Below are positions 1 to 37,427 of a stretch of 37,427 nucleotides of DNA, piece by piece. Position numbers and translations under genes: made by a program. The DNA is from a virus. The notes below the pieces were generated by a model. It ran no database searches. It saw only the letters and a program-made list of their open reading frames with translations, and had not been told where the DNA came from. The DNA lies in the IMG/VR virus record IMGVR_UViG_3300022723_000022, positions 1 to 37,427 of that record; one strand, written 5' to 3'. Each line of letters starts with the position of its first letter. The stretch's first letter is position 1.

Positions 1-112
1 TCTTTCTCCCGTCAACTCGACGGGGGTTGGTGGCACACATGCACATATGAGCACTACAGATATATAGATTTCAAAGATGGTCGCGGACGCCCTGGAACGT
101 ACTTTTATCTCC

Positions 113-457
113 TCAGTGCTCTGAGGAATGGAGAACCTCCAGGGCGGCCGCACCCATGATGCGGATATCCGCAGGGACGAGGAGGTCCCTGCGGTCGGTC
201 GCCGCGAGGGCGACCATGCGGGACACGATATACCGTGTCCCGTCGACTGGGGCCGGCAGACCCTCGACCTGCCCGAGGGTCTGTCGGATGATCGGAACGG
301 GCCCGTGGGCCCATCCCGTTGACCCGATGACCTCGGTGGAGGCGGCCACGCGGGCCACCCCCACCGAGGGGATGGGCTCGTGCAACACGAGGTCATTCCC
401 GTCGGCTGGCGTCCCGTATAGGTGTACGGGATGTGGGGTTAGATTGACTAATTTCAT
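113..457 (-). CDS. Conserved hypothetical phage protein (NLTPHP type)
   Basis: A 114-residue protein that begins MKLVNLTPHPVHLYG. Openings of the form NLTPHPV followed by a PS.G.ARV stretch, a GLP.P..GT.YIVS stretch and a late DLLVPAD stretch are, as I recall, common in small phage hypothetical proteins of unknown function; no catalytic motif is visible. The start at 457 is chosen over longer in-frame options because a strong Shine-Dalgarno (GGGGGGAGG) lies 5 nt upstream, and the upstream in-frame sequence is just the antisense-like reading of the Cys-repeat gene. Its ATG overlaps the stop of the preceding minus-strand gene (ATGA), so the two are probably translationally coupled. Base composition is visibly more GC-rich than the rest of the window, which suggests transfer. 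Existence is confident; function unknown. Confidence 0.75.
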   Translation of the reverse strand: MKLVNLTPHPVHLYGTPADGNDLVLHEPIPSVGVARVAASTEVIGSTGWAHGPVPIIRQTLGQVEGLPAPVDGTRYIVSRMVALAATDRRDLLVPADIRIMGAAALEVLHSSEH

Positions 458-768
458 GATGACCTCCCCCCTTGGAGAGTGCACGAATTGCACTCGTTGC
501 AGTCCCAACAGGAACTGCACGAGGTGCACGAATTGCACTCGATACACATCGCGCACTCGAGGCACGATGTGCACCTCGTGCAACGGGTGCAATTTGTGCA
601 TCCGTTGCACGAGGTGCACCCGTTGCAACGGATGCAATCCTTGCACCCGTTGCAATTGATGCAATTGATGCAATCGGTGCAATCCGTGAGGGATTCCAAG
701 GCGGCTTTCGCCACCGCCTCGGAGCCGAAGTATTCAACTTCGGCGACATTTCCGAATTTGTCTCTCAT
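454..768 (-). CDS. Cysteine-triplet repeat protein, (XXC)23
   Basis: A 104-residue protein. Residues 1-29 form an ordinary acidic, probably helical segment (MRDKFGNVAEVEYFG...). From Cys30 to Cys96 every third residue is cysteine, 23 in all, in XXC units such as TDC, INC, NGC, TSC and NSC, with the spacer positions rich in Thr, Asn, Ser, Asp, Gly and Arg. An eight-residue tail follows. The DNA shows the same 9-nt period around TGC. The start is fixed by a perfect AAGGAGGT site before ATG 768. A strict three-residue period could stack cysteines on one face of a small beta-solenoid, or bind metal; this is inference and I know of no proven function. A shorter CxxC zinc-ribbon explanation fits poorly because there are too many regular repeats. 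The gene is coupled to the downstream NLTPHP gene by a 4-bp overlap. Confidence 0.75.
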   Translation of the reverse strand: MRDKFGNVAEVEYFGSEAVAKAALESLTDCTDCINCINCNGCKDCIRCNGCTSCNGCTNCTRCTRCTSCLECAMCIECNSCTSCSSCWDCNECNSCTLQGGRSS

Positions 769-1015
769 ATGACCTCCTTGATGCGTGTATCCTATGCGTT
801 GTTTTGCGATGCAAAGGGTTTTTTCTGTGTTTATTTGCAACATTTAGCGTTGAGATATGCAACGTTGATGCGTTGATTCGTTGATATTTGCAACGGCGAG
901 CAAAAGAGGTACGGGCAAAGATGTAATTGTGCAACGATTAGAAGAGGTGTCGTTGCTGCGTTGCTGGGTTGTTGGCCAGAATTAAAACTTTTATTCATTA
1001 AAAATCGCAATTAAA

Positions 1016-1085
1016 CATCGAAACGACGAAGCAACGCAGCAAATAAATAATGTTTAATTTGTTAAGGTGTTTCGTCGTTTCGATG
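1016..1085. repeat. 15-bp perfect inverted repeat around an AT-rich core
   Basis: The left arm CATCGAAACGACGAA at 1016-1030 is the exact reverse complement of TTCGTCGTTTCGATG at 1071-1085. The 40-nt spacer contains the AT-rich stretch AAATAAATAATGTTTAATTT. The arms belong to the TTCGTCG word family that fills 1016-1260. The element could be an origin hairpin, a protein-binding palindrome or a cruciform. It lacks a T-run, so it is not an obvious terminator. Confidence 0.6.
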
Positions 1086-1160
1086 CTTCGTCGTGTCGTC
1101 GTGTCAATGTTATAAGATGTTTCGCCGTGTCGCCGTGTCAATGCTTCGTTGTTTCGTTGT

Positions 1161-1237
1161 TTCGTTATAGGTAATTTGTTAAGGTGTTTCGTCGATGCGT
1201 TGCTTCGTTATAGGTAATTTGTTAAGGTGTTTCGTCG
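1161..1237. repeat. Tandem direct repeat, 34-bp identity with 43-bp period
   Basis: A 34-bp word beginning TTCGTTATAGGTAATTTG and ending GTTTCGTCG occurs at 1161-1194 and again at 1204-1237. A shorter 22-bp version (AATTTGTTAAGG followed by TGTTTCGTCG) occurs at 1056-1077, overlapping the right arm of the inverted repeat. Three copies spaced by 117 and 43 bp look like iterons or binding sites for a phage protein. Confidence 0.65.
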
Positions 1238-1380
1238 TGTCGATGTTATAAATAAACAACGGGGGGAGGGGTTCGGTGATATTTTATACACTGTATGTAA
1301 TAGTAACCGCAAGCAAATTTTTCGCGCCAAATTTTCAACTTTTCCGGCGTTTACATCTGCGATCTTGCACTTATGCAACT

Positions 1381-1397
1381 TTCGTCAGAAAATACAC
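1381..1397. repeat. 17-bp direct repeat, partner at 1595-1611
   Basis: TTCGTCAGAAAATACAC at 1381-1397 recurs as TTCGTCAGAAAATATAC at 1595-1611, 16 of 17 identical. The copies flank the candidate rightward promoter at 1469-1496 at about 70 and 100 bp. They may be operator-like sites. They have no dyad of their own that I can see. Confidence 0.45.
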
Positions 1398-1468
1398 TTT
1401 CTGGCACCCATATATACCCCCCACCTGGGCCTCCGGTTGCCGTTGCAAAGGTGGTTAGTTAACGGGTG

Positions 1469-1496
1469 TTAACAAAGGCCCAAAAATCCTTATTAT
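1469..1496 (+). promoter_or_regulatory. Candidate sigma70-type promoter, rightward
   Basis: TTAACA at 1469-1474 and TATTAT at 1491-1496 are separated by 16 nt. Each matches the consensus at 5 of 6 positions. It would start transcription near 1503, giving a leader of roughly 330 nt before the sulfotransferase-like gene, and it is the best rightward promoter candidate upstream of the plus-strand operon. Confidence 0.35.
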
Positions 1497-1835
1497 ATAG
1501 GTTCTCAAAAGAGTAATTCTTGACGAAGGCCACCTCCCGTCTCCTAACCCCCCGTCGCAGCGCCGCTTACGACCCCGCAACCCCCTAATACCGCTTCGTC
1601 AGAAAATATACATGGCCGATATCCGGCAGGTCCACGCTAGTGGCCTAGTAGCTGGTTGCGACTGAGACTCAACTGCAATGCGGGATCACGTAATCGGGGG
1701 TGCGCGATTCCGAAACCGGACCTAGCCAGTACGGATTCGGCCAGACCAAAAGTATAATTATTGACGATTGCATAAGTGCAACATCAGCCGTGTATATTTG
1801 CAAGATGCGTATAAACAATTTGCTTTCCACAGACA

Positions 1836-2330
1836 GTGAGATATTATGTACGTATGTTGTTAATATGCGCAATGCCTAAAACAGGCACATCATCAATCAT
1901 CGAAGCATACCGCATGCAAGGTTACAATGCCTACCATGTACGATGGAAAGACCTCGCAGCGTTGACACAACGCGACAGAGTAGACTTTCTAATGCAATTT
2001 GACGTCGTAGCAGAGTGGTATGGTTTCGTAGACTTTTCGAAAATGATCGAAGCAACGAATCATCGAATCATCGTTGAACGTGAAAAGTCGTCATGGCATG
2101 AAAGTTGCGAGAAATGGTTTAGACCATCCGCAAATCCGATTGTGAGAGACGCACGTAAAATACGCTTCGGTTGTACATCTTACAACAGTGAAAGATTCGA
2201 TGCGTTCTATAATAGGTACAAAGCAGCCGAACAAACACTGAACAACCCCCGTATTAGTTTTCCACCATGTTGGAGTAAACTGGGGCTTCGCTCGAATGAA
2301 CCTTTTCCACACCTGAAAGGACCACGATGA
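1836..2330 (+). CDS. Sulfotransferase-like P-loop protein
   Basis: A 164-residue protein resembling the bacterial/eukaryotic PAPS-dependent sulfotransferase fold. After a short hydrophobic strand comes MPKTGTSSI (residues 13-21), matching the 5'-phosphosulfate-binding P-loop pattern (PKTGTTS). Residues 78-90 (IIVEREKSSWHES) match the 3'-phosphate-binding R...S segment. The C terminus NEPFPHL resembles the closing PFP of this family. It is shorter than typical members (about 220-300 residues), so it may be a minimal or trimmed form. The coordinates use a GTG start; ATG 1854, just before MLLICAMPKTG, is equally plausible and neither has a clear Shine-Dalgarno. Its stop overlaps the next start (ATGA). 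The substrate is unknown; a host surface glycan or small molecule is possible. Confidence 0.65.
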   Translation: MRYYVRMLLICAMPKTGTSSIIEAYRMQGYNAYHVRWKDLAALTQRDRVDFLMQFDVVAEWYGFVDFSKMIEATNHRIIVEREKSSWHESCEKWFRPSANPIVRDARKIRFGCTSYNSERFDAFYNRYKAAEQTLNNPRISFPPCWSKLGLRSNEPFPHLKGPR

Positions 2331-2518
2331 CACAAAATGAACTATGGTTGAAGTTAAAAGCACGCGGACCATCAACGAGTCGTCGACTCAGTGAGGAACT
2401 TGACATCCCTCAGGCGCAGATTTCAAAACAACTCGGACAACTTTACGACAAAGGACGAGTTCGTAAAGAGTATGACACAACATCTTGGGGGATTAAGTAT
2501 GTCTACACAACTATCTAA
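2327..2518 (+). CDS. Small winged-helix DNA-binding protein
   Basis: A 63-residue protein with the layout of a stand-alone winged helix-turn-helix. The helices LWLKLKARGPSTSRRLSEEL and QAQISKQLGQLYDKG are followed by a wing RVRKEYDTTSWGIKYVY. The pattern (loosening helix, recognition helix with ISKQLGQL, then basic wing) is that of MarR/ArsR-type or IclR-type HTH domains. The start overlaps the sulfotransferase stop by 4 bp. A transcription regulator of this operon or of the adjacent repeat region is a reasonable guess, but no target site is shown by the sequence. Confidence 0.65.
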   Translation: MTQNELWLKLKARGPSTSRRLSEELDIPQAQISKQLGQLYDKGRVRKEYDTTSWGIKYVYTTI

Positions 2519-3029
2519 CATCATAGAGCGAGCAGCGGAACTAGAACCGCACGCAGTGACGTATAAAGACCTACGGTACCACGTAGATGACAATGTTCTA
2601 TACATGTTCGGTGTGGAATATTTTGAAGACTATCAATATGTAGGAGATTACGGGAGTGAATTGGTACATAAAGGCGCTGTTGAGTACGGCTGCCTAGCGC
2701 TCGGCCTCCCGTATTTAGATGTAGACCTAATTGTGGGACATTCTTTGGGTGGAATGGGCGCTCAAATCGTCGGAAATTTTATGAAAAAGGAGGTAATTTC
2801 CATTGGTTCGCCTCCTATTTATCGTGAAAAATCTGGCCATGGACGAAATCATATCAGAATTGTACATAAAGCGGACCCATATCGCAAGATATTACATGGT
2901 TTCCACCATAACCAACGAGAGTTGATCGTTCTCGGATCGTCTTGGTGGGAATGGTTTACTCATTTCTGGCAACCAACGTACTTTCATAGGCTTACTACGT
3001 ATGCAAAATGTTGTCTTACTTCGGATTGA
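2499..3029 (+). CDS. Class 3 lipase-like alpha/beta hydrolase
   Basis: A 176-residue protein. The nucleophile elbow GHSLGG is at residues 80-85 (Ser82), preceded by ELVHKGAVEYG, which matches the VH.GF element of Lipase_3 proteins. A second strand ends in ISIGSPP (101-106). Asp126 (KADPY) and His163 (YFHRL) sit where the triad acid and base are expected. There is no signal peptide. The start at 2499 follows GGGGGA and overlaps the HTH gene by 20 bp; longer in-frame starts lie wholly inside the HTH gene. It probably hydrolyses an ester, perhaps a membrane lipid or cell-wall ester during lysis (as LysB does in mycobacteriophages, though that family differs). The substrate is inference. Confidence 0.65.
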   Translation: MSTQLSNIIERAAELEPHAVTYKDLRYHVDDNVLYMFGVEYFEDYQYVGDYGSELVHKGAVEYGCLALGLPYLDVDLIVGHSLGGMGAQIVGNFMKKEVISIGSPPIYREKSGHGRNHIRIVHKADPYRKILHGFHHNQRELIVLGSSWWEWFTHFWQPTYFHRLTTYAKCCLTSD

Positions 3030-3066
3030 ACAGATAGATGTGTTGCTTCGCTTAGGCGACCACTTT

Positions 3067-4254
3067 ATGCTACCGAAGTGGGAGGAGGCGTCACTGCTTG
3101 GTGAACTCTCTAACTACCTGGGAGCAACGCAGGAGCAAAGACATACTGCCACCTTTAAAGCGAAGTATCTACACGCTCTACACACTGGTACTGGTGTCCG
3201 ATTTGCCCTACCACATCAACTAGACCGCACGCAATGGGAAGATTTGTACGACGCGGAGAAGCATAAAGAGTACGAAAAGACCATGAATGGGTATCATGGT
3301 AAGAAATACCCCGAAGATATTGGTACCAGTCTATCATACTCTTGGAATCTACGATCTGAACTTATCGGATGGCGCGCACTAGCAGACCGCAAACGCCCGT
3401 TTGGTATCTTTCCTGAGATCAGTAGAAACGGAGGGAGGCGATGCATCTTCGTAGACCACTCCGATCGACGTTGCAAATCATACACTCACGACGGCGTACT
3501 ATGTAGAAGGCATGCCGACTTTGAAAAATATCTGAAAGGATACTTGATCGTGGCCAATAACAGTAAGTACGCCGCACTGTTTAAGAACAAAACGCTGGGG
3601 CAACTATACGAAGACTTCCTAAATAGTGACGCAAGAGATGTTGTAGGTGAGATCGCATTGATGCGAACCATGCTCGGCTCTCTTGTTAAAGCAATTCCAC
3701 AGGAGATGGATGCAGGCAAGGTACCTATCGAGGTTATCGACAAGGTCGTAAAGATTACAGACCGAGTTACCAACTCCATTGAGCGATACGATCGCATGCA
3801 GCAGAAGTTGGGTAACCTTATTACTCCGGAACAACTGTCCACCATCATGTGGCAGATGCTTGAGATCATTAAGAAAGTGTTGGACCTTGAGGCCGAACAG
3901 TTTGTTACACTCGCGGAATCTTTTCAAAACCTGACTATTACAAGAGGTGGTACTGGGTATCTTGAACTTGGTGCAGATGGACCAATAACTGATAAGTACG
4001 GGTATGAAGACCCGCCCGTCCACGTTAAGAAAACGAATTGTCGTACTCGGTACGGTGAAGACGGCGAAATATATGATTGCTCCACGGAACGTGAGCTACA
4101 ACAGTCCAGAGACGCGACGGCAGCAATAGTCTCCAAGGGCGGACAACACAGAGAGTTCTTCTATACAGAAGGCGACTACAATCCAGACACGGAAGTGGGT
4201 CGTCGCAAGGTAGAATATAGAATCGGAGGCCCAGATGATCCCTTCCATTGGTGA
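3067..4254 (+). CDS. Putative terminase small subunit with Cys/His motif
   Basis: A 395-residue protein (417 if ATG 3001 is used) immediately upstream of the large terminase and overlapping it by 20 bp. A central cluster RRCIFVDHSDRRC...GVLCRRH has the spacing C-x9-C-x9-C-x2-H. It resembles the C...RC....G..VC..H zinc-like signature at the front of many phage small-terminase-type proteins. The middle and C-terminal part is helical with possible coiled coil (EIALMRTMLGSL, then IDKVVKITDRVTNSIERYD). No enzyme motif is present. The start at 3067 is preferred because 3001 lies inside the lipase gene and neither has a strong ribosome site. A role in recognising DNA for packaging is inferred from position plus the Cys/His motif. 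Confidence 0.5.
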   Translation: MLPKWEEASLLGELSNYLGATQEQRHTATFKAKYLHALHTGTGVRFALPHQLDRTQWEDLYDAEKHKEYEKTMNGYHGKKYPEDIGTSLSYSWNLRSELIGWRALADRKRPFGIFPEISRNGGRRCIFVDHSDRRCKSYTHDGVLCRRHADFEKYLKGYLIVANNSKYAALFKNKTLGQLYEDFLNSDARDVVGEIALMRTMLGSLVKAIPQEMDAGKVPIEVIDKVVKITDRVTNSIERYDRMQQKLGNLITPEQLSTIMWQMLEIIKKVLDLEAEQFVTLAESFQNLTITRGGTGYLELGADGPITDKYGYEDPPVHVKKTNCRTRYGEDGEIYDCSTERELQQSRDATAAIVSKGGQHREFFYTEGDYNPDTEVGRRKVEYRIGGPDDPFHW

Positions 4255-5848
4255 TATGTTGAAAGAAATGTGTCATAAGCAAGCGTTAAAAGTAGACGCT
4301 AGACATATGTCACTACTGGAATGGTCATTGGAGTATTGTGATCACTTTATATTTCGCGAACCTTCCGAGTTATTCCACGTTCCACTTTGTTCTATCATGG
4401 ACAATCTTAAAGGTGGAGATAACACACTGGTCATCTGCCCCCGTGGCTACGCGAAAAGCACATGGTCGCAGATAGGAATTATGCGTGACATCTGTGAGTT
4501 ACGTGAGCGATATATCCTTTTGATCATGGATACTACCGAGCAGGCGACGCAAAGTTTGAAAACTATTCGCGAAGAATTGGAGTCAAACCAGAAACTTAAA
4601 GCAACATACGGTGATCGCATCGCCAAAGGGTTGGTTTGGAACAACAATGAGATCATTACTAAAGCGGGCATCTGTGTGCAGGCTCTTGGTACTGGCAAGG
4701 GTATTCGTGGACGAAGATTCCGTCAGCATCGCCCGACGAAGATCGTCCTTGATGACCCACAGAACGACGAGAGCGTCGAAACAGCGGGACAACGAGACAA
4801 GGACTGGCGCTGGGTAACTAAAGCCCTGCTGCCTTGTGGTGAAACAGGTATCACTAAGGTATTTATTATTGGTACGGTACTTCATAAAGAGTGTATTGTA
4901 TGTAAGTGTGAGCGTTTGCCTTCATTCAAGACCATTAAATATCAGGCTCTTGTCGAGTGGCCTAAGAATATGGACATGTGGAATGAATGGCGAGATATTT
5001 ACCTAAACTCTCCCATTGAGAAACACGACGGAGCACTGGTACGTAGTAGAGTTCGTGCCAATGAGTATTACGATACCTATAGAGAGAAGATGGATGAGGG
5101 TGCTATATTACTTTGGCCACAGAAAGAGACGCTTGAAGACTTGATGTGTCAATGGGCAGAGGATGAAGCATCATTTCTGTCTGAGAAACAGAACCAATCC
5201 TTTAATCCGGAGCTTTGTGAGTTCGATCCGGCATGGTTTAGTGAGTCTCGTACCAGTATTTGGTACGATGATGTGGCTGAAATCAATAAAAAACCACATA
5301 TTTCAGTAGGATTTGTGGACTGGTCTAAGGGAAAACAAACTAAAAAAGACGACTATACAGCTGTAATTATTCTACACTACGACGGTACACGCGCGTATGT
5401 AGAGGCTGATATTCAGAAAAATCCTGTTAATATCACTGTTGAACACATCATTGAGTGGCATAAAGTGGTGGGATTTGAGGCATTCGGGTGTGAAATGCAG
5501 GGGTTTCAGTTCCTTGCTAAGGAAGATATTGAGGCTGAAGTAGAGAAACAGAACCTATACTTCCCTATTACACCTATTGAAAATGGCAATACGAAGAAAG
5601 AAGTACGCATCGCCCGTCTTGCAAATTGGTTTAAGCGTGGGTTCTTTGTGTTTCATAAGCATTGTCGTCATACTCAGATGTTGTTAGATCAGATTCTGGA
5701 CTTTCCAGGTAGATCACACGACGATGGGCCGGATGCTCTTGAGGGTGCATTGCGTATTCTGTGGATGGTACTACAGGAACAGGGTACGGGTGGTATTGGT
5801 GGAGGATACGAAGGTGATGTGGAAGAAACAGTAGGTTATATAAATTGA
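4235..5848 (+). CDS. terL: Terminase large subunit
   Basis: A 537-residue packaging motor. The ATPase domain has a Walker A-like CPRGYAKST (about 68-76), the adenine-proximal LLIMDTTEQA segment, a Walker B KIVLDD (169-174) and a coupling motif IIGTVLHKE (211-219). The C-terminal RNase H-type nuclease has its acidic residues at Asp362 (GFVDWS), Glu420 (GCEMQ) and the SHDDGPDALEG cluster near 495-503. All expected motifs are intact and the length is normal. The protein would cleave concatemers and pump DNA through the portal. The start at 4235 follows CGGAGG, inside the end of the upstream gene. It defines the late operon. Confidence 0.93.
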   Translation: MIPSIGDMLKEMCHKQALKVDARHMSLLEWSLEYCDHFIFREPSELFHVPLCSIMDNLKGGDNTLVICPRGYAKSTWSQIGIMRDICELRERYILLIMDTTEQATQSLKTIREELESNQKLKATYGDRIAKGLVWNNNEIITKAGICVQALGTGKGIRGRRFRQHRPTKIVLDDPQNDESVETAGQRDKDWRWVTKALLPCGETGITKVFIIGTVLHKECIVCKCERLPSFKTIKYQALVEWPKNMDMWNEWRDIYLNSPIEKHDGALVRSRVRANEYYDTYREKMDEGAILLWPQKETLEDLMCQWAEDEASFLSEKQNQSFNPELCEFDPAWFSESRTSIWYDDVAEINKKPHISVGFVDWSKGKQTKKDDYTAVIILHYDGTRAYVEADIQKNPVNITVEHIIEWHKVVGFEAFGCEMQGFQFLAKEDIEAEVEKQNLYFPITPIENGNTKKEVRIARLANWFKRGFFVFHKHCRHTQMLLDQILDFPGRSHDDGPDALEGALRILWMVLQEQGTGGIGGGYEGDVEETVGYIN

Positions 5849-5895
5849 TCTTGACAGAGAGAGGTACATGGTACTCTACAATTTTGGAGGGATCT

Positions 5896-6180
5896 ATGTC
5901 AAGCGTGCCGGGGCCTTGGTCTAAAGCGGCAACCATCGCAGCGGTTGTCGCATGTATGGTTTCTGTTATTCCAGGCTTGATAGCATTTGGTTCTGTTCAA
6001 AGTAATGTATCATCAAACACGCTACTTATGCGTGAGAACATGAAGAAGATTGATACACTACGTGGCGAAATCATATCCGTACAGTTAATGACAACCGAAT
6101 TAAAAACCACAGTCAAAGAACTTCGCGAAACCAACGACGGACTACGCGAAGTCATCAACCTTTTAATGCAGCAAAAGTGA
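5896..6180 (+). CDS. Small membrane protein with coiled coil
   Basis: A 94-residue protein. Residues 11-34 form one hydrophobic membrane segment (AATIAAVVACMVSVIPGLIAF). The rest is a charged helical, probably coiled-coil, tail (LRGEIISVQLMTTELKTTVKELR...). ATG 5896 is chosen for its GGAGGGATCT ribosome site. The longer in-frame start at 5845 has none. It sits between terL and portal with a terminator directly after. A holin-like, antiholin-like or envelope-anchored role is possible; it could also be a structural accessory. I do not recognise a named family. Confidence 0.6.
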   Translation: MSSVPGPWSKAATIAAVVACMVSVIPGLIAFGSVQSNVSSNTLLMRENMKKIDTLRGEIISVQLMTTELKTTVKELRETNDGLREVINLLMQQK

Positions 6181-6219
6181 TGAGGGTTTCGGCTCCCTTA
6201 CCTCAGGTGTGATGCTGCG

Positions 6220-6244
6220 GCTCCCGTTTCGGCGGGAGCTTTTT
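6220..6244 (+). terminator. Intrinsic terminator before portal
   Basis: A 7-bp stem GCTCCCG/CGGGAGC (6220-6226 with 6233-6239) closes a TTTCGG loop and is followed by five Ts (6240-6244). It lies between the small membrane gene and the portal gene. It may attenuate rather than end late transcription, since the genes on both sides run the same way. The terminator at 25999-26027 has the same TTTCGG loop. Confidence 0.75.
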
Positions 6245-6257
6245 AGGAACAAAAGAT

Positions 6258-7826
6258 ATGCTAGACGAACTTGAAAAGTATGCCTTCAATGTCGCAAAGG
6301 ACCTATACGAGTCCACGTTTGGCATCGGTGCAGAAGCCGCAGAACGTGTCGATAACAAAGACGAGAACTTCGATCTTTGGTTGAGCGTTACTCTCGGCGC
6401 GTTTCGTACCCTACGACCTAGACTACATGAGCTTCGTGAAATTATTCAAGCTTCGCGTGGTATGCACGTAGCATCGGAGATATATAAGAACGCTCTGTGG
6501 CATCGACGGAACTTTATTCTCGGTGAGTTTATTTCCTTCGATCTACTGCCGAGTGATGATAGCCTGAGCATTGATGAAATGATTGGACAGTTGCGCGAGG
6601 ATGAAACTCTGCGCAGAGTCCACAGAAAGTGGATGTCCTTTTGGCGTAAGAACAATATGTATAGGCGGTTGAACTCTTGGTTTGAGAAGACCGAGCGTGA
6701 TGGAACGTCTTACATTCGTTTGTTCCCTGGAGATGGTGATGCTCCGCCAACTGTTCGTTTTGTTGATGCACTCACTATCAAAGGGGACATGGTTGAAGCA
6801 GGCCAAGAACTACCCGACCCTATTAGAGTTGCTGGAACTACTCCTGACAGTCTTGGTATTGTTACTGATAATGATGATATTGAGACTATTCTTGGGTATA
6901 TTCTAAGTCAAGACCTACCAACAAATGGACTAGCCCGTGCAACTTTTGTTGATGAAAGTGAAATCATTCAGCAGAAGATCATGACTGACTACGATACGTT
7001 GGTCGGTCTTCCAAGAATGTACGCTGCTTTTACTAATATCCGTAGAGCTGAGAAACTTCTAGTCAACTCTTCTGTGCTTACACAGATTCAGACGGCAATC
7101 GCCATGATTCGTAAGCATGAAGTTAATAATGGTGCTGCTGTCAGTAGGTTTGCCGATCGAAACAGTACGGGCAGTAGACAAGATAAAGTAACTGGTAAGA
7201 CTGTACGTACCAAGCGGTATGGTCCCGGTACTATTCTCGATGCGAAGGCCGGTACTGATTACGATTTCCCCGCACATAGGTTGGATCCTTCCAAGTGGAC
7301 CAGCCCTATGCATGAGGAATTGGCGCGAGTCGCAGCATGTGCAATGGTTCCTGTTGATTGGTTATTGTCGAAGGAAATTAGCGAACCACTAAACCCCGGC
7401 TCTCCGTTTCTACGGAACTTCAAACAGGAGCGGAGACTTTATTATAGTACATACGAGGAATTGTTTTGGCGTACTATGAGTATGATGGGTGAGAACGTTG
7501 ACCAACTACAGTTGGATTACGACCTTTGTATTGAAGGTCCTGTTATTCCTACTGCCAAACCTTTGGATCAAGCTCGTATCGATGACATCTATGTTAAACA
7601 TAGCGCCAAGAGTCCGCAGCAGATCGCAAGAGAGAATGGTACTAGGTACACTGTAATGCGCGCAGAGATTCTTGCACATCGCGAGACTAAGCAAGATGAC
7701 GAACAATTCCCTGGTGATGCAGGGATGACCAACGTTAATAACAATGGTACCACAAATTCTGACGGTGAAAGCACATCGGATGGTGGTACTCGACAGTCAG
7801 CCGGTGACGGTGGAGACACACGATGA
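6258..7826 (+). CDS. Portal protein
   Basis: A 522-residue protein, of normal portal length, directly after terminase. It has an N-terminal helical, charged region, then (residues about 220-400) a typical portal layout: an IIQQKIMTDYDTLVG segment, a long helical stem region (RRAEKLLVNSSVLTQIQTAIAM), and a WTSPMHEELARVAACAMVPVDWLLSKE stretch like the clip and wing of phage portals. The last 50 residues are a disordered Asn/Gly/Thr-rich tail. The dodecameric ring through which DNA enters and leaves is the expected role. The start at 6258 follows AGGAAC. Family assignment rests on context and overall pattern, not on a short catalytic motif. The stop overlaps the next ATG. Confidence 0.78.
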   Translation: MLDELEKYAFNVAKDLYESTFGIGAEAAERVDNKDENFDLWLSVTLGAFRTLRPRLHELREIIQASRGMHVASEIYKNALWHRRNFILGEFISFDLLPSDDSLSIDEMIGQLREDETLRRVHRKWMSFWRKNNMYRRLNSWFEKTERDGTSYIRLFPGDGDAPPTVRFVDALTIKGDMVEAGQELPDPIRVAGTTPDSLGIVTDNDDIETILGYILSQDLPTNGLARATFVDESEIIQQKIMTDYDTLVGLPRMYAAFTNIRRAEKLLVNSSVLTQIQTAIAMIRKHEVNNGAAVSRFADRNSTGSRQDKVTGKTVRTKRYGPGTILDAKAGTDYDFPAHRLDPSKWTSPMHEELARVAACAMVPVDWLLSKEISEPLNPGSPFLRNFKQERRLYYSTYEELFWRTMSMMGENVDQLQLDYDLCIEGPVIPTAKPLDQARIDDIYVKHSAKSPQQIARENGTRYTVMRAEILAHRETKQDDEQFPGDAGMTNVNNNGTTNSDGESTSDGGTRQSAGDGGDTR

Positions 7827-8632
7827 GATACTTTATTCCAATTCTGTTCCTTCTGTGTGCCTGTGGAACTGAAGTTCGCGTAGGTGAGGAAGGCATCCGT
7901 ACAATCGAGCAGGCCAATGTGCAGAATGAAGCTATCGCCGACAACCTTGCGCCGGAAAAGCCTATTCACGCGGCTGGTATTAAGGACAATTCTAATACCA
8001 TTCGTTCTGTTATTGGCGTTAATGCACGGAACGACGAGACTAAAAAGTTGCTTAGTGGTCTACAAACACAACATGAAGCGCGATTGGCGAATCTTCGTGA
8101 GGCCTGGAAAGATGAGCGCACTGCATTACACGATCAAGTACAGCGCAATCAAGCCGCATTTGAAGCAGCAAAGAAAGAAGCGGAACAAAAAGGATTCTGG
8201 CTAACACTTGTTGGTTGGGCTGCCGGTGTCTGGGGCATTGTGCGTGTCGCTCGCCCGTGGTTGAAGACAGTTGCAACTATTGTTGGTGGTCCTGTTGCGG
8301 GTCGTGTTGTAGATTGGATTACCTTCGTTGGTAACATTGATGAGAAGAAGCGAGCTTTGAAGTCGCTCGTTCATGGTAGTGATAAAGGTATCGAAGCAGT
8401 GGGAGAGTTGGAAGACCAACTTAATGAGCTGCTTGGTGGTAAGTATCGCGAAACTGTAACTAAGGTTACTAACGGCAAGACGGATAAGCTCAGTACATAC
8501 CTTAAACTAATTGCTGAGGCTGCGCAGACCGATGAGGGTATGCATAAGGCTGCAAAGAGTATGCTCGAAGAACTTCGTGATGAAGTGCACACTGATAAAC
8601 TTGGAGAACTTAAGAATGTCAGACGAGGATGA
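7823..8632 (+). CDS. Putative lipoprotein with coiled coil and membrane helix
   Basis: A 269-residue protein. The N terminus MRYFIPILFLLCACGTE is a lipoprotein signal with a lipobox LCAC at 12-15, lipidated Cys15. Residues about 60-130 are charged and helical (KLLSGLQTQHEARLANLREAW). A hydrophobic stretch follows (about 131-175: FWLTLVGWAAGVWGIVRVARPWL and TVATIVGGPVAG), then an alpha-helical C-terminal third. A lipid-anchored N terminus plus an internal membrane segment resembles single-gene spanins, but the roughly 90-residue C-terminal region after the membrane is unusual for them. Superinfection exclusion or a virion lipoprotein are alternatives. The ATGA overlap couples it to the portal gene. 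Confidence 0.6.
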   Translation: MRYFIPILFLLCACGTEVRVGEEGIRTIEQANVQNEAIADNLAPEKPIHAAGIKDNSNTIRSVIGVNARNDETKKLLSGLQTQHEARLANLREAWKDERTALHDQVQRNQAAFEAAKKEAEQKGFWLTLVGWAAGVWGIVRVARPWLKTVATIVGGPVAGRVVDWITFVGNIDEKKRALKSLVHGSDKGIEAVGELEDQLNELLGGKYRETVTKVTNGKTDKLSTYLKLIAEAAQTDEGMHKAAKSMLEELRDEVHTDKLGELKNVRRG

Positions 8633-8909
8633 GAGTGATACTGATCGGTACCATGCTCCACCTTCTATAGAAGAAGGCATGAACATGATTACTGAGGACC
8701 AACGGCTTATCTATTTAGCGAGAGAAATAGATAAGAGTAACTGTCGCATAGCACACATCGGTAATATGTCGCATGGTAATAAACGATGGCGAGTGGATTA
8801 CGAAAAGAAACGTAATTGGATGCACAGCGGTAAGGCAGAAATCTTTAAGTGGATTATGATTGCAACTGCTATTGCTTCTGGAATGACTTCGTGCGTAGGA
8901 AGTATCTAG
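8616..8909 (+). CDS. Small protein with C-terminal membrane helix
   Basis: A 97-residue protein. It opens with an acidic, disordered stretch (MSDEDESDTDRYH), has a basic middle (KRWRVDYEKKRNW) and ends with one hydrophobic segment (IFKWIMIATAIASGMTSCVGSI, about 76-97). ATG 8616 is chosen because GGAG lies about 12 nt upstream and longer starts sit inside the lipoprotein gene. It overlaps the lipoprotein gene by 17 bp and is probably co-translated. With 5896-6180 it is a candidate holin-class membrane protein, but nothing proves it. Confidence 0.55.
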   Translation: MSDEDESDTDRYHAPPSIEEGMNMITEDQRLIYLAREIDKSNCRIAHIGNMSHGNKRWRVDYEKKRNWMHSGKAEIFKWIMIATAIASGMTSCVGSI

Positions 8910-9024
8910 TGTGGTATTCTCAAGAGTCGCATACTACAAATGGCGAGAACAGCACAAGTTCAGTTCCTTTAAGCGGGTGTACTATTTTTGCACAAGCCCT
9001 GTTCCCTCAGATGTGGAGGATGTG

Positions 9025-9174
9025 ATGAACTTTAGTTTTATTTGTATTCAAGATGGGGATAAGATTGTTATACCCGAGTGTCAACAGATGATTGTGTGTA
9101 CTGAGACTACTGTCGAAGACGGTGGAGAACTCTGTATTGATGGTGAAGTTTGTCTTTTGGATGTAGGAGTTTAG
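9025..9174 (+). CDS. Small beta-rich phage structural accessory protein
   Basis: A 49-residue protein ending DGGELCIDGEVCLLDVGV. The pattern KIVIPECQQMIV...VEDGGELCIDGEV matches short beta-repeat proteins of the V.IP.gy.miV.g.l.vdGeL.V type, which occur next to fibre genes. The start at 9025 is picked for GGAGG 5 nt upstream. The in-frame GTG at 8911, giving an 87-residue form, has no ribosome site. It is likely a fibre-associated or decoration element. Confidence 0.6.
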   Translation: MNFSFICIQDGDKIVIPECQQMIVCTETTVEDGGELCIDGEVCLLDVGV

Positions 9175-9175
9175 T

Positions 9176-10990
9176 ATGACTGCTCAGATAGATTTGCCCT
9201 TAGCGGTGGAAGTCGATGTACCGAACGCGGCATCAGCCTCCCGTCGAAAGGTTTTCGTTAGTTCAACAACTGGTCGACTCGCCACTAAAGACGACGCAGG
9301 AGTAATAACTAATTACGTAGATGTTGCCGATGTTTCCACAGTGGCGTCTGACCTCGCATCACATGAGGCAGATACAACCAATCCACACGCAGTAACAGCC
9401 GCGCAAGTAGATGCACCGACAAATGCAACCTTTACCGCGCATACTACAGACGACACCAGACACACTCCCGTTGGAACGGATACAGGGCAGCTTATCTATT
9501 GGGATGGCTCTGTTTGGGTAACAGCCACAGAGTCGGAACTAAGTTGGGACACGTCTGGCGCTCAAAATAGGTTGCGAGCCAATAGAATAACCATCGAAGA
9601 TAGTGATGATGGTGACAGTAGAATCCACGTAACAGACGATGGACAGGTGCAGATAGGTCCACATGGAGGAAGCACACTAGGATCGTACCTGTTGGATATA
9701 CAAGGGGGAGCAGGAGACGACGAACTTATTCGAGGACGCAGAGATAACGCTTTAGGTGGCGGCTTCGAGATTCAGGCTGGCAATGGTGATGCAGGATTGT
9801 ATCTTACCAATGGTAGCTACAGCCGTGTGTCTGGCGGGCATATCGTAGTTGATCATAATAATTCTGATAGAGTACATATAGGTTCTGGCGACCTGGATAA
9901 GAACAATTCCGCCATAGTAGTAACTGATGGTAACAGAGTCAAACTACTTAATACCACTGAGTCCACTAGCTCAACCACAGGTGCGATGGAAATTGCTGGT
10001 GGTTTGGGAGTATTAAAGAGACTAAACGTCGGTGATTTTACCACAATTACTAGTTCGAATGGTGATGGTGCTCTTATTGGGAATAACACTGGTCCTACTG
10101 AGCATAGTGTTGCGGAGTTTAGAGGAGACAACGGTAAGAGAATCAGGCTGCGAAACAAGGATAACATAAACTATATTTCCTGGACTGGCCAAACACCTTT
10201 TATGATGGGTGAAAACGGAGGCACGTACTTCGACTTCCGATCTGGAGGCGGTACATCCTGGACTTTTGGAACAACCGTGTGGCGTGTGGAATCAGCCGAC
10301 TCCACGTTTACGGTGAATTGGAAGGCTGCCTTTAATGACACTACCGCCTCCACAAGCTCCACTACCGGAGCACTAACCGTTGCCGGTGGTGTAGGAGTTG
10401 GGGGTGCTTTAAGTGTCGATGGTGCAATTAGTGTTGCTCCAGATACAGATACCAATTGTGATTTTGGTCGAGTACGTATCGGGTCCGCCTTTACAGATAT
10501 TGCATACTTCGGACATAGAGATCAATTCACAACGACTGGCTATGCCATAGCCCAGGATGCAGCTGGTGAGACTTTCATCAATGCTAAGACTGGTAAATCT
10601 GTAAACTTCAGAGTGAATAACGCTACCAAGGTGACTTTCGGCACCACACTTACCACGGTTCATGGAGTACCTGTACGGATACAAGACACAACTTTCGCTA
10701 CAAGTTCTATTACCGGAGCACTAACCGTTGCCGGTGGTGTAGGTATTGCTGGAGAACTACATATGGGAGCAGCAATACACGGCAAACAGATTCGAGCAGA
10801 TAGTGGGTACCTACACAATGGTAATCAAGTAGTACACAATAGAAAAACAGGGTGGGCATTGCCTACAGGAACTTCTGATAGGACAACTTTTGACACAACA
10901 ACAGTAACGTTGGAGCAACTCGCGCAACGTGTTAAAGCACTAATCGAGGACCTGCACGCAACCGCAGGTCACGGACTTATAGGAACATAA
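9176..10990 (+). CDS. Tail fibre / receptor-binding structural protein
   Basis: A 604-residue protein. Near residue 60 it has the SHEADTTNPHAVTAAQV fibre motif. Three imperfect repeats share an STSSTTGALTVAGGVGV-like core (near residues 263, 387 and 510), as seen in fibre and side-spike shafts of many phages. In between are Gly-, Asp- and Asn-rich beta segments, and the last 40 residues are helical (TLEQLAQRVKALIEDLHATAGH), typical of a trimerising end. There is no enzyme motif. GGAG precedes ATG 9176. It lies between the portal and capsid genes, an unusual place for a fibre gene. Confidence 0.75.
   Translation: MTAQIDLPLAVEVDVPNAASASRRKVFVSSTTGRLATKDDAGVITNYVDVADVSTVASDLASHEADTTNPHAVTAAQVDAPTNATFTAHTTDDTRHTPVGTDTGQLIYWDGSVWVTATESELSWDTSGAQNRLRANRITIEDSDDGDSRIHVTDDGQVQIGPHGGSTLGSYLLDIQGGAGDDELIRGRRDNALGGGFEIQAGNGDAGLYLTNGSYSRVSGGHIVVDHNNSDRVHIGSGDLDKNNSAIVVTDGNRVKLLNTTESTSSTTGAMEIAGGLGVLKRLNVGDFTTITSSNGDGALIGNNTGPTEHSVAEFRGDNGKRIRLRNKDNINYISWTGQTPFMMGENGGTYFDFRSGGGTSWTFGTTVWRVESADSTFTVNWKAAFNDTTASTSSTTGALTVAGGVGVGGALSVDGAISVAPDTDTNCDFGRVRIGSAFTDIAYFGHRDQFTTTGYAIAQDAAGETFINAKTGKSVNFRVNNATKVTFGTTLTTVHGVPVRIQDTTFATSSITGALTVAGGVGIAGELHMGAAIHGKQIRADSGYLHNGNQVVHNRKTGWALPTGTSDRTTFDTTTVTLEQLAQRVKALIEDLHATAGHGLIGT
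10363..10743 (+). repeat. 33-bp exact repeat within fibre gene
   Basis: A 33-bp sequence beginning TACCGGAGCACTAACCGTTG is identical at 10363-10395 and 10711-10743. It encodes part of the TGALTVAGGVG repeat. A more diverged third copy lies near 9973-10010. Such identical blocks can recombine and change repeat number in the fibre shaft. Confidence 0.7.
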
Positions 10991-10992
10991 TC

Positions 10993-11322
10993 ATGGCAGA
11001 AGACCTTGGCGCAGTAGATGTTTCCGGCACGGCCGAGGAACGTACATGGCGCACAACAATCGAAACCCCCGTTGCAGGTTCTGCGGATCCCGCGAACGAA
11101 TACCATTTCGTGGTACATCGTGAGATCGTAGTGAAGGATGTCTCAGATAACGTGATATATGTCACGCGAGATATTGAGAAAGCTGTCGCTCTTGGCTTTC
11201 CTAAGTTTAAGCCTGAGCGTAAGTATACCGCAGGAGAGGCACTCGCAAATAACCCCAACATCATTACAGATATTGTAACAAGTATCGAAACTCTTATTAC
11301 TACGGAGAAAGCAAGTGAGTAA
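10993..11322 (+). CDS. Hypothetical protein after fibre gene
   Basis: A 109-residue acidic protein (MAEDLGAVDVSGTAEERTW...). It has a central beta-rich stretch (NEYHFVVHREIVVKDVSDNVIYV) and a C-terminal helical segment (ITDIVTSIETLITTEKASE). No family is recognised. AGGAA precedes the ATG by 7 nt, and the end overlaps the next start. Its position right after the fibre suggests a fibre-associated or chaperone-like accessory, which is inference only. Confidence 0.6.
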   Translation: MAEDLGAVDVSGTAEERTWRTTIETPVAGSADPANEYHFVVHREIVVKDVSDNVIYVTRDIEKAVALGFPKFKPERKYTAGEALANNPNIITDIVTSIETLITTEKASE

Positions 11323-11536
11323 GGATCAAGTTGTTGCGCGTATGTGTGAGCTTTTTCAAGATATGCTCAACACCTCTACTCTATCTAACGGAACAAAACA
11401 TCGTAGTGCTGACGAGTTCAACGCTATTCTGAAGGAACTAGGACATGTCGGAGGCGAGTCGAACGATAGCAGCGGATTGGACGACGGTACAACTAGAAGT
11501 GGAAACGGGGTGGAAGACTCTGGCGCAACTTCTTGA
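11315..11536 (+). CDS. Hypothetical small protein (overlapping frame)
   Basis: A 73-residue GTG-start frame. The first half (VVARMCELFQDMLNTSTLSNG...) looks helical; the second half is Gly/Ser/Asp-rich and probably disordered. CGGAGAAAG precedes the GTG, and it overlaps the previous gene by 8 bp. Its last 92 bp overlap the next gene in another frame. Either both are translated or this one is spurious past about 11445. Confidence 0.4.
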   Translation: MSKDQVVARMCELFQDMLNTSTLSNGTKHRSADEFNAILKELGHVGGESNDSSGLDDGTTRSGNGVEDSGATS

Positions 11537-11783
11537 TAAGAAAGGATCGCAGGAATTACGCAATTGGTTGAGTAGAGGTATCTCCTCAATCGTTCTTAAT
11601 GTTCCTCAAGGAAGTACCACCGTAGACTTTAAGAGAAGCGTTCACTCTTGGGCGGATGCTATTACAATAGATCCCACTGATAGTGCTGTTAGTTGTGAGA
11701 TCGCAGCTTCTTGCGCAGCTTCTAAACTATCTCTTAAAGCTAGTAGTACGTTAAATGTAACGACTATTCTGTTCGCAACTTAA
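11445..11783 (+). CDS. Hypothetical protein
   Basis: A 112-residue protein beginning MSEASRTIAADWTTVQLEVE. It has a helical first third (WKTLAQLLDKKGSQELRNWL), then a beta-rich middle and end. GAAGGAACTAGGAC lies just ahead of the ATG. No family is recognised. Its N-terminal third overlaps the preceding frame. It is the last gene of the block inserted between portal and capsid genes. Confidence 0.55.
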   Translation: MSEASRTIAADWTTVQLEVETGWKTLAQLLDKKGSQELRNWLSRGISSIVLNVPQGSTTVDFKRSVHSWADAITIDPTDSAVSCEIAASCAASKLSLKASSTLNVTTILFAT

Positions 11784-11821
11784 ACATCTTGACACGGGCC
11801 TCGTCCCATTAAAAGGAGGGC

Positions 11822-12946
11822 ATGAAGCAAATGGACAAAACACGGCTTGTCACACTCATGGAGTCCTTCGCAGTGACCGAGGGTCCTGCGGAAATAAACA
11901 ACTTCATGAAGTGTATGGAAGCTAAGACTTCCATCAAAGACAACGTAATTGAAGGTGTACATATCCTTGGTTTCAAATCTGCCAATGGATATGAATACAC
12001 ACAAAAGGCAGTTAACAATGCTGTCGCTCTTTATGAAGGTGTGGACATTTACATTGACCACACCGATAAGAAGGGCGCCCGTAGTGTAGCTGAAAAGTTC
12101 GGCTTCGTTCGTAACGTTTCGTTCGACGAAAGTACGGGACTATGGGGTGATCTTGTTGCCAATGAAAAGCATAATCTCTATGAACAGGTTATGTGGTGGG
12201 CTGAGAACCATCCTAGTAAAATTGGTTTGTCACATCATGCAGGCGGTGTGATGAATAAAGACAAAGGTTTGGTTGAAGAAATCAAAGTTGTCAAGAGTGT
12301 TGATATTGTTACTGAACCTGCTACTGTTGGCGGTCTGTTCGAGTCTCTACGAGAGGGAGTAATCGCAGATCGCATGGATAAAGAAAAGGTCATGGAACGT
12401 TGGCATCGCATTCTCGCGACAGCTACAGACCTTATCTTTGCTCAACAGAATGATTTCAATTCTGATCTTGCTGCGCGTGCAGTTGAGGTGCGTCGAATCG
12501 CAGATGACTTGAGTTCTATTATGCAGGATTTTATGACTGCTAATCCTCAACTCGATCCTGCGAATACCAGTGAATCCATTACAACCCCATCGGAGGATGA
12601 AGAAATGGAGTATAAGGACGTGACCCTTGAGGGTCTAGTCGAGAATCGTCCTGAATTGGTGGAAAGTATTCGCAGTGACGAGCGTATTCGTTACGAAGCT
12701 TTCCAGAACAAAGTTCAGGAATCGGTCAAGGAGGTTCCGGAGAGCCTTCGCACTGACTTCTTTATGGAGATGGTGCGGACCACTGTTGAAAAGGGTGACG
12801 AGGATAAACTCAAGAAGGTTATCGAAAACCAAAAGGGTCTCGCTCCTAAGAAGCCTATCTCGGAAGGGCCTGTGGTTCCGAATGTTGAAGAGCAGCAGGA
12901 CGCCAAGAAGGATGATCTTGTTGGTACCTGGGCTGATTTGAAGTAA
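11822..12946 (+). CDS. Capsid maturation protease with C-terminal scaffold
   Basis: A 374-residue protein. Residues about 40-185 match phage prohead protease layout: VHILGFKSANGYEYTQKAV, a histidine in YIDHTDKKGARS (His59), and a GLSHHAGG segment (Ser138) followed by EEIKVVKSVDIVTEPATVGGLFES. The His and Ser would be the catalytic pair. The rest (about 200-374) is charged, helical and scaffold-like. Full-length protein would cleave scaffold and capsid delta regions during head maturation. AAAAGGAGGG sits directly before ATG 11822 (only 2 nt), so ATG 11831 (11-nt spacing) may be the true start. The scaffold part has its own internal start (see 12605). Confidence 0.75.
   Translation: MKQMDKTRLVTLMESFAVTEGPAEINNFMKCMEAKTSIKDNVIEGVHILGFKSANGYEYTQKAVNNAVALYEGVDIYIDHTDKKGARSVAEKFGFVRNVSFDESTGLWGDLVANEKHNLYEQVMWWAENHPSKIGLSHHAGGVMNKDKGLVEEIKVVKSVDIVTEPATVGGLFESLREGVIADRMDKEKVMERWHRILATATDLIFAQQNDFNSDLAARAVEVRRIADDLSSIMQDFMTANPQLDPANTSESITTPSEDEEMEYKDVTLEGLVENRPELVESIRSDERIRYEAFQNKVQESVKEVPESLRTDFFMEMVRTTVEKGDEDKLKKVIENQKGLAPKKPISEGPVVPNVEEQQDAKKDDLVGTWADLK
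12605..12946 (+). CDS. Nested scaffolding protein from internal start
   Basis: An in-frame ATG at 12605 inside the protease gene is preceded by a textbook Shine-Dalgarno, GGAGG at 12592-12596, with an 8-nt spacer. It would give a 113-residue, acidic, helical protein (MEYKDVTLEGLVENRPELVE...) that is the scaffold part alone. This repeats the lambda C/Nu3 design, where a protease gene contains a separate scaffold start. The site lies exactly where the disordered linker after the protease ends (SITTPSEDEE). Confidence comes from the ribosome site and known precedent; no expression data. Confidence 0.6.
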   Translation: MEYKDVTLEGLVENRPELVESIRSDERIRYEAFQNKVQESVKEVPESLRTDFFMEMVRTTVEKGDEDKLKKVIENQKGLAPKKPISEGPVVPNVEEQQDAKKDDLVGTWADLK

Positions 12947-12959
12947 GAGGAAATAATAA

Positions 12960-13472
12960 ATGAGCCATATTCATCGCACTCATACTCTCGACCTAATCAC
13001 GAAGGAAGTCGATAGTACGAACGGTGCAGCTGATTTTGGTATTGCTAAGGGTGAACTGGTTGCGAACGATAGCACCAATGGTGTTGTTGCTCCTGCTAAC
13101 TTCACTTTCGATACTGATGAAGCCACCACCCGTGAGAACTTTGTTGCTGCTTTTCTTGGCGTTAGCATGGATCGTGTTCGCGCCGGCAAGCCTTCGGAGT
13201 TCCACGAAGATCCCATCGAACTGAAGCCTTCGATTGCTCAGGATGGTACTTTTGATGTTCTCGTTGAGAACGGTACCTATGAGATTGGTGATCTTCTTGG
13301 TCCTGGTTTCGATGGTGGCGGCAGTGTTCTTACCAATACGTGTAAGGCTGTTGGTGCCGAAAATCAGGCTACCTTTGTTGTGCAGGAAGACATTACGATT
13401 GATGCTAATACCACTCGTAAGTTTGTTAATGCACGTGTTGTCAACACCCCTGCCAAGCGCGTTGTTGCGTAA
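12960..13472 (+). CDS. Putative head decoration protein
   Basis: A 170-residue beta-rich protein between protease/scaffold and major capsid, the standard place for a head decoration (gpD-like) protein. It has no catalytic motif and no cysteine cluster. It contains the segments NFTFDTDEATTRENFVAAFL, DGTFDVLVENGTYEIGDLL and ATFVVQEDITIDANTTRKFV. AGAGGAAA precedes the ATG. Assignment is positional plus compositional. Confidence 0.55.
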   Translation: MSHIHRTHTLDLITKEVDSTNGAADFGIAKGELVANDSTNGVVAPANFTFDTDEATTRENFVAAFLGVSMDRVRAGKPSEFHEDPIELKPSIAQDGTFDVLVENGTYEIGDLLGPGFDGGGSVLTNTCKAVGAENQATFVVQEDITIDANTTRKFVNARVVNTPAKRVVA

Positions 13473-13488
13473 GAAGGAGTTATAGATA

Positions 13489-14739
13489 ATGTCGCTTTTT
13501 GAGACTTTCAAGGAAGGTCGGAGTAACGCCGAGATTGCAAATGCCTCGCATTTGTTCATCGAAGCTATCAACGCCGGCCAAGTCAACATGAAGAAGCTTC
13601 GCAGCTTCGGCCTGCGCCGACTGTACGAAGCTATTGTTGGTCCTGATCTGCCGATGCATCGTTGGATGAATCCCGGTCAGGAGCAGGCTGCTAATAAGAT
13701 GTTCTTCGAGGAAGTCAGCGGCCCCCGTGCCTCTGCTTTTACTAACATCACTGGTAAGATGGTTCTTGATGGTGTGCTTGAGGGTTTCACCGCCGAGAGT
13801 CTTGTTGCTGATCAGTTGTTTGAGGTTTTCACGGATCGCAACGACGGTGGTCGTTGGGGTGGTATGGATTGGATTGACGACGATTCTATCGAAGTCAAGG
13901 AAGGCCATGAGTATCCCAACACTGACTTTGCTGAAGACTATGTGGACACTCCTTTCAGTACCAAGCGCGGTCTGAAGATCGGTGTTACGCGGGAGATTGT
14001 GCATTTCGATCAGACTGGTCTGCTTATGCAGCGTAGTCGTATGGTTGGTGAGCGTGTCTCTGTCAATCGTGAGAATCGTATGCTCGATACCTTCCTAGGT
14101 CTGGACAATCCGTACAAGCGCAAAGGTACCTTCAGCAATACTTACGTTGGTAGCGGTCCACGCCAGAATCTGCTGACTGGTGTTGAGCTTGTAGATTGGA
14201 CTGACATTGAGGAAGCGTTGCAGCTGTTTGCTGAAATGGTTGACGATCGTGCGGATGGAGAACCGATTGAGGTTACTCCTTCTCAGTTGGTTGTTATGCC
14301 CCGTAAGCTTTTCACCGCTCGCCGCATTCTGAATGCGAGTGAGGTTCGGCATACCACTGGTGGTAATAGTGTTGCTGATGGTGCTGGTGCTCTTGGTCCC
14401 AATGATAACATTGAGACCATGGGCGCTAATCCGATCACCGATAACTATGAGATCATCAGCACGAACCGTATGTATCAGCGTTTGCAGAAGCCGCATACCG
14501 ACATTCATCAGGGTACGGTTATCGCAGGTCTGAGTGCTGCTGATGCTCAGAAGGTTTGGTTCCTCGGTGACTTCAAGCGTTCGTTCAAGTATCGCACTAT
14601 TTTCCCACTGGAAGTTATTAGTGCTGGTGCTGAGCATCCCGCGTTCTTCGATAAGGATGTTGTCATGCAGTTCCGCGCTTCGGAACGTGGCGTGCCCTTC
14701 GTTGTTGATCCGTGGCATGTTATGCGTATTCAAGGCTAA
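13489..14739 (+). CDS. Major capsid protein
   Basis: A 416-residue protein, normal for an HK97-fold capsid. It follows protease and decoration genes, with a strong AAGGAGTTATAG ribosome site. The N terminus (MSLFETFKEGRSNAEIANAS) and first 100 residues are helical, and the middle has long beta-strand stretches (FSTKRGLKIGVTREIVHFD). The end (VVMQFRASERGVPFVVDPWHVMRIQG) is beta-rich and typical of capsid C termini. A 12-bp hairpin follows the stop, as often after abundant structural genes. No cleavage site is obvious. Confidence 0.82.
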   Translation: MSLFETFKEGRSNAEIANASHLFIEAINAGQVNMKKLRSFGLRRLYEAIVGPDLPMHRWMNPGQEQAANKMFFEEVSGPRASAFTNITGKMVLDGVLEGFTAESLVADQLFEVFTDRNDGGRWGGMDWIDDDSIEVKEGHEYPNTDFAEDYVDTPFSTKRGLKIGVTREIVHFDQTGLLMQRSRMVGERVSVNRENRMLDTFLGLDNPYKRKGTFSNTYVGSGPRQNLLTGVELVDWTDIEEALQLFAEMVDDRADGEPIEVTPSQLVVMPRKLFTARRILNASEVRHTTGGNSVADGAGALGPNDNIETMGANPITDNYEIISTNRMYQRLQKPHTDIHQGTVIAGLSAADAQKVWFLGDFKRSFKYRTIFPLEVISAGAEHPAFFDKDVVMQFRASERGVPFVVDPWHVMRIQG

Positions 14740-14759
14740 CAACAAAATATAAAACCCTT

Positions 14760-14788
14760 ACCCCTCGACATGTAGTATGTCGAGGGGT
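14760..14788 (+). other. Stable hairpin after major capsid gene
   Basis: A 12-bp perfect stem (ACCCCTCGACAT with its complement at 14777-14788) closes a 5-nt GTAGT loop. No T-run follows, so it is not a classic intrinsic terminator. It may protect the 3' end of an abundant capsid transcript or slow transcription into the connector genes. Confidence 0.65.
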
Positions 14789-14806
14789 TAAGTGGTAGGA
14801 GACGAC

Positions 14807-15112
14807 ATGAGTGCAGAAGACCTATATGCAGAAATGGATGCTAAGTTCTTTTTGAACAAATGTGTCGGCCCTCAACTAGATGAGAACCTTAGGAGTTTTT
14901 CTAATCTTGAGTTGTTGTATATGCAACTCCGTCAGATTAACGAACTCATCATTGCAGTTCAAAATAATCCTAAACCTTCGTATGATATTGATGGACAGAA
15001 GGTACATTGGACTGACTACCTAGACATGTTGTATAAGAATCGCGATAGGTTGAACGAGGCTATTCGCAAAGAGGAAGGGCCTTGTGAGGAGAGCATGGAA
15101 GCATGGACTTAA
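14807..15112 (+). CDS. Head-tail region hypothetical protein
   Basis: A 101-residue helical, acidic protein (MSAEDLYAEMDAKFFLNKC...) with QINELIIAVQNNPKPSYDID in the middle. TAGGAGACGAC gives a strong start; the GTG at 14792 is less likely. It sits first after the capsid gene, where head-completion or connector proteins usually lie, but I see no diagnostic motif. Confidence 0.55.
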   Translation: MSAEDLYAEMDAKFFLNKCVGPQLDENLRSFSNLELLYMQLRQINELIIAVQNNPKPSYDIDGQKVHWTDYLDMLYKNRDRLNEAIRKEEGPCEESMEAWT

Positions 15113-15531
15113 GCTTCAACCCTGCTGAAGACTTTGTTGTTTTCGACGGGCGTGAAGGATGCGTCCTAAAGAAATCACGCCCCGTTCCCACCAATGGTGA
15201 GCGGTATGCTATTGATATTGAAAATGGTATCTACGATACCGGCAATTCACAGATGGATGGTGTGATCGACCTTGACGATTGCTTATTTAGACTGATAGGC
15301 CACCGTAATCTGTCTTTAGTTAAGCAGGTCTTTCAGCGGGGTGTTGCACTTGCGGCCCTTGACTTCAGTATGGCTGATGCTATTTTAGACGTGTGGAAAA
15401 ATGATGAACATATCGAGCTTGAGGATACAATTGAGCGAATAGAGAGCGGCGAAACCTTTAGTGTAATAGCTTACGACCGTTCGCATTTAACTTCTCGCTT
15501 ACGTATCGCACTTCGTAGGAACTCATTGTAA
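15103..15531 (+). CDS. Putative head-tail connector protein
   Basis: A 142-residue protein (MDLSFNPAEDFVVFDGREGC). It overlaps the previous gene by 10 bp and the next by 1 bp (TAATG). The first half is beta-rich with the segment GERYAIDIENGIYDTGNSQM; the second half is helical (HIELEDTIERIESGETF). Order suggests a head-tail adaptor or stopper. No family is recognised. Confidence 0.5.
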   Translation: MDLSFNPAEDFVVFDGREGCVLKKSRPVPTNGERYAIDIENGIYDTGNSQMDGVIDLDDCLFRLIGHRNLSLVKQVFQRGVALAALDFSMADAILDVWKNDEHIELEDTIERIESGETFSVIAYDRSHLTSRLRIALRRNSL

Positions 15532-15974
15532 TGCCAGCAGTACGCGGACGTAAAGGCGCCTTTGATAAAAGGTTTAGGCAGTACACCAAGCGTGTGGCTG
15601 CTAGGTACGATCGTACCATGACTGCCGTACAAAATGAGATTGCAGACGCTACGTTAAAAATTCTTGATGACACCGCTCCTTGGACGAGCGGTAACCTTAG
15701 AGGTACTGGCCCGCATCCAGGTGCAACTATTAGTAAGAGATACCCTAATCTTAATTCGGGTTTTACTAAGTTTCGCAGAGAAATAGGTGGTAAAGGGACG
15801 GTAGTAATCTCGAATCCTGTGTGGGATCTTTACGGCAGGCGTCTTGAGGAAGGTGAACTAGTACACAATCCTACGCTGGGCGGTCGTCCTTGGGAGCCCG
15901 GCTTTGTGCAAAGAGCATTGGATATTGTTAAGCTAACCTTCGATCCGAGGAGGATCAAACGTGCCGGTCCTTGA
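15531..15974 (+). CDS. HK97 gp10-like tail completion/neck protein
   Basis: A 147-residue protein. An N-terminal basic helical region (RGRKGAFDKRFRQYTKRVA) leads to TAPWTSGNLRGTGPHPG and then NPVWDLYGRRLEEGELVHNPTLGGRPWEPGFVQRALDIV. That layout, ending in a RPWEPGFV..AL helix, is the HK97 gp10-like pattern seen between connectors and the tail terminator. It would join head and tail. Start codon shares its A with the preceding stop. Confidence 0.6.
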   Translation: MPAVRGRKGAFDKRFRQYTKRVAARYDRTMTAVQNEIADATLKILDDTAPWTSGNLRGTGPHPGATISKRYPNLNSGFTKFRREIGGKGTVVISNPVWDLYGRRLEEGELVHNPTLGGRPWEPGFVQRALDIVKLTFDPRRIKRAGP

Positions 15975-16434
15975 TTACCTCGACGTTCACCAAGCTTTAA
16001 TGCGCCTCACTATGGACTTCGCCATTGAGCATGACATTCCAGTTATATTCAAAGGTCTTCCAAAACCGGATCTAACAGACAAGACTGATTGGATTCGACT
16101 CAATCTTTTGACCAATGAACCATGGCATAGTCCCATCACACACAACCATTGGGTGGTTGAAATAGCTTTCACTTCTCTAAAAGCGCATGTCAGAGAGGAT
16201 AAAAGGTTTGACGCACCTTATCGTTTCTGGAGACTTTTTAAGTCTAACTGGCATTGGGCTACATTAGAGATTCAAGGTAAATGTTTAAGATCGAAGGAGG
16301 CGATAGTAAGGCACCTAGATAACGCAACAACTGGACAAGGCTTCGATGGTATGTCGGTTGCTCAACCTGATAGTAATACGCATACTCTTTTAGCCACAAC
16401 TACATTCACTGAATTTGGTAGCAAACCTTATTAG
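15961..16434 (+). CDS. Putative tail terminator protein
   Basis: A 157-residue protein starting at GTG 15961 after GAGGAGG. It overlaps the gp10-like gene by 14 bp. It opens with a helical DYLDVHQALMRLTMDFAIEH stretch, followed by alternating strands and TTTFTEFGSKPY at the end. This fits the small tail-terminator family by position (gp10-like, then terminator, then tail tube) and size. No diagnostic residue. Confidence 0.5.
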   Translation: MPVLDYLDVHQALMRLTMDFAIEHDIPVIFKGLPKPDLTDKTDWIRLNLLTNEPWHSPITHNHWVVEIAFTSLKAHVREDKRFDAPYRFWRLFKSNWHWATLEIQGKCLRSKEAIVRHLDNATTGQGFDGMSVAQPDSNTHTLLATTTFTEFGSKPY

Positions 16435-16445
16435 GAGGTAACATT

Positions 16446-16976
16446 ATGCCGGAATTCGATACCGTCGGTCGTCTTACCGATAACCCTGGTTTTCGCAACT
16501 TTCGTGATGGTGAAGTTATCATCCGTGACGGCAGTGCAGTTCCTAAGGAGCTGACTCTGTTGGGTGCGGAGGGTGACCTTTCCTTTACTGAAGTAAGAAA
16601 CACTTTTCCGATTCTTGTGCGTGGCAAGATCGTCGGTCGTACTCAGGGTGATGAGGAGCAGATGTCTGTTTCTCTCACTATTAAGTTTGAGCAGTGGGCA
16701 TACGAGTCTGATTCTGACCAAGGCATTTCCCCCCGTGATGCAATGCGCGGTGTGAATGGTGCTTCGGATTGGGTCAGCACTGCGCCCTGCGGTCCACATT
16801 CGTTCGATCTCATCTATAAGATGAAGGACGTTTGTGGTACTGGCGGTAAGGAAGTGCTTATTCTTAGGCAGGTCCATGCCGACACTATCCCCTTCAATGA
16901 GGGTGACGAAACCAATACCATTAGGCTTGAGGGTACTGCACTGGTTGCTGAGCCTGACCGCGAGTGGGAAAACTAG
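16446..16976 (+). CDS. Major tail (tube) protein
   Basis: A 176-residue beta-rich protein after a strong TTAGGAGGTAAC ribosome site, which suggests high expression. It is followed by the chaperone pair and the tape measure gene, the usual order. The segments LTLLGAEGDLSFTEV, VRGKIVGRTQGDEEQMSVSL and HSFDLIYKMKDVCG are typical of tube folds. Its subunits would stack as hexamers around the tape measure. Confidence 0.68.
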   Translation: MPEFDTVGRLTDNPGFRNFRDGEVIIRDGSAVPKELTLLGAEGDLSFTEVRNTFPILVRGKIVGRTQGDEEQMSVSLTIKFEQWAYESDSDQGISPRDAMRGVNGASDWVSTAPCGPHSFDLIYKMKDVCGTGGKEVLILRQVHADTIPFNEGDETNTIRLEGTALVAEPDREWEN

Positions 16977-16999
16977 AAAACGAATGAAAGGGAGCCGTA

Positions 17000-17443
17000 A
17001 TGAAATTCAACAATAACCCTCTTTGTCTGAAGACTGGTCAGATCGAATTGAGTTTTGGTACTGTGACCGTTAAGGCTTTGCCTTATGGGTTCGATGCAAG
17101 ATTCTCCGAGATTTGGCCGGAGCCTACTCCACCGCGTAGTGTCGTTGGTGGAAAGAATGCGAACTCTACTCCGAACTACGATAGCCCCGAGTACAAGAAT
17201 AAGGTTGCGGATCGCAACCAATGTCTTATGGCCTATCGTTTCTATAAGTCCGTCGAGGATGATGAGAGCCTGAGCTTCGAGACGCCCACTCCTACCAGCG
17301 AAGAACAGCTTCGTGCATTGAAGAACGAGATTCAGAATTCCAGCGTTAGTACTGGTGACGTTCTGAAAGTAATCAATGCTTCTGCTTACCTCTCTGATCT
17401 TATCGACGATGATAACGGAGAGATCGGTAAGCTTTTTGTGTAG
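17000..17443 (+). CDS. Tail assembly chaperone (lambda G-like)
   Basis: A 147-residue protein between the tail tube and the tape measure gene, the fixed position of the G-type chaperone. It is mostly polar and helical at its C-terminal half (EEQLRALKNEIQNSSVSTGDVLKVINASAY). The last codons CTT TTT GTG TAG contain a run of five Ts. From there the -1 frame is open for 80 more codons, so a minority of ribosomes may extend it to a 226-residue G-T form. Confidence 0.65.
   Translation: MKFNNNPLCLKTGQIELSFGTVTVKALPYGFDARFSEIWPEPTPPRSVVGGKNANSTPNYDSPEYKNKVADRNQCLMAYRFYKSVEDDESLSFETPTPTSEEQLRALKNEIQNSSVSTGDVLKVINASAYLSDLIDDDNGEIGKLFV
17432..17438 (+). promoter_or_regulatory. Candidate -1 frameshift site CTTTTTG
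   Basis: The zero-frame codons are CTT TTT GTG TAG. In the -1 frame the last stop is TAA at 17428-17430, so the overlap of both open frames is only about 13 nt and contains this T5 run. A GGGCG/CGCCC stem (17460-17464 with 17476-17480) lies about 20 nt downstream. The heptamer is not a perfect X XXY YYZ. Confidence 0.55.
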
Positions 17444-17679
17444 AGCCCGAACCTGGAAAGGGCGGAACAAAACCACGCCCGTTGCCAAAAGGTAGGACTG
17501 CGTACTATCAAATCTTTAGAGTATGTGAGAGGTTTGGGCAGACTGTCGAGTGGTTTTACGAATTGCCGCGAGAGAAACAAACACAGTATTTGAAGTTCGA
17601 GAGTGTAAGAGAACGTGAGGAGAGTGAAGAAGCTCTCCAACAGGCAAAGATAGCTTCTGCTGGAAGGTTGAAGATTTAA
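17437..17679 (+). CDS. Frameshift extension of tail chaperone (T-like)
   Basis: The -1 frame after the T-run reads CVEPEPGKGGTKPRPLPKGR and then AYYQIFRVCERFGQTVEWFYE, 80 residues ending before the tape measure ATG at 17681. A Pro/Gly/Lys-rich linker leading into a helical domain is the usual look of the T part of a G-T chaperone. The only separate start, TTG 17482, has no ribosome site, which favours frameshifting over independent translation. Confidence 0.55.
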   Translation, partial: CVEPEPGKGGTKPRPLPKGRTAYYQIFRVCERFGQTVEWFYELPREKQTQYLKFESVREREESEEALQQAKIASAGRLKI

Positions 17680-17680
17680 C

Positions 17681-20600
17681 ATGGCTGACTTTGAAGAAGT
17701 AATTGCTTTTCTTGGAAACACCAAGCCGGTTCGCGACTCGCTTAATAAGCTGAGTCGCGATCTTCCAAGACAGGTTCGCAAGCTTGAAGAAAAAGTTGAA
17801 GCTACCTTCAACCCTAAGATTCAGTTGCTTAGTGAAAAGACTCTGAAGGGTAGGCTTGGGCAGTTTTCTAAAGAGGCTGCGCGAATCAACAAAGAGTTTA
17901 CGCAAGCTAACGCTGAAGTTAAAGAGTTAGCGAACACTGCTAAAAACATTTTTAAGACGCGCAAGGCTTTGACTATCAAGCCTCAGTTCGCGCCGGATGC
18001 TGTTGACCTAGACCAAGAGGGGGCGGTATCTGCAACTATTAAGAACTTCCGCAAAGTAGAACGGGCAAAGAAAAACCAGGCCTCCCGTCTTAAAGCAATC
18101 AATAAGGATGTAGCGCAATCTTCCATGCGTGAAGAAAAGGCAGACGCTGAGTTTGCTATTCGTACCGCAACGATGGAAGTCCAGCGTAAGCGTAAGCTTG
18201 CACAACAAGAAGCCCGAGATAAAGCTGAAGCTGAGCGTGTCGCTATTGCTGCACGTAATCAATCGTTGGTTACTCGTCGGGCTACAAGTTCGCGTGCATT
18301 ACGTATCGGTGCTGGTGTTGCCGGTGCTTTTGGCAACTTTCAAGTAGCATCTGGACTATTCACCGCATCAACCGCGCTACAGGGTGTGGATAAGGATTTA
18401 TTTGGAGACATTAACCCTAGACAGATCGCTACACTTACTGGTGCAACATTAGCGTTCACAGGTGCGATTGGTGGACTTAGCGTTGCTGCTTTCTCTGCGA
18501 AAAAAGCTTTGGATTTTGAAGATGAGTTGGCCAAACTGAGTACCCTTCTTCTTCCTGCTAGTGCAAGTGCGTCGGAGCTTGAGAGCACACTAGATAAAAC
18601 CGCACAGTCTGCGGTACGTTTGTCTACTAGGTTTAATGTAGACCTTACAGAAGCCGTTGAAGGCTTTAGCACTGCTCTGTCTGCTGGTATTGCAGCGGAC
18701 GAATTGGAGAGATTCGGTCAGCAGGCCGGTGTACTTGCAACTGCTCTTGGTGTATCTTTTTCAGAGTCCACCGATATTCTTACGACTCTTAAAGATTCGT
18801 ATGAGCTTCAGATCGGAGACTTGAATCGAATTAATAACACTCTGTTTGCGACTGTTGATGAGGGTAAGGTTGTTATCAGTGACCTGATCACAAGCCTTGG
18901 TCGTGTAGCTCCAGTCGCTTCTGGTGCTGGCGTCTCGATCGAAGACTTACTTAGTGCGCTGGCTTTCCTTACTAGACAGGGCTTTAAGCCTAGTCGGTCG
19001 GTTACGTCTATCAGTCGCGCAATTGAAGGAATCATTGACCCTAGTCAAAAGGCTAAGAAGACTTTCGATGCTCTCGGACTACAGACGGGGCGTGCAGCAT
19101 TTGAGGGTAAAACTTTTGTTGAGGTGTTTGATGAGATTCGTCGTGTTACCGGCGGTAATGCTGAAGTAATCTCACAACTATTCCCCCGTGCTCAGGCTTT
19201 CCGTGCAGCTCAGGCGTTTACACTGACAACGGATCAGGCCGAAAACTTGCGCGAAGCAATCACAAATACTTTTGATGATACTGCAATCACCGCAGCCAAT
19301 CGTGCTCTCGACAGTACGAAAGTTAGATTCGAGCGCATTCAGAAAGCTATTACTGGACAGGCGGCGCTGTCTGGTCAGGGGATTCTGGCTGATATTGAGA
19401 GGAATATCTTTGAGCTCGTAGGTGCAGAAGATGCTCTAGAGAGTGTTGATCGGTTCAACGTAGCTTTACTTAAAGTGCAAAATACGGTAAGTAGTTTTAT
19501 CGGTGGTCTTCGTACTGTAGGGGACGCGATAGGTACTGTGTTCTCAAGTATCGCCAGTCCCACAGATATATTTACAAACATTGATGCTTTCGCAGCCAAT
19601 ACTGAAAAGACTCTAGCAGAGATAGGACAACAGAGTATTGAGCTTGCTCGACAGGCAGACAATGTAGAAGACGCTGTAGATATTTTACGTAAGAGCTTGG
19701 GCGATACTGGTCCGATCGACGCTCTATTTGGAGACGGTCTTTCGGAAAATGAACTTACCAAACTTGCTGAAAAGATTATCAAAGCTCGCGAGGTGGATGA
19801 GCTTACTACATCCATTGAGGATCTAGCAGGGGCTCTTGACACTAAGTTGCGGTCTGCTTTGGATGATAGCTCGGAAAGACTTTCTAAACTCAACAAACAA
19901 ATCACTGAGTCCACCGCAGAGATCGAGAAAATCGAGCAGGATCTTGCGATTGGTAAGCTGACAGTCGAAGAAAAAGCAATCTTCGATGCTGTGGATAATG
20001 CTGGTAAACTTATCTCGACTAGGTTTGGCAAAGTTATTGCTCAGATCAACAAACAGGCTGAGTTGGACTTCACTCAAATACTTACACCTATTGAAGCAGA
20101 GTTCGCCCGTATCGACGCTGAGGGTGTCGGTGGTATCATCGGTCGAATTGATTCTATCACCGCGAAGATTCAATCCGTTATTGATACAGGAATTGTTGAC
20201 CCAACACCACTTGTTGAGCTACAGGATAGACTAGCGAACCTTGCTAAACCTACTGAGGTAGGTGGCGTAGTTACGCCCACAAGTATTGCGAAACAGGCCG
20301 AAACTGCTGAGAAAATCTTTAAGGATCTTCGCGATGTAGTGTTGGATGTCAATAGTTCTACTGAGATTACTACTGATAACTTCCGCATGCTTCTTGAACA
20401 GGGAGCTATTCCAGTAGGTGAACTTGAGAACGAGGCGAGAGAACTTCTTACACAGTTGGACGCTATTGATACCAAGCAGAAGGAAATTCTATCCGGTACC
20501 GATCTTCGCGCACTATCAAATGATCTTCGCAAACAGGTCGAGGATGCCAGCTCTGAAGTAGATAAGCTACTTAACAAGGATCCGGAAGAAACTGAGAAGT

Positions 20601-21631
20601 CTATTGCGGACCTTAGTAAAGAACTGTTGAGCTTTGATAAGCGAATTAAAGAAACCAAGAAGGGTTTCGATGCTCTGCTTTTTGGCATAGGACAGCTGCC
20701 TACAGAACTTGATGCTGAAAGCGCAGCGGAAAGTGTTCAGCTTGTGCAGATGCTTACCGCTGAACGCGATAAGTTGAAGGAACTTAAACAGCAAGAGGCT
20801 GAAGTTCAAGAGAAGCTTAACGAGAAAGAGCAAGAGCAAGTTAAGATTCAGGAGGAACGTGAGAAAATCTTCCTTGAGCAGCGAGACAAGGTTCTCGACA
20901 TCGAGCAGAAACTTGCGGATGCACAGAAGAAGTTCGAGGAGGATAAGACTAATAAGTTGCGCGAACAGGTAGAGAAGCGTCGAGCAATTCTCGATGCATT
21001 CGCAACGACACGATTCGACCTTGAAGAAAAGAAGATTGCGGACGAATTGAAGTTCGCCCGTAATGAGCGACAGCAACAGCGCATCGCACAGTCAGGCTTT
21101 CAAAGTGCCGAGACTGCTGCGCGTGAAGCTATCGAACGTGGTGATCTTTCGGCCGCACAAGCTGCTTTCGACCGTGCAAGACTACGGGGACAGGATCTTT
21201 CCGGTCTGTTTGGTGAAGGTAGTAGGCGTGGAGGCATGGTTGCTGAGCGCACCAACGCAACACTACTTGAACTTAATGATCTACTACAAGACCTCGCTCT
21301 TACACAGAATGAACGTGAAGTGCGAGACATCGGAAAGACACGCTTCACCAAGAGCGACATCGCCCGTGAGCTTGCGGAAGAACTTGAGGCGGATGAAGAT
21401 AGTTCACCACTTGTTAGTGTCGACAAGTCGAACAATGAGTTTAGAATTACTATCACTAATCCGTCGGACTTCGGTAGTCTAGGTGAGATCGTGGATAAGG
21501 TGCTTGATGAAAGACAGTCGCGAGAAGCGTTGGGTACAAACTTCAACACCTTTGATAAGAATAGGCGAAGCAATCAGCAAGCGCCTAGAGTACAAGCACA
21601 GAAACCTGTCGGTGGTAAGGCTGGAACATGA
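17681..21631 (+). CDS. Tail tape measure protein
   Basis: A 1316-residue protein, the longest in the window, in the tape-measure position. It has an N-terminal helical/coiled region (to about 200). Two hydrophobic stretches follow near 207-236 and 250-275. A TP901-type phage minor tail domain (about 285-560) contains DFEDELAKLSTLLLP, RFNVDLTEAVEGFSTAL, ATALGVSFSESTDILTTL and GRVAPVASGAGVSIEDLLSAL. The rest is long charged helix, including a coiled coil near 1025-1110 (EAEVQEKLNEKEQEQVK). Its length would set tail length; at about 0.15 nm per residue this suggests near 200 nm (inference). The stop overlaps the next ATG. Confidence 0.9.
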   Translation: MADFEEVIAFLGNTKPVRDSLNKLSRDLPRQVRKLEEKVEATFNPKIQLLSEKTLKGRLGQFSKEAARINKEFTQANAEVKELANTAKNIFKTRKALTIKPQFAPDAVDLDQEGAVSATIKNFRKVERAKKNQASRLKAINKDVAQSSMREEKADAEFAIRTATMEVQRKRKLAQQEARDKAEAERVAIAARNQSLVTRRATSSRALRIGAGVAGAFGNFQVASGLFTASTALQGVDKDLFGDINPRQIATLTGATLAFTGAIGGLSVAAFSAKKALDFEDELAKLSTLLLPASASASELESTLDKTAQSAVRLSTRFNVDLTEAVEGFSTALSAGIAADELERFGQQAGVLATALGVSFSESTDILTTLKDSYELQIGDLNRINNTLFATVDEGKVVISDLITSLGRVAPVASGAGVSIEDLLSALAFLTRQGFKPSRSVTSISRAIEGIIDPSQKAKKTFDALGLQTGRAAFEGKTFVEVFDEIRRVTGGNAEVISQLFPRAQAFRAAQAFTLTTDQAENLREAITNTFDDTAITAANRALDSTKVRFERIQKAITGQAALSGQGILADIERNIFELVGAEDALESVDRFNVALLKVQNTVSSFIGGLRTVGDAIGTVFSSIASPTDIFTNIDAFAANTEKTLAEIGQQSIELARQADNVEDAVDILRKSLGDTGPIDALFGDGLSENELTKLAEKIIKAREVDELTTSIEDLAGALDTKLRSALDDSSERLSKLNKQITESTAEIEKIEQDLAIGKLTVEEKAIFDAVDNAGKLISTRFGKVIAQINKQAELDFTQILTPIEAEFARIDAEGVGGIIGRIDSITAKIQSVIDTGIVDPTPLVELQDRLANLAKPTEVGGVVTPTSIAKQAETAEKIFKDLRDVVLDVNSSTEITTDNFRMLLEQGAIPVGELENEARELLTQLDAIDTKQKEILSGTDLRALSNDLRKQVEDASSEVDKLLNKDPEETEKSIADLSKELLSFDKRIKETKKGFDALLFGIGQLPTELDAESAAESVQLVQMLTAERDKLKELKQQEAEVQEKLNEKEQEQVKIQEEREKIFLEQRDKVLDIEQKLADAQKKFEEDKTNKLREQVEKRRAILDAFATTRFDLEEKKIADELKFARNERQQQRIAQSGFQSAETAAREAIERGDLSAAQAAFDRARLRGQDLSGLFGEGSRRGGMVAERTNATLLELNDLLQDLALTQNEREVRDIGKTRFTKSDIARELAEELEADEDSSPLVSVDKSNNEFRITITNPSDFGSLGEIVDKVLDERQSREALGTNFNTFDKNRRSNQQAPRVQAQKPVGGKAGT

Positions 21632-22554
21632 CTGACGAACAGGGACTAATTAAGGCTGCGAAAACTGCGGGAAGGTATGTCACGTTTTCCTTTCCGCATA
21701 CTGGTACCGTTACACATTCTGTTGAGCTTCGCGCTCCAGAATTCGGAGACAGGTTCACCACTGGCCGCAACCAAGTTTTGAAACGCACCCGGTCTGGTGT
21801 TACTACTGCGTATGATCGTGGTCGTGACATCAACACCGAGTATTCTTGGGAGTTTAACAATGTCTCAGAATATGAGCGAGCAGCACTGATTGTATTTCTT
21901 GAGGAAGTAAATTGGGGTGCGTCGAAGATCAAGATTACCGATTGGTACGGAGACGACCTCATCGCCCGTATGGCAATCACCTCTTTGGATCAGACGAATC
22001 AACGTATTCAAACTCTTGATGGTGGTAAGACAGAAGTACTATATAGTTTTAGAATTCAATTCATCGACATCACTGGCAACACTGAAGAACTTGCAGTACA
22101 GGATAATCCGAACATGACCAACGCTCTAAAGCTGCACGTGTTGAATCAAACACACCCACACAATAGGTTGTCTATATTGCCTAACGTTCCTGTCGGTAGT
22201 GACGGTATTGTCGACCAAGTCGATATTGAGACTGCCCAAACAGATGAGGCTGATGGTAGTACATTCTACAACAAGAGTGCTGCTTTCTTTCTTACAGTGA
22301 GTAAGACTGATGGTACGAAACGAGCTATGGCTATTGTATATGCCACAACAGATCGTGACTATGATACTCCTACCGCAGCAACGACGATTAAAGGTGATAC
22401 CATAGAGTGGTTCGAGGATGGTACTGAGGTATCTTCCATCATTACTTTAACTGCTGATGTTGCTGCTGGTGTAGGCGGCGCACAGTCTATTCGTGTGCTT
22501 GCACAATCCAGTGAGGCGGGATGGCGCATTCAGAGCCGGCGAGTTAAGGTTTAA
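21628..22554 (+). CDS. Distal tail-like protein
   Basis: A 308-residue protein overlapping the tape measure stop by 4 bp, where the distal tail (Dit-like) gene is expected. The first 150 residues are beta-rich with a tail-fold look (FPHTGTVTHSVELRAPEFGDRF, KIKITDWYGDDLIARMAITS). A second domain from about 190 is Thr-rich beta (ADVAAGVGGAQSIRVLAQSS). It would form the ring that links tube and tip. Confidence 0.5.
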   Translation: MTDEQGLIKAAKTAGRYVTFSFPHTGTVTHSVELRAPEFGDRFTTGRNQVLKRTRSGVTTAYDRGRDINTEYSWEFNNVSEYERAALIVFLEEVNWGASKIKITDWYGDDLIARMAITSLDQTNQRIQTLDGGKTEVLYSFRIQFIDITGNTEELAVQDNPNMTNALKLHVLNQTHPHNRLSILPNVPVGSDGIVDQVDIETAQTDEADGSTFYNKSAAFFLTVSKTDGTKRAMAIVYATTDRDYDTPTAATTIKGDTIEWFEDGTEVSSIITLTADVAAGVGGAQSIRVLAQSSEAGWRIQSRRVKV

Positions 22555-22557
22555 GTT

Positions 22558-25500
22558 ATGGTTCGACCTCTGGGAAATCTTAGAGTAAGCACTGTGTCTG
22601 GGCGTGCGCCTATGGCGGTTGTGGTTGCTTATCTGACAGAAGGTAACCTGCCACTAACTGCTTTCGTGCAGGAAGCACCAACAGAAGAAGTCTATAGTAA
22701 TCTTAATATCGGCGGTAGTTTCGTTGATGTTGAGTTTACTATGGAAAACTTCAACTACAGCGAGCAGCGCCCGTCTGATGGTGGAGGCATTCGACGCCGT
22801 ACTATTGCTTTTGGCCTTCGCAAACTCGGAGATAACGTCGCTAGTGGACCATTCACCAGTGACATTACTGCGAATCTTGAAAGCTCTGGTGATAAGTTTC
22901 TATACATTTGGCGACAACTATACACAGGTGGAGTCAGTCGAGACGATCTATACTTCAGAGCATTCCTTGTAGATCGCAGTAATCAATTCAAAGACATTGA
23001 ACTTGGATTTGAACTAGGTACGTATCGTATTGAATCTGGTACCAGTTGGAATGAAAGTTCTGAGTTAACTAATATATCTCTCGTTGATGCGATGCTTGTT
23101 GAAGACAGTCGAGTTGGTGCATCCGATGAAAATATTGATGATACTCTGTATATCTATAATCCATGGTTCAAGGGAGACACAATCCCTAAAACCTACGGTA
23201 TGATTCCTAGAGTACGTATGCTTAACTCATTCCCTAGTGTGGATACTAGGAGTTTGGCTTCAGCTTTCTCTGGTAACTTTCCATCTGCATATGGTACTGG
23301 AACGTCTGACATACAATTAGTGGATAGCGTAGACTTCGGGCACCCCACCCTTCAGCTTGCAATCAATGGTGCAAAAGTTCGTATCAAGACTGCAACGGGC
23401 GAGGTTATTCGTGGTAATCTCCGTTGGGATTCTGGACCGAAAGAAATATGGTTAGAGAACGTAGAGCGTAATGTACATTACGCAACCGGACAATCATATA
23501 CTCAGAATAATGATGGACAGCTACCGGAAAATTGGGGACTCAACAAAACACCTCCCATATCTTTCTCACTTAGAAAGTTAATGGTTATTAACGCCCGTGC
23601 CATCATCCAAGCAGCGAATGGATGGGCTCAAGCAGGAGTTATTAACTTTTTCGATGCAGGTGAACCCGATTTAAAGGTGTCTCCGACTGATGTCAACTTT
23701 CAACTGGAAGGGTTTGGTGATGTAGAAGACGAGGTGCGCCACGCTGCCATCAATCACCCGTCGTTTCCAGGGTCGTTCACTTCTAGTTCTGTATCTCTCA
23801 ATTGGAGCACATCACAATCAGAAAACCTCGCCCCGTTTACTCTTACAGGGTATGGTAACAATCTATACTTCAACAACACATATAGAGAGTTGAAGTTTTT
23901 CTTTGTCGATCCAGACATTGGAGCAGTCCCTGGTAACTCTAGTGACGCTTGGGTCGTTGTTGCAATTGATGATCTTAATGTGGATTACGATTGCTATTTG
24001 AAGGATGGGTTCAGTTCATTCAATAATGATCACCTGTATGCTGAAGGTGATGGTAGACTTACTAAAATTCCCACGGGAGAGGTGACAAGTGTTACAACTA
24101 GTGTTAGTGCTTTTGGTGCGAGTGGTCTTGTACGTGTACGATTGGCTCGCCCACCATTAGAAATGGGAATCGGCGCAACGTCTAACATCGTATACATTGA
24201 TGCCCTATACCGAGCAGGTAGTGATGCTAGGCCAGAGGCGGTATTTAATCAGATCATTAAACAGGAAGCTAGTTTTCTTGATACACGACGGCATTCTTCA
24301 TTAGCTACAAGTTGGACAGCAAGTACTTGGATGCCATATATTGGATATGTCGCTCGCGCTGAGGAAACGGTAACTGAACTCATCGACAGAATTTGTTATC
24401 AGACTGGTGCAACGCTTACTTGGAAAGAAGGTAAAGTTGCTCTTGAGCAGGTAGTGGTACCTAAGAATAGGTTCTCCGAAGATGATGGGAACAGAAAACT
24501 TAAAGCACTATTCCGCATCGACGATCAACAGATGTTGCTGGATGAAAGCGCATCGTTTGATGTTGGTAGATTAGAGACTCTGACCGAAACCGAAGAAGAT
24601 ATGTCTGAGAATGTTAAGCGATTTGAGTATCGTGCGATGTTCTACGACATAGGCTTTGGTGCTTGGGAAGATCCTTTCTCTCCCAACACTAAAGGACAGA
24701 ACAATCGTACTATTCCTAGAGGATACTACCGATACGACTATCACTTCGATTTAATTAACGATGTATCCAGCGCTAAATTCGCTGCGTCGCAGACGTTGAC
24801 AGCGGGCCACCCATCTGGGTTCGCAACAGTAGAACGAACGTTCAAGTTCAACATGGACTTGTATGGTCTACAATACTACGTCAATCAACGCATCGAACTA
24901 GCGGACTTCCCCTTCTTCACCCTCCCGTTGCCTACGGCGGATAGTCGTCCTGGTTTGGATGCTGGACAGTTTATTTATCCTATTCCTATTAGTGGACGTG
25001 AGTATCTTCTCAATGGGTTCTGTGTGGTTGATAGTGTAGTTCTCGACATGTCGATCGAAGACTACACACTAACGGTTACTGCGAAGATGGCGCAACCATT
25101 TACCGAGGCTGTGGTGTCGTTCATCAGTGGTGCTCTTTTAGTTGCGCCGAATCAACCACCAACACCACCTAATAATCCTGATGATGTTCCAGGTGGAGGT
25201 GGAAATTACCATACCTTCCCATCCATTGGTCCGAAGACTTGGGAACTTGAAATTACAGATGATGGACCTCTTGTAGGGCCAGACATAACGGTAGACGTAG
25301 ATCTAGTAACCGAAGATGATTTCAACAACGGGTTTACTATGACAGTTTCAACAACGGAGACGGGGGTTACGGGAGGTGGCACTCATACCGTAAGCGATGG
25401 ATCGAATGAAGGCACCCCCGTCTCTTCTAATATACAATTTACTGTTCCTCCTGAGTGGTTCGATGGAGTGTCACCTAGGACATTTACCATTCAGTTTGAA

Positions 25501-25587
25501 GTTGTGTACAATAGTGGATTGACTGTAGATTTCATTGAACAAATAGAACTTGAAGTCGGACTTCCTCCGGATATTACGGCTTCATAA
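22558..25587 (+). CDS. Tail tip / baseplate hub protein
   Basis: A 1009-residue protein after the distal tail gene, of the size and order of a tip attachment or hub protein. Residues about 580-640 contain AEETVTELIDRICYQTGATLTWKEGKVAL, a stretch common in phage hub proteins (helix, then strand in a gp27/J-like fold). From about 860 there is a Pro/Asn/Gly-rich linker (PNQPPTPPNNPDDVPGGGG) and an Ig-like C-terminal domain. No peptidase or lysozyme motif is visible. Confidence 0.62.
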   Translation: MVRPLGNLRVSTVSGRAPMAVVVAYLTEGNLPLTAFVQEAPTEEVYSNLNIGGSFVDVEFTMENFNYSEQRPSDGGGIRRRTIAFGLRKLGDNVASGPFTSDITANLESSGDKFLYIWRQLYTGGVSRDDLYFRAFLVDRSNQFKDIELGFELGTYRIESGTSWNESSELTNISLVDAMLVEDSRVGASDENIDDTLYIYNPWFKGDTIPKTYGMIPRVRMLNSFPSVDTRSLASAFSGNFPSAYGTGTSDIQLVDSVDFGHPTLQLAINGAKVRIKTATGEVIRGNLRWDSGPKEIWLENVERNVHYATGQSYTQNNDGQLPENWGLNKTPPISFSLRKLMVINARAIIQAANGWAQAGVINFFDAGEPDLKVSPTDVNFQLEGFGDVEDEVRHAAINHPSFPGSFTSSSVSLNWSTSQSENLAPFTLTGYGNNLYFNNTYRELKFFFVDPDIGAVPGNSSDAWVVVAIDDLNVDYDCYLKDGFSSFNNDHLYAEGDGRLTKIPTGEVTSVTTSVSAFGASGLVRVRLARPPLEMGIGATSNIVYIDALYRAGSDARPEAVFNQIIKQEASFLDTRRHSSLATSWTASTWMPYIGYVARAEETVTELIDRICYQTGATLTWKEGKVALEQVVVPKNRFSEDDGNRKLKALFRIDDQQMLLDESASFDVGRLETLTETEEDMSENVKRFEYRAMFYDIGFGAWEDPFSPNTKGQNNRTIPRGYYRYDYHFDLINDVSSAKFAASQTLTAGHPSGFATVERTFKFNMDLYGLQYYVNQRIELADFPFFTLPLPTADSRPGLDAGQFIYPIPISGREYLLNGFCVVDSVVLDMSIEDYTLTVTAKMAQPFTEAVVSFISGALLVAPNQPPTPPNNPDDVPGGGGNYHTFPSIGPKTWELEITDDGPLVGPDITVDVDLVTEDDFNNGFTMTVSTTETGVTGGGTHTVSDGSNEGTPVSSNIQFTVPPEWFDGVSPRTFTIQFEVVYNSGLTVDFIEQIELEVGLPPDITAS

Positions 25588-25643
25588 GAATAGGTGCTAC
25601 GCACTCGGCGGGCATCTTGAACCAGCGATCATAAGGAGAAACC

Positions 25644-25991
25644 ATGATTGCTATTGTGAATGGTGAGCGCGGATCCACCGTTAATTATATCCGCGGAAGC
25701 GATAAGACTCTGTACATTTCGCTTCTTGCTGACAACGGCCAGCCGATTGGGGATATCACGGGTGAGACTGTCACTCTTGAGATCCACAAGAAGCGTGATC
25801 GTAGTGATACGGCGCAAAGTATTGCTGCGGTGCTCGACGCTCCTACTGCTGGGCAGGTGAGTGTTGCTCTCGACGATGCCGGTGTTCTTGCTGACGACGC
25901 TGCGGGCAAGGCTTACGCTTGGGTCAAGAAAGATGATGGTAGTAATGGAATTCTTTTCAGTAAAGAATTCACTATCCTCAACCTTCAGTAA
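25644..25991 (+). CDS. BppU-like N-terminal-type small tail protein
   Basis: A 115-residue protein with the pattern DKTLYISLLADNGQPIGDITG, TVTLEIHKKRD, AGQVSVALDDAGVL, and KAYAWVKKDDGSNGILFSKE. That two-sheet layout resembles the N-terminal domain of BppU and similar baseplate upper proteins. ATAAGGAG gives a clear start. It is followed directly by a terminator. It would attach fibres or act as a tip collar. Confidence 0.5.
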   Translation: MIAIVNGERGSTVNYIRGSDKTLYISLLADNGQPIGDITGETVTLEIHKKRDRSDTAQSIAAVLDAPTAGQVSVALDDAGVLADDAAGKAYAWVKKDDGSNGILFSKEFTILNLQ

Positions 25992-25998
25992 AGAAAGG

Positions 25999-26027
25999 AT
26001 CCCTCTCGTTTCGGCGGGAGGGATTTT
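25999..26027 (+). terminator. Intrinsic terminator
   Basis: A 10-bp stem (ATCCCTCTCG with CGGGAGGGAT, one G-T pair, 25999-26008 with 26015-26024) closes a TTTCGG loop and runs into TTTT (26024-26027). The right arm also holds GAGGG, which may serve as the ribosome site of the next gene, so structure and translation start may compete. Confidence 0.75.
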
Positions 26028-26032
26028 CTATT

Positions 26033-28144
26033 ATGGCTTTAACAGGTAATGTTGATGTAGCTTTTGATGTTGATATTGTGATGGACGCGGATCCTGGGGG
26101 TGTAGCCACGGTTACGTTTACTCCACCTGACGGTATCACTATTAATAGCGGTAGCCCCATGACATTTAATAGTGGTAACTTTTCCACACCACAACAGTTA
26201 AACGTAACTGGAAGTAGTGTATCTACTTTCAGTATAGACTATGATATCAATACTGACTGGAGTATTGAACCCCGCACTGGTAGTTTCATTGTTACTATCA
26301 CTGAAGCTGCAACTACTGTAGATCCTGATTCTCCATGTGGCCCTATTCCTACGGTTACAATCGCGCCAGAAGACGGCTCAATCTTGATGATCTATGATCG
26401 TCAACCTACCACACCACTAGGTACTTTTGAGGATGACACTCGCCCAGGTAGTGCTTCAAATCCAAGCCATGTTTGTGGTAGTGTCCCTACTATTACGGTA
26501 CTGCCTGCGTTGAGCGCACAAAATCTGCCTAGTTATGCGCCAGCTTTCGATCAAGGTAACGAACCAGCATACTTTGGTGCTGCTCCCCCAAGTATTAACA
26601 AAGATTCCGTATACTATAAGAATTGGGTTCGCCGTAGAGAGTGGATGGATGGTAGTGATTGCTCAGATGACGCGGAGTTTCCCGGCACTCCATCTAGTAC
26701 ATTTACTGATCTACAACATGAGGAAAATAAAATCATCAACAGACTGAATCTGCCTGGAGGTAGAGTAGGCTCGGCCATTACTTATGACGCAGGATTTGGT
26801 CCGTTCAAAATAGTCGCAACCTTGTCTGGGTGTGTTGAGGTAGATGCAATCTTTGAGGAAATACTAGACAACGTCTCAACTCAATTCACACATGCGGATA
26901 ATGTCACACTACATGTAGGTATATTTGAAAGAGACACCTCAACACTACTTATGGATATTGGTTCTATAAGTGTACCTACAGTTCAAGGTGCTAAAGATTC
27001 TCAGGCGGACTCCACCATATCTGCTATCAAATTAGACAACGTTACACCGTTTGAATTGCTTAATCCAGACATCACAGTTCCGTGGACTGTTGGAGTATAC
27101 GCTACAGGGTTCGACTACTCACCATCGTTCCCACCCCCGTGGCCTAGCGCCGGTCCCGACACAGGAATGGACCCTCCAAACACTACACAGTCTTTGGAGA
27201 GATTGGAGTTAATCAATAGAACTATCAACCGTCGAGTATATGACCCTATACTCGACGCCCTTGAGGATCAAACGGGATCAGAACAACTCTTTGATGTTGA
27301 GGTTGAGGTTCTTACCGCACAAGGTGAGGAGTGTCGTCCAGTATTTGAGTTGGAGCTAGGTGAGACTCTTACCGACAAGAGTATACTTGGCGATCAATGG
27401 CATGACCCTATAACGGGGGAGGAGCTGTATACTGTAAGGTTTAAGTTGGATCTAGGAGTCCTTTATGTAGGGAATATGAGGTTTCTAAACTCCAGTGTTT
27501 TCGGATCTAATCCCTCAAATTCATTTACACTACGAGCATTCCGTAACGATGACTTCACAGATCAAATTGGATCTGATATTGTTAAAAGTAATCACTCCTC
27601 CGCAGTAATACCAATTGAGTTCGATGACGCTGCAGACTCACAACAGTTTGTGTATTGTGAATACGAATCCAATACCAAACCTCCCACCAACTCCAACCAC
27701 GGTATGAAACCTGTAGGAGAGTACAGAGAGGGTAGCGATCCTAGTAATCCATCGTCCGTAGTACTAACCGATATGCAAACAAATTGGCACGATGAGAATG
27801 GGTGGATGTACTTCTCTATAGTTGTAATTGAAGGGGATTACGATATAGGTACTGAAGCTGCTGATGTATCCCCTGGAGGCGACGTTGACACCCTAATGGA
27901 GTATTACGGCACCGACTCTACATACTCTACGTTGGTTTCATCCGACGATAATAGTGGGCCAGCTCCGGCATACTCTCAACTACCCACTATTAACATTAAT
28001 GCTGGACAGGTGGGACAAGCACACTACTTCAGAGTTCGAGATAAAAATAATAACCGAGATTCAGACTATAGGTGGCAGCTCACTTTTAGTTTTACCCCTC
28101 CTACCCAGACAGGTGGCGGTACAACAGGTGGCGGTACTACATAA
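26033..28144 (+). CDS. Putative tail fibre / surface protein
   Basis: A 703-residue protein, last of the late operon. The N terminus (1-95) looks Ig-like/beta-sandwich (VATVTFTPPDGITINSG, TGSFIVTITEAATTV). The remainder is Asp/Ser/Pro-rich beta and helix with no known motif, ending in repeats of GGGTT. It may be a receptor-binding or baseplate appendage. Its stop overlaps the opposing gene by 8 bp. Confidence 0.55.
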   Translation: MALTGNVDVAFDVDIVMDADPGGVATVTFTPPDGITINSGSPMTFNSGNFSTPQQLNVTGSSVSTFSIDYDINTDWSIEPRTGSFIVTITEAATTVDPDSPCGPIPTVTIAPEDGSILMIYDRQPTTPLGTFEDDTRPGSASNPSHVCGSVPTITVLPALSAQNLPSYAPAFDQGNEPAYFGAAPPSINKDSVYYKNWVRRREWMDGSDCSDDAEFPGTPSSTFTDLQHEENKIINRLNLPGGRVGSAITYDAGFGPFKIVATLSGCVEVDAIFEEILDNVSTQFTHADNVTLHVGIFERDTSTLLMDIGSISVPTVQGAKDSQADSTISAIKLDNVTPFELLNPDITVPWTVGVYATGFDYSPSFPPPWPSAGPDTGMDPPNTTQSLERLELINRTINRRVYDPILDALEDQTGSEQLFDVEVEVLTAQGEECRPVFELELGETLTDKSILGDQWHDPITGEELYTVRFKLDLGVLYVGNMRFLNSSVFGSNPSNSFTLRAFRNDDFTDQIGSDIVKSNHSSAVIPIEFDDAADSQQFVYCEYESNTKPPTNSNHGMKPVGEYREGSDPSNPSSVVLTDMQTNWHDENGWMYFSIVVIEGDYDIGTEAADVSPGGDVDTLMEYYGTDSTYSTLVSSDDNSGPAPAYSQLPTININAGQVGQAHYFRVRDKNNNRDSDYRWQLTFSFTPPTQTGGGTTGGGTT

Positions 28145-29492
28145 AACGATTCCAATACTTATGTGTCGGATCGTCGTATAATACCACCCTCTCCCGTACG
28201 TCATAAGTCTTACATAGATTGTCGATACCCTGGTCCTGTCGGATCAGGGTATCTTTTTTGAACGCTCTAACCTTGTCGTCAATGCTACGACGATATTCAC
28301 CAACACCTTGAGTGCAACTCCATCCGAAAACATTGATTCTGCTGTACCCCATATACAATAGTAGGTTCAACATCCAATCACCACTGAAATGTTTGGTAAC
28401 AATAAAAGGTAGTGTCTCAAAATTACCTTCTTGGTATAGATGATAGACGTTAGGTCGATCTACGTACCCATCGCATCCAACGATGCAGGTATGTGCCCAC
28501 TCTTTATCGTTGTCGAAATTCTTGGTAAAAGATGTTGTGTCTACGTAGAAGCTACCATACACAAGCATACCAATATCACCAAGCTTGCGTCGCCATTCGT
28601 TGCATACCCATAGGTCGGACACGGTAGCCAGCTCAAGCGCCTCCATGCGCCTTTGAGACGTCAGAGACGGGCCGTAGAGCAGCATCGTGGCCTCTCGATC
28701 CTTCCGACTGTCTCTCAGATCGGAGGCCGGCTTTCGGCGGTATACCTTACCACCCTGTTGTAGTGTTTGCACATGCTTATGTATGGACTTGTTGCGTATA
28801 CGTGACCAATTTAGAAAGTCTTCACGCTGACCAATTCTAATAGCATGATTGATAGCATTGATCTGTTGCTGCGACGATGCGTCTTTTTTACTGAAGACAC
28901 CTTTAAACGGAGTATGTAAGAACTTATCATTGAAAGGAAGGTAAACCAACTTCTTGTTCATCAACGCTGCCCAATACCCACCATGGTATGACGATGAGAC
29001 GATGAGTTTATGTTTCCGGAGAAAGTTCACCACCTCTTCAAAAGACATTTCGTTATGTGCATACGCATTAAAGGGTGCAGCCTTCTTATTCTCATATGTA
29101 CCAATGTATGTGTTGCTACCTTCGGGGGTTGTGCGTATTTGGAAAGCGGGATCCATACAACTTACACAAGGCACGCAATAGTATCCTTGTATGTCTTCTC
29201 TCGGCGCGAAGATTGTAGACATCTTTTCCCACGCATCGTAGAAACGTTGATGCGTCCCACCTGCACCCCAGACAACAACAGACACCCCCGTTTTACGGCA
29301 CGTCTCAAGCACTCTTGTCATTTGTAGCACAGCACCACCACCAACTATAATCAACCCAACGTCGTCTGGTACTCCATCAAATCTGTTCGCAGGGATATGT
29401 ATTGTCTCGCCCAGATCGAAGTAGTCTGACGGGCAGCTTTTCTTATCTCCCACATTATTCATGTGTTTCCAGTTAATCAATGCTGTCTTCAT
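28137..29492 (-). CDS. Pyruvyltransferase-like two-domain enzyme
   Basis: A 451-residue protein. Residues 1-240 look like the polysaccharide pyruvyl transferase fold: NNVGD near the start (12-16), LIIVGGGAVL (47-56), VPCVSCMDPAF (107-117) and SSSYHGGYWAALMNKKLV (166-183), with His170 in the family's conserved H. Residues about 265-451 form a second domain starting LLYGPSLTSQ (271-280), resembling the GpSL-type glycosyltransferase/Maf-like folds. It could modify glycans of the host or of virion proteins, but the substrate is unknown. AGAGGAAAGAG precedes the ATG. It is the final gene of the leftward operon. Confidence 0.6.
   Translation of the reverse strand: MKTALINWKHMNNVGDKKSCPSDYFDLGETIHIPANRFDGVPDDVGLIIVGGGAVLQMTRVLETCRKTGVSVVVWGAGGTHQRFYDAWEKMSTIFAPREDIQGYYCVPCVSCMDPAFQIRTTPEGSNTYIGTYENKKAAPFNAYAHNEMSFEEVVNFLRKHKLIVSSSYHGGYWAALMNKKLVYLPFNDKFLHTPFKGVFSKKDASSQQQINAINHAIRIGQREDFLNWSRIRNKSIHKHVQTLQQGGKVYRRKPASDLRDSRKDREATMLLYGPSLTSQRRMEALELATVSDLWVCNEWRRKLGDIGMLVYGSFYVDTTSFTKNFDNDKEWAHTCIVGCDGYVDRPNVYHLYQEGNFETLPFIVTKHFSGDWMLNLLLYMGYSRINVFGWSCTQGVGEYRRSIDDKVRAFKKDTLIRQDQGIDNLCKTYDVRERVVLYDDPTHKYWNRFM
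28224..28259 (+). terminator. Late-operon terminator inside the opposite gene
   Basis: A perfect 9-bp stem GATACCCTG/CAGGGTATC (28224-28232 with 28245-28253), with a possible TCC/GGA extension in its 12-nt loop, is followed by six Ts (28254-28259). It stops plus-strand transcription about 80 nt past the last late gene. It lies within the C-terminal coding part of the minus-strand gene at 28137-29492. Confidence 0.85.
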
Positions 29493-29802
29493 CTTCTCTT
29501 TCCTCTGGTGCTATTGCAACGATGGAGTGTGTGGATCCTTCATAGTCGAAGTTTCCACCTTCCTCATACATCCAACAATCGAGAAGACAATCTCTAATTT
29601 CTTCAAGTGCTCGGTAATCTCGTTCGGCATCATAATTCAAAGCGGGGTTGATGTAAATAAAATTATACCTACTATCATACTCAATAACACAAGCCATCCT
29701 TTCGTTTTCATCTTTACCAAGATAGATAGCTCGCGCTTCAGTTAAGTCATACCCTGCTGTCACTCCATGCATATCTATAAGTCTGATTTTATTGCGGCCC
29801 AT
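29473..29802 (-). CDS. Hypothetical protein
   Basis: A 109-residue protein (MGRNKIRLIDMHGVTAGYD...), acidic at its C-terminal end (EEREDEDSID). It has a beta-rich first half (CVIEYDSRYNFIYINP) and a helical segment (RDYRALEEIRDCLLDCWMYE). AAGGA precedes the ATG. It overlaps the polymerase gene (upstream in its operon) by 28 bp and the pyruvyltransferase-like gene by 20 bp. No family is recognised. Confidence 0.6.
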   Translation of the reverse strand: MGRNKIRLIDMHGVTAGYDLTEARAIYLGKDENERMACVIEYDSRYNFIYINPALNYDAERDYRALEEIRDCLLDCWMYEEGGNFDYEGSTHSIVAIAPEEREDEDSID

Positions 29803-31886
29803 AATTTGTCCTTGTCTCTGGTTTGATAGTGGTTCATATAAAAGTCGATGTTATCAACAACTTGTTTGGTTAAAACAATATCATCATTGATAACTTCGTA
29901 GTGGTTTCCAAAATGTCCGACGCATATATCCCCATCAATAAGAATTGGAACACGCAACACCTCCCGTTGTGCATGCTCTTTACAGACGTCCCAATACAAT
30001 TGTGCGTGTTCAACGGGGATAATTGATTTCACGCTATCGTGGATGTTGGTAATCATATTGCGACCAGTGATTCCAACTTCATTTAGTCTAGGGTCAGTAA
30101 AACAAAGAACCATGGTTTCCTTAAACCAATCTGCCGCTGTTCCCTGACACAGATAGTTAAGACCACGATAACAATGTTTCGGTTCAAAGTGGTAACGTCT
30201 ACCAAAGAAGTTTTGAATAAAGCCTAGATCACCACCGCTGCGACGCTTAAACACTGAGGACTTAATATGAGTATTAAGCATGTTAATGCCGGGGTTATCT
30301 CTAATAAATCCGGAACGAATAGCTTTCGCAACGCTCTCAACATCTTCTTGGTGTAGTGCTCCCTCTTGTGGAAAGCTAGGATCGTGTTTCAACAACACAG
30401 AACGCAACTCAGGAGTATCATTCTCAATGATAAATTGAGTTAGGTATTTAATCATTTTCTTTTGCCCGATACCATACAACGTAGCGAAGTTAAGAGTCTT
30501 TGAAGGCTTACGAGGAATACCAATTTTATCAGCCATCAATTGATGGAAGTCCAGTTTGGCATCTTCTTCATATGCTTCGTAAAGAAAAGCCTGTCCTGCG
30601 AAGTGGGCGAAGATCCGGTACTCAATTTGTGAAGCGTCCCACTCAACACCTATATACCCTTCAGGAATAAGTATCGCTTCAGCGACCCAAGGTGGATAGT
30701 TGTGTAGTGAAGGCTTACCCATCGACAGGCGACCGGACCTTGTGCCTCCCTGGCGGTAGCTAACATATATACGACTCTCATTCTCTGGCATGGACTGCAA
30801 CCATCCATCACAGAATGTAGAATAGTGGTGCTGCTCACGATTATAAGTAATCAACCACCATGCGACGCTGCGAGGATCATCACCCCTCTTGAGTGCTTCC
30901 TCTTTCGCCTCGTCAGTATCCAACTCCCCGTCGTCCATTTCAAATTCGTTAATAATCTCCAACAGAGTACTCTTCGCAAACGATTCATGCTCTGGCCCAA
31001 CAGGCTCATTGTTTTTCTGCCTAGTCTGACCACCCTTAGTCAAATTAGTAGTGTGAATGTTATTAGAGTGAAAGTATTGTCGCTTATGTAAGTCACTACC
31101 GGGGTCGAAGTCTTCGCCGCAAATTTCCTGTAAGCGTTCGACGCATTGAGCCTGCACTTTCAACAGATCGTAACTTTTCTTCAATAGGTACTTCTTGTCG
31201 ATGTCTACGCCGGAAGCTTCACTATCGTAGAGAACTCGCGTAAGCTTTTTCTCAACTTCCCAAGGTCGCATATCATACCCTTCGGCTTGCATGCGATGCC
31301 CCAACGTGTATGCTAACTCAATTGTAGATAGTGAATCAAGTTGAGCGTACCTAGACATGATAGGAATAGGCACCGCCCCGTAATCCATCGACTTGTTCTC
31401 TTTCAACCAGTCTTTGACAGGGTCGCCTTCTTTCTGATATTGTTTACAGAATTTTTTAGACAGATAATCCAAATTCAACTCTGGAATCGTACAGTTGTAC
31501 AGACGGGCGAGGACCATGGTGTCTATCAATTCAGCGATGGGGAATTCGATACCATCCATTCGCATGAAGTGTAAGTCAAACTTAATGTTGTGGTTTATTA
31601 GTCGTGTGGTTTGGTTGGCGAACTCTCTAAGCTCTCCAACCACATCGTCGTACTGATAGACGCTCTCGGTGCGATGGCGAATAGGAAGGTAACACGATAG
31701 GTGTTTATCTTTCTGCCACTGTGCGATGGCGAATCCACTAACACGATGGCCTTTGTGCCACTCGAATGCGGGCGCGCCATCGTCGAAAGATATAGTTTCA
31801 ACATCAATACAGATTGGTAGGTCTGGCAGGTACTCTTTAAGAAAGGACATAGTAGTCATCCGTACTAACGAGAATACCTGTGACAT
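29775..31886 (-). CDS. polA: DNA polymerase family A with 3'-5' exonuclease
   Basis: A 703-residue replicative polymerase. The exonuclease has DVE (Asp28/Glu30), NHNIKFD (Asp104) and YAQLD (Tyr180/Asp184). The polymerase has TRSGRLSM (382-389), motif A EWDASQIEYR with Asp417, motif B RKPSKTLNFATLYG (Arg459, Lys463, Phe467 at the E. coli 762 position, Tyr471), and motif C NIHDS (His616, Asp617). Motif C ends in Ser618 where Glu is usual (HDE), which is unusual. There is no 5' nuclease domain. The start is uncertain: GTACGG-type context is weak at 31886, and ATG 31850 (MSFLKEYLPD) is a shorter option. Confidence 0.92.
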   Translation of the reverse strand: MSQVFSLVRMTTMSFLKEYLPDLPICIDVETISFDDGAPAFEWHKGHRVSGFAIAQWQKDKHLSCYLPIRHRTESVYQYDDVVGELREFANQTTRLINHNIKFDLHFMRMDGIEFPIAELIDTMVLARLYNCTIPELNLDYLSKKFCKQYQKEGDPVKDWLKENKSMDYGAVPIPIMSRYAQLDSLSTIELAYTLGHRMQAEGYDMRPWEVEKKLTRVLYDSEASGVDIDKKYLLKKSYDLLKVQAQCVERLQEICGEDFDPGSDLHKRQYFHSNNIHTTNLTKGGQTRQKNNEPVGPEHESFAKSTLLEIINEFEMDDGELDTDEAKEEALKRGDDPRSVAWWLITYNREQHHYSTFCDGWLQSMPENESRIYVSYRQGGTRSGRLSMGKPSLHNYPPWVAEAILIPEGYIGVEWDASQIEYRIFAHFAGQAFLYEAYEEDAKLDFHQLMADKIGIPRKPSKTLNFATLYGIGQKKMIKYLTQFIIENDTPELRSVLLKHDPSFPQEGALHQEDVESVAKAIRSGFIRDNPGINMLNTHIKSSVFKRRSGGDLGFIQNFFGRRYHFEPKHCYRGLNYLCQGTAADWFKETMVLCFTDPRLNEVGITGRNMITNIHDSVKSIIPVEHAQLYWDVCKEHAQREVLRVPILIDGDICVGHFGNHYEVINDDIVLTKQVVDNIDFYMNHYQTRDKDKLWAAIKSDL

Positions 31887-31924
31887 GTCCTGTTGTTTGA
31901 ATAGGACAAGTAGAAAACTTAGTA

Positions 31925-32458
31925 CTAATCTCCATAACCAAGAAACTCCTTACCAGCTGGCCAGAAATACCAGTCTTGATGTCGAGCCCCCGTTGTGACG
32001 AGAGTCCAAGTATCTTGATCAACTTCATCAACCATATGAATAGAGTCGAGAGACTTGTACATCACGTCGCCAACGTTGCGTTGAATCCTATCGCACTGCC
32101 TCTCAATGTGTGGTCCAAGTCCACCACTCCATACTTTAGGATCTGGTAGAATTTCAACATACCCACCACTGAGCACCTGTGTACGAAATTCCCACGGATG
32201 AGTGTGTAACGATTCATCATCATCATCGCCGCGAGGAAAGTAGTGTAGCAAAACACTGTTGCCACTCTCGAACTTATCTTCACCGATAGTCACAGGTTGA
32301 CTAAGCCAAAACCGTGCGAGGTAAACGTCGTCATCCTTGCGACCAGTGATAAACTTGAAGTGACCTTGCTGCATACAACGATGCGCTGCCTCAAACCACC
32401 ACTCTTTCGTGTTGATTAATCCGTTGTAGATGTACTGTCGTAGTTTAGTTGGTGTCAC
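31925..32458 (-). CDS. Cupin-fold protein
   Basis: A 177-residue protein with the core LHTHPWEFRTQVLSGGYVEIL (His85, His87 region) and a second motif HMVDEV (His141) followed by TWTLVTTGARHQDWYFW. This is the two-part histidine layout of small phage cupins, which could bind metal. The GTG start shares one base with the stop of the primase-helicase gene and has AGGGGAG ahead. A role in nucleotide or cofactor chemistry is unproven. Confidence 0.65.
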   Translation of the reverse strand: MTPTKLRQYIYNGLINTKEWWFEAAHRCMQQGHFKFITGRKDDDVYLARFWLSQPVTIGEDKFESGNSVLLHYFPRGDDDDESLHTHPWEFRTQVLSGGYVEILPDPKVWSGGLGPHIERQCDRIQRNVGDVMYKSLDSIHMVDEVDQDTWTLVTTGARHQDWYFWPAGKEFLGYGD

Positions 32459-35301
32459 TATATCTCCCCTACTAACTTAACCTCGCCGTCTCTGAGTTCG
32501 CCACTGCGAATCAGGTCTTTGAGTAGGTCAATGAATGCTGGTGTCTTTCGATAACCGCCTCTACGCACCTTACGTAGCGCACCGTTGCGTACAAATATAC
32601 CGACTGTCTTAAGCGCGATATCTTTGTCTAGCTCAGCGAAGTCTGCGATGTCATTCCAAGTAACATTCTCGGAGTACAACATATGTTCAGCCAGCGACTT
32701 GTTGTTCGGTAAAGATTTAATCTCGTCTACAATCTCACCCACATCTGTAAGCTTAGCCTCTGTAAATCGAGACTTACTGAATTCTCTGTACCCCAAAGCT
32801 TCCGAATCGTACACCCTGCATAGAAATTCTTCGATGTACTCGACGTGGCATCGACGCACTGTAAGAATCTCGCCATCCTCTGTGCTGAACGTACGCGCCG
32901 CGAGTGCAGTCGAAAGCCTAGCGATTTTAAGACGTTGGTCGCTGGGCTCAACAAGTGGAATAGAAGGCGAGTATATAGAACCCATACGCTTTGCGGCTTC
33001 GAGGATTTGTTTCGTCGCTTCGTCGGTGAATTCGATTTGTTCTGCACGTCGACTCCATGCCCACATGATTAGATGATTACACAATTCGCTGGTCATAAAA
33101 TGAGGAACGTCAGGATCGTATCCCATACCATTAAGTACATCAATGTCCACCTCTCCCGTCGCTACGGCGATAGCCATATCGAAGCGGCGAATATCTTCCT
33201 TACTTCCCATCAACTCAAGAATGGCATCAACACCATAATTATATTCTCCGATGTTTCGCGAGGAACGGGGGTTAGTGTTCCATATGAGTCGTGTTCTTGC
33301 GTTGGTTTTTGCTCGCTCAATAAGTTGTAAATCGGCCTGACCACTACTACGCATGTCCGTTAATTTTGTTAGGACTTCTGGCGACGCACCTTTAACTTCT
33401 TCCAATACGACCAGACGGCGATCGTTCAGTGGAATAGTGCCCCAAGTAATGAACCATCGTTTGTTGGTTTGTTGCGCCCCACCTACAAGCCCCGCTGCCG
33501 ATGCGCGCTTCGTGTCGATCTTTTCTCCGGCCTTATAGTGGAGCCGTAAACAATTGTTCGCTTCAGATTTCCCCTGGCCTGAGTCACCGATGATAAGAAT
33601 ATCTGCCCATCCTTTATGGGTTTTATTCTGAAAGGGAAAATACAACACAGAATGATATACAAGATCAATAGCAAGATGCATGTCCCTACGATTAAAAATT
33701 CCAGTAACATTATTTTCCAAATCTTCGTACATATCATGCAGCCTACACGACAGAGCTTCTTTGGTCCATTCAGCAGGTTGAAATACTCTAAGATCGAAAG
33801 ACAAACCAAAGTTATCAATGTCACTGACAGCCCGTACGGCGTCTGTAACCAATAGAGTAGATCGCTGACTACGCGGCTCATTAACGGCACGTCCTGTGAA
33901 TTCGTATTCAACATTGGCTTCCAATCCGTGACCTACATAGTAAATAGTTTTCGGTGAACTCTCGTGACTTGAATGGCCAGTAGATACCTGAGGTATACAT
34001 CGAAGAACTTCAATGTTGAAATTGTCTGTTCTCTCGAATGCAACTTTCTTACAAGAAGAAGGTATACGAGCAATGGTTTTAAGTACCGACTCTTGGGCTT
34101 CTTCTCCACAGTCCACAAGAGATAGAAGACGACTATCAGATTTACTAACATTGAAGTCCATCTTCTGACTGCGTCCCATCTGGTATGGACAGATAGCACA
34201 ACATTCTTGTCCAGTCTGCGGACAGCGAACCGTAAGTTTCTTAGGTACGACATATGGTTGAGTATCCTTAGCACTAACCATCGCTTTGGTGCGTAACATT
34301 TTCTGGTGATAGCGCGCATCAATCGAAGTGTTTAGTGAGATTTCACCTACGATTTCATCGTCATCATCCACTATGATAGGAGCGTCCGCCGTGAAGAATC
34401 TCTCGGTATGTTCTAGTAGACTCTCGAATTCCTCGTTGGATTTATCACGGTCTATAAAGTAATTTGTAATGTCACCATTTGGAATGTCTGCTACATCGTG
34501 GAGGTATACAACCTTGACTGACTGGTTGAACCGAACAAGCTGGTTGGCCAACTTGATAGCGTTTTTCTTACCAGTCTCGTCAACATCATAGACAATGAAC
34601 ACCTCTTTAACTTCGCGAACAATAGCCAACAGTTTGTCCGGCCACTTCTTCTCGCCGAACGTCGGAGACACGGAGGGGAAACCACGCTCTGACATGAGAA
34701 TAGCTTTAAGTTCGCCGCCCGTAATGAATAGGCGCTCTGTGTTTATGTTAGTTGGTAAGTACAGCGCGAAAGTCTCAGCACCCTTAGGATTACGGTACTT
34801 GGCCTTACCGAAAGACAGAATATCATACTGCCTAACGTTGAGTAATACGTGGTCTGCTGAATAGACTGGAATGGTAATCAGTCCACGCTTATTCAAACCG
34901 ATACGATACTTTATAATTTCATCGGGACCAATACCCTTCCGCTTCAACGCAGCAAGGTGTTCATAGCCTGCATCAGACAACAATAGTTTGGTCCACACTT
35001 CTACGTGAGCGTCTGTAATATCCTCGACTGGTGAACTACCGTAGAAGTTAAGTAATTCCTGTTTGAGTTTGGGTATGGTTTTATTGGTGCAGGATTGTAG
35101 GTATGAGATCAACGACATCGACGTGTCGGTCTTAATACACTTAAACGTCCCGTCGCGGCGATGGATAGCACCATGAACATCGAAGCAAGTCTTGTCCGAA
35201 TCCTCGGCCCAGACAGACATAACTTTAATCCAATCGCCACCATCATCCCTGTATGGAATGCTATACTTAGCAAGTGCTGCGATGGGATTAACGTTTTCCA
35301 C
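32458..35301 (-). CDS. TOPRIM primase fused to MCM-like AAA+ helicase
   Basis: A 947-residue replication protein. Residues 30-60 hold a degenerate CHC2-like cluster (Cys39, His43, Cys55). A TOPRIM domain follows: GGELKA with Glu197 and VYDVDETG with Asp239/Asp241. A Cys cluster (Cys360, 367, 368, 371) may bind zinc. The AAA+ core has GDSGQGKS (572-579), SAAGLVGG (601-608), a Walker B with LEEVKG (633-638), sensor WNTNP (674-678) and RRFDMAI (705-711). The order GKS, GLVGG, E-E, NP, RFD is that of MCM helicases, not of DnaB or D5. The C terminus is winged-helix-like. It starts at GTG 35301 with a weak ribosome site. Likely unwinds and primes the phage fork. Confidence 0.75.
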   Translation of the reverse strand: MENVNPIAALAKYSIPYRDDGGDWIKVMSVWAEDSDKTCFDVHGAIHRRDGTFKCIKTDTSMSLISYLQSCTNKTIPKLKQELLNFYGSSPVEDITDAHVEVWTKLLLSDAGYEHLAALKRKGIGPDEIIKYRIGLNKRGLITIPVYSADHVLLNVRQYDILSFGKAKYRNPKGAETFALYLPTNINTERLFITGGELKAILMSERGFPSVSPTFGEKKWPDKLLAIVREVKEVFIVYDVDETGKKNAIKLANQLVRFNQSVKVVYLHDVADIPNGDITNYFIDRDKSNEEFESLLEHTERFFTADAPIIVDDDDEIVGEISLNTSIDARYHQKMLRTKAMVSAKDTQPYVVPKKLTVRCPQTGQECCAICPYQMGRSQKMDFNVSKSDSRLLSLVDCGEEAQESVLKTIARIPSSCKKVAFERTDNFNIEVLRCIPQVSTGHSSHESSPKTIYYVGHGLEANVEYEFTGRAVNEPRSQRSTLLVTDAVRAVSDIDNFGLSFDLRVFQPAEWTKEALSCRLHDMYEDLENNVTGIFNRRDMHLAIDLVYHSVLYFPFQNKTHKGWADILIIGDSGQGKSEANNCLRLHYKAGEKIDTKRASAAGLVGGAQQTNKRWFITWGTIPLNDRRLVVLEEVKGASPEVLTKLTDMRSSGQADLQLIERAKTNARTRLIWNTNPRSSRNIGEYNYGVDAILELMGSKEDIRRFDMAIAVATGEVDIDVLNGMGYDPDVPHFMTSELCNHLIMWAWSRRAEQIEFTDEATKQILEAAKRMGSIYSPSIPLVEPSDQRLKIARLSTALAARTFSTEDGEILTVRRCHVEYIEEFLCRVYDSEALGYREFSKSRFTEAKLTDVGEIVDEIKSLPNNKSLAEHMLYSENVTWNDIADFAELDKDIALKTVGIFVRNGALRKVRRGGYRKTPAFIDLLKDLIRSGELRDGEVKLVGEI

Positions 35302-35584
35302 GGTACTGCTCTCTACGATACTGATTTATGGAATCTTTATCACTCCAATTTACACCTGTATGGTTCGGCCTGCCCCGTCCTTCAAGCTTCGCATGGTACG
35401 GGCAGGTTTCACACGGCGAGGTACCATCGTCAAACTCGAATGGGCATGGATGTTTCTCCAGTTCATAGAACTCACAATTGAAATACTTACTATTCTGGCT
35501 TGGTGACCAGTGCTTACACAGAGTACGGTCTCGCATGGAGACTTTTTCTTTGCGACACTGGCACACCTTCATATCACAAGGCAT
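35288..35584 (-). CDS. Small cysteine-rich protein
   Basis: A 98-residue protein. Cysteines cluster at the start (MPCDMKVCQC) and later in RTLCKHW, YFNCEFYELEKHPC and SPCETCPYHAKLE. The pattern suggests one or two zinc sites, but no known finger fits exactly. CAGGAG precedes ATG 35584, which is chosen over a longer form that would run into the structured element. It overlaps the primase-helicase start by 14 bp and so is probably coupled to it. Confidence 0.6.
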   Translation of the reverse strand: MPCDMKVCQCRKEKVSMRDRTLCKHWSPSQNSKYFNCEFYELEKHPCPFEFDDGTSPCETCPYHAKLEGRGRPNHTGVNWSDKDSINQYRREQYRGKR

Positions 35585-35606
35585 GTCGTGTCTCCTGAGA
35601 ATAAAA

Positions 35607-35704
35607 GAGCGAGTAACAGCCGGAGCGCGGGCTAGGAGGGACAGAACTTGGGAGTAACCACACGAACCCAAGCACCCAACGCGCTCAACAACTGCTACTC
35701 GCTC
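35607..35704 (-). ncRNA. 98-nt multi-stem structured element
   Basis: The 128-nt gap between two minus-strand genes folds into nested perfect stems: GAGCGAGTA/TACTCGCTC (9 bp, 35607-35615 with 35696-35704), then CAG/CTG, then GAGCGCG/CGCGCTC (7 bp, 35623-35629 with 35680-35686), and a distal CTTGGG/CCCAAG (6 bp, 35647-35652 with 35667-35672). Read on the minus strand it ends in TTTTATT, a weak terminator tail. It could be a 3'-end processing or terminator structure of the gene above, or a leader for the Cys-rich gene. It is not a tRNA: no T-arm or CCA. Confidence 0.55.
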
Positions 35705-35712
35705 AGTTTGAG

Positions 35713-36504
35713 TTAAATTCCTGCTGCTGCGCTGGCATCAACAGACGGACCTTTTTCTTGGTCGTCCAAATTGCTATCAGAATCAGCGGCGGAATTGATT
35801 TCCTTCATATGTTCGATATTCTCTCGGAGATCGGTAGCTTGCTTAGCGAGAAAATTGAGAGTATTAGTATCCGTAATAAACTCAGCAGGCCCGATACGAT
35901 ACTCATACCAGCGGTTCCCGTCGCGTTCTTCCTGTGCAGTCGACAGAGAATACGCAGCAGCGAATATCGGAAGCTTCTCTTTTTCATTCTTGCCAGGAGG
36001 AATCCACTTCAGTCCTCTAGCGTAGTTAATGAATCGCTTCCAGACTTTGAAGTTGGTGCGAGAGAAAGAGATCAGAAAAGGATCGGTGTACGAAATCTCA
36101 GGAACAAGACTCACCACATTGTACACATCCTGAACAGCCGGAACTTCCTTCCCGTCGGAGTTAGTAACCATTTCACGACGACGAGCGCGTAGAGCAAGTT
36201 TACTATTTTTATCAGTGCTGCGCCCCAGAATGCGATTGACTTTGTCTCCGCGATCGGGGTTCCACTCGATCCATTCTTTCCACCATGCGAGGAATACCAC
36301 ATCCTTTTCGGTACCCTTCGGAATAATAATCTGACTACCTTGATTGGTGAACACATCACCAGCCTTGGCGTTGTCGTCTTGTACGATAGGCGACAACGCC
36401 TGTGCCAGAAGAAGACGTGGCGTGATCGTGTCCTGATCGTCCATATCCTCAAAGTCTGCACTCGCATCATAGGTGAAAGTGCTTGGAAGTTGTTCTTCGG
36501 TCAT
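35713..36504 (-). CDS. Putative ssDNA-binding-type replication protein
   Basis: A 263-residue protein. An acidic N terminus leads into TPRLLLAQALSPIVQDDNAKAGD, then IIIPKGTEKDVVFLAWWKEWIEWNPDRGD, beta-rich segments and an acidic, Ala/Ser-rich tail (LDDQEKGPSVDASAAAGI). This looks like phage proteins found next to polymerase and primase that are sometimes called ssDNA-binding. Aromatic and basic residues fit an OB-type protein, but no certain motif proves it. AAGGGAG precedes the ATG. The long tail-like acidic end resembles SSB-type C termini. Confidence 0.4.
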   Translation of the reverse strand: MTEEQLPSTFTYDASADFEDMDDQDTITPRLLLAQALSPIVQDDNAKAGDVFTNQGSQIIIPKGTEKDVVFLAWWKEWIEWNPDRGDKVNRILGRSTDKNSKLALRARRREMVTNSDGKEVPAVQDVYNVVSLVPEISYTDPFLISFSRTNFKVWKRFINYARGLKWIPPGKNEKEKLPIFAAAYSLSTAQEERDGNRWYEYRIGPAEFITDTNTLNFLAKQATDLRENIEHMKEINSAADSDSNLDDQEKGPSVDASAAAGI

Positions 36505-36524
36505 GTTCGGCTCCCTTGTTTTAC

Positions 36525-36695
36525 TTACTCTTGAAGATCGACTTCGTCGCCTTCGTTGGTTACATGCGTGCGAGCTGGTTGCATTTCATGCTCAAGAGAA
36601 GGCGACGCTTCGTCGACTTCGATTCCATTCTGCGCACAGAGGTTTTCGAGATGGGCAATGCGACTTTGCATTTCCTTGATTCGGTTGTATGTCAT
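36525..36695 (-). CDS. Small helical protein
   Basis: A 56-residue frame (MTYNRIKEMQSRIAHLENLC...DEVDLQE) between the MazG and SSB-like genes. The N-terminal half is a leucine-zipper-like helix; the C-terminal half is acidic. A GGAG lies about 13 nt upstream, a long spacing. Intact frame length and spacing make it likely, but function is unknown. Confidence 0.5.
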   Translation of the reverse strand: MTYNRIKEMQSRIAHLENLCAQNGIEVDEASPSLEHEMQPARTHVTNEGDEVDLQE

Positions 36696-36701
36696 GTTCT
36701 A

Positions 36702-36729
36702 ATTATACTCCATTATTATTAGTCTTCAA
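36702..36729 (-). promoter_or_regulatory. Candidate minus-strand promoter
   Basis: Reading leftward, TTGAAG (36729-36724) and a perfect TATAAT (36707-36702) are 16 nt apart. Transcription would start near 36695, at or beside the ATG of the small helical gene, so a leaderless or very short leader is implied. It overlaps the end of the MazG gene. Confidence 0.4.
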
Positions 36730-37102
36730 GGTGTTTATCCTTACGTCGCTGCGCCGCGTCGTCTGAGTAACCCTCTCCGTAACGCTTACGCAACTTCTTC
36801 ATGTTGCGTAGAATCGTCGTTGCACGGGGGATTGCGAGTGCTTGGCGAATCCCTTCGAGATAGAATTCAATATCGCCAAGTTCTTCAATCACGTTGTCTA
36901 CGTCGAGCGGTTTGTTGTAGATGGTTGCTTTCTTGATAGCATCCAACAGTTCTCCAGCTTCACCAGACACACCAAGAATCATATGAATGAGGTGCATCTG
37001 TACCGGATCTAGACTGTCCATAATATCTGCTGCCGGCTTAGCGAGAGCCTGAACCATTTCGGAATGTTGCTCATCAACGAGCATCTGATTGCTGTGTTTC
37101 AT
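36719..37102 (-). CDS. MazG-like nucleotide pyrophosphohydrolase
   Basis: A 127-residue protein with the MazG/all-alpha NTP-PPase core: MILGVSGEAGELLDAIKK (about 41-58) and VIEELGDIEFYLEGIRQAL (about 70-88). The E..E and E..D pairs (GEAGE and EELGD) are the metal sites. CATAAAGGAGAAACC precedes the ATG. It would hydrolyse NTPs or signalling nucleotides; phage MazG proteins are often linked to lowering alarmone levels or cleaning nucleotide pools. It is the second gene of the leftward operon seen here. Confidence 0.85.
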   Translation of the reverse strand: MKHSNQMLVDEQHSEMVQALAKPAADIMDSLDPVQMHLIHMILGVSGEAGELLDAIKKATIYNKPLDVDNVIEELGDIEFYLEGIRQALAIPRATTILRNMKKLRKRYGEGYSDDAAQRRKDKHLED

Positions 37103-37134
37103 TGGTTTCTCCTTTATGTTAAGGTTTGACTGTC

Positions 37135-37427
37135 CTACCTGGAAGGTAGCTTTCTTTGTTTAATGGTGGGTTTTGGGTAATGTTTGACGAGTTCGGGTGG
37201 TTTATGCCCCTTCTCCAGGCGTTCCGTAAGATGCTTGGCGACAGACTTCATACTAAAGTCTTCGCGAACAAGCTCGGAAAGTTCGGGATCATTCTTCAAC
37301 CACTTAATGAACTCATCCTTGTTACAGTTGGGACAGTTAAATTTATGGTCGATGTCTGGAGTCCAGCGATACCCGCCGTGATCCAACGAATCTATGTCGT
37401 CGTCAACCATAAGATCGTACAGGTTAC
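37135..37427 (-). CDS. Hypothetical protein, cut by the window edge
   Basis: The frame reads in from the right edge without a stop, through NLYDLMVDDDIDSLDHGGYR, and ends at 37135. The first ATG at 37408-37410 has no ribosome site and the codons before it look like coding, so the true start is probably beyond 37427. One CPNC motif is visible. The C-terminal half is basic and helical (SVAKHLTERLEKGHKPPELV). No family is recognised. Confidence 0.55.
   Translation of the reverse strand, partial: NLYDLMVDDDIDSLDHGGYRWTPDIDHKFNCPNCNKDEFIKWLKNDPELSELVREDFSMKSVAKHLTERLEKGHKPPELVKHYPKPTIKQRKLPSR

Follow-up and report, generated by a model that had tools for sequence, protein, structure and literature searches.

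A widespread phage protein family with cysteine at every third residue, tentatively read as a solenoid that exchanges with pentapeptide repeats

Pentapeptide-repeat proteins of phages (phrog_31265 and PF00805) are built from a five-residue unit, A(D/N)Lxx, without regular cysteines. Another repeat protein, rich in cysteine, is the insect antifreeze protein of Tenebrio molitor (1ezg), which we take to be a beta-helix of 12-residue coils whose inward positions fall on every third residue, half of them being disulfide-bonded cysteines. Arrays with cysteine at exactly every third residue, (Cxx)n, also exist in cultured phages: two such proteins of Campylobacter phage vB_CcoM-IBB_35 (AEI88196.1 and AEF56835.1) were deposited as hypothetical, and the word cysteine is absent from the genome paper of this phage (PMC3322345). 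Here we describe a (Cxx)n protein encoded in a 37,427-nt stretch of viral DNA (IMG/VR record IMGVR_UViG_3300022723_000022, positions 1 to 37,427), hereafter called the window, together with its relatives.

The window, a contig of a tailed phage, has genes for terminase, portal, tape measure and DNA polymerase, and its minus strand carries Pam3-like proteins, MazG and an MCM-like protein. The features of the cysteine-array locus are collected in Table 1. The protein (MRDKFGNVAEVEYFGSEAVAKAALESLTDC...CTLQGGRSS) has 23 cysteines, C30, C33 and so on to C96, and none elsewhere. The exact three-residue spacing claimed in a preliminary description, made from the DNA letters, is thus correct at 23 of 23 positions of the minus-strand ORF. 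The same description had noted a strong ribosome site, which is present, and a 9-nt period in the coding DNA, which agrees with the tandem repeats (units of 9, 18, 27 and 45 nt) detected over positions 512-684. The array cysteines are encoded by 21 TGC and two TGT codons. When the whole window was simulated 60 times with a first-order Markov model, the longest run of cysteine at every third position in any frame was 2-4. Because the array DNA is full of the palindrome TGCA, several further long open frames overlap the array, one of them on the plus strand and containing a run of (Cxx)10; the plus-strand frame at the position of the ORF is interrupted. Homology of the N-terminus and the ribosome site indicate that the minus-strand frame 768-454 is the coding frame. 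A check of frame conservation set beforehand favoured a gene as well, since frame and spacing are kept in at least 127 other proteins. We conclude that the minus-strand ORF is a real gene.

Table 1. Coordinates of features at the cysteine-array locus, numbered along the window
Feature	Positions	Strand	Description	Basis
Cysteine-array protein CDS	454..768	minus	104 aa; ATG at 768; coding part 768..457; stop TGA at 456..454	sequence and family homology
N-terminal cap domain (putative), residues 1-29	682..768	minus	predicted short strands plus helices	family alignment and AlphaFold2 model
(Cxx)22C array, residues 30-96	481..681	minus	23 Cys; putative surface residues mostly T/I/N, then D/N/G/R/S/E	sequence
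Tail TLQGGRSS	457..480	minus	8 residues, without the C-terminal domain of most relatives	sequence and family comparison
Ribosome-binding site	772..779	minus	AAGGAGGT, 3 nt before the ATG at 768	sequence
Downstream gene MKLVNLTPH...	113..457	minus	114 aa; phrog_21731 / phrog_30542, phage family of unknown function	
Region without evident gene	769..1835		about 1 kb, between the minus-strand cysteine gene and the first plus-strand gene (1836); 8-nt-periodic repeats	

We then investigated the relatives of this protein. It has no Pfam match even at E 10, plain tblastn against 50,697 phages returned nothing, and a related-locus search with it confirmed nothing. These searches probably failed through masking of the low-complexity array, and degenerate DNA patterns were used in their place. 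A pattern of 12 spaced cysteine codons was run on viral contigs, and among the matches listed were many with a common N-domain. This pattern alone also brought up many unrelated or antisense repeats, so counts were restricted to hits with the N-domain. A second pattern, combining the N-domain with four spaced cysteines, gave at least 119 stretches in viral contigs and 11 in prokaryote genomes, the latter nearly all from Alphaproteobacteria, with one from a Patescibacteria MAG. At least 128 proteins were extracted, including that of the window, so that the N-domain (about 29 residues) and the array recur in at least 127 others, mostly in phages and prophages of Alphaproteobacteria. Among 385 sampled genomes from the class of Kaistia, one besides the centre had a match, suggesting that the family is mainly phage-borne. 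As judged from these sequences, the (Cxx)n family is widespread in phages and common in environmental ones. Several phages (L040, L141, L168, L012 and L077) carry more than one paralogous (Cxx)n gene, the N-domain being the same and the arrays different.

The profile phrog_15341, of unknown function, matches the window protein with E 5.1e-14 (residues 16-96 against profile positions 22-103) and a relative, L109, with E 2.7e-21. The match to the window protein spans both the N-domain and the array. The earlier statement that no characterised family could be named therefore stands as far as function is concerned, whereas a catalogued family does exist. In an alignment of 78 sequences, variation is absent or nearly absent at the N-domain positions N7, G15, A20, A23, L24 and L27 and at most of the array cysteines.

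At the C-terminus of most relatives is a domain marked by the motif WHTC..THCRAGW, found in 70 of 93 complete relatives by a regular expression that misses a few diverged copies. The domain corresponds to part of phrog_31265, a profile whose positions 1-150 are pentapeptide-like and match such proteins generally, while the common domain lies at about 149-252. Searched alone, the domain has 356 relatives in viral contigs. Among the best 80 of the 356, a (Cxx)n array lies ahead of the domain in 35, and pentapeptide repeats occur in 29 by regular expression, or in 34 with five read by eye. L298, which represents the pentapeptide group with this C-terminal domain, is recognised by PF00805 at E 3.6e-45. 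The window protein, which falls into no Pfam family, has neither the A(D/N)Lxx unit of PF00805 nor the WHTC..THCRAGW domain, and ends 8 residues after its array. Across the relatives, (Cxx)n arrays and pentapeptide solenoids thus hold the same place before one C-terminal domain, and for this reason we read (Cxx)n as a solenoid. The common domain points to the same shape for both repeat types without proving it.

Other C-terminal domains also follow (Cxx)n arrays, namely a phrog_20532-like domain (QV.CGCF.GTL) and one with the pattern GPFRSDG.QF...AGCR.F (L043, L062, L109, L202 and L232). In Flavobacterium phage FL-1 (L243, 2494-3198 and 2606-2950), a (Cxx)n protein with a C-terminal domain of the WHTC..THCRAGW type overlaps a deposited CDS (26567-26911) that is annotated in a different frame. 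The C-terminal domain continues in another frame, indicating a frameshift in the record.

Unbroken arrays across the family contain 6 to 53 cysteines, and of the 70 complete members that have the main C-terminal domain, 67 keep the three-residue phase without a break. Array length is thus free and phase is fixed, as expected of a stackable structural unit. Of the 2827 triplets in family arrays, 2250 (80%) have Ser directly after the cysteine, and 97% have one of D, G, R, Y, N, S and H as the next residue. The numbers of cysteines in the arrays show no preference modulo 2-6. A 12-residue coil register (four triplets) was sought and is not supported, the lag-4 autocorrelation signal having vanished after removal of internal duplications. 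In Ser-rich relatives such as L128, the array DNA is homogenised as TGC TCG NRC, despite mixed codons in the N-domain of the same gene. Comparing similar arrays of the same length in 12 pairs, we counted 153 non-synonymous changes at the variable residue and only 14 synonymous changes in all. These patterns suggest concerted evolution with reshuffling of array units. In two metagenomic contigs, L128 (gene at 5707-6414, minus) and L226 (4163-4870, plus), the gene has identical flanks, of 4162 bp on its upstream side and 942 bp on its downstream side, and three bases differ inside the array, all of them in a pair of neighbouring variable codons (D,D to Y,R). The altered stretch is also present elsewhere in the same array; the difference stems either from gene conversion among units or from faulty assembly.

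We then investigated the genetic setting of the gene. The start codon of the downstream MKLVNLTPH... gene and the stop codon of the cysteine gene overlap in ATGA, suggesting translational coupling. By a regular-expression search, this NLTPH neighbour is absent near other members of the (Cxx)n family. The cysteine gene is the first minus-strand gene after the region without evident gene; in a circular or permuted genome, it and the downstream gene might stand at the head of a minus-strand early operon. The cysteine gene adjoins early phage genes in the window, and its neighbours across the family are early-type genes of DNA recombination and replication, as assigned by eye from sequence. Production early in infection, as the preliminary description had proposed, is plausible in its timing from this gene context. 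A fixed operon partner was sought across the family and none was found; a comparison with anti-phage defence families gave no match, and the terminase revealed no close relatives of the window phage. Between the divergent genes, positions 860-1260 contain 8-nt-periodic repeats (CGTTGATG, TTCGTCGT and TTCGTTGT) as well as direct repeats of 43 and 51 nt, possibly an origin or a regulatory array. Elsewhere in the window, weak Pfam matches to polysaccharide pyruvyl transferase and sulfotransferase at 28137-29492 (minus) and 1836-2330 (plus) are odd company for replication and packaging genes.

The structure of the window protein was predicted by AlphaFold2 with 78 family sequences. The best model (mean pLDDT 79, pTM 0.62) has a helical N-cap near pLDDT 90 and a beta-bridge at nearly every array cysteine; the remaining four of the five models have mean pLDDT values of 55-61. 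For a longer relative (L097), AlphaFold gave confident N- and C-terminal domains and left most of the array unstructured, with pLDDT below 50. Foldseek found no significant PDB match for the window model and nothing significant for the L097 model. The top match by a second structural aligner was the Tenebrio antifreeze protein, with a Z of 5.4 (4.0 A over 74 residues) that may reflect only a common arrangement, and the family profile searched against the PDB also reached 1ezg, at an E of 0.00098 that is partly due to composition. The antifreeze protein is probably contained in the AlphaFold training data, and the match may therefore reflect the memory of the predictor. We take it to suggest geometric plausibility rather than common descent, and the likeness is best read as convergent. 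Of the two ideas in the preliminary description, a small beta-solenoid with a cysteine ladder is the better supported, by the domain exchange and by the beta-bridges of the best model, which is one model of five; the other, a redox or metal sink, is possible.

The best-supported explanation for these observations is a capped, cysteine-lined solenoid rod with a variable surface, which would bind a partner as pentapeptide-repeat proteins do. From the sequences, the models and the analogy, we judge the chances of this explanation to be about even. Residues 1-29 would form the N-terminal cap, and (Cxx)22C would fold as a narrow parallel beta-solenoid, with the cysteines at every third position turned inward and the two residues between them on the surface. 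The rigid rod would then show its variable surface residues to a partner macromolecule, in the manner of pentapeptide-repeat solenoids. DNA mimicry, as in MfpA, was dropped as the default role because the window array is near neutral, with six acidic and four basic residues. A further-reaching version, which we regard as rather doubtful, is a solenoid whose core consists of thiols throughout: as many as 50 cysteines would be stacked facing inward in a tube that is stable in the reducing cytosol and is empty or encloses a one-dimensional thiolate-metal chain, and recombination among units would reshuffle the variable surface residue of each triplet.

The main rival to the solenoid rod is a metal-thiolate protein, in which a flexible or disordered array would wrap Zn, Cu or Fe-S through overlapping CxxC motifs and act as a metallothionein-like sink or buffer during infection. 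We consider this possible, as a minority reading. CxxC and CxxCxxC are classic metal-binding motifs, and cysteine makes up 22% of the window protein. The unstructured array in the L097 model is in line with such a protein, as are zinc-finger-chain matches in a PDB sequence search, which are weak and non-significant. However, an exact three-residue phase over up to 53 cysteines exceeds the needs of a metal sink, and metallothioneins are irregular, with CxC, CC and CxxC. The lack of a Pfam hit also argues against this rival; in NCBIfam, the only match of the window protein was TIGR03601 (12.1 bits), which places it outside the metallothionein sequence family. Moreover, the common C-terminal domain is found equally on pentapeptide solenoids without a cysteine array. 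The likeness to the Tenebrio protein, the closest structural match, in which the disulfides presumably lie inside the 12-residue coil, would also suit a secreted or post-lysis beta-helix that is disulfide-bonded and folds only on oxidation. Since nothing like a signal peptide is seen in the N-terminal sequence (MRDKFGNV...), the protein should remain in the reducing cytosol until lysis, and we give such a helix a slim chance.

The repetitive coding DNA raises another explanation, that DNA slippage gave rise to the array and the product is disordered, of low complexity and of little functional value; the 9-nt units of relatives are homogenised and may be exchanged by gene conversion. The N-domain, however, is conserved with many synonymous codon differences, which makes a worthless slippage product unlikely, and its chances are slimmer again in view of a cysteine phase conserved over at least 128 proteins, a consensus ribosome site and C-terminal domains that stay in frame. 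The least probable reading, in our estimate, is a RiPP precursor whose N-domain would be a leader and whose cysteine-rich array would be cyclised to heterocycles or thioethers. The window protein has in common with the TIGR03601 (heterocycloanthracin/sonorensin) precursors a repeated cysteine-rich segment (a weak match, E 0.24), and Campylobacter phage IBB_35, with its two family members, also has several genes annotated as radical SAM. Nevertheless, the TIGR03601 score is far under the cut-off of 35 bits, and the window contains no YcaO and no radical-SAM gene. Among 40 records with family members, some of which may be fragments, YcaO occurs in none and radical SAM above cut-off in one. Most complete members also have a folded C-terminal domain after the array, unlike a core peptide.

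The sequence family is thus already catalogued and uncharacterised, and our literature searches found no description of a (Cxx)n repeat class, or of one that appears to stand in for pentapeptide solenoids. The family is frequent in environmental phages and yet listed under unknown function in databases. Few known protein repeats would be simpler than one with a period of three and an invariant cysteine. A tube lined by the thiols, if that is the structure, would lend itself naturally as a scaffold to ordered chemistry of metals or sulfur. Compared with phrog_15341, the protein of the window is short and ends without a C-terminal domain; its array is T/I/N-rich and less uniform than the Ser-rich arrays of relatives. 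The two proteins of phage IBB_35, which were found via a structure library of viral proteins and then in the phage genome, have a similar, diverged N-domain (DGYYIDSNNNKWD...), and their longest (Cxx)n runs contain 45 and 9 cysteines. The Tenebrio antifreeze protein resembles the window protein in its cysteine-rich array and probably in having an inward residue at every third position. Unlike in the window array, its cysteines fall mostly on every sixth position and are disulfide-bonded, and it has a TCT ice-binding face; the window array contains no TCT triplets and hence no such face. A further parallel is with the pentapeptide-repeat phage proteins of phrog_31265 and PF00805, which have the same C-terminal domain as most (Cxx)n relatives. 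Both groups would consist of an N-terminal cap, a repeat solenoid and a C-terminal domain, with surface pairs of S/R followed by G/D, and the exchange between them provides a concrete structural hypothesis for the (Cxx)n array.
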